Assembly (NCBI GenBank): GCA_019913005.1
Contig: JAIOHL010000258.1
Coordinates: 1 to 64,000, forward strand
Source: Anaerolineae bacterium
GTDB taxonomy: Bacteria; Chloroflexota; Anaerolineae; Aggregatilineales; J027
DNA length: 64,000 nt
Direction of reading: 5' to 3'
Shown: piece by piece, positions 1 through 64,000 of the stretch
How positions within the stretch are numbered: position 1 is the stretch's first letter
Layout: every line of letters starts with the position of its first letter
Program-made: the position numbers and the translations under genes
Notes under the pieces: generated by a model
The model's input: the letters and a program-made list of their open reading frames with translations, nothing else
Told to the model about the DNA's origin: nothing
Databases searched by the model: none

Positions 1-142
1 CGAGATGGTGCTGCCCGGTGACAATGTCAACCTGATTGTCAAGTTGGAAAAACCGATTGCCCTTGAACAAGGCTCCAAGTTCGCCATCCGCGAAGGTGGT
101 CTCACCGTCGGGGCCGGTGTCATCACTGAGATTATTGAATAG
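1..142 (+). CDS. tuf: Elongation factor Tu, C-terminal end (partial)
   Basis: The reading frame is open from base 2 and ends in TAG at 140-142, giving the last 46 residues of a longer protein. The stretch contains the EF-Tu domain III signature ([15 protein letters not shown], then FAIREGG and TVGAGVI). EF-Tu delivers aminoacyl-tRNA to the ribosome as a GTPase; the G domain lies outside the window. The downstream order tRNA-Trp, secE, nusG, rplK, rplA is the classical bacterial arrangement and supports the call. Only the fragment is visible, so nothing can be said about the start or about a second tuf copy. Confidence 0.95.
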
Positions 143-173
143 AATACGACAGGGGTAGCAATACCCCTGATAT

Positions 174-246
174 ACGGGTGTAGCTCAATTGGCAGAGTAG
201 CGGTCTCCAAAACCGTTGGTTCGGGGTTCGAATCCCTGCACCCGTG
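174..246 (+). tRNA. tRNA-Trp (anticodon CCA), copy 1
   Basis: The 73-nt cloverleaf has acceptor stem ACGGGTG/CACCCGT, D stem GCTC/GAGT, anticodon arm GCGGT-CTCCAAA-ACCGT with anticodon CCA, and T arm CGGGG-TTCGAAT-CCCTG. The discriminator is G, and the A1-U72 plus G73 pattern is that expected of bacterial tRNA-Trp. The 3' CCA is not encoded. It lies 31 nt after the tuf stop and is probably co-transcribed with tuf. Confidence 0.95.
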
Positions 247-273
247 CTGGAATTTCTAAGGATTTTTGTAAAT

Positions 274-346
274 AGGGGAGTAGCTCAATTGGCAGAGTAA
301 CGGTCTCCAAAACCGTCGGTTGGGGGTTCGAGGCCCTCCTCCCCTG
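274..346 (+). tRNA. tRNA-Trp (anticodon CCA), copy 2, diverged
   Basis: A second 73-nt cloverleaf begins 27 nt after the first. It has acceptor AGGGGAG/CTCCCCT, anticodon arm ACGGT-CTCCAAA-ACCGT with anticodon CCA, T arm GGGGG-TTCGAGG-CCCTC with one G-U pair, and discriminator G. The D arm and anticodon loop match copy 1, but the acceptor and T stems differ at several pairs that keep pairing. That suggests a functional diverged duplicate rather than a decayed copy. Confidence 0.93.
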
Positions 347-367
347 CCAATTCATGTGAAGTTCGCG

Positions 368-392
368 GACACCGCCCCCTAAAGGCGGTGTC
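368..392 (+). terminator. 9-bp hairpin after the tRNA-Trp pair
   Basis: GACACCGCC at 368-376 pairs perfectly with GGCGGTGTC at 384-392 around a 7-nt loop. Only a weak T-containing stretch follows, so it may be a leaky terminator or a processing site between the tRNAs and secE rather than a strong terminator. Confidence 0.5.
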
Positions 393-431
393 TTAGTATG
401 TCGAATTTACTATTTTTGAGGAGTACACACT

Positions 432-1028
432 GTGTCGAAAGTAAACGCCCGTAAAAATGACGTCCTCGGTGAAGAGGAATTGGAAGAAACCTACGACGAA
501 CTAGAGGGCGAAGAATACGACGATGATGAATATGGGGATGAACCAGACGAAGTAGAAGTTGGGAAGGCGTCTGGGTCGCAGGTAGTCGTTTCCGACAGCC
601 GTGCGCGTCGCAAGCGTAATCGTGGTGAGGTTTTTGAGACCGCCACCCCCGGCTCTGCGACGACGGAAAAGAAAAATCGCCCAACCCCCAGTCGCCGTGA
701 TGCCAAAGTTGCTACTGGTAATCGTCTTGAGAATTTACCCGTCATTGGTGGGCTTGTAAGCTATTTCCGCAATGTCTATTTGGAAATGCAAAAAGTGACT
801 TGGCCGACCCGCGAGGAAACGGTTCGATTGACCCGCATCGTGCTAAGTGTCACGGTTGGATTCTCTATGGCACTTGGTGCGCTCGATATTTTCTATTCGT
901 GGTGGATGCACAACGAGCTGTTAAGCAATACTGGCGGGTTCCTCGCAATTGCGGCGGTCTATGTGGCGCTTCTGGGTGTCACCAGTTGGTATTTGTTTTA
1001 TCGTAAAGATGAGACATTACCTTATTAG
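432..1028 (+). CDS. secE: Preprotein translocase subunit SecE, with acidic N-terminal extension
   Basis: SecE clamps the SecY protein-conducting channel. The family signature KVTWPT is at residues 121-126, followed by a membrane helix at about 136-157. Two things are odd. First, residues 1-100 form a disordered-looking extension that is strongly acidic (runs of D and E at 14-43) and then basic; typical SecE proteins are 60-120 aa, this one is 198 aa. Second, a second hydrophobic segment at about 168-190 follows the canonical helix, so the protein may have two C-terminal membrane spans. The start is GTG with a GAGGAG ribosome site at about 418-423. nusG follows after 31 nt, as in most bacteria. 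Confidence 0.92.
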   Translation: MSKVNARKNDVLGEEELEETYDELEGEEYDDDEYGDEPDEVEVGKASGSQVVVSDSRARRKRNRGEVFETATPGSATTEKKNRPTPSRRDAKVATGNRLENLPVIGGLVSYFRNVYLEMQKVTWPTREETVRLTRIVLSVTVGFSMALGALDIFYSWWMHNELLSNTGGFLAIAAVYVALLGVTSWYLFYRKDETLPY

Positions 1029-1059
1029 CACAAGCCGGATAAGTAAAAAGGCTTAGGTC

Positions 1060-1797
1060 GTGACAAAAAAACGTCAAGAGCAATATGATGACGACTTCGA
1101 CTTCGATCCAGAACCCATTTATATGGATGACGAAGGCGATGAAGCGGATGAAAATCCTCGTCTAAAAGAAGATATTCTGCCCAGTGAACGTGGCAAGCGC
1201 ATCGGCGACAATATTGAAGTTGCTCTCAGTGACGATTTCAAACTTGGCATCGGTGATGAATCCGATGACTTGGGTGGCAAACACTGGTATGTTGTTCACT
1301 GCTATTCCGGTCAGGAAAACAAAGTCTGCCACGCTATTGAACAGCGTATTGAAACAATGGGGATGCAAGACAAGATTTTTGATGTTGTTGTCCCCACCGA
1401 AGAGGAAATTGAAGTCAAAGAGGGCAAACGCCGTACTGTTGAGCGCCGAGTTTTCCCCGGCTATATCCTTGTCCAGATGATTATGGATGAAGACTCGTGG
1501 TACGTGGTGCGTAATACTCCCGGCGTCACGGGCTTTGTGGGTATGGGTAACGATCCAACCCCGCTGCGTCCGGAAGAAGTCAATCAGATTATGCGCCGGA
1601 TGGAAGCTGATACACCGAAGATTAAAGTGACCTATAAACCCGGCCAAAAAGTGCGTATCATTGATGGCCCATTCAACGAATTTGTCGGTATCGTCAGCGA
1701 TATTGACCAAGAAAAATCTAAAGTACGGGTCATGGTATCGTTCTTTGGGCGTGATACGCCTGTCGAACTCGACTTCTTACAGGTCGAAAAAGTTTAG
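1060..1797 (+). CDS. nusG: Transcription termination/antitermination factor NusG
   Basis: NusG binds RNA polymerase and couples it to Rho or the ribosome. Residues from about 74 to 180 form the NGN domain (KHWYVVHCYSGQE, then RRVFPGYILV). A KOW motif follows at about 194-222 (PGQKVRIIDGPF), and the protein ends in the usual VEKV. Residues 1-72 are an extra acidic, disordered-looking region rich in D and E, similar in style to the extension on SecE just upstream; total length 245 aa versus about 175-190 aa for common NusG. The start is GTG. The gene is in the secE-nusG-rplK-rplA order typical of bacteria. Confidence 0.95.
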   Translation: MTKKRQEQYDDDFDFDPEPIYMDDEGDEADENPRLKEDILPSERGKRIGDNIEVALSDDFKLGIGDESDDLGGKHWYVVHCYSGQENKVCHAIEQRIETMGMQDKIFDVVVPTEEEIEVKEGKRRTVERRVFPGYILVQMIMDEDSWYVVRNTPGVTGFVGMGNDPTPLRPEEVNQIMRRMEADTPKIKVTYKPGQKVRIIDGPFNEFVGIVSDIDQEKSKVRVMVSFFGRDTPVELDFLQVEKV

Positions 1798-1810
1798 CCG
1801 GATGTGACAC

Positions 1811-1836
1811 GATGGAGGCACATCAACCCCTCCATC
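1811..1836 (+). promoter_or_regulatory. Hairpin in the nusG-rplK leader
   Basis: GATGGAGG at 1811-1818 pairs with CCTCCATC at 1829-1836. No T run follows. It sits 13 nt after the nusG stop and could be an RNA processing or regulatory element of the ribosomal-protein operon. Confidence 0.4.
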
Positions 1837-1859
1837 CCAAATTGAGTAGATAACGTTCG

Positions 1860-1879
1860 GGCGGGTCACAAAACCCGCC
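1860..1879 (+). promoter_or_regulatory. Second hairpin in the rplK leader
   Basis: GGCGGGT at 1860-1866 pairs perfectly with ACCCGCC at 1873-1879 around a 6-nt loop, about 50 nt before the rplK start. No T run follows. It may be a processing site or part of an rplK leader structure. Confidence 0.4.
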
Positions 1880-1928
1880 TCATGTTGAGATAAGTCAAGT
1901 CAAGAAGTAACCCAAGGATAATTTTCAA

Positions 1929-2354
1929 ATGGCTAAGAAACTCAAAGCAATTGTCACCCTGCAATTGCCAGCCGGGAAGGCAAGCCCCGCACCGCCCGTT
2001 GGTCCCGCATTGGCCCAACATGGTATTAACTTGATGAACTTCGTTAAGGAATATAACGCCAAGACCGCCAGCCGGATTGGTGAGATCATTCCGGCGGAAA
2101 TCACGATTTTTACCGATGGGTCATTCAAATTCCGTCTCAAGAGTCCGCCTACCGCGTTCCTGATTCGCCGCGCCGCTGGTGTGGATAAAGGCTCCAGCAC
2201 ACCGAATCGGGATAAGGTTGGCAAGATTAGCCGCGCCCAAGTCAAGGAAATCGCTGAGATCAAACGCGAAGACCTGAACGCGGTAGATGTTGAAGGGGCG
2301 ATGCTGCAAATCGCAGGTACGGCCCGCAGCATGGGTATTGAAGTTGTGGACTAG
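1929..2354 (+). CDS. rplK: 50S ribosomal protein L11
   Basis: L11 forms the GTPase-associated centre of the 50S subunit with 23S rRNA. The 141-aa length is exactly standard. Diagnostic stretches are present: [20 protein letters not shown]-like sequence near the N-terminus, FVKEYNAKT, and a C-terminal RNA-binding domain with [14 protein letters not shown] and [12 protein letters not shown]. The start is ATG with AAGGATAA just upstream. It forms a pair with rplA, separated by an 83-nt gap that carries a possible L1-binding structure. Confidence 0.98.
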
Positions 2355-2393
2355 CTAGTCGTATCAATCGAATTTTGTTCTAAATCATAGAGA

Positions 2394-2424
2394 GTGGGAG
2401 AGCCTCTTTCGGCTCGTGTACCAC
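2394..2424 (+). promoter_or_regulatory. Candidate L1-binding mRNA element between rplK and rplA
   Basis: GTGG (2394-2397) pairs with CCAC (2421-2424). After an asymmetric internal loop (GA opposite GTGTA), GAGCC (2400-2404) pairs with GGCTC (2411-2415). Two short helices split by an asymmetric loop next to the rplA ribosome site (GGAGG, 2426-2430) resemble the 23S-mimicking site through which L1 represses its own operon. The assignment is by shape only. Confidence 0.5.
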
Positions 2425-2437
2425 CGGAGGAAAATCA

Positions 2438-3160
2438 ATGTCTCACGGAAAGAATTATGCTGGTGCTCTTGCCAAAGTAGATCGGGACAAGAATTACAAC
2501 CCCGAAGAAGCGATTGCCCTGATTAAACAAGTGGCCTTCGCCAAATTTGATGAAACGGTTGAAGTCCATGCCCGCCTCGGCATTGACCCCCGCCAAAGTG
2601 ACCAACAAGTGCGCAGCACTGTTTTGCTACCACACGGCTTGGGCAAGACCGTCCGCATCCTCGTGTTTGCTGAGGGTGAGGCCGTCCAAATCGCCAAAGA
2701 CGCAGGTGCGGACATCATTGCGGATGATGACATCATCACCCAAATTGAGCGCGATGGGTGGGTCGAATTTGACACCGCTATCGCTATTCCCGCCGTTATG
2801 CGTAAAATTGGTAAACTCGGCAAGGTGTTGGGCCGCCGCAATTTGATGCCCAGCCCCAAATCTGGTACGGTGGTTGGGCCAGAAGACCTAGCAGGTGCGA
2901 TTCAAGAAGCTCGCGCAGGCAAGCTGGCTTATCGTAATGACAAGACCGGCAACATCCATGCCCCCTTCGGCAAAATCCGCTTTGAAGAACAGCAACTGGT
3001 CGAAAACTTGGCCGCGTTGATGGATTCGCTGCGTCGTAACAAGCCCGCCAGCGCCAAAGGGATTTACCTCAAGCGCTTGGTGGTGACCAGCACCATGGGA
3101 CCCGGCGTGCGTGTTGACCCTAACCTTGCATTGGCGATGGGGATCACCGTCGCTCCCTGA
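2438..3160 (+). CDS. rplA: 50S ribosomal protein L1
   Basis: L1 forms the mobile L1 stalk at the ribosomal E site and in many bacteria represses its own operon. The 240-aa product has the family core: [19 protein letters not shown] near the N-terminus, [14 protein letters not shown] in the middle, and the C-terminal stretch with [11 protein letters not shown]. The start is ATG with a strong GGAGG at 2426-2430. No rplJ or rplL follows; a terminator-like hairpin at 3191-3220 ends the operon and the next gene is an unrelated hydrolase. L10 and L7/L12 must therefore be encoded elsewhere. Confidence 0.98.
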
Positions 3161-3190
3161 GTCGAGACTGAAAAACACGAATATACAATG

Positions 3191-3220
3191 GGGCGGGTCG
3201 CAGGATTCGCCCTATTTGTT
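3191..3220 (+). terminator. Rho-independent terminator after rplA
   Basis: An 8-bp stem begins with GGGCGGGT at 3191-3198 and closes with ATTCGCCC ending at 3212, with two G-U pairs. It is followed by a TATTTGTTT tract. It separates the ribosomal operon from the hydrolase gene. Confidence 0.65.
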
Positions 3221-3246
3221 TAGACGGATGTTTTTCGGGTTATAAT
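3216..3246 (+). promoter_or_regulatory. Promoter of the hydrolase-CheR pair, probably leaderless
   Basis: A perfect TATAAT lies at 3241-3246, with a TTGTTT at 3216-3221 as a possible -35 (19-nt spacer). The ATG of the next gene is at 3253, which is about where transcription would start. No ribosome site fits between them, so the mRNA would have almost no leader. Confidence 0.6.
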
Positions 3247-3252
3247 TCACCT

Positions 3253-4194
3253 ATGATACCCACTAACGAAAAGCTGATTCCGATAACCACTCGCCCACGC
3301 CGCTTCAGTCGCCGTTATTGGCTGCGGATGTTTCGGTTACTCATGTTCCCGATTGTTTTGTTGGCAATATTACTGCCCTTATTGGCCGGAGCGATCCCGA
3401 CCTATGCTATTTTACACGGCAAATGTGGAGATGACGGTGTGCGACCTGACGATTTTGGGCATCAATGGGAAGCAATTACCATCAATGCCAGTGTAGGGGG
3501 TAAATTCCGAGCCTATTTTGTCGCGGGAGCGAATGGCGCAACGATTATCATCCCGCCTGCCCACCGGGGCGGACTCAATAATCGCCTTGATGAGGCCGAT
3601 GTATTGATCCGACATGGGTATGGTGTCTTGGGGTTTGAATCGCGGCGTTGCGCAGATATGGGTAGCCTTAGTTTGGGTTATAAAGAAGTCAGCGAAGTGG
3701 GTGACGCCTTGCATTATCTTCAATCCCGACCCGATGTTGACCCTGATAAAATTGGTATTCTAGGCTTTTCATCGGCGGGTGCGACCTCGATTATGGCAGC
3801 CGCCCGGTATCCTGAAATCAAGGCTGTTGTCGCCGAGGGGGGATACGCCGATATGGGTGGTTTGGTCGAAGGGGACGCTAAACTGCGATATCCTGAGACG
3901 TTGATGCGAATCTCGATTCGTTTTACGTATCGGGTAATTGCGGGAACAAACATCGAGAAACTCAGCCCATTGGATGCAATACACAATATCTATCCACGCC
4001 CAATTCTACTCATTTATGGTACAAAAGAACCGTCGCTTGCTGGGGCCTATGACCAGCAGGAAGCGGCGGGCGACAATGCAGATCTGTGGGTAGTGGTTGG
4101 AGCGGATCATGGTGGGTATTTACCGACTGAACCGGAAGAATATGAACGGCGGGTCATTGAGTTTTTTAATCGGGCACTCTTGCAATCTGAATGA
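3253..4194 (+). CDS. Membrane-anchored alpha/beta hydrolase
   Basis: A 313-aa protein with an N-terminal membrane helix (about residues 30-55, very hydrophobic) and an alpha/beta-hydrolase fold domain outside the membrane. The nucleophile elbow is GFSSAG at about residues 174-179; the catalytic His is probably in DHGG near the C-terminus. Residues GHGVLGFESRR-like and ALHYLQSRPDVDPDKIGILG before the elbow match dienelactone-hydrolase/acyl-peptidase-type families. The substrate is unknown. The last 4 nt overlap the start of the CheR gene (ATGA), so the two are translationally coupled. A TATAAT lies 6 nt before the ATG. Confidence 0.82.
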   Translation: MIPTNEKLIPITTRPRRFSRRYWLRMFRLLMFPIVLLAILLPLLAGAIPTYAILHGKCGDDGVRPDDFGHQWEAITINASVGGKFRAYFVAGANGATIIIPPAHRGGLNNRLDEADVLIRHGYGVLGFESRRCADMGSLSLGYKEVSEVGDALHYLQSRPDVDPDKIGILGFSSAGATSIMAAARYPEIKAVVAEGGYADMGGLVEGDAKLRYPETLMRISIRFTYRVIAGTNIEKLSPLDAIHNIYPRPILLIYGTKEPSLAGAYDQQEAAGDNADLWVVVGADHGGYLPTEPEEYERRVIEFFNRALLQSE

Positions 4195-5624
4195 CACCCT
4201 TTAGCACCGACTATCTCCATCAAGTTTCGGATTTGATTGCCATACGCACGGGCCTCAATACCTATGAGCATCGGCGGGATCGGCTGGTCGAAATTCTCCA
4301 ACTTCACCCCGAGGCCCAATGTTATCCCGCCAGTTTCTTAGAGCGATTGTGGCTATTGCCGGATGAACACCCCCTTTGGCAGGCTCTTCTAGCGGAACTT
4401 ACCATCGGCGAGACGTATTTCATGCGTGATGAAGCACAGATTGCGGCCCTGCGTGAAGAAATTTTACCCACTCTCATTCAAGAGAAACGACGTCAACGCA
4501 ATTTTAAGCTGCATATTTGGAGCGCGGGGTGCGCGACAGGCGAAGAACCCTATACCCTTGCGATTTTGCTGACTGATTTGCTGCCGGATATAGACCGCTG
4601 GCATATCCAAATCATCGGCACGGACATCAATGAAGCGGCGCTTGAAATTGCACGGATAGGCCGTTATCGGGAGTGGTCATTGCGGGGAACATCTTCAAGC
4701 CTGCGCCAGCGATTCTTTTCTACCCTTGAGCAACATGAACCGCCCAATCATATCCTGCCTGTGTTTGAAATTCGGCCTGAAATTAAACGGCTTGTCAGTT
4801 TTCAGCATGGTAATCTTTTGGGGGATGCTCTTTTTCCCACCCAGCAGGATGTCGTGCTGTGTCGCAATGTCTTGATGTATTTCACTCAAGATCAGCGCGA
4901 AAAAATGGAACAGCGTTTGTTACACGCGGTTCGTGAAGGGGGGTGGCTGCTGTTAAGTCCTGCCGAATTTTTGTCTCAGACCCGCCCGTACTATGGTACT
5001 CGCTATTTCAACGGTGCTTTGGCACACCAAAAGAATAATGGAACAAATCTCACCAAGCATTATACAATGAGCTTTGCGCCTATTGTCGTACCACCGACTA
5101 TTGACCCCAAATTGACCACCCAAGAGATTGAGAATCGCTATCGGGTGGCGGTGACGGCAATGCAGGCCGGACGTTTAGAAATTGCGATGCGGCTTGCGCA
5201 ACAAGCCCTTGAAGATCGCCCCCATTCACCAGCGGTGCATACCCTCATGGGGAGTATTTTGGCAAGTTGGGGAGAGGCAGAGCGTGCCCATACCCATCTC
5301 AAGCAGGCGCTCGAACTTGATACCCTTTTTGCGGATGCCCATTATCTGATCGGATTGATGCAGTTGGAGGCTGGCGATTACCTATCTGCACGGGCTTCAT
5401 TACGGGCCGCAATCTACTGCCGACCTGATTTTCCATTGGCCTATCTGGTGAGTGGGGACTTATTTAAGACCGAAGGCGATCTGCCACGTGCCGCCCATGC
5501 TTGGGAGACGGCTCGGCGGTTTGCGGCTGTTCTGCCCGCTACTATACCCCTGAGTGATGTCGCCGATGTCACCGCCGAGCAGTTGATCCGCTTGGTAGAA
5601 AACCGCCTGAACACCTCCGCTTGA
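4191..5624 (+). CDS. CheR-type methyltransferase with C-terminal TPR repeats
   Basis: The N-terminal ~270 residues match CheR, the SAM-dependent methyltransferase that methylates glutamates of chemoreceptors: ETYFMRDE, the SAM-binding WSAGCATGEEPYTLA, GTDINEAALEIAR, and CRNVLMYF. Residues about 310-460 form TPR repeats (AMRLAQQALEDRPHSP, AHTHLKQALELDTLFADAHYLIG). CheR-TPR fusions are known in chemosensory systems that act outside flagellar taxis. No receptor, CheA, CheB or CheW gene is in the window, so the target is unknown. Start ATG overlaps the hydrolase stop as ATGA. Confidence 0.88.
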   Translation: MTPFSTDYLHQVSDLIAIRTGLNTYEHRRDRLVEILQLHPEAQCYPASFLERLWLLPDEHPLWQALLAELTIGETYFMRDEAQIAALREEILPTLIQEKRRQRNFKLHIWSAGCATGEEPYTLAILLTDLLPDIDRWHIQIIGTDINEAALEIARIGRYREWSLRGTSSSLRQRFFSTLEQHEPPNHILPVFEIRPEIKRLVSFQHGNLLGDALFPTQQDVVLCRNVLMYFTQDQREKMEQRLLHAVREGGWLLLSPAEFLSQTRPYYGTRYFNGALAHQKNNGTNLTKHYTMSFAPIVVPPTIDPKLTTQEIENRYRVAVTAMQAGRLEIAMRLAQQALEDRPHSPAVHTLMGSILASWGEAERAHTHLKQALELDTLFADAHYLIGLMQLEAGDYLSARASLRAAIYCRPDFPLAYLVSGDLFKTEGDLPRAAHAWETARRFAAVLPATIPLSDVADVTAEQLIRLVENRLNTSA

Positions 5625-5644
5625 GTTGCCAAGCCCTTTCACAA

Positions 5645-5673
5645 TTGCCTGCAATGCCAGCCTATGTTAAGAT
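5645..5673 (+). promoter_or_regulatory. Promoter upstream of the LysM protein gene
   Basis: TTGCCT at 5645-5650 and TAAGAT at 5668-5673 are separated by exactly 17 nt, 38 nt before the ATG at 5712. An AAGGA ribosome site lies between. Confidence 0.5.
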
Positions 5674-5711
5674 GCGCGATAGGGATATTCGTTTGTTTAA
5701 GGAAATGATTC

Positions 5712-6725
5712 ATGACACGTCGGGCATTGGGCGGATTTGTCTTAATCAATATTGTGGTATCAATTGCGGCGGCTTTACTCATCATCATGATTGCCTCTCC
5801 CTCTGATGATGACAATAACCAACCTCAGGTGACTAGGCGTGTAGTGGTCTATACGGCTACTTCGCAACCCGGCGTATTACCTCCGGCGGCGTTGGAGGGC
5901 ACGATCTTCGCCCTAAACTCTACGATTCAAGCCCTTAATTCACAAATCGGCAATGGTGGCCCGATTTTGCCGCCGAACAATGGCGGGCAAGAAACTCCCC
6001 AACCGAATACTGATAATGTGCCGTCGGGTATTCCAACTTTAGACCCGACCATAGTATCGTTGGCAAATGTTCCTAGTCTGAATTTAAGTACACCCGGTCA
6101 ATCTACAGGCGGAGACCAACCGACCCCTGCCGATGGCTGTCAGCGTTATGTCGTCGTTCCGGGGGATTCGTGCAGTGCCATTGCGGATCGTTTTGATGTC
6201 AGCGTAAATGACCTCATTCAGATTAATGGGTTGGATAATGCCTGCCTTTTGAATGTGGATGATGTACTGCGTATCCCCGGTGAAGGCTGCAAGCCACCTG
6301 AACCACCAACTGGCACTCCCACCGCGACCAATACCCCCTTTGTTTTTGGTACATTTTCGGTGACCAATACCCCTGCGCCAACCGCAACCGAAGCAGATGT
6401 GCAGATTTTGCAGATTCTCAATGCGGGCGTGACTTCGAGTGAGCAGGTAGATATTCAAAATACAGGGGAGGCAGTCGTCAGTTTGCAAGGCTGGACGCTG
6501 ACCGACAGCGAAAATAATGTATTTACCTTCCCTGATTTGCTGCTCCAATCCGGGCAAATTATCCGTATCTTTACCCGTGTCGGACAAAATACCCCCGCCG
6601 CCCTCTATTGGAATCTGACGACGGCGGCCTGGGAAAATGGTGAAGTAGCGACCCTCACCGATGGCTCCGGCCAAACCCAATCTACGTTTACCGTCGGCGG
6701 CCAAGCGATTAATTTTGGCAATTAG
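5712..6725 (+). CDS. Membrane-anchored LysM and lamin-tail-domain protein
   Basis: A 337-aa surface protein. Residues 8-29 are a membrane anchor or uncleaved signal. A low-complexity Pro/Asn/Gly-rich region (30-140) follows, then a LysM domain at 145-189 (YVVVPGDSCSAIADRF, NGLDNACLLNVDDVLRIPG) that would bind peptidoglycan or other N-acetylglucosamine glycans. A Thr/Pro linker (195-228) leads to a lamin-tail (LTD) beta-sandwich at about 229-333 (VDIQNTGEAVVSLQGWTL). LTD domains occur in bacterial surface and nuclease proteins. No enzymatic domain is present, so a cell-wall-binding structural or adhesive role is likely but unproven. The gene has its own promoter candidate. Confidence 0.85.
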   Translation: MTRRALGGFVLINIVVSIAAALLIIMIASPSDDDNNQPQVTRRVVVYTATSQPGVLPPAALEGTIFALNSTIQALNSQIGNGGPILPPNNGGQETPQPNTDNVPSGIPTLDPTIVSLANVPSLNLSTPGQSTGGDQPTPADGCQRYVVVPGDSCSAIADRFDVSVNDLIQINGLDNACLLNVDDVLRIPGEGCKPPEPPTGTPTATNTPFVFGTFSVTNTPAPTATEADVQILQILNAGVTSSEQVDIQNTGEAVVSLQGWTLTDSENNVFTFPDLLLQSGQIIRIFTRVGQNTPAALYWNLTTAAWENGEVATLTDGSGQTQSTFTVGGQAINFGN

Positions 6726-6834
6726 GCCAAGTGAAGCGTATGAGTAAGCCGTGAGTATCCTTTTGACCCTTGCCGCCTGTCCTAAATTGTCGGTACAGTT
6801 CGGCTGTTAGGGCTTCATCAAAAGGAGACGAGTT

Positions 6835-7203
6835 ATGCCCCTGCTCAAAGTAGAGGGTCAAGTATTTGAAGTGGAAGACGGTAAACGGTTGATTTTGGCA
6901 TTGGAGGATAGTGGTCTTGATGTCATGCACCGCTGTGGGGGTTTTGCCAAATGTACCACCTGTCGTGTGAAATTCATCGAAGGTGAACCCACCCGCATGA
7001 CCCAAGCCGAGTTTGACCGCCTTAAAAATACGCCGGATTTGTTGGGGCAGACACGCTTGGCCTGTCAAATTGTGTGTGACCGCGATATGGAGGTTGAACC
7101 CGTCATCCGTTTATCAAATGCCGATGTCAAATCTCCCGGCGCTCGACCCGAAAAACAAATTACCCCGAAACCTGTATGGATTGACCGCCCTATTGATCTA
7201 TGA
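6835..7203 (+). CDS. 2Fe-2S ferredoxin
   Basis: A 122-aa electron carrier. Cys34, Cys40 and Cys43 (CGGFAKCTTC, spacing C-x5-C-x2-C) and Cys77 (LACQIVC) form the cluster site; the x5 spacing is that of adrenodoxin-type and related ferredoxins rather than the plant type (x4). The rest follows the beta-grasp ferredoxin pattern. The C-terminal 25 residues are a basic, proline-rich tail. The start is ATG with a GGAGACGAG ribosome site. The stop overlaps the start of the DUF3267 gene (ATGA), so the two are co-translated. Partner enzyme not evident. Confidence 0.9.
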   Translation: MPLLKVEGQVFEVEDGKRLILALEDSGLDVMHRCGGFAKCTTCRVKFIEGEPTRMTQAEFDRLKNTPDLLGQTRLACQIVCDRDMEVEPVIRLSNADVKSPGARPEKQITPKPVWIDRPIDL

Positions 7204-7823
7204 CCACTCTAAGCCCGCGGACGGTTCATAACCTACCAGACGATTATCAAGAGGTAGATTTTCTGCATTTGACCTCGACCAAAAATATCCTCTGGTTGAA
7301 TGTGGCGTCCTTTGTCCCATTGGTCATTGCAGGGGTATTTCTGTGGGGGTGGATGATTTTTTATCATGGCATTTTGGGCGCTCCACTGGCGACGGATTGG
7401 CCGCGTGGGGGTATCAGTATCGTTATGGGCCTGTTCTTGATGTTGGGCATGGTGGTGCTGCATGAATTATTGCACGGCCTCGCTATCACGTATTATGGGC
7501 ATCAGGCCCGTTATGGCATGAAGCTGCACAAAGGCGTGGTTTACGCCACCGCTGAGGGCAGCTTGTTTTGGCGCAATCAATATATCGGGGTATGTCTTGC
7601 CCCGCTCATTGGAATTACCCTGCTGGTGTTGTTGGGTAGCCTATTTGTGTCGCAGACCCTCGGTTTGTGGTTGATGCTGGTTGGTGCAATGAACGCGGCG
7701 GGGGCAATCGGCGACCTCTGGATGGTCAAATTTGCCCTACGCTATCCTCCCTCTACGCTCATTCGAGATGAAGCCGACGGAATGCGTATTTTTACGCCTC
7801 AATCAGCGCCTATGCCTTTGTGA
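7200..7823 (+). CDS. DUF3267-type integral membrane putative zinc peptidase
   Basis: A 207-aa protein with about four to five membrane helices. HELLH at residues 88-92 lies inside the second or third helix, matching the zincin-like HExxH motif of DUF3267 proteins. The following GLAITYYGHQARYGMKLHKGV is also typical. These proteins are thought to be membrane-embedded metallopeptidases, but no substrate is established. The start overlaps the ferredoxin stop by 4 nt. A second membrane protease gene (CPBP family) follows 45 nt later, though with its own promoter-like element. Confidence 0.75.
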   Translation: MTTLSPRTVHNLPDDYQEVDFLHLTSTKNILWLNVASFVPLVIAGVFLWGWMIFYHGILGAPLATDWPRGGISIVMGLFLMLGMVVLHELLHGLAITYYGHQARYGMKLHKGVVYATAEGSLFWRNQYIGVCLAPLIGITLLVLLGSLFVSQTLGLWLMLVGAMNAAGAIGDLWMVKFALRYPPSTLIRDEADGMRIFTPQSAPMPL

Positions 7824-7829
7824 TATAAT
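7821..7829 (+). promoter_or_regulatory. Extended -10 promoter before the CPBP gene
   Basis: TGATATAAT at 7821-7829 matches the extended -10 consensus TGnTATAAT exactly. It straddles the stop of the preceding gene and lies 39 nt before the next ATG. No good -35 hexamer is visible, as is common for extended -10 promoters. Confidence 0.55.
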
Positions 7830-7868
7830 TTTTGCGTTACGCGGAGCAATAGCACTGGGATAATTTGC

Positions 7869-8999
7869 ATGGATGCGATTCTCTACCTGATTTTGATTGG
7901 TGTTTTGTTGGCCCTCGCTATCGCCGCGAATATGGCGCTACGTGAACGTGAACGCAATCTGCATTATCTTGTGGTCGTCGCGCTGGCCTTGCTGAACGCC
8001 ATTGTTGCAACATTTGGGTTGTTGTATATGGTGATTGGTATTTCACCAGACCTTGCCGAGGGTATGCTAGAAACCGATATAGATCGTGGTTATGCGCTCG
8101 TGGGCGGGGTGTTGTTTCTTATAACAGGTATAGTCTCTTCCCTATTATTATTCGACAGAGTGCGTGTCGCCATCGCGGGGTGGTTTCCACGCCTGCGCCA
8201 ACCAGAGCAATTTATTGCAACCGTGCCCACAACCAGTTCTCTTGAAAGGCAGGCCGACAATCCTTTTGAGATGCCTTCAACCTTGCCAGAACTACCGAGC
8301 CGGGTGGTGTACCGAGGGGAACTGCGCGGTTTTGACCCCCACAATACGGTACATATGTTGGCAATGGTCATTAGCTTCCTGTTTATTGGCACTCAAATCG
8401 CTGGTTTCGCAGCAGGTGGTGGCTTATCCGGCTATGCGGAGGATGCAGGAATCTCATGGGGTAGTCTAGGAATTCAATTTATCCTCATGACCCTTGTTCC
8501 CATTGTTGGGGTAGGTTTATTGACCCGTCGCAGTCTGGGCGAGATATTGGAACGCTTGGGTTTCCATCGCCTTACGGTTGAATCTATTGGTGTGGGTGTT
8601 GTGGTAGCAGTTGGGGCATTTGTCTGGTTGTTTATCGTGGCAATCATTTGGTCTCAACTTGTTCCGCCCGATGTTCTCGAAGAGCAGACAGAAGCCAGTG
8701 AAGCCATTAGCGAGAGCATAAATACTATTTGGTTAGTTCTTGCTGTGGCTATTACATCCTCGGTTGGGGAAGAAATCGCATTTAGAGGGGCGCTCCAACC
8801 CATTTTTGGTTTTTGGTGGACGGCTATCATTTTCACGTTTGCCCATATACAATACACACTGACACCTGCTACTGTGATTATATTTGGTGTGGCAATCGCC
8901 CTAGGATGGTTACGGCGTCGTTATAATCTCTATGCTGCTATCACCGCCCATTTTTTGTACAATTTTGTACAATTATTGCTGGCACTGTTTTTCGGATAA
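7869..8999 (+). CDS. CPBP-family intramembrane metalloprotease
   Basis: A 376-aa polytopic membrane protein with about eight to nine helices. The C-terminal third holds the CPBP (CAAX protease and bacteriocin-processing) motifs: EEIAFRG at about residues 300-306, FAHIQY about 20 residues later, and a final helix with HFLYNF. The EE and H residues form the proposed catalytic site. A cytoplasmic or external loop of about 45 residues (110-155) separates an N-terminal three-helix unit. Family roles include prenyl-protein processing and bacteriocin self-immunity; the substrate here is unknown. Confidence 0.85.
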   Translation: MDAILYLILIGVLLALAIAANMALRERERNLHYLVVVALALLNAIVATFGLLYMVIGISPDLAEGMLETDIDRGYALVGGVLFLITGIVSSLLLFDRVRVAIAGWFPRLRQPEQFIATVPTTSSLERQADNPFEMPSTLPELPSRVVYRGELRGFDPHNTVHMLAMVISFLFIGTQIAGFAAGGGLSGYAEDAGISWGSLGIQFILMTLVPIVGVGLLTRRSLGEILERLGFHRLTVESIGVGVVVAVGAFVWLFIVAIIWSQLVPPDVLEEQTEASEAISESINTIWLVLAVAITSSVGEEIAFRGALQPIFGFWWTAIIFTFAHIQYTLTPATVIIFGVAIALGWLRRRYNLYAAITAHFLYNFVQLLLALFFG

Positions 9000-9015
9000 T
9001 AGTTCTAGGGTTGAA

Positions 9016-9043
9016 TTGCAGCGGCTTTTTAACTGAGTATACT
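9016..9043 (+). promoter_or_regulatory. Promoter of the TPR-propeller-cyclase operon
   Basis: TTGCAG at 9016-9021 and TATACT at 9038-9043 are separated by 16 nt, 38 nt before the first ATG of the operon at 9082. It is the only good promoter match seen before this six-gene run. Confidence 0.5.
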
Positions 9044-9081
9044 AGAACTACGATTGACCACTACAAGGGATAGAGATTTGT

Positions 9082-9462
9082 ATGCGTAATATGGGGATGT
9101 CTTCATCCGACGAGGCTGCCAATCTAGAAGACCTTTTGCAACTTGCCATTACCCAAGCGCGACAAGGGAATAAGCAAGGGGCACGGGTGCTTTTGGAACA
9201 GGTTTTAGCTGCCGATAAACACAATGATCGGGCATGGTTGTGGATGGCCTACACCAGCACAAACGATATTGACCGCCGTCGCTATCTCCGTACTGTGCTG
9301 CAACTCAATCCGAGTAATAAGGCTGCCCGCCAAGCGCTCGACAAAATGCAGCATCAGCGCCAAAAATCCGAAGCACGTACTCAGCAGTTTGGTATCTTGG
9401 TGCTGGCGATTTTGGTGTTTATCATTGCGGCAGCTTGTTTGGTTGTTATAGTAGCTCGCTAA
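9082..9462 (+). CDS. Small TPR protein with C-terminal membrane anchor
   Basis: A 126-aa protein and first gene of the six-gene operon. Residues about 14-90 form a two-repeat TPR-like module (ARVLLEQVLAADKHNDRAWLWMA, then RRYLRTVLQLNPSNKAARQAL). Residues 102-124 are a single membrane helix at the extreme C-terminus, so the TPR module should be cytoplasmic. The same module starts the next three proteins, so all four derive from one ancestor. The gap to the next gene is 36 nt. Function unknown; TPRs usually bind proteins. Confidence 0.78.
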   Translation: MRNMGMSSSDEAANLEDLLQLAITQARQGNKQGARVLLEQVLAADKHNDRAWLWMAYTSTNDIDRRRYLRTVLQLNPSNKAARQALDKMQHQRQKSEARTQQFGILVLAILVFIIAAACLVVIVAR

Positions 9463-9498
9463 TTTAATCCGCTATTCGACGAGGGGCAGGATAAAATC

Positions 9499-11229
9499 TT
9501 GGATCCCGAAGAGATCAAAGCACTTTTGAAGGCAGGTATTGATGCGGCGCGAGGCAATAACCTGATAATCGCCCGCAGTATATTTCAGCAGGTCATAGAT
9601 GCTGACCCGCGCAACGAACTGGCATGGATGTGGCTGGCTCAGGTGTCTGACAATACCGAGCATCGGCGTCAGGCGCTTGAAGAAGTCCTGTCCATTAACC
9701 CGAACAACGAAAAAGCACGCTTGGCATTGGATAAGCTGCAAACCGGAACCAGCTCGCTTCGTCCTGCCAGCACGCCACCATCCCGACCTAGTGAGGCCGG
9801 GTTACGGCGACCTACGAGTTCCCCTCAATCGGGCGGTGCATCGGAACCCCCGAATTATCTCCGACCTGTCCAGCGGCATGAGTTACCCGGCAATATTTGG
9901 GCCAATTCTCGGCGCGAAAACAGTCGCTTGGGGTTCTATCTAACAGGGGCAGTCGCCGTAGGGCTGATTGGGTTAGCCGTGCTGCTTATTATCTTGCGCG
10001 TCACGGGGGATGAAGAAGCCGCCACCGAAACGGATACCCCAACCCCGGTGATTATCTTTAGCCCAACCGCGACCATTCCAACGCCGACCCCCACGCAGGG
10101 ACGTATTGTGCCAGCTATTACGGTGACACAGCGCACCGTTGATCTGCCGCCAACGTGGACACCTTCACCCACATGGACACCACTGCCCTCGCCGACATGG
10201 ACACCACAGCCACCCGGGCTCGACCAATATACGATTGTCTATGCGGGTAATGAAACAGCGGGTGATCCGTTTGTTCTGTACAGCATTGTCGCCGATGGAA
10301 CACAGCTTCAAGAGGTGCGAATTAGCTTGCCTCCGTTAGAAATAACGTCCGATGAGGAACCCGCCCAAGAACCCACTGAAGCTCCTACTGAGGAAGACGA
10401 ACCTGCTGAAGAATCCCCAACCGATGTGCCGACAGAAGCACCTGAATCCTCTGGGGAAGTTGAAATTCTCGATCCGGCACTGTCGCCTGATGGGACTCAA
10501 CTGGTCTTTACGGCCCAAGAGGGAGCGATTCAAGAGCTATTCATTATGGACTATCCCAGTGGCACACCGCGCCAATTAACCCATTTGGGGGCCGAACAGA
10601 CTTTTGGGGCCGCATGGTCACCTGATGGAGTAAACATTCTGTTTGCCTCGAATGCCACCGGGGATTTTGATGTCTATATGTTAGACCTCACGACGGGCGA
10701 TGACCCGTTTAATTGGACGAACGACGAAGACTTTGATGATCGTGACCCAGCATGGTCGCCGGATGGCAGGGCATTTGCGTTTGCTTCGGATCGTGCTGCA
10801 AAAGGCCAGTTGGAAATCTTCGTTACCCCGTTGCAAGGGGGTGAGGTCTGCCAGATGACCGATTCCAGCAACAGCAGTTTTGCGCCAGCGTGGTCACCAG
10901 ACGGCACACGCATTGCATTTATCACCAATCGCAACACCGATAACGACCTTTTTGTGATGCGCTCGGATGGTGCAACCGAACGAGTTTTGTCGGTTAATGA
11001 TGGCGATGCAGAAGAACGTGATCCGGCTTGGTCACCCGATGGGTTGTGGTTAGTGGTCAGTTCCAACCGTGAAGGGAGCGACACCTCGAATTTGTGGTTG
11101 GTGTCAGCCGACGGTGGAACATGGCAGCGTGTTTCGGAGAGCAGCGGGGAGGCCCGTGATGCTCAGTGGTTGACCAACTCGTTAGCGGTTGGTCCTGCTC
11201 CAGATTACATATTCAATTGTGCTAGATAA
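9499..11229 (+). CDS. TPR - membrane helix - WD40-like beta-propeller protein
   Basis: A 576-aa protein. Residues 1-80 are the operon's shared TPR module (AWMWLAQVS, INPNNEKARLALDKL). After a Pro/Ser/Arg linker a single membrane helix lies at about 145-167. A Thr/Pro-rich stretch with repeated TWTP follows. Residues 250-576 carry five or six PD40/TolB-like blades (WSPDG repeated), interrupted by an acidic Glu/Pro loop at about 285-320. Expected topology is TPR inside and propeller outside. The start is TTG with a GAGGGGCAGG ribosome site 9 nt upstream. No catalytic residues are evident; a sensor or binding role is inferred. Confidence 0.8.
   Translation: MDPEEIKALLKAGIDAARGNNLIIARSIFQQVIDADPRNELAWMWLAQVSDNTEHRRQALEEVLSINPNNEKARLALDKLQTGTSSLRPASTPPSRPSEAGLRRPTSSPQSGGASEPPNYLRPVQRHELPGNIWANSRRENSRLGFYLTGAVAVGLIGLAVLLIILRVTGDEEAATETDTPTPVIIFSPTATIPTPTPTQGRIVPAITVTQRTVDLPPTWTPSPTWTPLPSPTWTPQPPGLDQYTIVYAGNETAGDPFVLYSIVADGTQLQEVRISLPPLEITSDEEPAQEPTEAPTEEDEPAEESPTDVPTEAPESSGEVEILDPALSPDGTQLVFTAQEGAIQELFIMDYPSGTPRQLTHLGAEQTFGAAWSPDGVNILFASNATGDFDVYMLDLTTGDDPFNWTNDEDFDDRDPAWSPDGRAFAFASDRAAKGQLEIFVTPLQGGEVCQMTDSSNSSFAPAWSPDGTRIAFITNRNTDNDLFVMRSDGATERVLSVNDGDAEERDPAWSPDGLWLVVSSNREGSDTSNLWLVSADGGTWQRVSESSGEARDAQWLTNSLAVGPAPDYIFNCAR
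10153..10205 (+). repeat. Short direct repeats encoding TWTP
   Basis: The 11-nt unit AC(G/A)TGGACACC occurs at 10153, 10171 and 10195. The first unit, with its upstream GCCGCCA, recurs in the paralogous gene at about 11760-11777. It encodes a Thr/Pro-rich extracytoplasmic linker. Confidence 0.8.
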
Positions 11230-11259
11230 TTTATTGGTAGGTAAAGTGAGGGTGACCGG

Positions 11260-12750
11260 GTGGATCAGCAATCGCCCAATTCCCAAGTCGAGAATTTGAT
11301 ACGCGACGGTATTGCAAAGGCACGGGCTGGGGACAAAGCTACAGCCCGTCTACTTCTCCAAAAAGCTGTCGAATTAGATGAATATAGTGAACGGGCGTGG
11401 TTCTGGTTAGCCAGTGTGGTCGAAACCGATGACGAACGGCGTACCTGCTTGCACAATGTCGTTTTGATTAACCCCAACAACGCCCGTGCCCAAGAAATGC
11501 TAGATCGGATGGATGAGGCCAGCAGTGGCGAAGCTGCTCCCAAACCCCCGCTGAATCCACGCAAAGCGATGATCGGGGCAGTTGTAGCGCTGGTCATCAT
11601 CTTTTTTGCGTGCATTCTATTTTTGGTGTTTTCAGGAGATGATGGTGACGAAAAAGAGACACAGGCCACTCCATCCAGAACGCCAACAGCCAGCCATACA
11701 CCGACTGGAACCCCAACCGCAACGGCAACTTTGATTCCGACGATTGATCCGCGCAGCCTGCCGCCAACGTGGACACCTAGCCCCATGTTTTCACCCACTC
11801 CGAACTTGATAGAATCTATCCCAACGCCACCAGTCGAGATTCAGGGCAGGATTATCCTGCGGTCAGGTAATGAAGCCCTCGACCGTGAAAATCAGCCCAT
11901 CTTTTTTATCAGTATCGCCGACCTAAGCCGAATTCCCGCATCTGCCGAGGGAGTACGTGGACGAAATCCATCGGTGTCAGCGGATGGCACACGTTACGTC
12001 TTTATCCAATACTTGTCTGGGACACAGGACATCGCACTGACGATTTCCAATTTGAACGGATCAGAAACCCGTACAGCCAGCCAATACTGGGGTGGGGCGA
12101 GAACGATTATCTTTGAACAGGATATGCCTGCATGGTCACCTGTTGGCCCCCAAATCGCCTTCATTGGTAAGGAAAGTGGCAAACTAGCCACCGATTTATA
12201 TGTACTCACCATCGGAGATACCCCCCCTGTTGAAGGCGGCAACCCTGAACTCTTGCGCCGTCTGACCAATGACGATTCAGCCGAATCTTGGCCCGCGTGG
12301 TCGCCTGACGGTTCGCGGATTGTGTATGTGGCCGATTTTGTTGATGAGAGCCTAGCCCAACCCAATGGAATTGATTTGTATATCATCAATGTCGGGGATG
12401 GCTCGATTGCCCAATTGACCACAGATGTGAATGAATTGGTCGAGTCACAGCCGGATTGGAGTCCAGACGGGACGCAAATTGTTTTTAGCGGGACGGCTGC
12501 GGGCGCGAATACGAGTGATATTTATATGATGCCAGCAGATGGGTCAGTCCCACCCTCAGTATTGGTGGATTTTGGCCCCCACGACACCCAACCACGTTGG
12601 TCACCCGATGGCCGCTATATCGTGTTCAATTCCGACATTTTGGGGGGCATTGGCACGGATGTCTATATCTATGATCTAGAAACCCAAACGACCTATGCTG
12701 TGACCAATGATCCACGCAGTCAAGACGAAGCCAATGATTGGGTGCATTAG
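11260..12750 (+). CDS. TPR - membrane helix - WD40-like beta-propeller protein, paralog
   Basis: A 496-aa paralog of the preceding gene. It has the shared TPR module at residues 9-85 (AWFWLASVVETDDERR, LINPNNARAQEML), a membrane helix at about 103-125, a Thr/Pro linker at 130-185, and a propeller at about 190-496 with five recognisable blades (WSPDG or variants). Expected topology is TPR inside and propeller outside. The start is GTG, 30 nt after the previous stop. Compared with its neighbour it lacks the acidic insertion and has a shorter cytoplasmic linker. Ligand unknown. Confidence 0.8.
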   Translation: MDQQSPNSQVENLIRDGIAKARAGDKATARLLLQKAVELDEYSERAWFWLASVVETDDERRTCLHNVVLINPNNARAQEMLDRMDEASSGEAAPKPPLNPRKAMIGAVVALVIIFFACILFLVFSGDDGDEKETQATPSRTPTASHTPTGTPTATATLIPTIDPRSLPPTWTPSPMFSPTPNLIESIPTPPVEIQGRIILRSGNEALDRENQPIFFISIADLSRIPASAEGVRGRNPSVSADGTRYVFIQYLSGTQDIALTISNLNGSETRTASQYWGGARTIIFEQDMPAWSPVGPQIAFIGKESGKLATDLYVLTIGDTPPVEGGNPELLRRLTNDDSAESWPAWSPDGSRIVYVADFVDESLAQPNGIDLYIINVGDGSIAQLTTDVNELVESQPDWSPDGTQIVFSGTAAGANTSDIYMMPADGSVPPSVLVDFGPHDTQPRWSPDGRYIVFNSDILGGIGTDVYIYDLETQTTYAVTNDPRSQDEANDWVH

Positions 12751-12768
12751 GGAAATCCGGGGCACACG

Positions 12769-13044
12769 ATGAATGATCTTTCCAATGAAGAGCGTGAAGA
12801 ATTTATTCGGCTTTGTCAGGCCGCCCACGCTGCAACGGTTGCCGGAAGAAACCATGATGCCCATTTGTATTTCCGGGAGGCCATCAAAATCTTCCCACTG
12901 AGTACCAACGTGTGGTTGTGGCTAGCGAAAGTGGTAGATATTGAAGAAGATCGCCGCGTCGCGCTCGAAAATGTGTTAGCAATTGACCCCAATCATAAAG
13001 AAGCCCGGCGTCGGTTGGCGGAAATCAATCGGCGTTCCCCATAA
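12769..13044 (+). CDS. Small soluble TPR protein
   Basis: A 91-aa protein made only of the operon's TPR module (HDAHLYFREAIKIFPLSTNVWLWLAKV, then RRVALENVLAIDPNHKEARRRL). Unlike the other three copies it has no membrane helix. It lies 18 nt after the second propeller gene and 20 nt before the first cyclase gene, so it could be a soluble adaptor between membrane proteins and cyclases. That role is inference. Confidence 0.75.
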   Translation: MNDLSNEEREEFIRLCQAAHAATVAGRNHDAHLYFREAIKIFPLSTNVWLWLAKVVDIEEDRRVALENVLAIDPNHKEARRRLAEINRRSP

Positions 13045-13064
13045 TTTTTTGAGGGCAGCAGCAA

Positions 13065-14840
13065 ATGTTCAACAATGGCACGCTTATTCATGATAGTATT
13101 CAACGCATTCATCAACTGAGCCGCGACGCAATTCAGTTGGCAGAAAAGCTTCGCCAGCAAGAGCGCCAACTGCGCAAACAGGGCATGGCACTGCCGGCAG
13201 GTTCGCTGCAAAAATTGGAAGCGATCCATGTTGACCTTGAAGGACTGGCCCAAAAAATTCAGGAGCAGCAAACCGAACTCAGCCAGTTGCGGATGTTGGC
13301 AAATACTACCGAATTTGTAAACTCTAGTCTCGATCTGGATGAAGTGTTGAATGGCGTGATGGATCGGGTGATTCAGCTAGTCGGGGCGGAACGTGGCTAC
13401 ATCATGCTGCACAACCGCGTGACCAATGAGATGGAAATTGTGGTCAACCGCAAACTCGACCCGACTTCCAGCCAAGATGAAGAATTTATCTTTAGCCGAA
13501 CGATTGTGGAAAATGTGGCGCGGACGGGTGAGGCCATTGTCACCACCAATGCCCAAGAGGACTCGCGCTTTAAAGAACAAGACAGTATTATCAGCCTTGC
13601 CCTCCGTAGCATCATTTGTGTGCCGCTTATCTTTAGGGATCGTATCTTAGGTACGGTCTATTGCGACAACCGTATCAAAGATGGGCTGTTTGGTAAACGT
13701 GAGCGCCGCCTGTTGAATGCTTTTGGTGACCAAGCCGCCATCGCTATTGAAAACGCCCAACTGTTCGAGCAAATTCAGCAGACCCTCCGTGAAATCACGG
13801 CGATTAAAGTGCTGCTTGATAATATTCTGGCTTCTATTGCCAGCGGTGTGATGACCTTAGACGGGCAAGACGTCATTACCAGCTATAACCTTGCCTCCGA
13901 AACTATTTTTGGTCTAACCGCCGAAAGCATCTTAAATCAACGCTTTGATGTCAAGCTGCCCCAGATTTACGAACAGATTCAGCGTGAGGCGCAGTTGGTT
14001 CGGAGCCTATCTGAAAACTTAACGGTTGAAGCCTCGCCAACCCTCGATCAACGTGGCCCACTGTCTCTAAATTTCAAACTTAGCCCCTTTAAGGATGCCG
14101 AGCGTATTACGCAAGGGGTCGCTATTGTGGTGGATGACGTTACCGAATTGAAAAAGCGCGATGCCACCATAGCCGCGGTGCGTCGGTATTTGCCACCTGC
14201 GATGGTGGACAATATTCGCAGCATCGAACGATTGGCGCTGGGTGGCGAACGGCGCATGGTGACGGTTTTGTTTGTAGAGGTACGTTCGTTTGACACCTTC
14301 CCAGATGCCATGCCCCCGCGCGACGTGATGGAACTGCTCAATACCTATCTCACCATCAGTTCCGAGGCGATTCATCACCATGCGGGTTTGATTGATAAAT
14401 TTATGGGTAGTGACATCATGGCCTTGTTCAATACCCAGCTAAATCCATCTGACCAACATGCGTGGGATGCCCTATCCGCAGCGATGCGGATGGCTGCTGA
14501 CTTGCGGACGTTGGCGGCCTATGGGGACGCTACCACTGAAGGTAAAGCCTATTTCCGCATCGGGATTCATTCGGGCGAGGCGACATTAGGCAATGTTGGC
14601 AGCACTGACCGTCGTGAATTCACAGCGATTGGCGATACGGTCAATCTTGCCAAACGCTTGCAGGAAAATGCTGTCTATGGTCAATTGATTGTCAGCCGTG
14701 AAACATTGGCCCTGTGTCAAAATCAGTTGAACCAAACCGACTGGATTGGGTATAAAGAACTAGAACCCCTCAAGGTCAAGGGCCGGGTACAACCTGCCTA
14801 TATCTATGAAGTTTTTGACACGGCGGAAGTTAGCGCATGA
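13065..14840 (+). CDS. GAF-PAS class III cyclase subunit lacking metal-binding residues (C2-like)
   Basis: A 591-aa soluble protein: coiled coil (10-80), GAF domain (about 85-235), PAS-like domain (about 245-365) and class III nucleotidyl cyclase domain (about 398-565). Active-site residues are split. The first metal Asp is replaced (VEVRSF; E405), and the second is Ser (KFMGSD; S449). K445 and T520 fit the adenine-recognition pair of adenylate cyclases, and the transition-state N527 and R531 are intact (GDTVNLAKR). This is the residue set of the C2 half of mammalian adenylyl cyclases. Alone it should be inactive; it probably pairs with the next gene's product, whose start overlaps its stop (ATGA). 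Confidence 0.88.
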   Translation: MFNNGTLIHDSIQRIHQLSRDAIQLAEKLRQQERQLRKQGMALPAGSLQKLEAIHVDLEGLAQKIQEQQTELSQLRMLANTTEFVNSSLDLDEVLNGVMDRVIQLVGAERGYIMLHNRVTNEMEIVVNRKLDPTSSQDEEFIFSRTIVENVARTGEAIVTTNAQEDSRFKEQDSIISLALRSIICVPLIFRDRILGTVYCDNRIKDGLFGKRERRLLNAFGDQAAIAIENAQLFEQIQQTLREITAIKVLLDNILASIASGVMTLDGQDVITSYNLASETIFGLTAESILNQRFDVKLPQIYEQIQREAQLVRSLSENLTVEASPTLDQRGPLSLNFKLSPFKDAERITQGVAIVVDDVTELKKRDATIAAVRRYLPPAMVDNIRSIERLALGGERRMVTVLFVEVRSFDTFPDAMPPRDVMELLNTYLTISSEAIHHHAGLIDKFMGSDIMALFNTQLNPSDQHAWDALSAAMRMAADLRTLAAYGDATTEGKAYFRIGIHSGEATLGNVGSTDRREFTAIGDTVNLAKRLQENAVYGQLIVSRETLALCQNQLNQTDWIGYKELEPLKVKGRVQPAYIYEVFDTAEVSA

Positions 14841-16576
14841 CACTCATTACCCAACAGATTGACAACCTGACTACTGAAATCATGCGGCTCAATTATATGG
14901 CGCAGGAAGTTAGCCATATGCTGCAAGAACAGTCCAATCTTCTTCGTATCCGCAATATGAGCCTACCTGCGCCCGTGTTGGAAGATACTCAGGGATTTAG
15001 TGAATCCGTTAAGTCATTATCCGAGCAGTTGGCTTCGGAACAAGTTGAACTTGCCCAGTTGCGTGCTCTTGCCCATACGGGGGGCTTGATTAATTCTTCA
15101 CTTGATCTTGATACCGTGCTGCGCCGTGCAATGGATACCGTCATCGGCCTCACCGGGGCAGTACATGGTTATGTGATGCTGCTTGATCCAAATACGGGTG
15201 AAACAGAAAACGTCATCAGCGTCAATTTGGAAGATGGGTCTACCGATGAGGCTGAGTTGATGATTAGCCGGACAATTGTGGATGAGGTCATGCGGACTCG
15301 TCAGCCAATCTTGACCACCGATGTCCAAGATGATGAGCGCTTTCAATTGACCGAGAGTGTTTTGAAATATGACCTGCGTAGTATCCTGTGTGTACCAATT
15401 ATCTATCGTGACCAGCTTTCCGGTGTGGTGTATGCCGATAATCGTATTCGGGAAGGACTATTTGGCGAAAGTGAATTAAATCTGCTGGTCGCCTTTGCCA
15501 ATCAAGCCGCCATCGCCATTCAAAATGCCCGCTTATTCGAACGAGTCAAGGCGCGGTTAGAAGAAATCACCTCCATCCGCCAATTTTTGGATAGCATCTT
15601 CGCTTCCATTGCCAGCGCTGTCATTACGACGGATGTCAATGGCAATATCCGCACCTGCTCCCCCGTCGCCGAGCAAATTTTGGGGGTAACGGCTACTGAA
15701 TGTGTTGGACAGCCCGTGACTCAAGTCCTTCCTGCTTTATATGAGGGATTTGAGAAGGTTTTAATCGAGGTGCAGCAGCAGGGGCATCAAGAAATTATCG
15801 AAGTCAACACCGTCTTAGCCCATCGCGGCCCGACCAGCCTTAGCCTCAAACTTAGCCCCCTGCGCGGCGAACAAAACGAAACGCAGGGCGTCGCTATCGT
15901 GTTGGATGACTTGACCGCTATCAAGGAACGCGATGAAACCATTAATGTGATTCGCACCTATTTGCCGCCTGCGATGGTACGCAACATTCAAAGTATTGAC
16001 AGCTTGGGGCTTGGCGGCGAAGAACGTGAAATCACAGTGGTCTTTGCCGATGTGCGTGGTTTTACCACCTTCAGTGAGCGGCTTGCCCCCGAAGAATTGA
16101 TGCAGATTATCAATCAATATTTGTCGGCAGGGAGTTCAGCTATCCAATTAATGGAAGGTATCATTGATAAATACATGGGGGACGCCATTGTTGGGTTGTA
16201 TAACACCCAATTAAACCCCCAAACCGATGACCATGCCCTGCGGGCCGTTCGAGCAGTAATGGCATTGGTGAGTGATGTGCAGGCTCTCCATGAAGTGATG
16301 CCGCCTGAACAACGCCTATTTTATGGCATTGGTATTCATACCGGAACGGCCATTGTAGGCAACGTAGGCAGCCCCAGCCGCAAGGAATTTACGGCACTAG
16401 GTTATGCTGTTACCTTCGCCAAGAAATTACAGGAAATTGCCCAGCCGGGTGAGGTCATTATCAGCGCAGAAACCTATCAGGCGGTGAAGGAGCATGTGGT
16501 CGCCCAACCCACCGAACGGCGGTTGCGTGGCGATAATACCCCGGTGATGGTCTATCAATTGACTGATATTAGCTAA
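14837..16576 (+). CDS. GAF-PAS class III cyclase subunit with metal site but no Asn/Arg (C1-like)
   Basis: A 579-aa paralog of the upstream gene, aligning almost without gaps up to residue 449: coiled coil, GAF (85-235), PAS-like (245-365), cyclase domain (398-560). Both metal aspartates are present: D405 (FADVRGFTTF) and D449 (KYMGDAI). The transition-state Asn is Thr (T526, GYAVTFAKK) and the Arg is Lys (K530). Mammalian C1 domains show the same Val-Thr change at this place. The protein should therefore supply metals to a site completed by the upstream protein's Asn and Arg. Translational coupling (ATGA, 14837-14840) fits a heterodimer made in equal amounts. Confidence 0.88.
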   Translation: MTLITQQIDNLTTEIMRLNYMAQEVSHMLQEQSNLLRIRNMSLPAPVLEDTQGFSESVKSLSEQLASEQVELAQLRALAHTGGLINSSLDLDTVLRRAMDTVIGLTGAVHGYVMLLDPNTGETENVISVNLEDGSTDEAELMISRTIVDEVMRTRQPILTTDVQDDERFQLTESVLKYDLRSILCVPIIYRDQLSGVVYADNRIREGLFGESELNLLVAFANQAAIAIQNARLFERVKARLEEITSIRQFLDSIFASIASAVITTDVNGNIRTCSPVAEQILGVTATECVGQPVTQVLPALYEGFEKVLIEVQQQGHQEIIEVNTVLAHRGPTSLSLKLSPLRGEQNETQGVAIVLDDLTAIKERDETINVIRTYLPPAMVRNIQSIDSLGLGGEEREITVVFADVRGFTTFSERLAPEELMQIINQYLSAGSSAIQLMEGIIDKYMGDAIVGLYNTQLNPQTDDHALRAVRAVMALVSDVQALHEVMPPEQRLFYGIGIHTGTAIVGNVGSPSRKEFTALGYAVTFAKKLQEIAQPGEVIISAETYQAVKEHVVAQPTERRLRGDNTPVMVYQLTDIS

Positions 16577-17379
16577 CCACCCAGTTTCTCAAACATCGCG
16601 TAGAGCATAACTCCTGTCGCCACCGAGAGGTTGAGCGAACTGACTTGGCCGACCATTGGTAAACGTACCAATTGATGGCAAATAGCGACTTGTTCTGGTG
16701 TCAGTCCTTCGCGTTCACTCCCCATCAACAAAATGAGCGGCTTTGAATAATGGGTTACGGTGCGGTAATCCACGCTGCCGTGTGCCGATGTCCCCACGAT
16801 AGGGTAGTTGTGTTGATTTGCCCATGCTGCAAAATCGGCATACGAGGTTTGGACGATGGGATGCCAAAAACTCGCCCCCATACTGGCCCGAATCGCGGTA
16901 GGGTGAAAGGCATCCGTGCCGCTCTCCAATAATAACAAGCCGCTTGCACCAACCGCGTTAATCGTCCGCAAAATCGTGCCGACATTGCCGGGGTCTTGTG
17001 GTGCGACGAGGGCCACCCCCCACCCAAAATTGGCCGGGTTTAGATCACTCAGGTTGGTTTTGGGCTGACGTACTACCGCCAAAATCCCCTGCGGCCCTTC
17101 GCGTGAGGCCAACGATTCAAAAACATCGGCGCTGACCGGGTAACACGCAATTCCTCGTTGGGCCTGCTGCTGAATCAGATGGAGGGCAAAGTCGCTAATC
17201 AGCAAATCGGGGGCGTAACAGATAAATGCGAGGTCGGCGTTGGCGGCGACGGCATCCCCTACATGCCGTATACCCTCTACTACAAACAAATGCGATACTT
17301 CACGCTCTTTGCGATTTTGGAGGGCGCGGACTTGTTTGATCTTGGGATTGGTGCGGCTGGTGATTAGATCGTATTTCAT
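16573..17379 (-). CDS. SpoU/TrmH-family RNA 2'-O-methyltransferase
   Basis: A 268-aa SPOUT methyltransferase of the type that methylates ribose in rRNA or tRNA. The N-terminal ~95 residues are an L30e-like substrate-binding domain (SRTNPKIKQVRALQNRKER). The catalytic part has the three SpoU motifs: DPGNVGTILRTINA, MGSEREGL, and MVGQVSSLNLSVATGVMLY, which form the knot that binds SAM. The exact RNA target cannot be read from sequence; it resembles RlmB/TsnR-like proteins. Its 3' end overlaps the convergent cyclase gene by 4 nt. It lies downstream of rpsT, past a terminator. Confidence 0.9.
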   Translation of the reverse strand: MKYDLITSRTNPKIKQVRALQNRKEREVSHLFVVEGIRHVGDAVAANADLAFICYAPDLLISDFALHLIQQQAQRGIACYPVSADVFESLASREGPQGILAVVRQPKTNLSDLNPANFGWGVALVAPQDPGNVGTILRTINAVGASGLLLLESGTDAFHPTAIRASMGASFWHPIVQTSYADFAAWANQHNYPIVGTSAHGSVDYRTVTHYSKPLILLMGSEREGLTPEQVAICHQLVRLPMVGQVSSLNLSVATGVMLYAMFEKLGG

Positions 17380-17396
17380 AAGGCTTTAAAGAACGC

Positions 17397-17415
17397 AAAA
17401 AGCCCCATGTGGGGC
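17397..17415 (-). terminator. Rho-independent terminator after rpsT
   Basis: On the minus strand GCCCC pairs with GGGGC around a 4-nt loop (17402-17415), followed by TTTTT (17401-17397). It lies 35 nt after the rpsT stop and just before the methyltransferase start. Confidence 0.7.
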
Positions 17416-17449
17416 CAAGGGGCAAACCCGGCAAACAAATAACAGACGG

Positions 17450-17728
17450 TTATTTTTGCTTTTGCGCTTGCAATTCGTTCAGGTGCTGCATCAGGCGGCT
17501 CTTACGACGAGCAGCGTTATTTTTGTGCAGTATCCCTTTGTTCACAGCCTTATCCAAAATTTGAATGGCATGGCGTGTTTGTGCAATCGCTTCTTCAAGG
17601 TTGCCCGAGCTAATCGCGGTACGTGCCTGCTTCAATTCAGTGCGGGTACGTGACCGATAAATGCGGTTCCGCTCACGCTTGCGCTCCGAACTACGGATGC
17701 GTTTCTGTGAGGATTTCGTGTTTGCCAC
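17450..17728 (-). CDS. rpsT: 30S ribosomal protein S20
   Basis: A 92-aa primary rRNA-binding protein. It shows [20 protein letters not shown] at the N-terminus and the helical-bundle pattern with [13 protein letters not shown] near the C-terminus. The start chosen is GTG at 17728, which gives VANTKSS, the usual S20 N-terminus, with a CGGAGA ribosome site just upstream. A longer frame opens upstream but would add 24 residues unlike S20. The gene has a strong promoter candidate at 17777-17805 and its own terminator. Confidence 0.97.
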
Positions 17729-17776
17729 CGTTAATCTCCGAAAAAAGTTGCCTATCTGTTCAAATACAAGGGAAGC

Positions 17777-17805
17777 ATTGTAGCAGAGCATCGCTGGCAT
17801 GTCCA
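17777..17805 (-). promoter_or_regulatory. rpsT promoter
   Basis: Reading the minus strand, TGGACA (17805-17800) and TACAAT (17782-17777) are separated by exactly 17 nt, about 48 nt before the rpsT GTG. Confidence 0.75.
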
Positions 17806-17881
17806 GAAGGTTTTCCCATCATATTGTATATGGATTTAAGAAACTTTTACGTAGAATTTGTTTTTTGACCCATCCATTTGC

Positions 17882-17910
17882 TTGCAGTTTTCCGCATCAG
17901 GCGATTAAAT
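17882..17910 (+). promoter_or_regulatory. Possible promoter of the MalFG-like operon
   Basis: TTGCAG at 17882-17887 and TTAAAT at 17905-17910 are 17 nt apart, 43 nt before the ATG at 17953. A TATAAA at 17917-17922 is an alternative -10 without a good -35. Confidence 0.4.
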
Positions 17911-17952
17911 ACAGGCTATAAAAACTCTTGCAACTAGGGAATTTTATTTTTG

Positions 17953-20310
17953 ATGGAAAACACATCTGGCAATAAGTCATATCAGCGTGATTTGGCGATA
18001 GGTCATTTTAAACGGCGCTTGCGCGAATCGGCACTGGCCTATCTGCTGGTCGCCCCTGCCTTTATCATCACCCTCATATTTGCTATCTATCCGGTCATTT
18101 CGGCCACATGGGAGAGTCTGAAATATGGACGCCCCATCACCAACAGTTATGTGGGCTTAGATAACTACGTCAAGGGAATCGGTAGCCTGATCTATATCGT
18201 TCTTATGCTCTTGGCGGTTGTTTTTTGCTATTTAGCCTCCAAAGCATGGCAACGTGCCCGTGACCATCAGCACGAACACCTCAGCGATCATCTGTGGTTC
18301 TATCTCGTTCCTAGTTTTGTCCTCGCACTGGCGATCATCTGGCTCGTTTTTCTCGGCATCACCGAATATTTTAAATTTGGCCCGTGGTTGGTGGGCATAG
18401 TGCTTGTTGCTGTGAGCATCGGTGTTTATGCCTTTTTGCGACGGCGTACCGAGGGGCGAGTCGGCAATTATATTGGCAACACCGTGCTCTTGATGGTCTT
18501 GACGGTGCTGGCTGTTTTGATTGTGCGTTATGCCTACGGCCAGATGGAAAAAGATGTTGAAGAATCCCGTGAAATCGCTCAGTTGCTCTTTACTACCGAT
18601 GTTTCCAACGCCGTGCCGGACTTACCGATTGAGGGAGCGCGGGTGGTCAATGTTTCGCTGGATGGCGATATTCCGCTCAAGGCAACTATTGGCGATACCA
18701 CCTATGAGGCTTTTCTTGCACCCCAAGCCTATCAAAATGTCCCCGTAGATAATTTTACGGATGGGGCTATCACCTTTGCCAACAATCAAAAAGTACAGAT
18801 TCTCCTCCCGTTGACGGTAGGACTTGGCTTTCAACCCGCGTCCTATACCACCGAAGCCACTGTTCAGCTTGAAACCAATAATTTATTGGGGACAACCGAA
18901 ACGCTCGACGCGACCATCTTGTTGAGCGAAAACACGGAGGTTTTGGCACCCTTCGATTTGTACCAAGCCCAAGATGTGGGGTTGGCGCTGGTGACACGCG
19001 GCGGTTATACCCCTCCCATTAGTCGTCCAATGATATTGGCGCTGGTTATTGCCATTGCCATTGGGTTGATTTTCCTCATTGGCAGCTATCGTGAAAAAAT
19101 GTTGGTGGACGCGCCTCTACATGGTTGGTTGGGGCTGGCCCGTGCGGCGTTGGGGGTTTTGGTATTGGGCCTATTTATCTACCTGCTTATGACCATCCAG
19201 CTTTATCGAGAGACGGCACATGGGTTTGATAACCTTTCCGATCAGCAGTTTAGCGCCGCTTATGAATATGCGACAGGGATGCCACCCCGCACTTCCCCAT
19301 CTCTCCGTCCGGAGGATTTGGCTGCTGAGATATTGTTTGTTCCTCAGCTTATTTTGATTGGCACAGGCATGTTCTTAATCGGCATTGCCTATTTGGTCTG
19401 GAAAGATGCCCAAAAGCGCGAGACTACATTTGGATTATCCGGCATGTTCCTCTTGGCCCTGCTACTGATGGTGGGGGGATGGCTGTGTATTAGTGAGCTT
19501 CCCGGTACGATGATGCGAGCAGGCGCACCTGCCCTTGAAGTTCGAGAGGCGCTGACTCGCACTGTCATTTTCAGTATAGTCAGTGTGCCTGCCCAACTAG
19601 TGTTTGGACTTCTATTGGCCTATGTGATGTTCTATGAGATCAATCTGGGCAAAGGCATGTTCCGCCTTGTCTACTTTATGCCCTATATCGCGCCCAGAAT
19701 TGCAACTGCTACCGTCTTTACAGTTGTATTTAGCCTTGACCCCGGCGGCCTAGCGAATAAATTCCTCTCTGTCGTGGGCATCGAGCCGCAAAAGTGGCTA
19801 ATGGAACCCAATGGTCTTATTCGAGTCATCTTTAGAGAGGTTTTTAACGGCAACCCCAATCAAATCCCCTCGGCCTTCGAAGGCCCCAGCATGGCCCTTA
19901 CAACAGTGATTTTGTTTAATATTTGGGTTTATTCGGGCTATTACGCAGTCATTTTTCTAGCGGGGTTGGGGTCTATTCCGGGTGAACTCTATGAAGCCGC
20001 AAGGGTGGATGGGGCAGGTCGCTGGTCAGCGTTCCGCAATATTACCCTTCCACTGCTTTCACCAGTGACTTTTTTCCTCTCAATGTTGGGCATCATTGGG
20101 ACGTTTAGTTCATTTGACAGTATTTACGTCATGCGAAGTGGGGCGATTGGTCAGGAAGTAGATACCCTAACGGTTCGCATCTTTGAGGTCTTCTATAAAC
20201 AAAATGACCCCGGCTATGCAACGGCCCTCGCGTTTATATTATTTATGGTGATTTTGATTCTCACCCTCATTCAAAACCAACTTTCGAAGGATCGGGTGTT
20301 TTATGGCTAG
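17953..20310 (+). CDS. MalF-like ABC transporter permease with large inserted domain
   Basis: A 785-aa permease of the carbohydrate-uptake (CUT1) type. A conserved first helix (AYLLVAPAFIITLIFAIYP) is followed by four extra helices (about 75-200), an extracytoplasmic beta-rich domain (about 200-355), four more helices (360-515), and the MetI-type permease core (about 530-780). The core has the EAA loop YEAARVDGAGRWSAFRNITLP that docks on the ATPase. Typical family members are about 300 aa (E. coli MalF 514). ATG at 17953 is preferred over TTG at 17950. It overlaps the MalG-like gene by 8 nt. No substrate-binding protein or ATPase gene is adjacent, so the substrate is unknown. Confidence 0.85.
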   Translation: MENTSGNKSYQRDLAIGHFKRRLRESALAYLLVAPAFIITLIFAIYPVISATWESLKYGRPITNSYVGLDNYVKGIGSLIYIVLMLLAVVFCYLASKAWQRARDHQHEHLSDHLWFYLVPSFVLALAIIWLVFLGITEYFKFGPWLVGIVLVAVSIGVYAFLRRRTEGRVGNYIGNTVLLMVLTVLAVLIVRYAYGQMEKDVEESREIAQLLFTTDVSNAVPDLPIEGARVVNVSLDGDIPLKATIGDTTYEAFLAPQAYQNVPVDNFTDGAITFANNQKVQILLPLTVGLGFQPASYTTEATVQLETNNLLGTTETLDATILLSENTEVLAPFDLYQAQDVGLALVTRGGYTPPISRPMILALVIAIAIGLIFLIGSYREKMLVDAPLHGWLGLARAALGVLVLGLFIYLLMTIQLYRETAHGFDNLSDQQFSAAYEYATGMPPRTSPSLRPEDLAAEILFVPQLILIGTGMFLIGIAYLVWKDAQKRETTFGLSGMFLLALLLMVGGWLCISELPGTMMRAGAPALEVREALTRTVIFSIVSVPAQLVFGLLLAYVMFYEINLGKGMFRLVYFMPYIAPRIATATVFTVVFSLDPGGLANKFLSVVGIEPQKWLMEPNGLIRVIFREVFNGNPNQIPSAFEGPSMALTTVILFNIWVYSGYYAVIFLAGLGSIPGELYEAARVDGAGRWSAFRNITLPLLSPVTFFLSMLGIIGTFSSFDSIYVMRSGAIGQEVDTLTVRIFEVFYKQNDPGYATALAFILFMVILILTLIQNQLSKDRVFYG

Positions 20311-21952
20311 TACCACGTCAGCAACTTCTACAACGCCGCTTGCCGAAAAATCCAGTGAGCAAAAGAGAGTGGCGCCCCAGCGTCCGCCACTGCATTTGCC
20401 AGTGGGCACGCTTTTTGCCTATCTGCTGCTTACGCTTGGGGCGATCTTGTTTGTGCTGCCCTTTTTGTGGATGGTGTCTACCTCATTGATGACGATTAGT
20501 GAGGTGTCGCGGGGAGTCTTGGTACCCCAATCACGGTTGCTGGGCGTCTATAAAGCCACCGACGCTGAATTAAATCGCCCACTGGGGGAATTCCTGATTC
20601 CAGAGGCCGAAGTTCAATTTGATGGGGTCGCCGCGTCGTTGGTGTATGATACCAGCCGCAAGGGTGGCGCAGTGGACGTGTATGTGGATGGACAGCGGGT
20701 AGGCCAGATAGATACCTTCAGCGATCAGCCACAGACTGCTCAATCTTTCCTCGTAGATGGTTATCCCAATGTGACGGCCCTCAGCCAAGAGTTACGGGTG
20801 ATGCTGCCGGAGGGCAACCATACTATTCGCCTGATGCAGAACGAACGCGCCAGCCAAGGGGATATACTGGCATTTCGTGGACTGAATGTCCAAAAAGCTG
20901 ACGGGACGGAGGAATTTATCCCCGCTTCACTGGATACCTTCAACATCGCGGTGGGATACTGGGCAATGGAAACCGACGCTGATGGTAGCGCCATCCTCCA
21001 AGCCACCAATCTTGGTTTTCCTGAATATATGGAGTCCTGCTGTCGAGGATCCATTGAACGGACACCTGCCCTGCAACGCACCCCACAAGAACAATATATC
21101 AAGGAGCGTCAAAACGGCGGTCTGGCTATCCTCAAGGTGAATTTGCCTTTTGGGTTGTACAAAGCCGATCTCGTTTTGTCAGGTGGGGTGTCGCATTACG
21201 TGAAGGTCTGGATTGACGAAAACTTCTCGGAGTATTTTATCAATTCGACCATCATCACACTGCTGACGGTTACGGGGCAAACCTTGTTCTCGATTCTTGC
21301 GGCGTATGCCTTTGCCCGTATGAACTGGCCCGGACGAAATCTGGTGTTTAGTATTTTCCTGATGACATTGTTCATCCCGTCCGTCGTTGTCCTCATTCCC
21401 CGTCTGCTGATTGTGACCTCCATTAGCCGCTGGTCAGTCGAAAATGTCGGCCCGATTTTTGACAGTATCGGTGATTTTTCCAATTCCCTGCTGGGTTTTA
21501 GAATTATCACTGCCGAAAGTGCCCGCTGGTTGGATAACTGGCCGGCGTTGGTCGTGCCATTCCTCGCCAGCACTTTTGGGATTTTCCTGCTGCGGCAATT
21601 TTTTATGCAAATTCCTACCGAGCTTTTTGATGCGGCGCAAATTGACGGGGCGGGTCATGTGCGTTTCCTGTTCCAAATTGTTCTACCCATTTCACGGGCG
21701 GCGATTACAACAGTGGTCTTGTTTACTTTTATCGCCACATGGAACGCACTGGATTGGCCTATTTTGGTGACGAGTACCGATGAATGGCGTCCGATTGCCT
21801 ATGCGCTGTACAGCTTCCGCGAGGAAGGTGGTTCACGACCCAATCTATTGATGGCAGGGGCGTTTATCGCGCTTTTCCCGGTGATGTTGATGTACTTTAT
21901 GGCCCAAAAACAATTTACCGAGGGGATTGCGACGACAGGTTTGAAGGGTTAA
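20303..21952 (+). CDS. MalG-like ABC transporter permease with large extracytoplasmic domain
   Basis: A 549-aa partner of the MalF-like permease. The first helix (about 34-58, FAYLLLTLGAILFVLPFLWM) is followed by roughly 230 residues outside the membrane, with a beta-rich, jelly-roll-like look (VDVYVDGQRVGQIDTF, LPEGNHTIRLMQNE). The MetI permease core follows from about 305, with the EAA loop FDAAQIDGAGHVRFLFQIVLP. Usual MalG proteins are about 280-300 aa with no such insertion. The two permeases overlap by 8 nt and end at a terminator. The insert could touch the binding protein or bind glycans directly; both ideas are inference. Confidence 0.87.
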   Translation: MASTTSATSTTPLAEKSSEQKRVAPQRPPLHLPVGTLFAYLLLTLGAILFVLPFLWMVSTSLMTISEVSRGVLVPQSRLLGVYKATDAELNRPLGEFLIPEAEVQFDGVAASLVYDTSRKGGAVDVYVDGQRVGQIDTFSDQPQTAQSFLVDGYPNVTALSQELRVMLPEGNHTIRLMQNERASQGDILAFRGLNVQKADGTEEFIPASLDTFNIAVGYWAMETDADGSAILQATNLGFPEYMESCCRGSIERTPALQRTPQEQYIKERQNGGLAILKVNLPFGLYKADLVLSGGVSHYVKVWIDENFSEYFINSTIITLLTVTGQTLFSILAAYAFARMNWPGRNLVFSIFLMTLFIPSVVVLIPRLLIVTSISRWSVENVGPIFDSIGDFSNSLLGFRIITAESARWLDNWPALVVPFLASTFGIFLLRQFFMQIPTELFDAAQIDGAGHVRFLFQIVLPISRAAITTVVLFTFIATWNALDWPILVTSTDEWRPIAYALYSFREEGGSRPNLLMAGAFIALFPVMLMYFMAQKQFTEGIATTGLKG

Positions 21953-21973
21953 TTGGCAGTGATAAAAAGCAAG

Positions 21974-22013
21974 GGGGTGATACCGTAATTTGGGAATCGC
22001 CCCTTTTTGTTTT
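21974..22013 (+). terminator. Terminator between the permease operon and the convergent CpaF gene
   Basis: A stem from GGGGTGAT (about 21975-21982) pairing with ATCGCCCC (21996-22003, one G-U) is followed by TTTTTGTTTT on the plus strand. An A-rich stretch on the other side may let it work for the minus-strand gene too. Confidence 0.65.
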
Positions 22014-22020
22014 CGCAGGA

Positions 22021-23526
22021 TTAACCGAATTTCTTGGAACGCGCCCCAAATACATCCGCACTCAAGCGAATTCCGGCATGTTCAAAGCGTTCAGCAAATC
22101 TCGGACGCATCCCAGTAGGTTCTAGTGTTCCACCACCTTCATGGCTGGGGCCTGATCCGGTGTGACCGGGGGTCTTATAGACAAATACGTCTTGCAGAGT
22201 GACGTTTTGTCCTTCCATCCCCTGAATTTCGCTGATTTGGACGATTTTACGGCTACCATCCTTTAGTCGAGCCTGCTGGACAAACAAGTCCACTGCGCTG
22301 GCAATCTGGTTGCGCACGACCTGAACGGGCAAATCCATGCCTGCCATCAAGCACAAGGTTTCCAAGCGGGAGACCGCATCACGGGGGCTGTTGGAGTGAA
22401 CAGTGGTCAATGAGCCGTCATGTCCGGTGTTCATCGCTTGGAGCATGTCCAATGCCGCACCGTCACGAATTTCACCAACGACAATCCGATCAGGTCGCAT
22501 ACGCAGCGACCCCTTGACCAGATCGCGGATGGTCAGTGCCCCTTCTTTAGTACCTTGCACATTGGGGATTGTTTCAAGCCGGACTACATGCCGCTGCGCC
22601 AATTGCAGTTCGGCGGAGTCCTCAATGGTGACGATACGTTCATCTTCGGGGATAAATGAGCTAATCACATTTAGCAGGGTGGTCTTGCCCGAACCAGTAC
22701 CACCGGAGACGACGATGTTTAGGCGTACCTTGACACAGGCAGCAAGGAACATTGCCACTTCTTCTGTCAATGAACCGAAACTTACCAAATCTTGCCATGT
22801 CAGACGTTTTTCGGGGAATTTACGGATGGTGATGGTCGTGCCCTGCAACGCTGAAGGGGGCATAATAACATGGACGCGACTGCCATCGGGCAAGCGGGCA
22901 TCTACCATCGCTTGTTTGCGGCTCAATTCACGCTGCATGGGGCGCACGATGCGTTGGGCTGTCCACTGTACATGCTCATCGTCGTCAAAAACGATGTCGG
23001 TTTCGATCAACTTGCCTTTACGCTCAGCAAAGATAATTTCTGGGCCATTGACCATAATTTCGCTGACACTTTTGTCGCGTACCAGTGGCTCAATCGCCCC
23101 AAAACCAAGTAAATCATAAATGAGGCCAGTTTCAAGGTCTTGGTATTCTTGTGAACTAAGTTGCAGATTGGCCCGCTGAATAAGTGTTTGGAGGCGATCA
23201 ACGACCAATTTACAGTGTTCAGGATTGATGGATTCTAGCTTGTCAAATTCTTCAGCCGTTGCCATCAATTTGACACGCAGCATTTTGCGTAGTTCGGCAA
23301 CACGAGGGCTGCTACGTTTTTTGGTCGGTGGCCCATACGCGCTGCTATCGTGAAGCAGGGTATCTGCCTGATTAATTGGGCCAGCCGGTACTGCCGTCGT
23401 AAATGGTGACGTGCCGGGTCGTGGTGCCTCATTTATGGCAAATATCTCATCCGCATTAAAATCAGGCTGTTCGCGGCGGTCTTTTTTGGGTGGAGGGCCG
23501 GAAAGTTTGGAGAGTCGTGAACCCAT
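22021..23526 (-). CDS. CpaF/TadA-type secretion ATPase
   Basis: A 501-aa hexameric motor ATPase of the type II/IV secretion family, the kind that drives Tad pilus assembly or secretion. Residues 1-80 are disordered. The N-terminal domain (about 80-240) has IYDLLGFGAIEPLVRDKSVSEIMVNG. Walker A is GGTGSGKTT (275-283), followed by IEDSAELQL and the His-box region with RMRPDRIVVGEIRDGAALDMLQAMNTGHDGS-like sequence read in pieces. No TadB, TadC, pilin or RcpA gene is adjacent, so it is an orphan in this window. It has its own promoter candidate at 23568-23596. Confidence 0.9.
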   Translation of the reverse strand: MGSRLSKLSGPPPKKDRREQPDFNADEIFAINEAPRPGTSPFTTAVPAGPINQADTLLHDSSAYGPPTKKRSSPRVAELRKMLRVKLMATAEEFDKLESINPEHCKLVVDRLQTLIQRANLQLSSQEYQDLETGLIYDLLGFGAIEPLVRDKSVSEIMVNGPEIIFAERKGKLIETDIVFDDDEHVQWTAQRIVRPMQRELSRKQAMVDARLPDGSRVHVIMPPSALQGTTITIRKFPEKRLTWQDLVSFGSLTEEVAMFLAACVKVRLNIVVSGGTGSGKTTLLNVISSFIPEDERIVTIEDSAELQLAQRHVVRLETIPNVQGTKEGALTIRDLVKGSLRMRPDRIVVGEIRDGAALDMLQAMNTGHDGSLTTVHSNSPRDAVSRLETLCLMAGMDLPVQVVRNQIASAVDLFVQQARLKDGSRKIVQISEIQGMEGQNVTLQDVFVYKTPGHTGSGPSHEGGGTLEPTGMRPRFAERFEHAGIRLSADVFGARSKKFG

Positions 23527-23567
23527 GACATACCCTTACATAAATTTTGACTTGTCTTGACTGTTGT

Positions 23568-23596
23568 AGTGTATGGCGAATTTAATTTTATGACAA
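23568..23596 (-). promoter_or_regulatory. Promoter of the CpaF-type gene
   Basis: Reading the minus strand, TTGTCA (23596-23591) and TACACT (23573-23568) are separated by 17 nt, about 42 nt before the ATG at 23526. Confidence 0.65.
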
Positions 23597-23687
23597 GTAG
23601 AAGAGCGGTTACTTTAAGTGGATTCACGGAATATTCAGAGTGGCTTAAGGATAGGGGGCGACAATCTGTTACCGCCCCCACCCAAAA

Positions 23688-24473
23688 CTATACCGCATAG
23701 GCGCTGCGTGGGTCTTCCATATAGGCAGTGTGCCCCTTAGCGCCGTCTGGCAGAATAATTCCCGGCTTGATGCGCGTCTCCATCAATTTGCCGTCCCGCA
23801 TTTCATGGACGACATCGGCTTCCTGCATCACTTGGGGGTCATGGCTGACAATCACGACCGTAATTTCACGTTCCACAACCAAACGGCGCAGCAAGTCTAG
23901 AATACGGCGGCCTGTGCGTGTATCCAATTGGCCCGTTGGCTCGTCGGCGAGGATCAGTTTGGGGTGAGCCGCCAATGCACGGGCGATTGCCACACGCTGT
24001 TGCTCCCCACCGGATAGCTCGTAGGGACGATGTTTGGCACGTTCGGCTAACCCGACCCATTCCAATGCTTCGCGGACTTGGGCATCCCGTTCACGGGGCG
24101 AAGCTGCACGCATCCGCAGTGGAATACTGACATTTTCAAAGGCGCTCAATAGTGGCATAAGCCCAAAACTTTGGAAGACGAAGCCGATTTCGTGCAAACG
24201 CATATTGAGACGTTCCGGCTCATTCATCGCGCTCAAATTGCGCCCTAAAATGTGAATATCCCCCTGTGTGGAATTGTCCAATCCCGCGACTAGATTGAGC
24301 AGGGTCGTTTTACCCGACCCTGAACGTCCGACAATCGCCGTCATATAGTTGGGCCAAATATCCAGAGAGATGCCATTTACCGCGTGAATATCTTCACCTT
24401 CAAGATGATAAATTCGGTGTAGGTTGTTGATGCTGATCGTAGGTTCAATCCCACTTGAATAACCGTTGCTCAT
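23688..24473 (-). CDS. ABC transporter ATP-binding protein (MacB/LolD type), second of two
   Basis: A 261-aa ATPase. Walker A is GRSGSGKTTLLN, the signature is LSGGEQQRVAIARAL, and Walker B is LILADEPTGQLD, followed by the switch His in VSHDPQ. This pattern is that of LolD/MacB/FtsE ATPases that drive FtsX-type permeases, which are not transporters in the classical sense. The chosen ATG at 24473 has GGAG about 11 nt upstream and gives the usual N-terminus; a longer frame would overlap the upstream gene. It is the last gene of a permease-permease-ATPase-ATPase run on the minus strand. Confidence 0.9.
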   Translation of the reverse strand: MSNGYSSGIEPTISINNLHRIYHLEGEDIHAVNGISLDIWPNYMTAIVGRSGSGKTTLLNLVAGLDNSTQGDIHILGRNLSAMNEPERLNMRLHEIGFVFQSFGLMPLLSAFENVSIPLRMRAASPRERDAQVREALEWVGLAERAKHRPYELSGGEQQRVAIARALAAHPKLILADEPTGQLDTRTGRRILDLLRRLVVEREITVVIVSHDPQVMQEADVVHEMRDGKLMETRIKPGIILPDGAKGHTAYMEDPRSAYAV

Positions 24474-24492
24474 AAAATAGCTGCTCCAGTAA

Positions 24493-25389
24493 TTAGGCCC
24501 CGACAGTCGTTTCTTCTTCTTCATCAGTTTCTTCAGAATGGTGTTGTGCATACACCCCGATATGGTCGTCGCGCAGTTTCAGTCGTACCCGGTCTTCCAA
24601 GCTAAGTGTTTCGATGTACGCTTCCGGCAATTGTAGACGACCAGCACGGTCAAGAATGGCGTATTCTTCGTCGCTGACCAATATGTCCCCATCACGCCGA
24701 CGCAGAATTTCAGTCACTGTACGTCCGTCGCGCATCCCAATCACACGGTCAACCCGATTGGCGACACTCACGTCGTGGGTCACGATGATGATGGTCACGC
24801 CATATTCATCTTTGAGGGTGTGCATGGTATTGAAGATGATGCCAGCGGCTTCGCTGTCGACTTCCCCAGTCGGTTCGTCGGCGAGGAGCAGGCCGGGCCG
24901 ATTTGCCATTGCCACCGCAATCGCTACACGCTGCTGTTCACCCCCGGAAAGGCGATCCGGGCGGTGGTTGAGGCGTTCACCAAGTCCAACCATCTCCAAT
25001 AATTCTTGGGCACGTTTATGCCGTTCGCGGCGTCCAACCTTTGCCAGCGCCATCGGCAGTTCAACATTTTCACGGGCCGTCAGATAGGGCAGCAGGTTAC
25101 GCGCCGTTTGCTGCCATACAAAACCGACCTGTGTCCGCCGATAAAGCGTTTGTTGGGGGCGGGTCATTTCTAGTAGGTTGTAATCACCGACTCCCACCTG
25201 TCCAGTGGTAGGGGTATCCAGCGCACCGAGAATGTTCATCAGGGTGGACTTGCCGGAGCCAGAAGCTCCAACGAGTGCCAGCATCTCCCCTTTGTCTACT
25301 TCCAGATCAAGGCCGCGCAGCGCGACAACCTCAAGATCGGCTATTTTATAGATTTTTACGAGGTCGTCACATTTGATATAGGGTTTCAT
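24493..25389 (-). CDS. ABC transporter ATP-binding protein with AbrB-like C-terminal domain
   Basis: A 298-aa ATPase with Walker A GASGSGKSTLMN, signature LSGGEQQRVAIAVAM, Walker B LLLADEPTGEVD and switch His in VTHD, as in MacB-type systems. After the ATPase domain, residues about 241-284 (ILDRAGRLQLPEAYIE, then LEDRVRLKLRDDHIGV) look like an AbrB/MazE swapped-hairpin beta-barrel, and an acidic tail follows. Such a domain usually binds DNA or dimerises; here it may hold two ATPases together. ATG at 25389 is chosen for its GAGGGA ribosome site; the longer frame runs into the permease gene. Confidence 0.88.
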   Translation of the reverse strand: MKPYIKCDDLVKIYKIADLEVVALRGLDLEVDKGEMLALVGASGSGKSTLMNILGALDTPTTGQVGVGDYNLLEMTRPQQTLYRRTQVGFVWQQTARNLLPYLTARENVELPMALAKVGRRERHKRAQELLEMVGLGERLNHRPDRLSGGEQQRVAIAVAMANRPGLLLADEPTGEVDSEAAGIIFNTMHTLKDEYGVTIIIVTHDVSVANRVDRVIGMRDGRTVTEILRRRDGDILVSDEEYAILDRAGRLQLPEAYIETLSLEDRVRLKLRDDHIGVYAQHHSEETDEEEETTVGA

Positions 25390-25429
25390 TGAATATGTCC
25401 CTCTTCTCTTTCCCGATGTTCGCTTTCTT

Positions 25430-28400
25430 TTATTCTTCACCCAAACGCAGCACTTGATTCACACTCATGCTCCGTAACCATGTCGCCGTCAAAGTCAACA
25501 GCACACCAAATCCACCGACCAAACTGACCAACATCAGCACGACTTCCAGCGGCTTAAATTGCAATGTTTCATTCCCTGCCAGTATCAAGAATGGTAGCAG
25601 CAGGTAGGCTAGTCCTGCACCAAGCAAGGTGCCAATAATCAAGGCGGGCACAACCAATGCGAGGTTTTCAAACAACAACAGCCGCCAAATATTGTTGGTG
25701 TCCCAACCCAATGAGCGCAACACGCCAAAGGTGAAGGAACGCTGTTTGGCTGTGACGATGATGTAGAAGGCGAAGTCGAGCAGGCTGAGAATGAGGCTGA
25801 CAATGAACCCTACATACAACAACCCCGCAACGGCACTTGGCAGCGGTTCACGCTGAATCTGTCCAAAACGATCCCATGCAAAACGGGTCACCGTCACGCC
25901 CGATACCTGTGCGATTTCTTGCTTGAGCTTATCCGTCGGTTCACGTTCTGGCAAATTGAGCCAAACCTGATTGGTATCAAAAAATGAGGATGGCCCTCCT
26001 GTTTGTTGGTTCATCAACGCGCGGGCCACATCTAGCGGCACAATGATGAAGGCTGCTTCAATCGTTCCGGCATCGGTTACACGACGGTCAATGGTCGGGA
26101 AGCCTTCATTGGTGATCCCCACAACACGGAAGCCAAACGGTACCGTACCGGGGCCGACATCAACATTGAGATCACGTTCGCTGCCCACTTCCAACGGCGG
26201 GATGCCTCGATTGGCCGACCCCTGCCCTGTGCCACGAAACACATCCGCAAATTTGCCAGAGATGATGGCCGGGATGCGGTCTACAGGTAAGGTGTCAATC
26301 ATGACACTGGGTTCTGTCGAACGCCCCGACACACGCCGGATGTTATATTCAATCTTTAGTGCAGTGGCATCGTCTTGGGCAACCGGGTCAACCTCGTTTT
26401 GAACATATTGAATTTGAGCGCCGCCAATTTGCCGTTGGGCAATATCTAATGGCACCCATGTCCCCGAAAATGGCGATACAAACGTCGCAGGCTGCCATCC
26501 GGCGGGTTGCGTTTCATAGCTTTCCAATGGGGTAGCAATACCATTGGCGTCTATCGTTTGCCAGTAGTCCAGATAGACCTTGTGCGTAAAACTGTCGAGA
26601 TTTCCCTGTCGAGAGGCCATGCCAATACGCCACATACGATAGGGCAAACGGCCCGACACCGGCAGATAACCTGATAGCGTTACCCATTGTTCTGGTGGGG
26701 TTGGCGGCGGGCCAGCATTCGGCTCACTGGTCTCACCCGTTGGCCCGGTTACATTCGTACCCGCATCGCGGCTAAGTTGCACCAAATAAGGCGTCCCCAC
26801 CGCATCTACAAGATAGACGCTGATAATGACACTTGGCTCCGGTACTTCCTCGGTTGCCAACGATTGCGACCATACTTGCACGGTCAATTGATTCGCGTCA
26901 TCGGGCAAAACAATGCCGGGTTGTGTTAACGCGGGAACATCGCGCAGGGTTGCTACTTCATCGGCATAATCGGGGAAGGCGGTGGCAAATTCTTCCGGGT
27001 TTACCCCAATAAGGATAAAACTCTCGCGTCCCAATGCCGTCCCAGTCACGCGAAGCACATTCGCTGAGTCGGCAACTCCGTCAAACCTATCCCATGCGAT
27101 ATTGGTAATATCGCCTTGTGTTGGATTAATTTCGACCCGCGCCGAGCCACCAATCTCTTTTTGGGCCTGTCGCCAGCCGCCCGCCTCACGGGTTGCCGTT
27201 AAGCCGAGGCTCGCGGTACCGAGTGCCAATGTGCCAATCAGCAGCAAAATTAACTGGGCATAGTGACCCGGATTGCGTTCAATATTCCACACCGCCAGCG
27301 GGCCAGTCAAGGCTTTGCGGCGGGAGGTGATTTTGGAAACAAAGCCCATCAACATTGGGAAAATGCGCAGCCAGAACAAAGCAATCCCTGTAACTAGCAG
27401 GGCCATTGAAAGCAAGTTGCCGGGGTCTTTTAGACCGCCTGTTTGGGAGGGGTGATCCGCCACAAACTGCACCATCTTGGCCGGGTTAATCAGATAGCGA
27501 TACAAATCTTTGATACGGCCATCGGCAATCCAGTACATGCGGATCACAAAGCCGATACCCGCCAATATGAGTACAAAGTCTAGGAAGAAACTTGTCCAAA
27601 AAGGTTTGGTAGGGGGGCGAGAGGCAGCTTGTTTTAGACGCAGGAGGCTCTTTTTGGCGGCTGGATAAGCAGGTAGGCTCAAAAATGTAACACAGGCAGC
27701 ACCCGCCGCAATGCTCAGAAGGTAAGAGGTGATAGGTGTCTCCAAATTGCCAAATGATGCGCCGTCGAGGGCTTGGGCTAATGGGCCAAAGCGCTCCATA
27801 AAAAACAGGAAGATGCGGCTTAAGTATGGCCCGACCACAAACCCGATGAACCCCAACAAAAACACTGTTATAAATTGGAGTTTCATCAGTTGGAAGGTGC
27901 TGCCACCCCGCGAACTAATCGAACTCCATTCAGTGCCTTGCTGCTGCAAAATCAGGCTCACTGTCGTGACTAGGTGGTACAGCATAATGAACAAAACCGC
28001 ACCCGACAGCAAGATAATTGGCCCTTCGGCCTCTTTTACGCGGTCATCATATCCTGAAATAAGCGGGGCCAGTCCCGAAAAAGTTTGGGCGCCATTCAAC
28101 GCAGTGCCTAGTCGGTTTTGCAGTGAGCTATAGGCGGCACTGTACTCCCCAGCGTTATTGGAGTTAATCACATCTGGATTGGTGTGAATCCGCCAGATAT
28201 AACTGGTGCCGGGCACAACCGGAGCAACCCAGTCCTGATAGGCCGCCGGGTTAAACGCCATGCCCCAGTCATAACGGGTTGTCGTTAGGTTCACTTCCAC
28301 CTCAGCACCCCTTAAAAACATCTGGTTCCCTGTCCAAATCGGGTCGGATGGATTTTTAGGTTCGACAATCCCCACAATTACAACGGATGTGACCCGCGAG

Positions 28401-29053
28401 GTGACATCGGTAAAAACCTGTCCCATATAGAAGCGGCTACCGAGTTCTAATCTTGCTGTTTCCGCCACTTCTGGGGTAATTACCGCTTCCGTTTGGCCGC
28501 GATTGTAGATGCCGATTTGTTGAGCCGCCTGTTGTTCTTCTGAGAGGCCGGCAGCATTCACCATATCCGGTGTTGCCAAACGTTCGGGCAAGCGGCCTTC
28601 GACCACATTCACCAACTGGTCAAGCCGTTCAAATGCAAATGGCTGATAACACTCATTTGCACCCGGTAGACCATCATCGGGGTTAGCCCCCAAGACCATC
28701 ACAAACCCACACACAGCAATCTGGGGTGTACCCGGATCGCCCTGACCGGAGGGGGCTTCTGGTGCGGTATATTGGGCACGGATATAACGATCCACGCCCA
28801 CCGCCAGCGTCCCCAGTTCTTCCTTCATGATGTTTTCAGCGTTTTGGTCAACTGGGAAATCACTGACTACTGTAATCTTCAGTTCTTCGGGGTTCGCACT
28901 ATCCAATGCGCTTCGAATATCTACTTCAGTAACGGCGCGAATGTAGAGCGGCCCCAGCGCTAAGAACCCGGTCACGAGGCAGACCGCCAATAATAAAATG
29001 GAGAGGACACGCCATTCACGGCGCATCCGTTTAAAAATCAAGTTAAGGGTCAT
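25430..29053 (-). CDS. FtsX/MacB-type ABC permease, very large (1207 aa)
   Basis: Residues 15-38 are the first membrane helix (VLSILLLAVCLVTGFLALGPLYI), followed by about 300 extracytoplasmic residues. A block of helices comes at about 350-620 (FtsX-type core), then a second large extracytoplasmic domain (about 640-1040), and the protein ends with the second FtsX core (VGFIVSLILSLLDFAFYIIV, FGVLRSLGWDTNNIWRLLLFENL). The duplicated FtsX core with two big outer domains resembles lipoprotein/lipid-handling LolE-like or mechanotransmitting MacB-like permeases. It would work with the two ATPases just downstream. Cargo is unknown. Confidence 0.88.
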   Translation of the reverse strand: MTLNLIFKRMRREWRVLSILLLAVCLVTGFLALGPLYIRAVTEVDIRSALDSANPEELKITVVSDFPVDQNAENIMKEELGTLAVGVDRYIRAQYTAPEAPSGQGDPGTPQIAVCGFVMVLGANPDDGLPGANECYQPFAFERLDQLVNVVEGRLPERLATPDMVNAAGLSEEQQAAQQIGIYNRGQTEAVITPEVAETARLELGSRFYMGQVFTDVTSRVTSVVIVGIVEPKNPSDPIWTGNQMFLRGAEVEVNLTTTRYDWGMAFNPAAYQDWVAPVVPGTSYIWRIHTNPDVINSNNAGEYSAAYSSLQNRLGTALNGAQTFSGLAPLISGYDDRVKEAEGPIILLSGAVLFIMLYHLVTTVSLILQQQGTEWSSISSRGGSTFQLMKLQFITVFLLGFIGFVVGPYLSRIFLFFMERFGPLAQALDGASFGNLETPITSYLLSIAAGAACVTFLSLPAYPAAKKSLLRLKQAASRPPTKPFWTSFFLDFVLILAGIGFVIRMYWIADGRIKDLYRYLINPAKMVQFVADHPSQTGGLKDPGNLLSMALLVTGIALFWLRIFPMLMGFVSKITSRRKALTGPLAVWNIERNPGHYAQLILLLIGTLALGTASLGLTATREAGGWRQAQKEIGGSARVEINPTQGDITNIAWDRFDGVADSANVLRVTGTALGRESFILIGVNPEEFATAFPDYADEVATLRDVPALTQPGIVLPDDANQLTVQVWSQSLATEEVPEPSVIISVYLVDAVGTPYLVQLSRDAGTNVTGPTGETSEPNAGPPPTPPEQWVTLSGYLPVSGRLPYRMWRIGMASRQGNLDSFTHKVYLDYWQTIDANGIATPLESYETQPAGWQPATFVSPFSGTWVPLDIAQRQIGGAQIQYVQNEVDPVAQDDATALKIEYNIRRVSGRSTEPSVMIDTLPVDRIPAIISGKFADVFRGTGQGSANRGIPPLEVGSERDLNVDVGPGTVPFGFRVVGITNEGFPTIDRRVTDAGTIEAAFIIVPLDVARALMNQQTGGPSSFFDTNQVWLNLPEREPTDKLKQEIAQVSGVTVTRFAWDRFGQIQREPLPSAVAGLLYVGFIVSLILSLLDFAFYIIVTAKQRSFTFGVLRSLGWDTNNIWRLLLFENLALVVPALIIGTLLGAGLAYLLLPFLILAGNETLQFKPLEVVLMLVSLVGGFGVLLTLTATWLRSMSVNQVLRLGEE

Positions 29054-29072
29054 GACTTTTTATGCTTCCTTC

Positions 29073-32000
29073 CTACTCGTCACCGAGCCGCAGTGTCCGC
29101 GACAGTGAGAGTTGGCGCACCAGTAGGAACGAGAAGGCGAATACCACTGCCAGCACGATTCCCATAATTAACCAGAAATTACCAACCGCTGCCCATTCCG
29201 TCTCGGTAATAAAGGGTGGTACAACGCCTTCGCCCGTCGTGCCAATCGCTAAGGTCGGCACGACAAATATGCTGAGGAGATAACCGAGTACCGACCCCAG
29301 AATACCCGCCACCGCCACGACAAAGAGTTGCTCCAAAATCAAGCTCCACACAACGCGGCCAGAGGACATCCCCAAAGCACGCAGCACGCCAAATTCACTG
29401 CGCCGCGCTTGTGAAGTCAACGAGGCATAGGTTAGCAACCCTACGATGCTCAAGGCCAGCCCGATGATAAAGGCGAGGAACATCAACCCCAACAGCCCAA
29501 GCGCCAGCGGGTCGGTTTCCAAGCGGTCAAATTCACGGGCATAGGTCACTTCACGAACATTGACCACCCCGGTATCATCACCGCCTTGTAAATCTGCCAA
29601 TACCGCATTGACATCATCCACCGAGGCCGCTTCCTCATTAAGATTTAGCCAGACTTCGTTGGGATAAAACTGGGCGGAGGGGCGCTGGTTAATCCAATAC
29701 ATCATTTCACGCACATCTACAATGACGAAGGGGCGTTCATTGTAGAGCGATGGGAAATACTCCGTCGTGCGCTGCGGCACAAATTGAACGGCGGTGCGGG
29801 CGACATTTGGCAGTGTTACGATTTGGGCGTCTTCGCCACCTACTTGGAGATCATTTTCCTCCGCCATAGACTCACTGACAATGGCCTGCATCGGTTGCGG
29901 GTCGGGATAATTGAGATTGATCCCGGCTCGTGTTCGCAGCGCCAATTGGTCAAAAGTCACATAAATTACGTCGGTATGAAGATTGTCGAGATCGCTGCCG
30001 AGGGTTACATCACCTTCCGACCCCGCGCCTGAATCATAGACATAATCCCAATTCCCGCGATTAAAAATCTCGTGAGGAGTCACGTTTTGTTGATCGTCAA
30101 TCAAGGTCATTTGGGCCAAAGACAACCGCACATTCGCTTCGCCAAAACTGCTATTGCTGCGATGATCCCAAAAGATGGAGACAAGGCGCACTTTGCCCAC
30201 CGGAGAGTAGTTTAGGCGTGAGAAATCGGCTTCATAATAGACCCAGCCGCTAGTAACATGTGCGGCGCTTTCCATGCCCGGTTCATCCAAGCCCTGTCGC
30301 AGATATTCCACCCGTACTTCTTGTAGTGGCACAATCATCCATGTTCCGGCTTCGTCTTGCAGCCGTACCCGCAAAATCACTTGGCGTCTCAGCCGCTGAA
30401 GATTGGGTTGGAAAATATCTTGGTCACTAAAGGCAAACCCCGTCAGACTGATGCGTGCCCACATACCGATTTTGGCAGGATTGAAAGGCATCTCTTCACC
30501 CACCGTTGGCATGGTTACTTCGTCATCGGGATTAAACGGAATCAAGATGTTGCCGAGGTCAGAACGCCATTTTTCGAGGGTGACATCGCCAAAATTCCGG
30601 GAATCAACTGCCAAGACATTGCCTGTCAGCAATTGATTAAAGCTGGTGGCAACATTGACCCCGTTGACGCGATAACCAATGCTGCTGGCTTCCACACTGG
30701 CGTTGTCATTATAAAACTCCGGCTGACGGGCACGGTCAACATTGAGACGAGTATCCCGTTCATACAGCCGTACATCCGCCCCGACAAGGTAATTCGCTTG
30801 GTCGCCCTGACTACGCCGCACAGTGGCTTGGAATGAGGTGGCAAACCAACCAATCCCAATCGCTAGGGCCAGTAAGAATGTGATGCGTCCATAATGCAGC
30901 GGTTCACGGGCCAACTGCCAACTTGCCAGTGTATTGAGCAAACCCCGCCGCCGCGCACTAATCGTTGAGGTGAAATGGGCTACGCCGGGGAAAACACGCA
31001 GGGCCAAACTGCCAAATCCGAAGAATGCAAGGGCCGGAGCCAAGACCATCAATGGGTCAACCTGTTTTTCCCCTGTATTGGTTTCGATCAATGGGGAGTC
31101 ACGTTGGATCAGCAAAATCAAGCCACCGAGCGCCAAAGCCGCCACAATGACATCTACATAATATTTTTGCCACCACTGCTTGGCTGAACTCCGCAGCGCC
31201 GCACCCCCCGCTGAAATCAATGGCATCCGCAGCACCGGAATCAGCGTCAGGGTCAGTGCTACCAATGTAACCCCGGCGGCCATCGCACTAAACAAGAATA
31301 CATTGGTGGTCAACGGCAGGGGGAATTCATCGGTATTGGCGACGGTTGGCCCTAAGACAATCAACACCTGTTGGGCGATGAAGGGGGCGACGATGGCCCC
31401 AAAAATACAGATGAGTAAGGCTTCGATGCCGCGTAGGGCCAGAATATGACCATCCCATGCCCCACGACTTTGGAACATCGAGATTTCACGCCGTTCACCG
31501 CGCCGTACCAATGCCGCCGTCACGACCAAGAAGAATATGACCAGCGCCCCTACCTCAAGCAGCAGCAACGCAAACGGCACATTATTCAGTTCCTGTTTCT
31601 CGTCGTAATCCAACAGGATACCTCGGTCAACATCGGCACGAGTATCGCTGAAATCAATCAGGCGGGTGTAGTAGTTATATTTCAAATCCCGATCGGTGTT
31701 CAGCTTGAGCGTTTGATATAACTCGTTATCGAGGGTATGCAGGGCGGTGCGGGCTTGGGAAATGCGGGAATAGGGTAGACGGTCATGGTCGAACACAATG
31801 CGCCAGCCAAATGTTGTGTCGGTTTCAGGCACGTAATCCAGCATGATGGTTTCGACAGTCGCCTTATCTGTCAAGAAATAGAATTGGTTGTTCCATACCC
31901 CTTCGGAAGTCAACCCAAGCGGATTCGGCTCCATCCAATAGGAAGAGCTTTCGTCACGTGGGGCGACCACTGCTGCTATATGGACGACTAAGGGGCGGCT

Positions 32001-32705
32001 GGTGGCATAGGCACCGGAGCGCTGATTACCCCGTTCATCCAACCGCTGGTCAAGAGTAATAAGGCTACCCGCTTCCAGATTTAGCTCGTTTGCCACATTC
32101 AAACTGACGGCCACATTAAAATCCGCACCCTCTGGAATGGCGGCGCGGGAGGGTGTTTCCCCATCCACGATACGCACCTGATTTTCCCACTTGTCGAGAT
32201 AAATTAGGCTAGTCCGTGTGCCGACAAGGGCTTCATCATTTACAATGACCCCCATGCGGGTAGATTCTACATACCCAGCGATTTGACCAACCCAGTCCTC
32301 AACCGACCCACTGTTGACATGGGCGTTGATGGTATCACGGACATAGGTATCTAATACTGCGGCACGGTCAACAATATTGCCACCTTCAGCATTAGCAAAG
32401 TCGGTTGGTTTGAGTGAGATGCGAAGCTGACTATTGCTGTCGCGGGCAGGTTCTTGCTCCAACCGCTGGACCATGCCCACTTGGGCGACGGCAGTGGTGT
32501 AGAGAGGCACTAATGCGCCGATGCCCGATCCCAAAATTACCCCTACGATAATCGTGAGCAGCGAACGCCATTTGGCAATCAGGCGTGCCACTGCCAAACG
32601 TGGTGCCCAACTGATAAAGTTGGTCGTAGTGGAGACGGCGGGTCGGATATAGCGTGCGCCGATAGACTGAACGAATAATTGAAAAAGAGGCAAGATCAAT
32701 GGCAT
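29073..32705 (-). CDS. FtsX/MacB-type ABC permease, very large (about 1210 aa), paralog
   Basis: First gene of the four-gene minus-strand run and a paralog of the next permease. It has an N-terminal membrane helix (LLTIIVGVILGSGIGALVPLY), a long extracytoplasmic domain, a first FtsX block (FFLVVTAALVRRGERREISM), a second outer domain, and a C-terminal FtsX block (FGVLRALGMSSGRVVWSLILEQL). The start is uncertain: ATG at 32705 is used, but TTG at 32765 would add 20 residues and neither has a convincing ribosome site. Two different giant permeases suggest a heterodimeric complex. Confidence 0.85.
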   Translation of the reverse strand: MPLILPLFQLFVQSIGARYIRPAVSTTTNFISWAPRLAVARLIAKWRSLLTIIVGVILGSGIGALVPLYTTAVAQVGMVQRLEQEPARDSNSQLRISLKPTDFANAEGGNIVDRAAVLDTYVRDTINAHVNSGSVEDWVGQIAGYVESTRMGVIVNDEALVGTRTSLIYLDKWENQVRIVDGETPSRAAIPEGADFNVAVSLNVANELNLEAGSLITLDQRLDERGNQRSGAYATSRPLVVHIAAVVAPRDESSSYWMEPNPLGLTSEGVWNNQFYFLTDKATVETIMLDYVPETDTTFGWRIVFDHDRLPYSRISQARTALHTLDNELYQTLKLNTDRDLKYNYYTRLIDFSDTRADVDRGILLDYDEKQELNNVPFALLLLEVGALVIFFLVVTAALVRRGERREISMFQSRGAWDGHILALRGIEALLICIFGAIVAPFIAQQVLIVLGPTVANTDEFPLPLTTNVFLFSAMAAGVTLVALTLTLIPVLRMPLISAGGAALRSSAKQWWQKYYVDVIVAALALGGLILLIQRDSPLIETNTGEKQVDPLMVLAPALAFFGFGSLALRVFPGVAHFTSTISARRRGLLNTLASWQLAREPLHYGRITFLLALAIGIGWFATSFQATVRRSQGDQANYLVGADVRLYERDTRLNVDRARQPEFYNDNASVEASSIGYRVNGVNVATSFNQLLTGNVLAVDSRNFGDVTLEKWRSDLGNILIPFNPDDEVTMPTVGEEMPFNPAKIGMWARISLTGFAFSDQDIFQPNLQRLRRQVILRVRLQDEAGTWMIVPLQEVRVEYLRQGLDEPGMESAAHVTSGWVYYEADFSRLNYSPVGKVRLVSIFWDHRSNSSFGEANVRLSLAQMTLIDDQQNVTPHEIFNRGNWDYVYDSGAGSEGDVTLGSDLDNLHTDVIYVTFDQLALRTRAGINLNYPDPQPMQAIVSESMAEENDLQVGGEDAQIVTLPNVARTAVQFVPQRTTEYFPSLYNERPFVIVDVREMMYWINQRPSAQFYPNEVWLNLNEEAASVDDVNAVLADLQGGDDTGVVNVREVTYAREFDRLETDPLALGLLGLMFLAFIIGLALSIVGLLTYASLTSQARRSEFGVLRALGMSSGRVVWSLILEQLFVVAVAGILGSVLGYLLSIFVVPTLAIGTTGEGVVPPFITETEWAAVGNFWLIMGIVLAVVFAFSFLLVRQLSLSRTLRLGDE

Positions 32706-33016
32706 AGGTTCTTGTCCAAAGGTTTTTCTAAAACACTCCTCAACTGAATCCGGAGGGGTGACCAAACGCTAACCGTAAAAGTTCGAACTCCCGATGAGGA
32801 AAAACGCCTTATCATTTTAACGGTACAAACAGGTAGGTGAAAGGTTATTCTTGTTGAGGAACATGGCAACTCCATTTTTCGGGACTCATGATCGGGTGTG
32901 CATCGTCACACAATCTACCTTCAAGGTTTTTATTCAGTTCAAAACTGCTTAAAATTCTTTCAATGTAACTTGAGATTTTGAATTTTCACATGTATACACC
33001 GGAGAGCAGAAAAAAG
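32706..33016. other. Intergenic region between the divergent permease and citrate synthase genes
   Basis: About 310 bp without a supported gene. It must hold promoters for both sides. The only good match is a plus-strand -35/-10 pair at 32970-32998; no clear minus-strand promoter was found. Confidence 0.6.
32970..32998 (+). promoter_or_regulatory. Possible citrate synthase promoter
   Basis: TTGAGA at 32970-32975 and TATACA at 32993-32998 are 17 nt apart. The predicted transcript would begin near 33005, just before the ATG at 33017, so the GGAG at 33001-33004 may be partly excluded. Confidence 0.4.
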
Positions 33017-34156
33017 ATGCACGAAGTGGCAAAAGGCTTGGTGGGCGTAATTGTGACCGAAACCACCGCCAGCATGGTAGATGGTTCAGCTGGACACCTG
33101 ACCTATCGTGGGTATGCCATTGAAGATTTGACCGCACATGCCAGTTATGAAGAAGTGGCTTATTTATTGCTCCATCAGCGTCTGCCCAATCGTCGAGAAT
33201 TGACCGAATTTCAAGAGGGCCTCGCCGCTGAAATGACGTTGGAACCGTATTTTGTCGAGGTGATGCAGCGTTTCCCCAAAAATTCTCATCCGTTGACCAT
33301 TCTTCGCACACTGATTTCCATTACTGGGGTTTACGATGCCACTGCGAATGATAATTCATTGGAAGCCGAGTTACGCAAAGCCTACCGTCTCATTGCCTAT
33401 ACCCCAATTTTTACAGCGGCATGGGCACGCATTCGACAGGGATTAGCCCCTATCCCACCCGATAAACATCTGAGTCTCGCCGCCAGCTTTTTGCATATGC
33501 ACACAGGCGTAAATCCAACCCCGGCGGAAATAGCGGCTCTGAATGTTTATCTCATTTTGATGGCGGATCATAGCTTAAACCCTAGCACCTTTACGAGCCG
33601 GGTCGTCGCCAGCACCGACAGCGATATTTACAGCGCGATTACAGCGGCCCTCGGTGCGCTGAAAGGGCCAAAACACGGTGGCGCGAATGAGGCTACGATG
33701 GAAATGTTTATGGAGATCGGCAACCCTGAAAATGTATCGTCATTTTTTACCGAGCAGGTCAAAGGCAACGGGCGCAAAATTATGGGATTTGGGCATCGAG
33801 TCTATCGCACCACCGACCCGCGCAGTGTCATTTTACGTCACCACACCGAAGCTCTCGCCAAAAGTTTAGGAAACACGCACTGGTTCGACATTGCGGCAGG
33901 TCTGGAAAATCTGGCTCTGGCTGACCCCTATTTCACCGAACGTCGCATCTATGCCAATGTGGATTACTATAGTTCGGTTCTGCTCTATATGTTGGGGATT
34001 GAGCCGAATCTAATGCCGCTGGTGTTTGCAATAGGGCGTATGGCAGGCTGGGTCACGCATGTATTGGAACAGCGGCTCGAAAACCGGCTAATTCACCCCG
34101 AAGCCCTCTACATCGGCGAAAATGACCGCATATGGGTAAATTTGGAAGATCGGTAA
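33017..34156 (+). CDS. Citrate synthase
   Basis: Condenses acetyl-CoA and oxaloacetate into citrate. The 379-aa length fits the short, Gram-positive/archaeal-type enzymes. The three catalytic residues are visible: His in GPKHGGANE, His in GFGHRVYR and Asp in ANVDYYSS. The N-terminus GLVGVIVTETTASMVDG with LTYRGYAIEDL is also typical. ATG at 33017 is chosen because it has GGAG 12 nt upstream and gives the usual N-terminus; TTG at 32978 and ATG at 32990 lack ribosome sites. Closely related 2-methylcitrate synthase activity cannot be excluded. The next gene is a GAPDH. Confidence 0.93.
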   Translation: MHEVAKGLVGVIVTETTASMVDGSAGHLTYRGYAIEDLTAHASYEEVAYLLLHQRLPNRRELTEFQEGLAAEMTLEPYFVEVMQRFPKNSHPLTILRTLISITGVYDATANDNSLEAELRKAYRLIAYTPIFTAAWARIRQGLAPIPPDKHLSLAASFLHMHTGVNPTPAEIAALNVYLILMADHSLNPSTFTSRVVASTDSDIYSAITAALGALKGPKHGGANEATMEMFMEIGNPENVSSFFTEQVKGNGRKIMGFGHRVYRTTDPRSVILRHHTEALAKSLGNTHWFDIAAGLENLALADPYFTERRIYANVDYYSSVLLYMLGIEPNLMPLVFAIGRMAGWVTHVLEQRLENRLIHPEALYIGENDRIWVNLEDR

Positions 34157-34311
34157 GCGATGGTCACCGATGTGGAAATAGCCTATAGACCCAGATAGTT
34201 ATTTTTATCACCTAAATTTTGAGCGATTTGGTCTTATAAGAAATATGGGTGCAAAATACACTCAAGGGGTTGACTCGTTCTCATTTGATGAAAATCCAAA
34301 GGATGGAATCA

Positions 34312-35352
34312 ATGGCTACTGGTAAAGTACGTGTGGCAGTCAACGGCTATGGCGTCATCGGCAAACGCATCGCAGATGCCGTTGTCGTGCAAGAGGATAT
34401 GGAACTCGTTGGTGTGATTGATGTTGTGAGTGATTGGCGCATCAAGGTGGCGACTGAAAAACGCTATCCTGTGTTTGCGGCCACTTCTGACGCCCAAACT
34501 GCAATGCGGGCAGCAGGTATCAACGTCGCGGGTACACTGGAGGAGGTATTGGGACATGTAGATGTTGTCGCCGATGCCACTCCCAAGAAAATCGCAGCAG
34601 CAAATCTCGAAAAATATCGTGCGGCGGGTGTCAAATCCATCTTTCAAGGTGGGGAGAAACACAGCCTAACGGGGCACTCATTTGTCGCCCAAGCCAATTA
34701 TGAGACGGCGCTGGGTCGAGAAACTACCCGTGTGGTGTCCTGCAATACCACTAGTATTGTCCGCACGTTAGGCGCACTCAAAAGTGCCGGATTATTGAAA
34801 AAAGCGCGGGGCGTGCTGGTACGCCGCGCCACCGATCCTTGGGAATCTGACCATTCGGGTGTGATGAACACGGTTGTCCCAGAATCGCATATCCCCTCGC
34901 ATCAAGGCCCGGATGCTCAAACGGTGCTGCCTGATTTAGATGTGGTCACAATTGCGCTGGTGGCTTCCCATACGACGAGCCATCTCCATGCGTGGACGGT
35001 TGAATTGACCCGCTCCGCTACCCGGCAGGAGATATTGGATGCCTTTAGTGCCGCGCCGCGAATTGCCTTTTTGAGGATGTCAGAGGGCATAGTGGCTTTG
35101 AACACGACATTGGAACTCATGGCGGATTTGGGGCGTCCACGTGGCGATATGTGGGAGGTCGGTCTGTGGGAAGACAATCTCGCCGTCTCAGGGAATGAAT
35201 TATTCTACAACTATCAGGTTTACAATCAGGCCATTGTTGTGCCGGAAACGATAGATGCAATCCGCGCCCTGACAGGTATCGAGAAAGACGGCATGAAATC
35301 CATTGCCAAGACAGATGCTGCGCTAGGGTTGGTGCGTGAATTTGTCTGTTAG
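34312..35352 (+). CDS. Type II (archaeal-type) glyceraldehyde-3-phosphate dehydrogenase
   Basis: Oxidises glyceraldehyde-3-phosphate to 1,3-bisphosphoglycerate. The 346-aa protein follows the archaeal family, not the usual bacterial one: NAD(P)-binding VAVNGYGVIGKRIADA, the DATPKKIAAANLEKY region, and the active-site Cys in VSCNTTSIVRTL. Helper residues include SHTTSHLHAWT. Archaeal-type GAPDHs often accept both NAD and NADP. ATG at 34312 has AAAGGA 8 nt upstream and gives the normal N-terminus; longer frames from 34249 have no ribosome site. It may be a past transfer from archaea. Confidence 0.92.
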   Translation: MATGKVRVAVNGYGVIGKRIADAVVVQEDMELVGVIDVVSDWRIKVATEKRYPVFAATSDAQTAMRAAGINVAGTLEEVLGHVDVVADATPKKIAAANLEKYRAAGVKSIFQGGEKHSLTGHSFVAQANYETALGRETTRVVSCNTTSIVRTLGALKSAGLLKKARGVLVRRATDPWESDHSGVMNTVVPESHIPSHQGPDAQTVLPDLDVVTIALVASHTTSHLHAWTVELTRSATRQEILDAFSAAPRIAFLRMSEGIVALNTTLELMADLGRPRGDMWEVGLWEDNLAVSGNELFYNYQVYNQAIVVPETIDAIRALTGIEKDGMKSIAKTDAALGLVREFVC

Positions 35353-35417
35353 TCTGTAACATCCCCAACAACAAGACCCATCACAAAGATTCATCCAATA
35401 TATAAGGTTGGACTGAA

Positions 35418-35442
35418 GGGGCGGTTGAAGAACAATCGCCCC
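35418..35442. terminator. Hairpin between the convergent GAPDH and epimerase genes
   Basis: GGGGCGGTTG (35418-35427) pairs with CAATCGCCCC (35433-35442) around an AAGAA loop, a 10-bp stem with one G-U pair. No T run follows on either strand, so it may act on both transcripts as a weak or Rho-assisted stop. Confidence 0.5.
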
Positions 35443-35456
35443 TGAAACATATCCGC

Positions 35457-36365
35457 CTATTTCTTGAATAGGTTCTTTAAGGCCGGTTCGACGGTGGGAT
35501 AGGCAAATTCGAAGTGGTGTTCCTGCAAGCGCTTCGGGACGGCACGCTGACCCTCTATCAGAATAATCGCCATTTCACCAAACATCATTTGCAGGGCCAA
35601 TTTGGGCACAGGGATCACAGCGGGCTTTTGCATGACCTTGCCGACCTCGTGCGTGAAATCGCCATTGGTCAGCGGGTTGGGGGCCATGACGTTAAATACC
35701 CCCTTTGCGCCTTCATTTTCAATCAAAAAGCGGATGGCTTTGATTTCGTCGTCAATATGGATCCAAGGGAACCAATGACTGCCGTTACCAATTGGCCCAC
35801 CCACCATTAACTTAAAAGGCAGCAGCATTCGCGGGAATGCACCGCCGTCCATACTCAAGACGACCCCGCTGCGGATGATGACCCGCCGCACGCCCATGCT
35901 CTCGACGGCTTTGGTGGAGTCTTCCCATTGCTTGCAGACATCCGCTAAGAAATCTTCCCCTGCCGGGCTATCTTCCGTCAATAGTTGGTCGCCGGGAGTG
36001 CCATAATAACCAACCGCCGAAGATTGAATGACGACACGCGGTTTTTCGGACGCTTTTTCGATGGCATCCACGACGGCTGCCCCGGCATTAACGCGGCTCT
36101 CCAAAATCAACTTTTTGCGGCCTTCTGACCATCGCTTGTCACCGATACCTGTCCCGGCAAGGTTGACAATCGCGGTGTCGCTGTTGATAAGGCTGCTCCA
36201 ACCATCACCAGATCGTGCTGTCCAATTTTCAATCCGTACTCCGGGTTCAATCTTGGCACTGCCGGGGTTTCGACTTAGCACAATGACTTCATGCCCGTCG
36301 GCGAGAAGGCTCTTGGCAAGGGCGCTTCCAATCAGGCCCGTGCCGCCTGTAATAATCACACGCAT
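35457..36365 (-). CDS. TIGR01777-type NAD-dependent epimerase/dehydratase
   Basis: A 302-aa short-chain-dehydrogenase-fold protein of the YfcH/SDR39U1 group. The cofactor site is TGGTGLIGSALAKSL at residues 7-21. The rest has the group's usual stretches: VNLAGTGIGDKRWSEGRK, SSAVGYYG (with the Tyr of the active site), and the C-terminal FNVMAPNPLTNGDF. Its reaction is not established for this group. The ATG follows an AGGAGAG ribosome site. It is convergent with the GAPDH gene and divergent from the FHA gene. Confidence 0.88.
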   Translation of the reverse strand: MRVIITGGTGLIGSALAKSLLADGHEVIVLSRNPGSAKIEPGVRIENWTARSGDGWSSLINSDTAIVNLAGTGIGDKRWSEGRKKLILESRVNAGAAVVDAIEKASEKPRVVIQSSAVGYYGTPGDQLLTEDSPAGEDFLADVCKQWEDSTKAVESMGVRRVIIRSGVVLSMDGGAFPRMLLPFKLMVGGPIGNGSHWFPWIHIDDEIKAIRFLIENEGAKGVFNVMAPNPLTNGDFTHEVGKVMQKPAVIPVPKLALQMMFGEMAIILIEGQRAVPKRLQEHHFEFAYPTVEPALKNLFKK

Positions 36366-36466
36366 AGGAACTCTCCTTTTGATTCGCTATAATGCCTCTA
36401 GTTTAAACGCCTATTGTTTAAAAGCTGCTTAACTGCTGATGAGCAAACGTTGGTAATGCGTCATGC

Positions 36467-36495
36467 TTGCGTAGAGCCGAATTCTGAGTTATACC
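36467..36495 (+). promoter_or_regulatory. Promoter of the FHA-winged-helix gene
   Basis: TTGCGT at 36467-36472 and TATACC at 36490-36495 are exactly 17 nt apart, about 60 nt before the ATG at 36556. Confidence 0.5.
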
Positions 36496-36555
36496 CCATA
36501 CTTTCAGCAGGGCGTTTCTATATTAACTCGGAATAGATAGGTTGAGGTTTTATTT

Positions 36556-37215
36556 ATGTCAACCCCGCCATGTTTCTATATAAAAGAAGAGAACAGAATT
36601 GTGGGTCAGCTCGACTTGGCCCATTTCCCATTCACCATTGGACGGGCTAGGGAATGTGACTTTGTGATTGATACCACCGAGATTTCGCGGGTGCATCTCA
36701 AACTAGAATTTTCGCACGATCAGGTCGTGGCGATTGACCCCGGCAGCACCAACGGCTCATTTTTAAATGATGTACGCTTACTGCCCAACCGCGAATATCG
36801 CCTGAAAGCCAATGATGTGCTGAATTTGGGCAATGCGTGTATCCTCGTGTTTGATGACCCCGCGACAACGGCCCAAGTAGACCCCCGCCATGCTCGTATT
36901 GAGGGGTTGCGTTTGGATGAGACCACCGCGCAGGTGTTTGTGATGAATCAGCGCCTTGACCCGCCCTTAAGCCCCAGCCAAATTTTATTGCTGCAACTCT
37001 TGATGCGAAATGAAGGGGCGGTTGTCACCCGTGAGGACATCCGCGATTTTGTGTGGCACGGCAAAGAAATCACCGACCAAGCCCTTGATGCGCTGGTCAG
37101 TCGGCTGCGGAAGCGCCTTGAGGAAGTGGACCCCGAACATGAATATATTACGACGCGGCGAGGGTTTGGTCTAATCTTCCGAAATCGGCATATTGACTGG
37201 GCAAACTCGATCTAA
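36556..37215 (+). CDS. FHA domain - OmpR-type winged-helix transcription regulator
   Basis: A 219-aa protein. Residues about 15-100 are a forkhead-associated domain, which binds phosphothreonine: IGRARECDFVIDTTEISRVH and STNGSFLND hold the key Gly-Arg, Ser, His and Asn residues. Residues about 120-215 are an OmpR/PhoB-type DNA-binding domain (LSPSQILLLQLLMRNEGAVVTRE, DALVSRLRKRLEE, and YITTRRGFGLIF). There is no receiver domain, so control probably comes from a Ser/Thr kinase substrate binding to the FHA domain rather than a histidine kinase. No kinase gene is in the window. It stands alone with its own promoter and terminator. Confidence 0.9.
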   Translation: MSTPPCFYIKEENRIVGQLDLAHFPFTIGRARECDFVIDTTEISRVHLKLEFSHDQVVAIDPGSTNGSFLNDVRLLPNREYRLKANDVLNLGNACILVFDDPATTAQVDPRHARIEGLRLDETTAQVFVMNQRLDPPLSPSQILLLQLLMRNEGAVVTREDIRDFVWHGKEITDQALDALVSRLRKRLEEVDPEHEYITTRRGFGLIFRNRHIDWANSI

Positions 37216-37353
37216 GGCCATTGATCTGTAAGGCAGTAGTGGGTTTGGCGGCGATTACCCGTCAAGTTATCCCCGTTTAGGTGGGCTATCCTAACAGGCA
37301 TACTGTGGTGGTTAAAATGCCCCCCTAACCATCCGGTTGCTCCCTAATCGCTG

Positions 37354-37373
37354 AACCCCCAAAGATGGGGGTT
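37354..37373. terminator. Terminator between the FHA and DUF4240 genes
   Basis: AACCCCC (37354-37360) pairs with GGGGGTT (37367-37373) around a 6-nt loop; the plus strand continues TAGTGTTTATTTT. It sits between convergent genes and probably serves both. The 138-bp stretch before it (37216-37353) shows no gene. Confidence 0.6.
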
Positions 37374-37384
37374 TAGTGTTTATT

Positions 37385-37891
37385 TTATGAATCCCCAAAC
37401 TTCTCAGAGAGTTTTGGTAAGAGAGTTTGTAATTTGTCCTCATCCTCAACCCAATCCAGTACAATATCCGGCCCACTGTTGTATCCATATTTTTGAACAT
37501 ACATCGCTACAAAATTGTCGTTTCCAGTAACCAGTTTGTAGGCTTTCGATGGCGCATACATAATTTCTTCCCAGAAAATATCATCCGATTCAACAAACTC
37601 TACCAATACTTCAGGGTCAGCTACTACCCGCCGAAAAGTCGTTTGCCCCTGCATAATCAACCATGCCCGAAAATAATCAAACGCATCATCAGAGCAGCCA
37701 CTATTAATGATATAGGCCGCTGCCCAAAGGGTTGAGGTGTAGCTTACATTCATGGCGTCATCAAAATGTTTCTCATAGGCCAGAATTTCATCAGGGGGCA
37801 GTTGTGATAGTTTGGCAATAAGCGTTTGCACCCCAGCAGTGCCACTTTCTCGAACCTCATCTATCAATTGCCAGAAACGGATTTCATCCAT
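37385..37891 (-). CDS. DUF4240 domain protein
   Basis: A 168-aa soluble protein beginning MDEIRFWQLIDEVRES, the usual start of DUF4240 proteins. The domain covers most of the N-terminal 130 residues (FDDAMNVSYTSTLWAAAYII, GCSDDAFDYFRAWLIMQG). The C-terminus is acidic. These proteins are often found as immunity-like or stress-linked singletons, but no function is established. ATG at 37891 is preferred because it gives the family N-terminus and has GAGG 11 nt upstream; a GTG at 37966 would add 25 residues without a ribosome site. Confidence 0.75.
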   Translation of the reverse strand: MDEIRFWQLIDEVRESGTAGVQTLIAKLSQLPPDEILAYEKHFDDAMNVSYTSTLWAAAYIINSGCSDDAFDYFRAWLIMQGQTTFRRVVADPEVLVEFVESDDIFWEEIMYAPSKAYKLVTGNDNFVAMYVQKYGYNSGPDIVLDWVEDEDKLQTLLPKLSEKFGDS

Positions 37892-38004
37892 CGTCTGATT
37901 GACCTCACAAATTTGTATATGAAGTGGCTTGAACAAATCCATAATTTCTGCAAAACTCGTAGTCACTATCTATTGTATTACAGAGGTTAGGACTTCTCAG
38001 CAGC

Positions 38005-39915
38005 ATGTCCGTACTCACCGCAATTCATGTCAGCAAAGCATTTGGTCCCGATGAGCTTTTTGGCGGCATCTCGGTTTCGATTCCTAATCATGCCAAAATT
38101 GCATTGGTCGGGCCAAATGGGGCAGGCAAAACCACCCTTCTCAATATTCTGATTGGCAACGATGAACCCACCACAGGCAAAGTGGAAACGAAGCGGGGTT
38201 TAAGAATTGGCTTTCTGCCACAGCGCCCCAAATTAATGGGTAATCGTAGCATCTGGGAAGAGATGCTGACCGCGTTTGAACCCCTCTTGGCCCAACAAGC
38301 CAAATTGACCGAATTGGAACATGCCCTTGGCGAGAGCGCCAACAATGGCGACCACGATGAACTATTGCGACGGTATGGTGTGGCCCAAGAAGCCTTTCAA
38401 GAGGCGGGCGGCTATACCTACGAGACCGAAATCAAGCGCGTTTTGATGGGGTTGGGGTTTAAACCCGATGAATTTTCGCGCCCCCTGACTCTGCTTTCCG
38501 GCGGACAAGTTACCCGCGCACTGTTGGCCCGTTTACTACTCGAAAATCCTGAACTGCTGGTGCTGGACGAACCCACCAACCATCTCGACATCAATGCCGT
38601 CGAATGGCTGGAGGGATATCTGCGGACATGGCAGGGTGCCTTACTCCTCGTCAGCCATGACCGCTATTTTATGGATAAGGTGGTCAATGTCATCTGGGAA
38701 CTCGAATTTGGTGAACTGGACACCTATCACGGCAATTACAGTCATTATGTCCAGCAGCGCCAAGAACGCCATGAGCGTATGTTGAAGGAGTATGAATCCC
38801 AACAAGAATTTATCAAAAAAGAGCAGGACTACATCGCCCGGAATATCGCGGGGCAGAATACCAATCAAGCCAAAGGTCGCCGCCGCCGCTTGGAACGCCT
38901 GATTAAAGAGGGAGAGTGGGTCAAAAAGCGCCCCCAGACCAAACACAAGCTGCATATGCGTTTGGAGGCCTCCCGTACAGGCAATGAAGTATTCAAGACA
39001 AAGGGCATGGCGATTGGCTACCCCGATGCCGATAAGCCCTTGTTTGACGTCTCCGAAATTCTGCTGATGCGCGGCGAGGTCGCGGCGATTATCGGGCCAA
39101 ATGGGTCGGGCAAATCCACCTTTTTGAAAACAATTTTGGGCGCCCTTCAACCCCTGCAAGGTCAATATCAGTGGGGGGCGCGGGTCGAAATCGGCTATTT
39201 CGCGCAGGCTCACGAGGGTCTGAATGCCGAAAACACGCTGCTCGAAGAAATCCTGCAAACTAAAGATATGCCTATTAGCCAAGCCCGCAATTATCTGGCG
39301 GCCTATTTGTTCACTGGGGATGACGTTTACCGCCAAATCAGCACCTTGTCGGGCGGGGAGCGCGGACGGTTGGCATTGGCAAAATTATCGCTGGCGGGGG
39401 CGAATGTATTGTTACTGGACGAACCGACCAATCATCTCGATATTGCTTCACAAGAGATTTTGCAAAATGTACTGGTGGACTTTGAGGGCACGATTTTGCT
39501 GGTGAGCCATGACCGTTATCTAATTGATGCCCTTGCCACGCAGATTTGGGCGGTACGCCAAGACGGGATGACGATTTTTCAGGGGGCGTATCATGACTAT
39601 GTGACCCTGCGTGAACAAGAGGCGGCAAAATGGGCCGAGGCTACGAATCCATCCACTAAAAATAATGGTCGCCAAGCCAAGCCCGTCGCCGAAAAACACC
39701 CCAGTGGCCTTTCCCAATTTCAACGCACCAAACGCCTTGCCGAACTCGAAGCCCAAATCCATAAATTAGAGGTCGAATTGCAGACTATTCTGGATAATCT
39801 CGAAATTGCCAGCGCCGCCGGAAAAGTGCAAGAGGTATCCCGTTTGGGTCAACGCTATACCGAGACTGAAGCCGCCCTCGATGCGACGATGCAGGAATGG
39901 GACAGGCTTGCGTAG
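38005..39915 (+). CDS. ABC-F family ATPase
   Basis: A 636-aa protein with two fused ABC domains and no membrane part. Domain 1 has GPNGAGKTTLLN and LSGGQVTRALLARLLL with LVLDEPTNHLD; domain 2 has GPNGSGKSTFLK and LSGGERGRLALAKLSL with LLLDEPTNHLD. Between them (about residues 240-315) is the charged linker that reaches into the ribosomal E site in this family, and the C-terminus (560-636) is a coiled coil as in Uup. ABC-F proteins rescue or tune stalled ribosomes; some give antibiotic resistance. This one is most like the housekeeping Uup/YdiF group. Confidence 0.92.
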   Translation: MSVLTAIHVSKAFGPDELFGGISVSIPNHAKIALVGPNGAGKTTLLNILIGNDEPTTGKVETKRGLRIGFLPQRPKLMGNRSIWEEMLTAFEPLLAQQAKLTELEHALGESANNGDHDELLRRYGVAQEAFQEAGGYTYETEIKRVLMGLGFKPDEFSRPLTLLSGGQVTRALLARLLLENPELLVLDEPTNHLDINAVEWLEGYLRTWQGALLLVSHDRYFMDKVVNVIWELEFGELDTYHGNYSHYVQQRQERHERMLKEYESQQEFIKKEQDYIARNIAGQNTNQAKGRRRRLERLIKEGEWVKKRPQTKHKLHMRLEASRTGNEVFKTKGMAIGYPDADKPLFDVSEILLMRGEVAAIIGPNGSGKSTFLKTILGALQPLQGQYQWGARVEIGYFAQAHEGLNAENTLLEEILQTKDMPISQARNYLAAYLFTGDDVYRQISTLSGGERGRLALAKLSLAGANVLLLDEPTNHLDIASQEILQNVLVDFEGTILLVSHDRYLIDALATQIWAVRQDGMTIFQGAYHDYVTLREQEAAKWAEATNPSTKNNGRQAKPVAEKHPSGLSQFQRTKRLAELEAQIHKLEVELQTILDNLEIASAAGKVQEVSRLGQRYTETEAALDATMQEWDRLA

Positions 39916-39923
39916 GGAAATTT

Positions 39924-39952
39924 TTGCATCCCTGCCCCGCCGAAACTATAAT
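39924..39952 (+). promoter_or_regulatory. Promoter of the livKHMGF-like operon
   Basis: TTGCAT at 39924-39929 and a perfect TATAAT at 39947-39952 are exactly 17 nt apart, 58 nt before the ATG at 40011. This is one of the best promoters in the window. Confidence 0.75.
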
Positions 39953-40010
39953 GAATATCCATCCATTATGCGTGGACGCTAGATTCTTTTAAAAGGAGAG
40001 TTTTTCCCTG

Positions 40011-41279
40011 ATGCGAAGTAAAAATTTGTTGTTCGTTTTTGTCCTCATTGCGACACTTGCCTTGCCACTCGGCGCGATGGCGCAAGATGATGGGGAGCGC
40101 CCCCTCATTGGTGCATGGGATACCTGCGCCGATCCAATGAGCCTCTCCGGTGAAGTGAAAATTGGGGTTGCCTTTGCCCAAAGCGAAGCCGCCGCGATTT
40201 ATGGCGTTCCCCAACAACAAGCGGTTGAACTGGCGATTGCTGAAATTAATGAAAGCGGGTATCTGGGTGAGGCAACCCTTGTAGCCGTGACCGAAGATGC
40301 AGGCAGCACGCCCGAAACCGCGATTTCGGCTTTCACCAACTTGGTGGCCGAAGATGTTTCAGCCATCATCGGGCCAACCCTCTCCAATCAAGCGATGGCG
40401 GCTGACCCGGTGGCTTTTGGGACGGAGCGCCAAGAATCCGGTGATCCTCTCATTCCAGTGGTCGGGGTAAGCAACACCCGCACGGGTATGGAAACTGATT
40501 TTGCCGCCAGCTATGGTGACGGTGGGGCGTATTTCCGCCGCGTCAGTTTACCCGAATCGAAAGTTATCCCCGGCACGGTTGAACAAGTCGTGGATATTCT
40601 CGGTATTGAGACCGTCGGCATCATGTACAGCGACAACGACCAATTTACCGCCAGTGCTTATGAAGTATTCGTTTCCGCGTTGGAAGAAATTGGCGTTGAA
40701 ATCGTGGCGACTGAAACCTTTGCGACAGGTGACGTGGATTTCACCGCGCAGTTGACCAATATCATCGCCGCCGAACCGGATGCGATTATCGTTTCCGCGC
40801 TGGCTGCCGAAATCGTGCCGCTGCTGGAACAGGCTCGCAGCCAACTCGGCTACACCGGCCCGATCATTGGCGGTAATGGTTTCAATACTCCCGGCATCGC
40901 CTCCGAAGATCGCGGTGCTGGCACAGATGCCAATGGCGTGGTTGTGGGTGGTGCGTGGAATGTGGCCCGCCAGAACGAAATCAGCACGGCCTTTACAGCC
41001 AAATATGAAGAAGAATACGGCACCCCCGCTGACCAATTCGCGGTACAGGCCTATACGGGCACATGGGTTGTTGCGACAGCTATTCGTTGCGCCGACTCCG
41101 CTGACCCGACTGCGGTGTTAGAAGCACTTGCCTCCACTGCTGATTTTGAGACTCCGCTGGGAACGTTCTCTTTCGACGAAGAGGGCCTACCGGAGCACGA
41201 ACCAGTTGCCCAGATCATCAAAGATGGACAATATCTGCTGTTGACCGAAGAATCGGCGGCAGAAGTATTCGGTGAATAA
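40011..41279 (+). CDS. Branched-chain amino-acid-type ABC substrate-binding protein
   Basis: A 422-aa periplasmic-binding-protein family 6 protein (LivK/LivJ-like). Residues 1-24 are a Sec signal peptide ending in AMA with likely cleavage before Gln. There is no lipobox Cys, which is unusual if the cell has a single membrane. The mature part has the two-lobe fold: VKIGVAFAQSEAA-like start, LVAEDVSAIIGPTLSNQAM, and VGIMYSDNDQF. The substrate could be branched-chain amino acids, amides or urea; the sequence alone does not decide. Transcription can continue past a weak-looking terminator at 41337 into the permeases, giving more binding protein than transporter. Confidence 0.88.
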   Translation: MRSKNLLFVFVLIATLALPLGAMAQDDGERPLIGAWDTCADPMSLSGEVKIGVAFAQSEAAAIYGVPQQQAVELAIAEINESGYLGEATLVAVTEDAGSTPETAISAFTNLVAEDVSAIIGPTLSNQAMAADPVAFGTERQESGDPLIPVVGVSNTRTGMETDFAASYGDGGAYFRRVSLPESKVIPGTVEQVVDILGIETVGIMYSDNDQFTASAYEVFVSALEEIGVEIVATETFATGDVDFTAQLTNIIAAEPDAIIVSALAAEIVPLLEQARSQLGYTGPIIGGNGFNTPGIASEDRGAGTDANGVVVGGAWNVARQNEISTAFTAKYEEEYGTPADQFAVQAYTGTWVVATAIRCADSADPTAVLEALASTADFETPLGTFSFDEEGLPEHEPVAQIIKDGQYLLLTEESAAEVFGE

Positions 41280-41336
41280 TGGTTGTGGGATGTAACTAGA
41301 GGCATCCCTTCAACCGAGTTTAGGTAGGAATCCAAA

Positions 41337-41370
41337 AGAGGGCAGGTTGTAAGGGGCCTGCCTCTTTTTT
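41337..41370 (+). terminator. Attenuating terminator between the binding-protein and permease genes
   Basis: AGAG plus GCAGG (41337-41346, one bulged G) pairs with CCTGC plus CTCT (41357-41365), followed by TTTTTT. It likely ends part of the transcripts after the binding-protein gene. Confidence 0.7.
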
Positions 41371-41403
41371 ATGAATAGATTGTACTGACTGTCAAAAAAT
41401 CTT

Positions 41404-42438
41404 ATGCAAGCATCAAATCCCGTTTTGAAACTTAAATCTGTGGCAATTACTGTGCTGGTGATGCTCGGTATTGCACTTTTGGCCTATGAACTGCCGGATA
41501 TTCTCGACAAAAAAGTGCTAAGTCCAGAGCAGCACCTCACCACCGTCATCTGGGTTGGCAGTGTTTATAGCCTGTTTGCGTTGGGCTATGCCCTAGTATT
41601 TAGTATCTTGGGTGTGTTGAATCTCTCCCATAGCGCGGTGTTTATGTGGGGTGGCTACATTGGGGTCATGTCGGTCATTCGCTACGATATACCCATTTAT
41701 TACACCTTGCCATTGGCGATGTTGGGTGGAGGGATTATCGGTGTTTTAGTAGATTTAATCGCTTTTGCCCCGCTCCGTCGGCGCAATGCCCCGCGTATCT
41801 CGCAGTTAATCAGCAGCCTCGGCGCGTCGGCGGTGTTGGTCAATCTGGCCCAACTCGAATTTGGCACATCCCCGGAGCGTTTTCCGCGTACCACGCTCAA
41901 AGAACTACCCTATGAAGCCACTGTCGCCCGTCCCTATACGATTGATTGGTTGGGGGCGGAGTTTCGGATTACCCCGCTGCAAGTCTCGATTGTGGTGATT
42001 GCGTTTGCCCTGATGTTTCTGCTGCAATATTTGGTGGCCCGCACCAAAACGGGTAAGGCCATGCGTGTCGTCGCCTTTAACCAAAAAGTGGCAGGCCTCT
42101 TGAGCATTAGTGTCGGCGGCATTTTCCGGCTGACCTTTTTCCTCGCAGGGGCATTGGCTGGGGCAGCAGGCGTGTTGTATGCGCTGGCCTATCCCTCCCT
42201 CACCCCCTTCACCGGGGATGAAATGGCCCTCAAGGGATTGACCGTGATTGTCTTAGGTGGCTTGGGGAGTATACGTGGGGCGGTTTTGGGCGGATTGTTG
42301 GTGGCCGCCTTTGAAGTCTACGCCACCGCGATTGGCTATAGCTGGCTCAAGGATGCCCTGCCGTTTGTCGCTTTATTTCTGATTTTGTTGTTTCGACCTC
42401 AAGGTCTCTTGGGCGAAGCAACGGTCAAACGCGCTTAG
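41404..42438 (+). CDS. livH: LivH-like branched-chain amino-acid ABC permease
   Basis: A 344-aa inner-membrane permease of the LivH group with about eight helices. Characteristic stretches are YSLFALGYALVFSILGVLNLSHSAVFMWGGY-like sequence in the first half and FTGDEMALKGLTVIVLGGLGSIRGAVLGG near the C-terminus, which contains the conserved Gly-rich loop. An extra hydrophobic N-terminal helix (residues 13-32) precedes the core. It is followed after 8 nt by the LivM-like gene and then by two ATPases, so the operon encodes a whole transporter. Confidence 0.92.
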   Translation: MQASNPVLKLKSVAITVLVMLGIALLAYELPDILDKKVLSPEQHLTTVIWVGSVYSLFALGYALVFSILGVLNLSHSAVFMWGGYIGVMSVIRYDIPIYYTLPLAMLGGGIIGVLVDLIAFAPLRRRNAPRISQLISSLGASAVLVNLAQLEFGTSPERFPRTTLKELPYEATVARPYTIDWLGAEFRITPLQVSIVVIAFALMFLLQYLVARTKTGKAMRVVAFNQKVAGLLSISVGGIFRLTFFLAGALAGAAGVLYALAYPSLTPFTGDEMALKGLTVIVLGGLGSIRGAVLGGLLVAAFEVYATAIGYSWLKDALPFVALFLILLFRPQGLLGEATVKRA

Positions 42439-42446
42439 GGGGGAAT

Positions 42447-43409
42447 ATGGGCTTTATTTCAGATACCCTCGCTTCGATTGGCCTCAACGAGTTTGTCATC
42501 ACCTTAATGTTTGTGAATGCGATTCTTGCGATGAGCATCTATCTAACGCTCTATGGCGGGATGTTTTCGCTGGCAAATGCGGGATTTATGGCAATCGGCT
42601 CGTATGTCTCGGTCATCTTGACGCAGAATCATGACTGGCCTTTTCTCCCGGCAATTTTGGCGGGCATGGTCGCGGCTGGATTAATCGCTATTCCCATTGG
42701 CCTGCCTGTATTGCGCTTACGTGATATTTATTTGGCGATTGCCACCATCGGCTTTGTTGAGATCACCCGCATTATGATTCTCAACTTTGACAAAATCATT
42801 GCCGAAGCCTATACCCGCCTGCACATGGAATCCGAACCGCCCAAAATCACCAATGGGCCGCTAGGTATCACCGGGATTCCAGTAGAGACGAAGTTGGAAT
42901 ATCTAGTCGTGACGGTCATCATTCTCAGTTACTTTATGATACGAATGCACCGTTCGCGTTTTGGCCGAGCACTGGCGGCTATCCGTCAAGATGAAAATGT
43001 GGCGGCTAGTCAGGGCATCAACGTGGTTTACTATAAAAATGCCGCATTCATTCTTGGGGCGATGATGGCTGGTTTGGGGGGTGGTTTTAGCGGACACCTT
43101 TCACGCATTATCCAACCGGGTAGTTATGGCTTCGGGACGGCAGTAGATATTCTGGCCTATTCCGTTTTGGGTGGAATCTCCAGTTGGTATGGCCCAATTC
43201 TCGGTGGATTGGCCCTCACAGCCCTTCCTGAAGTGCTGCGTCCCCTTAAAGAATATACTGGCCTCATCAATGGCGTGGTGCTGCTCATTTTTATCGCCTA
43301 TCTTCCCGGTGGCTTGGGTGATCCGGCCCTGTGGCGCAGCGTCCGTAGAAATATGAGTCGTATGGTTCATCTCATCAACAAAGGCAAGACCGCCGATGCT
43401 GGTGCTTAA
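42447..43409 (+). CDS. livM: LivM-like branched-chain amino-acid ABC permease
   Basis: A 320-aa permease with about eight to nine helices that pairs with the LivH-like protein. Family stretches include FSLANAGFMAIGSYVSVIL, LRLRDIYLAIATIGFVEITR and the ATPase-docking FGRALAAIRQDENVAASQGI. A GGGGG ribosome site lies just upstream of the ATG. Its last 14 nt overlap the LivG-like ATPase gene, implying coupled translation. Confidence 0.92.
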   Translation: MGFISDTLASIGLNEFVITLMFVNAILAMSIYLTLYGGMFSLANAGFMAIGSYVSVILTQNHDWPFLPAILAGMVAAGLIAIPIGLPVLRLRDIYLAIATIGFVEITRIMILNFDKIIAEAYTRLHMESEPPKITNGPLGITGIPVETKLEYLVVTVIILSYFMIRMHRSRFGRALAAIRQDENVAASQGINVVYYKNAAFILGAMMAGLGGGFSGHLSRIIQPGSYGFGTAVDILAYSVLGGISSWYGPILGGLALTALPEVLRPLKEYTGLINGVVLLIFIAYLPGGLGDPALWRSVRRNMSRMVHLINKGKTADAGA

Positions 43410-44157
43410 ACACATCTCTCGACAATTTGGCGGTTTGATGGCCCTACAAAATGTTGCCATGCACATCCCGGCGGGTCAAATTGTGGGCCTAATTGGGCCA
43501 AACGGCGCAGGTAAGACCACATTGATTAATTGCATGACGGGCCTCGATCATCCTACCGCTGGCGAAATCGAGTTTGGTGGTACGCCCATCCAAAAAAAAC
43601 CTGCCCACCGGATTACTGCGCTCGGCATGGCCCGCACCTATCAGAATATTCGCTTGTTTGGCGAAATGACCGTCCTCGAAAATTTGGTGGTCGCCCAGCA
43701 CGGTTTGGGGAAGGCTAACTTGATAGACTCGCTCATCCAGTCGCCCCGCCATCGCCGTGAAAATGAACGCCTGCGTGAAAATGGCCTACAGCTTTTGCGA
43801 CGTTTTCATCTCGAACAAAATGCCGAAGTGTTGGCCGGAAATTTGCCCTATGGCGATCAGCGGCGCTTGGAAATGGCCCGCGCGTTGGCGACTAATCCAA
43901 AGTTAATCTTGCTGGATGAACCCACCGCAGGCATGAACCCCGTCGAAACCGCCGAATTAGGAGAGCAGATTCTACGCATGAAAGCCGAGGGCAAAACGCT
44001 GATGGTAGTGGAACACGATATGTCGCTCATTGCCCAAGTTTGTGATGAAATCTACGTGCTGAATTTCGGGCAAATCATCGCACATGGCACCCATCAAGAA
44101 ATCAAAAATAATCCTGTGGTGGTTGAAGCCTATCTGGGTCAGGAGGAGGGGGAATGA
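43396..44157 (+). CDS. livG: LivG-like ABC ATP-binding protein
   Basis: A 253-aa ATPase of the branched-chain amino-acid transporter type. Walker A is GPNGAGKTTLINCMTG. After it comes the LivG-specific ARTYQNIRLFGEMTVLENL. The signature region LPYGDQRRLEMARALATNP uses YGDQ in place of LSGG, as is normal for LivG. Walker B is LILLDEPTAGMNP and the switch His is in VVEHDM. It overlaps its neighbours on both sides (14 nt with livM, 4 nt with livF), which fits a complex made in fixed ratio. Confidence 0.94.
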   Translation: MLVLKHISRQFGGLMALQNVAMHIPAGQIVGLIGPNGAGKTTLINCMTGLDHPTAGEIEFGGTPIQKKPAHRITALGMARTYQNIRLFGEMTVLENLVVAQHGLGKANLIDSLIQSPRHRRENERLRENGLQLLRRFHLEQNAEVLAGNLPYGDQRRLEMARALATNPKLILLDEPTAGMNPVETAELGEQILRMKAEGKTLMVVEHDMSLIAQVCDEIYVLNFGQIIAHGTHQEIKNNPVVVEAYLGQEEGE

Positions 44158-44864
44158 CCACACCACTCCTCGAGGTTAAAGAGTTAAATGTCAGTTATGG
44201 CGCGATTGTGGCCCTGCGCGGGATTTCGTTTAAGGTCGAGGCAGGACAGGTTGTCACCTTGATTGGGGCGAATGGAGCAGGTAAAAGCACAACCCTTAAC
44301 GCGCTAAGTGGGATTGTCAAACGTCGTTCCGGGCAAATTGGGTTTGATGGACAGGACATCAGTGGGATGCGCCCTGACCGAGTGAGTCGTTTGGGGCTTG
44401 TCCAAGTACCAGAGGGTCGTCAAATCATCGCGCCAATGACCGTCCTCGAAAATTTGCAGATGGGTGCCTATAAACGGCGTGACCGCGAGGTTCAACACGA
44501 CATCGAAGCTATTTTTGCCCGTTTCCCCCGTCTAAAAGAACGCCGCCGCCAAAAAGCCGGGTCGCTGAGTGGGGGCGAACAGCAAATGTTAGCCGTTGGG
44601 CGTGCGCTGATGATGCGTCCACGTTTGTTGATGCTAGATGAGCCGAGTATGGGACTTGCCCCGTTGTTGGTAAATGAGGTATTTCGCATTATTCAAGATA
44701 TTAAGGCGCATGGCACGACGATTTTGCTGGTGGAGCAAAATGCGCGTAAGGCCTTGAAGGTTGCGGATTATGCCTATGTTTTGGAGCGGGGCACAATTTC
44801 ACATCAAGGGCCAGCCGCCGAACTCCAAAATGACCCGCAGATTATTTCGGCGTACCTAGGCTAA
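44154..44864 (+). CDS. livF: LivF-like ABC ATP-binding protein
   Basis: A 236-aa second ATPase of the transporter and last gene of the operon. Walker A is GANGAGKSTTLNALSG, followed by the LivF-typical LVQVPEGRQIIAPMTVLENL, signature LSGGEQQMLAVGRALM, Walker B LLMLDEPSMGLAPLL and VEQNARKAL near the switch. Start ATG overlaps the LivG stop as ATGA. A tRNA-Cys gene with its own promoter follows 70 nt later. Confidence 0.94.
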   Translation: MTTPLLEVKELNVSYGAIVALRGISFKVEAGQVVTLIGANGAGKSTTLNALSGIVKRRSGQIGFDGQDISGMRPDRVSRLGLVQVPEGRQIIAPMTVLENLQMGAYKRRDREVQHDIEAIFARFPRLKERRRQKAGSLSGGEQQMLAVGRALMMRPRLLMLDEPSMGLAPLLVNEVFRIIQDIKAHGTTILLVEQNARKALKVADYAYVLERGTISHQGPAAELQNDPQIISAYLG

Positions 44865-44886
44865 CGCTTCTAATAGAAATTTTATC

Positions 44887-44915
44887 TGGACAGTTGAGCT
44901 ATTTTGGGCTATAGT
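44887..44915 (+). promoter_or_regulatory. tRNA-Cys promoter
   Basis: TGGACA at 44887-44892 and TATAGT at 44910-44915 are 17 nt apart and end 19 nt before the tRNA. The -35 is the same TGGACA seen at rpsT. Confidence 0.7.
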
Positions 44916-44934
44916 TTAGTTGTGTATGAGATAT

Positions 44935-45006
44935 GGCGACGTGGCCAAGTGGACAAGGCAAGGCTCTGCAAAAGCCTGATCATCGGTTCGATTCCGATCG
45001 TCGCCT
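44935..45006 (+). tRNA. tRNA-Cys (anticodon GCA)
   Basis: A 72-nt cloverleaf with acceptor GGCGACG/CGTCGCC, anticodon arm AGGCT-CTGCAAA-AGCCT with anticodon GCA, T loop TTCGATT and discriminator U, the base expected for Cys. The 3' CCA is not encoded. Confidence 0.96.
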
Positions 45007-45016
45007 CAGCTGCAAG

Positions 45017-45060
45017 ACAAGCCTACTAATCGTGTTTGTCCGATAGTGGGCTTGTTTTGT
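45017..45060 (+). terminator. Terminator after tRNA-Cys
   Basis: ACAAGCCTACTA (45017-45028) pairs with TAGTGGGCTTGT (45044-45055), a 12-bp stem with one G-U pair, followed by TTTGT. Confidence 0.75.
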
Positions 45061-45261
45061 ATTGGAGTTATAACCAGAGATGATAGGCAGCCAAATCGGT
45101 TTGCTTCGTTTTGGCATGTCGTATTACCGCTTTTGCCTATTACGATTTCCCCGTCATCTCCTCAGATTTTGCGTTTGTTTTCTGTTTGGCTTCAATACCA
45201 TTTTCAAAATGGTTTGCTGGTGACTATCATATACGTAATGTAAAAAAGGAAATTGCGTTTT
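45061..45261. other. Region before RNase J, no gene seen
   Basis: About 200 bp between the tRNA-Cys terminator and the RNase J start. Short frames here have no ribosome sites or recognisable products. A 17-bp palindrome at 45197-45213 is the only clear structure. The ribosome site AAGGA is at 45246-45250. Confidence 0.6.
45197..45213. promoter_or_regulatory. 17-bp perfect palindrome, possible operator
   Basis: ACCATTTT and AAAATGGT flank a single central C at 45205. The arms are too close for a stable RNA hairpin, which favours a site for a dimeric DNA-binding protein about 50 nt before RNase J. Confidence 0.4.
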
Positions 45262-46911
45262 ATGGCAAATATTCAAAAACTGCGGGTCATCCCATTGGGT
45301 GGACTCGGCGAAGTCGGCAAAAACATGACGGCCTTCGAGTATAACAATGAGGTCATTATTGTAGATGCCGGACTTATGTTCCCCGAAAACGACATGCTCG
45401 GCATTGACTATATCATCCCCGATTTCAACTATCTCATTCAGAATCGTGACCGCCTCAAAATTCACGCCTTGCTGCTGACACATGGGCATGAAGATCATAT
45501 TGGCGCGATCACCCACATTTTGCAAAAGATTCCTGTGCCCGTATATGGCACACCGCTGACGTGTGGTTTGGCGGGCATCAAACTCAAAAACGGGGGTATG
45601 AAAGACCACCCTATGCACGTCTTTAAGGCGGGTGAAACGCTGCAATTTGGCGTGTTTAAGGTCGAATCATTCCATGTCAGCCACAGCATCCCGGATTGCG
45701 TCGGCTTCGGCATCGAAACTCCGGTGGGTATGGTGGTGCATTCTGGCGACTATAAATTTGACCAAACGCCTGTAGACGGCTGGCCTACCGATTTCGCAAA
45801 AATGGCGCTACTTTCCGAAAAAGGCGTGTTGGCGCTCTTTGCCGACAGCACCAATTCGGAGCGTCCCGGTTGGACACCTTCCGAGAGCGTGATTGACGCC
45901 GCGTTTGACAGCGTTTTCCGTGAGGCGCGTGGTCGCATTATTGTAGCGACGTTTGCATCGCTCATTTCGCGTGTGCAGCAGGTGGCGACGGTAGCCGAAT
46001 TCTATGGACGCAAAATTGCCATCGCGGGTCATTCGATGACGGAGAATGTCAAAATCGCCCGTCGCTTGGGGTATCTGCAAATTGCGGATGAGCAGTTGAT
46101 CTCAATTGAAGAGAGTATGAAGCTACCACCCGAAGAAGTGGTAATTATGGCGACAGGCGCACAAGGTGAACCTACCGCCGTATTGAGTAGGTTGGCTTTT
46201 GGCAATCATCGCCAACTCGAAATAGTGCCGGGAGATACCGTTGTGATGTCGGCCCATCCCATCCCCGGCAACGAAGAAGTCGTATCACGTACCATGAATA
46301 AACTGCTGCAAAAAGGGGCGCATGTCATTTATGATCCCAAAGCGCAGGTGCATGTTTCTGGTCACGCCAGCCAAGAAGAAATGAAGTTGCTGATTAACCT
46401 GCTGCGTCCACGTTTCTTTGTGCCCATTCATGGGGAACTGCGTCAACTGCACGCCCATGCCGATATTGCCTACAGCCTCGGCATTCCAGCGGACAATATC
46501 GCCGTCGTGGAAAATGGCACGATTTTGGAGTTTACCAAGACTGAAATGAGCATTGGTGATCGCTACCCCGGCGGCTATATTTTTGTGGATGGGGCAGGTG
46601 TTGGTGATATTGGCCCGGCTGTAATGCGGGACCGCGAGGCGCTGGGGCAAGATGGCTTTGTGATGGTCACTGCACTGGTCAACAACCGCACAGGCGAGGT
46701 CATCAACGGCCCGGATATTACGTCACGCGGTTTTGTGTTCATGCAAGATTCCGATGAACTCTTTAATGGCGTGCGTGGATTGGTACGCCAACTGACCCGC
46801 GAATATAAGAATGGCAATCGTGAACAGGTCATTCAAGAAGCGGTGAAAAAACATCTGTATACCGAAACCAAACGCCGCCCGATGGTGTTTACTCAGATAT
46901 ACAACGTGTAA
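45262..46911 (+). CDS. rnj: Ribonuclease J
   Basis: A 549-aa metallo-beta-lactamase-fold RNase with endo- and 5'-exonuclease activity, a main mRNA-decay and rRNA-maturation enzyme in bacteria that lack RNase E. The zinc motif is THGHEDHIGA; further His/Asp ligands are in HVSHSIPD and the HSGDYKFD segment. The beta-CASP part has ADSTNSERPG and ATGAQGEP, and SGHASQEEM plus FVPIHGELRQL follow. The C-terminal domain (about 450-549) is present. ATG at 45262 is chosen for its AAGGA at a good distance; TTG at 45253 would be too close to it. Confidence 0.96.
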   Translation: MANIQKLRVIPLGGLGEVGKNMTAFEYNNEVIIVDAGLMFPENDMLGIDYIIPDFNYLIQNRDRLKIHALLLTHGHEDHIGAITHILQKIPVPVYGTPLTCGLAGIKLKNGGMKDHPMHVFKAGETLQFGVFKVESFHVSHSIPDCVGFGIETPVGMVVHSGDYKFDQTPVDGWPTDFAKMALLSEKGVLALFADSTNSERPGWTPSESVIDAAFDSVFREARGRIIVATFASLISRVQQVATVAEFYGRKIAIAGHSMTENVKIARRLGYLQIADEQLISIEESMKLPPEEVVIMATGAQGEPTAVLSRLAFGNHRQLEIVPGDTVVMSAHPIPGNEEVVSRTMNKLLQKGAHVIYDPKAQVHVSGHASQEEMKLLINLLRPRFFVPIHGELRQLHAHADIAYSLGIPADNIAVVENGTILEFTKTEMSIGDRYPGGYIFVDGAGVGDIGPAVMRDREALGQDGFVMVTALVNNRTGEVINGPDITSRGFVFMQDSDELFNGVRGLVRQLTREYKNGNREQVIQEAVKKHLYTETKRRPMVFTQIYNV

Positions 46912-46952
46912 CACGAAATTTGCCCGTACCCATCCTTTCAATTAATAATTGG

Positions 46953-46982
46953 GGGCGGTTTTTTGATAGCCGCCCTCATTTT
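46953..46982 (+). terminator. Probable terminator after RNase J
   Basis: GGGCGG (46953-46958) pairs with CCGCCC (46970-46975), followed by TCATTTTATATTT. The T tract is interrupted, so strength is uncertain. Confidence 0.5.
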
Positions 46983-47008
46983 ATATTTACTCATCAAAAG
47001 GCTAAAAA

Positions 47009-47872
47009 ATGCGCTATACCTTAATTGGCTATTTCACCAAAGATATTGCCCCAAATGTGCCGGAAGGTTATGTCTGGGGGGGTACAGTTACCTACAGTGG
47101 GCTTGTCGCTGCGGAATTGGGCGTGGATGTCACCGTGCTGACCATCGGCGAACCCCATCCCTCTCCAGCTGATCTTGACCCGCGTGTGAAATGGCATATC
47201 CATCCAACAGCCCAAACCACCACTTTTGATAATCAATATGACAAAGTGACCGGCAAGCGCCATCAATTGATGCCTGCCCGCGCCGGGGATATTCCGGTTG
47301 AGATGGTGCAAAAATTAGACCCGACCCAAGATATTGTGCATCTTGCCCCGCTAGGCAATGAAGTCAGCCCCGAAATCGCGGCCCAGTTCCTAAATGCGTG
47401 GGTGGTGGCAACACCGCAGGGGTGGATGCGCCAAGTGGATGAAAATTACCACGTCCACAAGGTCGCATGGCATGATGCTGATAAGATGCTGCCCTATCTG
47501 AAAGCCCTCTGTCTCAGTGAAGAGGATATTCACGGCGATATTGATACCGTGCGTTTATGGGCAGCAGCAGGCCCAACCGTCTTATATACACGCGGGCCGC
47601 AGGGGGCGATTTTGATGCACGGCGGACAGGAAATTTCCATCAAAGCGGCTCCGGCAGAAGTATCTGACCCAACAGGCGCGGGCGATGTCATCGCGGTGGC
47701 CTTTTTTGTCCGCTATTACGAGACAGGCGATCCGATTGAGGCGGCGATTTTTGGCACAGTGGCGGCGTCCATTATTATTGAGCATCAAGGGGTAAGCCAT
47801 CTGCCCAGTTATGCCGAAATCGAAGCACGCCGCCAGCACTGGTCGCGTGAGGATGCGCTTGGTCTAAAATAA
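47009..47872 (+). CDS. PfkB-family carbohydrate or nucleoside kinase
   Basis: A 287-aa ribokinase-fold kinase. The family's C-terminal signature DPTGAGD is present at about residues 220-226, where Asp is the catalytic base and GAGD forms the anion hole. The N-terminal glycine pair region (WGGTVTYSGLVAAELG) fits substrate binding. The middle is more divergent than in ribokinase or fructokinase, so the sugar or nucleoside cannot be named. ATG at 47009 lies near the end of an AAAAGG ribosome-site-like stretch. Confidence 0.85.
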   Translation: MRYTLIGYFTKDIAPNVPEGYVWGGTVTYSGLVAAELGVDVTVLTIGEPHPSPADLDPRVKWHIHPTAQTTTFDNQYDKVTGKRHQLMPARAGDIPVEMVQKLDPTQDIVHLAPLGNEVSPEIAAQFLNAWVVATPQGWMRQVDENYHVHKVAWHDADKMLPYLKALCLSEEDIHGDIDTVRLWAAAGPTVLYTRGPQGAILMHGGQEISIKAAPAEVSDPTGAGDVIAVAFFVRYYETGDPIEAAIFGTVAASIIIEHQGVSHLPSYAEIEARRQHWSREDALGLK

Positions 47873-47939
47873 GTTTTTCGCGTACAGGGCAACATTTGAT
47901 GTTCAAAAATGGTAATTTCCTAAACAGGAGAGTTATTTT

Positions 47940-48461
47940 ATGCTACATCCGGTAGATTGGTTTAGCCGACCCTTTGATTTCAACTTACCTTTGTGGATGT
48001 ACCCCAACATCATCGAGCGCCTGCGGGGAACACCAGCGCGTTTGGAAACCCGTGTAGCCGGACTTCCTAAAAATACTTTGACACGACGTTTAGGGGATCG
48101 CTGGTCAATTCAAGAAAACGCTGGGCACCTGCTTGACTTGGAGGAATTGTGGCTAGGGCGGGTGGAGGACTTTGAGCAAAAATTACCGAGATTACGTGCG
48201 GCTGACCTTGATAATCGCAAAACCTATGAGGCCGATCATAATGCGCAAAATCTCCCAACAATTTTGGCTAATTTTCGGGCACAGCGCCTCCAATTGGTAC
48301 AGCGTTTAGAGAACGCCAATGAGGATTTTGTGAAACAATCCGCCCTCCATCCCCGCCTTGACGCGTCCATGCGGCTAATTGACCACGCCTATTTTGTCGC
48401 CGAACACGACGACCACCATCTAGCCGAGATTACGGCCCTCATCAAAATATTCATGCCTTAA
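47940..48461 (+). CDS. DinB-like four-helix metal-binding protein
   Basis: A 173-aa protein of the DinB/YfiT superfamily. The metal ligands are visible as three histidines in the expected helices: GHLLDLEELWLGR at about residues 61-73, and HDDHHLAEI near the C-terminus. Related proteins are thiol-dependent S-transferases (bacillithiol, mycothiol) or damage-induced proteins of unknown activity. A GGAG ribosome site precedes the ATG by about 9 nt. Cofactor and substrate are unknown. Confidence 0.8.
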   Translation: MLHPVDWFSRPFDFNLPLWMYPNIIERLRGTPARLETRVAGLPKNTLTRRLGDRWSIQENAGHLLDLEELWLGRVEDFEQKLPRLRAADLDNRKTYEADHNAQNLPTILANFRAQRLQLVQRLENANEDFVKQSALHPRLDASMRLIDHAYFVAEHDDHHLAEITALIKIFMP

Positions 48462-48465
48462 GGAA

Positions 48466-48503
48466 AATAAAAATCGGCATGATATAGGTCTCATCATGCC
48501 GAT
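48466..48503 (-). terminator. Terminator of the stand-alone FtsX permease gene
   Basis: ATCGGCATGAT (minus strand, 48503-48493) pairs with ATCATGCCGAT (48483-48473), an 11-bp stem, followed on the minus strand by TTTTTATTTT. On the plus strand no T run follows. Confidence 0.75.
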
Positions 48504-48525
48504 CAAAGTACCGAGAGTGTCCGGT

Positions 48526-51069
48526 CTATTGATACCGTAGAATGTCCGAGACGGTTTCGCGTGCCGCCGCGATAGAAGGCCACGCACTGGCAATCGTAGC
48601 CAATACAATGATGCCGAATAATCCTTGTAGGGCGACGAGGATGGGGTATTCAAAGGTGAAAAAGTCCTCAAGTTCCAACGCGGTGTTGATGCCTATGCCG
48701 AGCAGGTAGCTTAATGGAAGCCCTATCAGCCACGCGATAATCGCCACGAGGATACCCTCGACGAGAAACTGCACCATAATCGTCGTTGATCTGGCACCCA
48801 GCGAACGCATCACCCCGATTTCTTTACGGCGTTCCAAGACTGCCATTGAGAGTGTTGCCAGTAGACCGATGGCCCCAACCATTGCCATCACGACTGAGGT
48901 CAGATTGAACACCATCCCAAAAGTAGAAACGAACTGCGAAATATCCTCTTCGTTTTGGGGCTGGTTGGCGTAGACAGCCTGAATACCATTTGCCGCTGCC
49001 ACCGCTTTGATTTCGTCAATAATATCCGCCACTTCGTCCGCATCAGGATTGCCCTTGAGGTCAATATTAAAGACGCCGGGGGTTGGATTGCCCTCTGCAT
49101 TGGTATAACCAGCGATGCGGGCAAGTTCCGACCACTCAAAAAAGATGGTATCAAAGGGCCAGCGATCAACCCCAATAACCTCATATTCATAGGTCTGTCC
49201 ACCAATCGAAATGCGTACCGTATCACCTGCCTTTTTACCGATATTCTCTGCGACTGAGCGATTGAGGATGACACCTTTGCGGGTCGGGTCATCTTCCCAG
49301 CCCGTGCCACTGGTCAGACGGAAATGGATCAGGCCAGCCGTTGGGTCAACCCCGAACGCTTGTACTTGGTCGCCTGCGCTAAAGCTGTTTTCCGGAGCCG
49401 TATAGCCCTCTAGTCCAACGGATACCGAATAACCCGGCGTAATACTGGCAATGCTGTCCACGTTTTCCATCAAAATCTGTTGGACACGGGCCGGGTCTTC
49501 GGCTTTTTGGGTCGTCATCTGAATTTCGGTATCGAACGTATCAAAGATGGTTTCAATCGCTTCATCCAACGAGGCGAAAAGCGCTGTCACCCCCATAAAC
49601 GCTGCTGAGGCTAAGGTCAGGGTGAGTACCGTCAGCACCAAACGGCGTTTTTTGGTATTGACGTTGTTAATGCCATGCTGGAAATTGAGCGGCATAGGCA
49701 ACTTTCGCATGAGCCATAAAATGGCTGCCATCAACCCCCATATAACACCAAAAATAATCAACAGGGGAAACAAGACCAGCGCCAGCAAACCCACCCCGAT
49801 TTTACTCGGCACGCTCATTTTGGTGCGTGTTCCGGTGGTAACACCGATGCCGAGGTCAGTCATAGCCTCCAAAATGGTGACCCGTGTGCCGTTGAAGACT
49901 GGAATCAGCGAGGCAAGTACCGGAATCAGCAGTCCAAGAATGACCCCAATTACTACCCCCGTCACCGAAACGTTGAACCCTTGAATGTATGTACCAGACA
50001 ATGGGGCGATGGCCTGTGCCATAAATGAGGCGGCTGGAATCGCCAGCATCACTCCCAAAATCGTTCCCATTACCCCGTAAATGAACGCCTGCCCTGCATA
50101 AATGACAAAGTTGCCTGAACGGGACACGCCAAGCGATTTCATGACCCCAATTTGGCGCTTTTGTTCGACCACAATGGTATTGATGACATTGACCACCAAG
50201 AATGCTGATACGATCATCGCCAGTATCCCTAAAATATTGAGGATATTGGTGATCGTCGCAGTCCCCTCCACCAACACATTTTCTTCAGGGTCATCAATGA
50301 AGCTGAAAACGGTGATATAGGGTGTTTCGGATGCAATGACACTGATAAATTCGTTTAGGTCATCGCGTGCGGTTTCCACATCGGTATAACGCGCCGAGAA
50401 CGAACTGAAACCGGGGAAGCCAACAATGGACTGGGCATCCGCATAAGTGGCATAGATATTGGTCACCGGGCGGGTTGCTGGGTTGGTCACATCAGTAGAG
50501 TGTGGAGTCATCGTCTGATAGGGCTGAAATACAATTCCGACAATGGTCCAAACCGTATCCTCTGACCCACGAAAAACGATTTGATCGCCAATTTCGGTTT
50601 TGTGTTTGTCAGCAAACCGCTGTTCTACCGCAATTTCGTGCTGCCCTTCTACCGGGAAACGCCCTTCTACCACGCGCGAAATTGGCTCTAGCTGCACTTC
50701 CTCAAAAGGCTTGCTAAAAGCAATAACTGATCCCGGCTCAAAATCATCATCGCCAAGCGAATGCCAGTCTATCGGATAGATGGCCTGTCCTTCGACCTGT
50801 TGCACGCCCGGTAGCGCCCGTAGACTGTCTATAAAGGCTTGATTGTCATCCAGTGAAAGCTGTCCTCCACTTGACACCACATAGACATGGGTCATCGCTA
50901 TTTCATTTTCGTCGAGGTCTTCGTTCAACTGAGAAATCAAGAGATCACCCATTCCCGCAAGGGTGGTTACACCAAAGACACCAATCATAATACTGAGGAC
51001 CACCAGTGCTGTACGCCCTTTGCGCGAAAGAATATCCCTAAAGATTTTCCGCAGATGGGTTTTGGACAT
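48526..51069 (-). CDS. FtsX/MacB-type ABC permease (847 aa)
   Basis: A membrane permease with N-terminal helix (ALVVLSIMIGVFGVTTLAGMG) and MacB-like extracytoplasmic domain (about 45-270). A first FtsX core follows (about 285-400, VVEQKRQIGVMKSLGVSR), then a helix pair near 425-460, a second outer domain (about 490-690), and a second FtsX core (about 715-840, VLERRKEIGVMRSLGAR). The duplicated core matches the DUF/FtsX families of lipid or lipoprotein export. Unlike the four-gene cluster at 23.7-32.7 kb, no ATPase gene is adjacent; the partner must be elsewhere. The ATG follows an AAGGAG ribosome site. Confidence 0.9.
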   Translation of the reverse strand: MSKTHLRKIFRDILSRKGRTALVVLSIMIGVFGVTTLAGMGDLLISQLNEDLDENEIAMTHVYVVSSGGQLSLDDNQAFIDSLRALPGVQQVEGQAIYPIDWHSLGDDDFEPGSVIAFSKPFEEVQLEPISRVVEGRFPVEGQHEIAVEQRFADKHKTEIGDQIVFRGSEDTVWTIVGIVFQPYQTMTPHSTDVTNPATRPVTNIYATYADAQSIVGFPGFSSFSARYTDVETARDDLNEFISVIASETPYITVFSFIDDPEENVLVEGTATITNILNILGILAMIVSAFLVVNVINTIVVEQKRQIGVMKSLGVSRSGNFVIYAGQAFIYGVMGTILGVMLAIPAASFMAQAIAPLSGTYIQGFNVSVTGVVIGVILGLLIPVLASLIPVFNGTRVTILEAMTDLGIGVTTGTRTKMSVPSKIGVGLLALVLFPLLIIFGVIWGLMAAILWLMRKLPMPLNFQHGINNVNTKKRRLVLTVLTLTLASAAFMGVTALFASLDEAIETIFDTFDTEIQMTTQKAEDPARVQQILMENVDSIASITPGYSVSVGLEGYTAPENSFSAGDQVQAFGVDPTAGLIHFRLTSGTGWEDDPTRKGVILNRSVAENIGKKAGDTVRISIGGQTYEYEVIGVDRWPFDTIFFEWSELARIAGYTNAEGNPTPGVFNIDLKGNPDADEVADIIDEIKAVAAANGIQAVYANQPQNEEDISQFVSTFGMVFNLTSVVMAMVGAIGLLATLSMAVLERRKEIGVMRSLGARSTTIMVQFLVEGILVAIIAWLIGLPLSYLLGIGINTALELEDFFTFEYPILVALQGLFGIIVLATIASAWPSIAAARETVSDILRYQ

Positions 51070-51358
51070 CAGATTTCACTCCTTGCAAAGAATTTGCCGG
51101 GTTTTGTTGACCTACGATCTATGGACTTAGCGTCCTAGTCAAAAAGTGAGTGCAAATACTCCGGGTGATGCGGCCATGTCATTGGATGTTAATAAATACA
51201 AGGAAACCCTGAAGTTCGTGCAAACTTTCCATCCACCCATGCTGATGCAACCACCACACATCACTGTCATACGCAAAACTGCTAGGTAGAGTTTCACAGC
51301 GAACGAATGCTGTCGTAGGGCGGATGGGCTTATACAATTTTCGAAGTGTCAGCCGAGT

Positions 51359-52366
51359 TTAGTCTCCGCCAGCGAGTTCTTTAGGAGTGCCTTCCTGCCA
51401 AAAGGTAAAGAGACTACCCACTGACTGCCCAAGATGGTTGCAACGAATCCCTTCAGCCAAGACGGGGGCGATGGTTTCCACATGCAGCTTTTTAAGCTGA
51501 TGGGCGCGGGGTGCATAGACCGTATCGGTGCAGACCACCTCGGTCACTATGTCTACCTCATTAATTTTCTGGACAGCGCTGCCCGAAAAGATGCCATGCG
51601 TGCAGGCAAGAAAGATTTCCTCGACGCCATAACGATCCCGCAGGGTCTCGGACATCTTAACCATTGTGCCGCCCGTCGCAATTTCATCATCAATAATGAT
51701 GGCCTTGCGTCCAAACTGCCCACTCCACAGCACATCATCTACTTCGACTTCCGAATCGCCATGTCGTACCTTTGTCCCAATCGCCAGTGGCAGATTGAGT
51801 AGTTTGGCAAAACGTGCGGCATTTTTGGCATACCCTGTGTCGGGGGATACCAATACTGTCTCGCTCAGGTCACGGCGACGGAAATATTGCGACAAAATGT
51901 AGGTGCTGGTGAGATGGTCAAGCGGAATACTGAAAAATCCATGTACTTGACTGGCATGGAGCGCCATCGTAATCACCCGATCTGCCCCGGACTGTGTAAT
52001 TAAATCGGCCACTAATCGGGCTGTGATGCAAATACGGGGGGCATCTTTTTTGTCGGAGCGGCTGTAGGAAAAATGAGGGATGACTGCTGTCACACGGCTG
52101 GCAGCGCCGGTTTTGGCGACATTCAACATCATCAACAACTGCATGAGGTGGTCTTGGGCGGGTTCAGAAAGTGACTGGATAATATAGACATCCTTGCCGC
52201 GTACACTTTCGCCCAGTTGAATCCACAAATTGTCATTGCTAAAGCGTTTGTAGTGGGTAGGTCGCAGTGGCACCCCCAGCAAACGGCAAATGTCTTCAGC
52301 CAGTGGGAGATTGGACTCCCCCGAAAAAATGAATAAGTCGTCCAGTGAGTCGCTACTCGTTAACAC
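51359..52366 (-). CDS. prs: Ribose-phosphate pyrophosphokinase, divergent
   Basis: Makes PRPP from ribose-5-phosphate and ATP for nucleotide, His and Trp synthesis. The 335-aa protein has ESVRGKDVYIIQS, the PRPP-binding IIIDDEIATGGTM and VSPDTGYAKNAARFAKLL, plus HASQVHGFF. Several normally fixed residues differ. The ATP-site FSDGE is FSNDN, RQDRK is RSDKK, and DLHA is ALHA; the flexible-loop Lys and Arg remain (TKVRHGDSEVEV). It may be a true but divergent enzyme or a regulatory paralog. GTG at 52366 with AAGAGG 6 nt upstream is the chosen start; a longer frame runs to 52438. Confidence 0.85.
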   Translation of the reverse strand: MLTSSDSLDDLFIFSGESNLPLAEDICRLLGVPLRPTHYKRFSNDNLWIQLGESVRGKDVYIIQSLSEPAQDHLMQLLMMLNVAKTGAASRVTAVIPHFSYSRSDKKDAPRICITARLVADLITQSGADRVITMALHASQVHGFFSIPLDHLTSTYILSQYFRRRDLSETVLVSPDTGYAKNAARFAKLLNLPLAIGTKVRHGDSEVEVDDVLWSGQFGRKAIIIDDEIATGGTMVKMSETLRDRYGVEEIFLACTHGIFSGSAVQKINEVDIVTEVVCTDTVYAPRAHQLKKLHVETIAPVLAEGIRCNHLGQSVGSLFTFWQEGTPKELAGGD

Positions 52367-52496
52367 AGGTTGCCTCTTATGCTTGATGGTTGCCAGCGGG
52401 ATCGAAATCTCAACTTTAAATATCCTTAATTGTCCCAAAGAACTAAAGCATTCGCAATGAAAAAAGAATAGGGTTTGATTTTTTAAACTGTTAAAT

Positions 52497-52526
52497 GAAC
52501 AAAAAGGGCAGGTTCATCACCCGCCC
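52497..52526 (-). terminator. Terminator after lpd
   Basis: On the minus strand GGGCGGGT (52526-52519) pairs with ACCTGCCC (52513-52506) with one mismatch, followed by TTTTTGTT. It lies 15 nt after the lpd stop. Confidence 0.75.
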
Positions 52527-52541
52527 TGTTGGTTTTCCGGT

Positions 52542-53954
52542 CTAGGCCATATTGATGGAGTGGCCCAAAATGCCATGTGCCGCCTCTTTTAGCACTTCGC
52601 TTAATGTCGGGTGGGCATGAACATTTCGGCCAATTTCCTCGGCGGTCAATTCAGCGTAGTGGGCGAGGGTCAATTCTGGCAGCAGTTCAGTCACATCCGG
52701 GCCAATCAAGTGTGCCCCCAAAATTTCGCCATAGCGTTTATCGGAGATGAGTTTTATGAAGCCGATGTTTTCACCAAGTCCGTGTGCTTTGGCATTGGCT
52801 TGGAAGGGGAAACTGTACACAGTGATGTCATAGCCTTTTTCTTTCGCCTCCGCTTCAGTATAGCCAAAACTGGCAACCTGTGGCTGGCAGTAGGTGGCAC
52901 GTGGCAACATAGCGTAATCCAGCGTAATCGTTTCGACCCCCGCGATGTTCTCGCAGCAGATCATCGCCATCGCTTCGGCCACATGCGCCAACATCAACTT
53001 GCCTGTTACGTCGCCAATCGCCCAAACGCCGGGGATATTGGTTGCCATGCGCTCGTCAATTTCAATCGCGCCACCTTTTTCTGAAACATTGAGGCCTTTA
53101 ATATTCTCAAGGCCATAGCCTTTGGTGCGAGGTCGGAAACCAATGGATTGCAACACTTCTTCCGCTTCTAACACTTCCTGCTTGCCGTCAGGGGTGGTCA
53201 CGGTGACACGCACCTTGTCGGGGAGTTCTTCGATTTTCTCGACCTTTGTCCCCGTCATGACCTTGACGCCCATTTTCTTATACTGCTTTTCGAGTTCGGT
53301 GGAGACATCCACATCTTCACGCGGCAGCATCCGGGGCATGAATTCAACCATTGTCACCTTGGTGCCATAGTTGTGCATGACATAGGCAAATTCACAGCCA
53401 ATCGCACCCGCGCCCACTACAATCGCCGATTTGGGTAGGTGGTCGCGTTGAATCACCTCCAAATAAGTCAAAACGCGCTTGCTGACTTGGGTGTTGGGTA
53501 GCAGCATGGTTTCACTGCCCGCCGCGATAATCAGATTTTTGGTCTTGAGGGTTTCCGTGCCACCTGCATTGAGCGCGACTTCGATGGTGGATTTGTCTTT
53601 GATCGTCCCCCAGCCCTCGTAGGTGTCAATTTTGTTGGCTCGCATGAGGAATTGCACACCCTTGACCCGACCAGTGGCAACGCGGCGACTGCGGTCAAAC
53701 GCGACTTTATAATCTACCTTGACCTCACCTTCATAGATAAAGCCAAATTCCTTCGCCCGATCTCGGACGATATGGGCCAATTCTGCATTACGGAGCAGGG
53801 CTTTGGACGGGATACACCCCACGTTTAAGCAGACCCCACCCCACCATTGTTTTTCGATGATGGCTGTTTTGAGGCCCAATTGAGTGGCCCGAATCGCTGC
53901 GGTATAGCCCCCCGGCCCCGCACCTAATACGATGACATCATATTCCTTTGCCAT
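52542..53954 (-). CDS. lpd: Dihydrolipoamide dehydrogenase
   Basis: The E3 flavoenzyme that reoxidises lipoamide in 2-oxoacid dehydrogenase complexes and in the glycine cleavage system. It has the FAD site [15 protein letters not shown], the redox disulfide [13 protein letters not shown], the NAD site [15 protein letters not shown], the second FAD region [10 protein letters not shown], and the C-terminal catalytic HAHPTLSE. Length is 470 aa, normal. No E1 or E2 gene is next to it, so it likely serves complexes coded elsewhere. The neighbouring 2-oxoacid:ferredoxin oxidoreductases do not need it. An AGGAGA ribosome site precedes the ATG. Confidence 0.96.
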
Positions 53955-54374
53955 GCAATGTTCTCCTTGAAGCGTGTATGAAGCGATACACGCGCTTATT
54001 AACCCCTCTGAGTCAGACAGAACTGCAAGGCAAAATTATACTAGATGCGGGGGCGAAAAATCTAAATGAAATTACTCGTGATAATGTGCGTTATCAAGAG
54101 GTAATCATTTTAGATAGGAAAACTGATGATGGAACGTCATACTCTCATCATTCCTCATGGCGTTTTCAAAAACAATAAAAACAGACACCCCTATCTGCTA
54201 AAAAAAATTAAGTATATTGCTAAAACAATCCATGATTTTTAGAGATTTGGAAACCCTGCCTTAAAAAATAAAAATTGCACTTGTCCATTAAATATATGAC
54301 GTGTTGTACTATGCCCCTCCTTGCCCCTTCGGTATGGTAAGAATATAGCTAGAGCCGAGAAAAGAGGCCGTTTA
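53955..54374. other. 420-bp AT-rich intergenic region between divergent lpd and korD
   Basis: No supported gene. A 76-aa frame at 53948-54178 overlaps the lpd start, has no ribosome site and no recognisable product. The region contains one clear inverted repeat (53972-53993) and an A/T-rich stretch at about 54100-54300 that probably holds the kor operon promoter, though no good -35/-10 pair could be fixed. Confidence 0.6.
53972..53993. promoter_or_regulatory. Inverted repeat upstream of lpd
   Basis: GCGTGTA (53972-53978) and TACACGC (53987-53993) are perfect complements, separated by 8 nt, about 20 nt upstream of the lpd ATG. It could be an operator or a hairpin in the lpd leader. Confidence 0.4.
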
Positions 54375-54632
54375 ATGACCAAAGGAACTATAATTATTGA
54401 CCAAGAACGATGCAAGGGTTGTAGTCTCTGCGTGACGGTCTGTCCCCAAGAAGTCATCGCCATGCAAGACAATCGCCTCAATATGAAGGGGTATCACCCA
54501 GCATCGCTCAATGAAACCGACACACAACTCTGTACAGGGTGCGGGGTATGCGCGGTGATCTGCCCGGATGTCTGCATTACCGTCTATCGTGAAGCGCCCG
54601 TCAAGGCGGCACGCGCTGCGGTTACCTGCTAA
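54375..54632 (+). CDS. korD: 2-oxoacid:ferredoxin oxidoreductase delta subunit (2[4Fe-4S] ferredoxin)
   Basis: An 85-aa ferredoxin-like subunit. Two CxxCxxCxxxC cluster motifs are visible, CKGCSLCVTVCP and CTGCGVCAVICP. It is the electron-exit subunit of KorABCD-type 2-oxoglutarate (or related 2-oxoacid):ferredoxin oxidoreductases. ATG at 54375 is chosen because AAAGAGG precedes it at 7 nt and it gives the normal N-terminus. The alpha, beta and gamma subunits follow directly. Confidence 0.9.
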   Translation: MTKGTIIIDQERCKGCSLCVTVCPQEVIAMQDNRLNMKGYHPASLNETDTQLCTGCGVCAVICPDVCITVYREAPVKAARAAVTC

Positions 54633-54648
54633 CTGAAGGAATCCACAA

Positions 54649-55749
54649 ATGGCAAAAGAAATGTTAAAGGGAAACATCGCCATAGCTGAGGCGGCTGTCC
54701 GTGCTGGCGTTGAAGCCTATTTCGGGTATCCCATTACCCCGCAGACCGAACTGCTCGAGCATATGTCTAGGCGGATGGTTGAACTCCAACGGGTCTTCTT
54801 GCAAGCCGAAAGCGAAGTGGCCGCAATCAACATGGTATATGGCGCGGCATGTACCGGTGTGCGCGTCATGACTTCTTCATCCAGCCCCGGTTTTAGTTTG
54901 ATGCAAGAAGGGCTATCCTATATTGCAGGGTCGGACTTACCCTGCGTCGTGGTAGATGTGATGCGTGGAGGCCCGGGTTTGGGCAATATCCTCCCCTCGC
55001 AAGGCGATTATTTCCAAATCACGCGCTCGGCTGGACATGGGGATTATCACCCCATCGTATTAGCCCCATCGTCCGTGCAAGAGGCGATAGATTTAACGAC
55101 ACTGGCTTTTGACTTGGCCGACCAATATCGCCATATTGTTATTGTTGCGGCTGATGGCTTGATTGGTCAGATGATGGAACCTGCCGAACTTCCCCCCATG
55201 CAGTCTGTAAGGACGAACCGTCCCGATTGGGCTTTGACAGGGGCTGATGGTCGCCAACCCAATTCCATCGCCTCGTTCTATCTCAAGGCCGAAGAAGAGG
55301 AAGCATTTAATCAAAAGATTCAGAATCGCCTACATGAAATTCGGGATGCTGAACAGCGATTTATTGAATACTACACCGACGACTGCGAATTGTTGGTGGT
55401 GGGCTATGGCAGCGCCGGACGTATCGCGTTGAGTGCTGTCGAGACCGCTCGTGACAATGGGATGAAAGTTGGCCTTTTCCGTCCACTGACGTTGTGGCCT
55501 TTCCCTGAAAAACGCCTTTCTGAATTAACAGATATGGTCGGGGCCTGTTTGGTGGTCGAGATGAGCGCCGGGCAAATGATCGAAGATGTGCGATTGGCAA
55601 CGGGTGGTCAAATCCCCGTCGGCTTCTATGGCCGGATGGGTGGCGTTATCCCCATGCCAGATGAAATTTTACAAGCGATTACCACACATTGTCGGCAGTT
55701 GAAACATTGTGAGGGGGCATTCACCCCATTGGAGAGAGTGAATTCATGA
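54649..55749 (+). CDS. korA: 2-oxoacid:ferredoxin oxidoreductase alpha subunit
   Basis: A 366-aa subunit covering the pyrimidine-binding and C-terminal transketolase-like domains. Typical stretches are [32 protein letters not shown] at the start (read in parts), [33 protein letters not shown], and RGGPGLGN. Enzyme type: oxidative decarboxylation of a 2-oxoacid to acyl-CoA with reduced ferredoxin, oxygen-sensitive. The separate subunits and neighbouring D, B and C genes fit 2-oxoglutarate or branched-chain 2-oxoacid use; the exact substrate is not decided by sequence. Its stop overlaps the korB start. Confidence 0.92.
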
Positions 55750-56525
55750 TGACGACTACGCTTAATGAAACGAGTACGCTGGTTTATGAGCGCCCCCACA
55801 GCCTTGCCGCCTGCAATACCAATTATTGTCCCGGCTGTACACATGGGGTCGCGCATCGCTTATTGGCCGAAGCCATTGATGAATTAGGGCTGCGTGAAAG
55901 GACGATATTGGTTGCTCCGGTGGGCTGCTCGGTCTTTGCCTACAAATATTTCAACATGGATGGTTGCGAGGCCGCACATGGTCGCGCCCCAGCAATGGCA
56001 ACAGGCGTCAAACGGGTGCAACCCGACAAGATGGTTATTACCTATCAGGGCGATGGTGATCTTGCCTCGATTGGTATGGCCGAGATTGTTCATGCTGCCG
56101 CGCGTGGTGAAAATATTACGACGATTTTTGTGAACAACGCGATTTATGGAATGACAGGCGGGCAGATGGCCCCCACATCACTCCCCGGTCAAAAAACGAC
56201 TTCCTCCCCATTCGGACGGGATACCATTCTGACAGGTTATCCGGTGCGGATGAGTGAACTGCTCTCCACCCTCGACGGAGCAACCTATATTGTGCGCCGT
56301 TCGCTGCACGACATAGCGAATATCCGCAAAGCCAAAAAAGCCATTTTGACTGCTCTCAAAGTCCAGATGAATGGCATGGGTTTTAGCATGGTCGAACTGC
56401 TTTCAAGCTGCCCCACCAATTGGGGACTGGAACCCGTTGAGGCATTACATTGGATTGAGAACAACATGATTCCGGCTTTCCCGCTGGGAGATTATAAAGT
56501 GATTGAGGAGGTTCGGTCACTTTAA
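55746..56525 (+). CDS. korB: 2-oxoacid:ferredoxin oxidoreductase beta subunit (TPP-binding)
   Basis: A 259-aa subunit that holds thiamine diphosphate. The TPP motif begins at [11 protein letters not shown] and continues to [18 protein letters not shown]. Cys residues for a further [4Fe-4S] cluster are in NYCPGCTHG and at VGCS, with one more near the C-terminus (SSCPTNWG). These features place it with KorB/VorA proteins. The start may be ATG at 55746 or 55749; the former overlaps korA by ATGA. Confidence 0.93.
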
Positions 56526-56554
56526 ACTGGGTGGAGTTTAGGAGGCTATTGAAT

Positions 56555-57109
56555 ATGCAAACGGAATTTATTTTTGCCGGTTTTGGTGGGCAAGGGATTA
56601 TGTTCGCCGGACAGGTTTTGGCCTACGCCGGGATGGACGCGGGTTTGGAATCTACATGGATTCCGTCCTATGGGCCAGAAATGCGCGGCGGCACAGCCAA
56701 CTGCTGCGTAGTGTTGGCGGATCGCCCCATCGGTTCACCCGTCGTGCGCAATCCCCAAGTCGCAGTCGTATTTAACAACCCATCATTTGAAAAATATGAA
56801 TCAAATGTCGCCACAGGTGGTTTATTGGTCTATAACTCGTCGCTGATTACGCTATCGCCAACCCGCGACACGGTTGAATTTCTACCCGTTCCGGCCAGTG
56901 CCATTGCAGATGAGTTAGGCAGTATGCGGCTAACCAACATGGTGATGCTTGGGGCGGCAATTTCATCTCGGCCTGTTCTCGCCCTAGAGGATATAAAACA
57001 CGCTCTTGAAGAACATCTGCCAGCCCACCGACGCGATCTGCTCCAAGCCAACTTCAAGGCATTAGAGCGTGGGATGGAATGTGCTGTAAAACCCCTCCTC
57101 ACACGATAA
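56555..57109 (+). CDS. korC: 2-oxoacid:ferredoxin oxidoreductase gamma subunit
   Basis: A 184-aa subunit with the family signature FAGFGGQGIMFAGQVLA at the N-terminus and SYGPEMRGGTANC shortly after, which helps bind CoA. ATG at 56555 is chosen because AGGAGG precedes it at 9 nt; a longer frame from 56531 has no ribosome site. It completes the D-A-B-C order and is followed by a strong terminator. Confidence 0.93.
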   Translation: MQTEFIFAGFGGQGIMFAGQVLAYAGMDAGLESTWIPSYGPEMRGGTANCCVVLADRPIGSPVVRNPQVAVVFNNPSFEKYESNVATGGLLVYNSSLITLSPTRDTVEFLPVPASAIADELGSMRLTNMVMLGAAISSRPVLALEDIKHALEEHLPAHRRDLLQANFKALERGMECAVKPLLTR

Positions 57110-57120
57110 TCTCAGATCAT

Positions 57121-57155
57121 TAGGGTGGTTGATTGAAAAGCCACCCTATCTTTTT
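57121..57155 (+). terminator. Terminator of the kor operon
   Basis: TAGGGTGG (57121-57128) pairs with CCACCCTA (57141-57148) around a 12-nt loop, followed by TCTTTTT. Confidence 0.8.
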
Positions 57156-57316
57156 CCTATTATTCCCCCAATCCCCTTCACAAAAATTTCGCCTTAACCG
57201 AAAGGCAACTGTAAGTTTGCGGTTACATTCGTAAGCACGCCTGCAAGGGCCGTCCCCTATGATAAATGGCATAAAGGTTTGAAGGCCGAAAAAAATGTTT
57301 TCGGGGGATCAAGATC

Positions 57317-58081
57317 ATGCAACTCTCACAAACGAAACGGGTATATAACAAAAACGCGGCGCAAAGCCAAATAAAAGCTGCTGCTGTTAATTTGCGGATA
57401 CTGGCCTATTTCGTAATCAAACGCGCGATTGATGTTGTCGCTGCCAGTCTTGTCCTGCTCGTGCTCGGTATCCCGATGCTCATCATTGCCATGTTGATCG
57501 AAATCGAAACCCCCGGCTCGGCCATCTTTGCTCAAGAACGGGTCACTGCTCGTCGTCGTCGTATTGTGAATGGCAAGGCGGAGTTTGATGTAGTGACCTT
57601 CACCTGCTACAAGTTCCGCACCATGTACAAGGATGCCTCCAGCGAGATGCACCAAGCCTTCATGAAGGCCTTCATCAAAAATGATGCGGCGGCGATGGCG
57701 GCCATTAATGGTACGGAGAACGCTGAGATCAAGAAGATCATCAAAGACCCACGTGTCACCTTGATTGGCAAGTTCCTGCGCAAGACTTCTTTAGACGAAC
57801 TGCCCCAATTCATCAACGTGCTCAAAGGCGAGATGACACTGGTTGGCCCCCGTCCCTGCATTCCTTACGAAGTGGAAGAGTATGAGGCATGGCACAAGCA
57901 ACGGCTACAGGCGACAGGTGGAATCACCGGTCTGTGGCAGGTGAGTGCGCGGAGTGCGGCGGATTTTGATGGGATGTGCAAGCTGGACATTGAATACATC
58001 CAAAGCCAGTCGCTGATGACCGACCTCAAGCTGATTGTGAAGACCCCACTGGTGATGCTCTTCGGACGCGGCGGGTTCTGA
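57317..58081 (+). CDS. Undecaprenyl-phosphate sugar-phosphate transferase
   Basis: A 254-aa membrane enzyme of the bacterial sugar transferase family (WcaJ/WbaP C-terminal type, one-domain form). It starts glycan synthesis by moving a sugar phosphate from a nucleotide sugar onto undecaprenyl phosphate at the inner membrane. A re-entrant or membrane helix lies at about residues 39-63. Family motifs are CYKFRTM, LDELPQFINVLKGEMTLVGPRP and TGGITGLWQVSARS. Its sugar cannot be named. No polymerase, flippase or glycosyltransferase is adjacent; the nearest glycosyltransferase is at 62.9 kb. Confidence 0.92.
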   Translation: MQLSQTKRVYNKNAAQSQIKAAAVNLRILAYFVIKRAIDVVAASLVLLVLGIPMLIIAMLIEIETPGSAIFAQERVTARRRRIVNGKAEFDVVTFTCYKFRTMYKDASSEMHQAFMKAFIKNDAAAMAAINGTENAEIKKIIKDPRVTLIGKFLRKTSLDELPQFINVLKGEMTLVGPRPCIPYEVEEYEAWHKQRLQATGGITGLWQVSARSAADFDGMCKLDIEYIQSQSLMTDLKLIVKTPLVMLFGRGGF

Positions 58082-58119
58082 TTCCTCCATCCTTTCAATC
58101 ACCTTTCAAACCTTGCAAG

Positions 58120-58159
58120 GGGGCAGGTCACCGAGACCTGCCCTCTCTTTTTTTGTTTT
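58120..58159 (+). terminator. Terminator after the sugar transferase gene
   Basis: GGGCAGGTC (58121-58129) pairs perfectly with GACCTGCCC (58135-58143), followed by TCTCTTTTTTT. It is one of the strongest terminators in the window. Confidence 0.85.
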
Positions 58160-58203
58160 TAGGGGGAGCAAGGGTAGTTTTTGACCCACCCTTGCATGAT
58201 GAA

Positions 58204-59205
58204 CTATCCAACGGGGTGACGATAGTGGGTAATCGCCTGCATGTATTGGGCACGTTCAAAGGCTTCCGGATTGGCCGTGTTTTGCTGGCTCATGCTGCCA
58301 CGCATTTGCTGAATGGATTTATATTCGTGAACTTCCATCCAATGCACCAAATCCGTTTCGATCTTTTGCAGGTGATTAATGCCGTTTTTCAAGAGGGCCG
58401 AAGCCATCATGGTGACGTTCGCGCCAGCCATAACCATCTTCAATACATCTTCGGCTTCATGAACACCGCCCGTTGCGGCAAGGTCGGCATCCACTCGTCC
58501 GTATAGGATGGCGATCCAGCGTAGAGGCAATCGAAGCGCCTGTGGGGTGCTTAACAACACATGTGGTTTGACTTCGAGGGCTTCAAGGTCAATATCGGGT
58601 TGATAGAAGCGGTTAAACAGCACCAGCCCATCGGCATATTCGCTCAAGCGCCGCGCCATGTACGCCATGTTGCTATAGAACGGGCTGAGTTTGATGGCAA
58701 TCGGAATATTGAGCGCCGATTTGACCGCTTTCACCGTTTCGACGACCTGCTCTTCCACCTGTGCCCCCGTCATGTAGGGGTCAGTAGGGATGTAATACAT
58801 ATTCAGTTCAAGGGCATCGGCCCCGGCTTCCTGAATTTGTTTAGCATATTTCACCCATTTCCCGACGGTGATCCCGTTTAAACTGGCAATCACCGGAATA
58901 TTCACAGCGGCTTTGGCTTTGCGGATATGCTCCAAATAGCCATCTGGCCCCATGAAGTATTCTGCAGGACGCGGGAAATAGGAGAGGGCTTCGGAAAAAC
59001 TCTCTGCGCCGTAGGTGAGGTGATGTTCCAGTGCGAACTGTTCCATGCGGAGTTGTTCTTCAAACAGGGAGTACATCACAACCGCGCTGGCTCCAGCAGC
59101 CTCCAATTTCTTGATGTTGTCAATCTTTTCCGACAGCGGCGAAGCTGAGGCGACCAGCGGTGAGCGCAGATTAAGCCCCAAGTAGGTGGTTTTTAGTTCG
59201 ACCAT
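58204..59205 (-). CDS. Dihydroorotate dehydrogenase-like flavoprotein next to nifJ
   Basis: A 333-aa TIM-barrel protein related to class I dihydroorotate dehydrogenase ([36 protein letters not shown], and [15 protein letters not shown]-like C-terminal FMN region). Known DHOD enzymes have Cys or Ser as base; the active-site region here ([12 protein letters not shown]) differs, so the real reaction is uncertain. It lies 3 nt after the nifJ stop on the same strand. This pairing with NifJ is common in several phyla and suggests a role with pyruvate/ferredoxin metabolism. Confidence 0.85.
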
Positions 59206-59208
59206 GAT

Positions 59209-62200
59209 TTAGTGACTCCCGTTTCCATTTTGACTGTAGTCGCGTGAGGCCAGATATTCGTACAAGGCCCAGCGTTGATGCACGTCTTCCTGTGCCAGTT
59301 CGAATAGCTGCCGTGCGACTTCTGGATTGCTCAATTCCAACATACGGAAGCGATTTTCCATATGGAGATATTCTTTGACGGGCACTTTGGGTGCGCGAGA
59401 ATCGAGTACCAGTGGGTTCTCGTTGTTTAGGGCGCGTTCGGGGTTATAGCGATACAGCAACCATTGACCCGTATCTACCGCCGCCTTTTGATTCTTGAGG
59501 GCTGTACTCATTTCGATGCCATGCGCGATACAGTGACTGTAGGCGATAATCAACGATGGGCCATCATAGGCTTCGGCCTCAAGGAAGGCTTTGAGTGTTT
59601 GTTCATCCTTTGCGCCGAGGGCGACGCGGGCGACGTAAACACTGCCATAGCTCATCGCAATCATGCCGAGGTCTTTCTTGGCTCCCGGCTTACCACCGGA
59701 TGCAAATTTCGCAACAGCACCGCGCGGGGTGGATTTGGACATCTGACCACCCGTGTTGGAGTATACTTCGGTATCTAAGACCAAGATATTGACGTTGCGT
59801 CCGCTGGCGAGAACATGGTCGAGGCCACCGAACCCGATGTCATAGGCCCAACCATCGCCGCCGACAATCCACACGTCTTTGCGAACCAGCATATCGGCGA
59901 GATCCAACAGGCGAGGCGCTTCAGGATTTCTCGCATTTTGCAACCGCTCTTTCAGCAGAGCTACATTCTGGCGTTGTTCGTAGATCGCCGCTTCATCACG
60001 TTGTGGGTTTTGCAGAATGGCGTTGACTAATTCATCACCGACCTCCGCTCCCATCTTTGCCACCAACTCGCGGGCATATTCAGTTTGTTTGTCGAGCGCC
60101 ACGCGCATACCAAGACCAAATTCGGCATTATCTTCAAACAAGGAGTTAGACCACGCTGGCCCCCGGCCCTCACTATTGTGTGCCCAAGGCGTCGTGGGGA
60201 GATTGCCACCATAGATGGAGGAGCAGCCCGTTGCGTTGGCAACTACGGTGCGATCCCCAAACAACTGACTAATCAGTTTGAGATAGGGGGTTTCACCACA
60301 GCCAGAGCAAGCACCGGAGAATTCAAACAAGGGCTGTTGAATTTGCTGTTGGCGGATGCTGGAGACCTTGATGAGTCGCCGATCCAGTTCGGGAATGGTC
60401 AGGAAGTAGTCCCAATTCTTGCGTTCTTGTTCAAGAATGGGCGGTTGTGCCCCCATATTTAGGGCTTTGAGGCCTGCTGCCGACTTGTTCTTGGCTGGGC
60501 AGACATCCACGCAAATCTTACAACCCGTGCAGTCTTCGGGGGAGACCTGAATGTTATAGCTCATACCCGCAAATTCGTTGTCACGTGCGGGAACGGCTTT
60601 AAACATTTCTGGTGCTGCACCGGCTGTTGCTGGGTCAAATACCTTAATGCGTATAACCGCATGTGGGCAAACCATCGCGCATTTACCACATTGAATGCAG
60701 ACTTCTGGGTCCCACACTGGAATTTCTTGGGCCAGATTGCGTTTTTCAAATTGGCTTGTGCCGCTTGGGAACGTCCCGTCAATCGGCATAGCGCTCACAG
60801 GAATATCATCACCACGACGGGCAATCATCGCCCCGATGACGTTTTGAACAAACTCTGGCGCCCCGACAGCTACGTTGCTCCGCAGGCCGATGCCACTGGT
60901 GATCTTGTTGGGGATTTGCACCTCAAACAGATTTTCAAGCGTGCGATCCACCGCGGCGAGGTTCACTTCGACAACATACTCGCCCTTCTTGGCATAGGTC
61001 TTTTCGATAGCATGTTTGATGGCTGCGATAGATTCATCACGGGGCAACACACCCGCCAGCGCGAAGAAACAGACCTGCATGACCGTGTTGATACGTCCCG
61101 GTAAGCCTGCTTCTTTGGCGACCTTGTTGGCGTCAATCACATACAGTTTGACACGCTTCTCGATCAGTTGGGTTTGCACCATCGTGGGCAGATGATCCCA
61201 AATTTCGTCCGGCCCCCAATAGGTATTCAGCAGGAACGTTCCGCCCGGCAGCATATCGGTTAGGATGTCATACTGCTCCAAGAAGTTGGGGTGATGGCAA
61301 CCGATAAAGTTAGCCTTGCTGATAAGGTAAGTAGAGCGAATCGGGTTTGGCCCAAACCGCAGATGCGAGGTGGTCGTCGAACCAGATTTCTTGGAGTCGA
61401 GTACAAAATACCCCTGTGCATAAAAATCGGTATTTTCGCCGATAATCTTGATGGAGTTTTTGTTCGCGCCAACCGTACCGTCTGACCCCAAGCCATAAAA
61501 CAACGCTCGCACAACAGAATCGGGTTCAATCGAGAATTCTTTGTCGTAATCAAGGCTGGTGAAGGTCACATCATCATTGATCCCAACGGTGAAATGATTC
61601 TTGGGCTTGGCCTGTTTGAGATTGTCAAAAACGGCCTTGACCATCGCTGGGGTGAACTCTTTCGAGGATAATCCATAACGCCCACCGACGATTTTGGGCA
61701 TCGGGCCATTGACCCATTCTTCATGCAGGGCGTTTACACAGTCCAGATAGAGCGGTTCGCCCCCGCTACCGGGTTCTTTGGTGCGATCTAACACCGCAAT
61801 GAATTTAACCGTCTTGGGCAGGGCTGCTACAAATCGCGGCATATCAAATGGGCGGTAGAGGCGCACTTTCAAAACGCCAACTTTTTCGCCCTTGGCTACC
61901 AGATAATCCACCGTTTCGTGAGTGGCTTCGGCACCCGACCCCATCAACACAATCACTCGTTCGGCGTCTGGCGCACCATGATAATCAAATAGGTGATATT
62001 GGCGTCCGGTCAGCTTGGCAAATTTGTCCATCGCATCTTGCACGATGTCTGGGCAGTTATCATAGAAGCTATTGACCGTTTCACGCCCCTGAAAATAGAC
62101 ATCCGGGTTGTGGGCCGTACCACGTACTACTGGTTTGTCGGGGGTGAGGGCGCGATCCCGGTGCTGGGTAATCAGTTCTTCATTAATCATCGCCTTCAAA

Positions 62201-62772
62201 TCGTCATCACCCAGCAGTTCAATCTTGGCGATTTCGTGTGAAGTGCGGAAACCGTCAAAAAAGTGGAGGAACGGAATATGGGCGGTGAGTGTTGAGGCGT
62301 GGGCGATCAGTGCCATGTCATGCGCTTCTTGCACCGACGCGGAATTTAGCAGTGCCCACCCGGTCTGCCGTACCGCCATCACGTCACTGTGATCGCCAAA
62401 AATCGAAAGGGCCTGCGCCGCCAGCGAACGTGCTGCGATATGGAACACCGTTGCTGTTAATTCCCCCGCGATTTTGTACATATTTGGAATCATCAGAAGG
62501 AGACCTTGCGAGGCGGTAAATGTCGTCGCCAGCGCCCCGGCTTGTAACGCCCCGTGAATAGCTCCGGCTGCGCCCCCTTCGCTTTGCATTTCTACAACCT
62601 GTGGAATCGTACACCACAGATTTGGCTGTTGATGAGCAGCCCATTCATCTACCCATTCACCCATTGCTGAGGAGGGGGTGATGGGATAAATTGCAATTAC
62701 TTCGCTTAACGCATAGGCTACGCGAGCAACTGCCTCATTCGCATCTAAAGTGCTGACCTGTCGTTCTGTCAT
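59209..62772 (-). CDS. nifJ: Pyruvate:ferredoxin (flavodoxin) oxidoreductase
   Basis: A 1187-aa single-chain enzyme that makes acetyl-CoA, CO2 and reduced ferredoxin from pyruvate. Domain order is standard: pyrimidine-binding domain with IYPITPSSAMGEWVDEWA, transketolase C-terminal-like domain, gamma-type domain (GADGTVGANKNSIKII-like, read here as GLGSDGTVGANKNSIK), two 4Fe-4S motifs (CIQCGKCAMVCP and CTGCKICVDVCP), and the TPP domain with CSGCGE, GCSSIYGGNLPTTPW and GGDGWAYDIGFGGLDH. The ATG follows an AGGAG ribosome site. The DHOD-like gene is coupled downstream. A large soluble, oxygen-sensitive enzyme, it implies low-oxygen metabolism or protection. Confidence 0.97.
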   Translation of the reverse strand: MTERQVSTLDANEAVARVAYALSEVIAIYPITPSSAMGEWVDEWAAHQQPNLWCTIPQVVEMQSEGGAAGAIHGALQAGALATTFTASQGLLLMIPNMYKIAGELTATVFHIAARSLAAQALSIFGDHSDVMAVRQTGWALLNSASVQEAHDMALIAHASTLTAHIPFLHFFDGFRTSHEIAKIELLGDDDLKAMINEELITQHRDRALTPDKPVVRGTAHNPDVYFQGRETVNSFYDNCPDIVQDAMDKFAKLTGRQYHLFDYHGAPDAERVIVLMGSGAEATHETVDYLVAKGEKVGVLKVRLYRPFDMPRFVAALPKTVKFIAVLDRTKEPGSGGEPLYLDCVNALHEEWVNGPMPKIVGGRYGLSSKEFTPAMVKAVFDNLKQAKPKNHFTVGINDDVTFTSLDYDKEFSIEPDSVVRALFYGLGSDGTVGANKNSIKIIGENTDFYAQGYFVLDSKKSGSTTTSHLRFGPNPIRSTYLISKANFIGCHHPNFLEQYDILTDMLPGGTFLLNTYWGPDEIWDHLPTMVQTQLIEKRVKLYVIDANKVAKEAGLPGRINTVMQVCFFALAGVLPRDESIAAIKHAIEKTYAKKGEYVVEVNLAAVDRTLENLFEVQIPNKITSGIGLRSNVAVGAPEFVQNVIGAMIARRGDDIPVSAMPIDGTFPSGTSQFEKRNLAQEIPVWDPEVCIQCGKCAMVCPHAVIRIKVFDPATAGAAPEMFKAVPARDNEFAGMSYNIQVSPEDCTGCKICVDVCPAKNKSAAGLKALNMGAQPPILEQERKNWDYFLTIPELDRRLIKVSSIRQQQIQQPLFEFSGACSGCGETPYLKLISQLFGDRTVVANATGCSSIYGGNLPTTPWAHNSEGRGPAWSNSLFEDNAEFGLGMRVALDKQTEYARELVAKMGAEVGDELVNAILQNPQRDEAAIYEQRQNVALLKERLQNARNPEAPRLLDLADMLVRKDVWIVGGDGWAYDIGFGGLDHVLASGRNVNILVLDTEVYSNTGGQMSKSTPRGAVAKFASGGKPGAKKDLGMIAMSYGSVYVARVALGAKDEQTLKAFLEAEAYDGPSLIIAYSHCIAHGIEMSTALKNQKAAVDTGQWLLYRYNPERALNNENPLVLDSRAPKVPVKEYLHMENRFRMLELSNPEVARQLFELAQEDVHQRWALYEYLASRDYSQNGNGSH

Positions 62773-62917
62773 TCTTATTTACTCCTGAAATTGCCCCAGA
62801 TTGGATTAAGGAGCGGCGCTAGAAGGTAGCATGACATGAAAGGGGACAGTGGGACAGTGTAGGGTGTCATCAAGATAGGGTACTATTTTGCGTTATTCAG
62901 GAGACGACCTATATAAG

Positions 62918-63811
62918 ATGAAACTTTCATTTATTGTTCTGACCTATAAACGCGGTGATTTGCTGCAAAAGTGCCTTGACTCGATTTACCAGCAGGAAAA
63001 TTTGCCGCGCCCCTACGAAATTATTGTGGTGGATAATGGAGGTGACGCGGTAATCCTCCCTCCATCTGATTCCTCTATTCAAATTCGCCTAGAGCGACCC
63101 ACACAGAATTTGCGCGTGGTAGGGGGTCGAAATCGTGGCGTTGAGTTAGCTCAGGGGGAAATATTGGTGTTCATTGATGATGATGCTGTGTGGCACGAGT
63201 TGAATGATGTCACACGGATTCTTCAATTAATGGATGCTAATCCGAAATATGGTGCTATTGCAATGCACAGCCTCCATCCGGGAACGGATCAACCCATCAT
63301 GGATGAATTTCCTCACCCTAATAAAACCGCTTTGCTTAATGCCAGCACCCCTACCGAAACCCCTTATTTTTATGGTTATGGTCATGCTTTGCGAGCCGAT
63401 GTACTGAAAATCACGGGCGCTTATCCGGAAAGATTTGGGTCATACGCCGAGGAAGTGGATTTAAGTCTGCGGATTATCGAGGCTGGTTATACGATTGTGT
63501 ATGATCCGCAACTGGCGGTCTATCACCACAGATCGAATTTAGGGCGACCTGTGCAGGGTGAACATTTTTGGCGGGTCAATACCCTCAATAAATCACGGGT
63601 GGCATGGCGTTTGCTGCCCATGCCCTATCCGCTCACAACAATCGCAGCGTGGAGCTTCCGAACCCTCTATAAAACTAAGAAACCCGGCATTGTTTGGAGT
63701 GTGTGGCGAGAGGTATGGCACGAGCGTAAATTATTGCGCCAAGAACGTACACCGATTCGCCGTGAGACGGTACGTTATCTAAAAAGCATTGGGGCACGCC
63801 TGTTATATTAG
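62918..63811 (+). CDS. Family 2 glycosyltransferase
   Basis: A 297-aa GT-A fold transferase. The N-terminus LSFIVLTYKRGDLLQKCLDSI and IIVVDNGG bind the nucleotide sugar; FIDDDAVW is the DxD-like metal site; YAEEVDLSLR holds the catalytic-base Glu/Asp region. The C-terminal ~90 residues are basic and have one hydrophobic stretch that may touch the membrane. ATG at 62918 gives the normal start, with AGGAGA upstream at 13 nt. The acceptor is unknown; cell-surface glycan or glycolipid is usual. Confidence 0.88.
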   Translation: MKLSFIVLTYKRGDLLQKCLDSIYQQENLPRPYEIIVVDNGGDAVILPPSDSSIQIRLERPTQNLRVVGGRNRGVELAQGEILVFIDDDAVWHELNDVTRILQLMDANPKYGAIAMHSLHPGTDQPIMDEFPHPNKTALLNASTPTETPYFYGYGHALRADVLKITGAYPERFGSYAEEVDLSLRIIEAGYTIVYDPQLAVYHHRSNLGRPVQGEHFWRVNTLNKSRVAWRLLPMPYPLTTIAAWSFRTLYKTKKPGIVWSVWREVWHERKLLRQERTPIRRETVRYLKSIGARLLY

Positions 63812-63879
63812 TTGTCCCTATCTGCGCTATACTGAAACCCTAGATAATTTTTTGAAATTTTTCTAAAGAGGATGGGTTT

Positions 63880-64000
63880 ATGTCATCTTTACAACCACAA
63901 CGCACGATTGATGAACTTAAAGAACTTCGGGCGCTGACCGGCGATGCCGATGGAGCACAGCGAGTCGCGTGGACGGATACATGGGCGACGGCCCGTGCAT
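63880..64000 (+). CDS. Start of a probable M20-type amidohydrolase (partial)
   Basis: A frame begins at ATG 63880 with an AAAGAGG ribosome site and runs off the window end after 40 codons. The visible sequence (TIDELKELRALTGD, then GAQRVAWTDTW) resembles the N-terminus of N-carbamoyl-L-amino-acid hydrolases and allantoate amidohydrolases. The metal-binding residues are outside the window, so the call is tentative. Confidence 0.5.
   Translation, partial: MSSLQPQRTIDELKELRALTGDADGAQRVAWTDTWATARA

Follow-up and report, generated by a model that had tools for sequence, protein, structure and literature searches.

We analyse a 64,000-nucleotide stretch of DNA (hereafter the window; contig JAIOHL010000258.1 of assembly GCA_019913005.1, positions 1 to 64,000) from an Anaerolineae bacterium of the Chloroflexota, whose genome is in 365 contigs and whose nearest named relatives are 'Anaerolineae bacterium isolate DTUCFX7' and 'Chloroflexi bacterium isolate CFX5'. 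Two genes lie on its forward strand at 13065-14840 (gene 1, 591 aa) and 14837-16576 (gene 2, 579 aa), sharing an ATGA start/stop overlap at 14837-14840. Both proteins have the order GAF, PAS, class III cyclase. In protein 1 an N-terminal helix is followed by the GAF domain (13332-13748, residues 90-228), the PAS domain (13815-14159, residues about 251-365) and the cyclase domain (14256-14786); in protein 2 the corresponding domains are at 15104-15520, 15584-15910 and 16025-16561. Both proteins match the GAF, PAS and PF00211 models, with GAF and cyclase well above the Pfam cut-offs (for PF00211, 64.5 and 61.2 bits against a cut-off of 21.9), and they are 45% identical over residues 14-551. NCBIfam has no equivalog over its cut-off for either protein.

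Complementary catalytic residues in two adjacent genes

We first compare the six catalytic positions of the two cyclase domains, with the register fixed by alignment to CyaC, CyaB, Cya2 and other solved cyclases. Protein 1 has E405 (14277-14279) and S449 (14409-14411) at the two metal Asp positions, but keeps the base-recognition K445 (14397-14399), T520, the ribose-orienting N527 (14643-14645) and the transition-state R531 (14655-14657). Protein 2 has both metal Asp, D405 (16049-16051) and D449 (16181-16183), together with K445 and T519, but has T526 (16412-16414) at the Asn position and K530 (16424-16426) at the Arg position. Protein 1 is thus C2-like and protein 2 is C1-like. The initial annotation had described this split, and its observation holds in every residue that it named. 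We add two details: K445 is present in both proteins, and the C2-like gene comes first, the reverse of the mammalian C1-C2 order.

Distribution of the pair and of its single-gene relatives

To ask whether this pattern is more than one genome's accident, we searched the window's order, in which 145 of 154 genomes have strong matches. Seven of its families (here f1 to f7) mostly have two adjacent genes, while one basal family (f8) has a single gene. We read loci from about 100 genomes of the order and 20 from other orders of the class. In the 89 adjacent pairs with both cyclase domains complete, all 89 keep both Asp in the protein 2 ortholog and Lys, Thr/Ser, Asn and Arg in the protein 1 ortholog, and the reciprocal hetero-site is complete in none. 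The initial annotation had proposed looking for co-conserved pairs in related genomes, and had said that homologous pairs with all six residues in one protein would count against its reading; the co-conserved pairs exist across seven families of one order, and a complete set in either protein is found in 0 of 89. In contrast, all 29 single-gene relatives (9 from f8 and 20 from outside the order), which align along the full GAF-PAS-cyclase length, are intact, although one Arg lies beyond a contig end. No adjacent pair was found outside the order in our class and phylum samples, and genomes of families f1 to f7 with one match or with fragments gave no counterexample, most of these lying at contig ends.

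Quantitative inspection of all orthologs shows how strict the division is. Lys, Asn and Arg of protein 1 are each kept in 91/91, while its second metal Asp is lost in 91/91 (Asn 46, Thr 23, Ser 20, Gly, His) and its first is still Asp in 46/91 and replaced by E, Y, F, N, H or S in 45/91. In protein 2, the first Asp is kept in 91/91 and the second in 90/90, whereas Asn is present in only 17/90 and Arg is lost in 90/90 (Leu 40, Tyr 15, Lys 12, Phe 11 and others). In one genus (here g46) protein 2 has also lost the Lys (Gln in 9 of the 10 loci read), as a C1-like subunit may. Conserved neighbours of the motifs split in the same way: G408, E414 and E419 are lost in protein 1 and kept in protein 2, while the loop around K572/G573 is kept in protein 1 and relaxed in protein 2.

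One duplication followed by reciprocal loss

We next consider the history of the two genes. A maximum-likelihood tree of 106 sequences, made without the six catalytic columns, places all protein 1 orthologs in one clade (support 99), all protein 2 orthologs in another (96) and the two as sisters (100), with the f8 single genes and the outgroup outside. This is one tandem duplication inside the order, after f8 branched off, with the rooting resting on the chosen outgroup. Fitch counts on this tree show where change was tolerated. The protein 1 clade has a minimum of 9 changes at the first Asp and 11 at the second, and 0 at Lys, Thr/Ser, Asn and Arg; the protein 2 clade has 0 at both Asp, but 1 at Lys, 6 at Thr, 15 at Asn and 14 at Arg; single genes have 0 throughout.

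These counts bear on the possibility that both proteins are dead pseudocyclases kept only as GAF/PAS sensor or scaffold proteins, which is suggested by the fact that each protein alone lacks required residues. Dead paralogs would lose residues at random; instead, the six complementary positions show no change (39 and 38 rows) while the other six changed at least 56 times. In addition, the pair is the only class III cyclase over the cut-off in genus g46 (see below), and we consider this explanation very unlikely.

Both genes are maintained together

Both genes are under purifying selection, with dN/dS of the cyclase domains of about 0.01-0.26 for each in close pairs. The genes are adjacent in every pair except one that is split over contig ends, and most pairs overlap by 4 or 1 bases or lie within a few bases of each other; a -4 or -1 overlap is the commonest arrangement in the relatives, which suggests translational coupling. 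The surroundings, however, are not conserved beyond family f1. The TPR/PD40, SpoU and S20 neighbours are shared only within genus or family and gave no functional hint; in the window, the four genes upstream (9082-13044), two encoding short TPR proteins and two encoding proteins with PD40 propeller repeats, are shared within genus and part of family f1 only.

In 12 of 12 genomes of genus g46 tested, the pair gives the only class III cyclase matches over the cut-off, and three genomes without the pair (G036, G083 and G131) have none at all. This limits the alternative that each protein pairs with other intact cyclases in the cell rather than with its neighbour. The window's genome does hold several other cyclase genes, some with intact motifs, but such pairing cannot hold in g46, which has no other class III cyclase over the cut-off, and the two genes stay adjacent although their surroundings change; we regard this alternative as very unlikely as well. 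Proteins with cyclic-nucleotide-binding domains occur in all 17 genomes tested, including the three without the pair. In g46 the main one is a SulP permease with STAS and cNMP-binding domains (12/12 genomes; L192 1968-4220, L193 273-2609 and L194 149-2515 among the loci read). It looked like the effector, but a close relative is also in a genome without any match to the pair (G082), and so it stays a lead.

Predicted structure and coevolution

We attempted to model the complex through a natural same-frame pair (locus L050, with its TAG read as Gln), that is, an 807-aa read-through construct of one ortholog pair rather than the window's own proteins. Alignments that included protein 2 rows put rows on the wrong half, and we used one that was clean of this problem. 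The AlphaFold prediction gives two confident cyclase domains, which match CyaB and CyaC at Z about 25-27 and rmsd 1.7-2.1 over 186-187 residues, as expected for the class III catalytic fold. The relative placement of the two domains is left undefined (pTM 0.35; rmsd 14.6 over 366 residues to AC5), so the model speaks neither for nor against a heterodimer with wreath geometry. Inter-subunit mutual information was uninformative at about 68 effective pairs and showed no coherent signal at the dead site.

An obligate heterodimer as the best explanation

Taken together, we interpret the two genes, with high confidence, as encoding the subunits of an obligate heterodimeric class III nucleotidyl cyclase, most likely an adenylyl cyclase. 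In this view, protein 2 holds the two catalytic metal ions with D405 and D449, while protein 1 recognises the base (K445/T520), orients the ribose (N527) and stabilises the transition state (R531). Only one of the two interface sites would be productive; its mirror site, formed by E405/S449 of protein 1 and T526/K530 of protein 2, would be dead. Each subunit has its own GAF and PAS sensor, so the enzyme could read two inputs. The pair would have arisen by tandem duplication of an intact homodimeric GAF-PAS-cyclase within one order of Chloroflexota, followed by reciprocal loss of the two half-sites. The residues, their conservation, the tree and the selection are direct results of our analysis, while physical heterodimerisation, activity, ATP as substrate and two-input sensing are inferred from them; no biochemical or structural data exist, and activity of the single or mixed proteins was not assayed. 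The initial annotation's reading of the pair as an obligate heterodimer with one productive site is supported, with association of the two proteins and inactivity of each alone still inference. As for the substrate, K445 with T/S520 in protein 1 matches CyaC-type adenylyl cyclases (K1057/T1139 in CyaC), which makes ATP likely, though Thr also occurs in some guanylyl cyclases (PMC4215837). It is also important to note that loss of the Asn alone is not fatal, since Ma1120 has Ala there and is active (PMC4215837).

One detail complicates the picture of protein 1. Beside the lost metal Asp it has gained an acidic residue at position 450 (14412-14414; E or D in 89/91 orthologs, Ala in 28/29 single genes), so that an unusual metal site in protein 1 is not strictly excluded. 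One could then imagine protein 1 as an active homodimer with a relocated metal site and protein 2 as its inactive modulator, in keeping with the Asp405 still present in about half of the orthologs. However, the rest of the metal half is eroded in protein 1, and protein 2 keeps an invariant metal half with no Arg of its own, which has no use unless completed by protein 1. This reading is possible in principle but very unlikely.

Comparison with known cyclases

The same division of residues is known from eukaryotes. Mammalian transmembrane adenylyl cyclases (tmACs) have one active site and one degenerate site (PMC4174876), but they are one polypeptide with membrane domains and with C1 before C2, while here we find two genes without membrane domains, the C2-like one first, with GAF and PAS sensors and a probably separate origin by a bacterial duplication. 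Metazoan soluble guanylate cyclase (sGC) alpha/beta likewise has two separate genes, N-terminal sensor domains and a heterodimer with one complete site, and homodimers of its catalytic domains are inactive (PMC3591389); it uses H-NOX/PAS domains and makes cGMP, whereas here we find GAF/PAS and K/T base-recognition residues that fit an adenylyl cyclase of the CyaC type. The initial annotation's suggestion that the pair converged on the C1/C2 logic is supported by the tree, in which the two genes are sisters nested among Chloroflexota single-gene cyclases; this, and the fact that PDB searches rank bacterial cyclases first, argues against common descent with tmAC or sGC, but no eukaryotic rows were in the tree and we leave the point undecided. 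The closest solved catalytic domains are those of the bacterial homodimeric cyclases CyaC, CyaB and Cya2, which, like the single-gene GAF-PAS-cyclases of other Anaerolineae, keep all residues in one protein and form, or are expected to form, two symmetric sites.

A single-chain version of this logic occurs in the window's own genome, so the logic itself is not unique in this bacterium. A 1075-aa protein of the soluble adenylyl cyclase type (L011 1288-3465 and L010 523-3573; own genome contig C119:19416-20753) has a first cyclase domain that keeps both metal Asp but lacks the Asn-Arg motif and a second that keeps Asn-Arg but has lost the Asp. It is one polypeptide with C1 before C2, and its catalytic domains are only weakly similar to this pair. 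What appears to be new is the separate-gene, order-wide pair with intact single-gene relatives. Papers describe bacterial class III cyclases as homodimers whose single domain holds every catalytic residue (PMC4174876, PMC9552081) and complementary heterodimers as a feature of higher eukaryotes (PMC8815786), and our full-text searches, which covered open-access papers only and so are weak negative evidence, found no report of a natural two-gene bacterial class III heterodimer. If our reading is right, a bacterial order repeated the step from homodimer to obligate heterodimer while living relatives (f8 and other orders) preserve the intact single-gene state, so that the route by which a symmetric enzyme becomes an asymmetric one with a dead, possibly regulatory, second site can be tested with existing sequences. 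Two sensor sets on one enzyme would also allow input integration.

Other features of the pair

A more speculative reading, which we consider possible but doubtful, is that the dead mirror site has become a regulatory pocket, as the forskolin site of mammalian enzymes. Protein 1 orthologs share new conserved residues near the dead half-site that are absent from the single-gene relatives and are unexplained: besides the acidic residue at 450, these are Arg498 (14556-14558; 74/91) and Thr507 (14583-14585; 90/91). A charge pair is also swapped between the two proteins (protein 1 numbering): single genes and protein 1 have Arg396/Glu582 and protein 2 mostly has Glu396/Arg582, which may be a salt bridge within the domain. 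Finally, in one genome (G034; loci L178, L187 and L189) the pair looks frameshifted into fragments, a possible natural loss or an assembly error.
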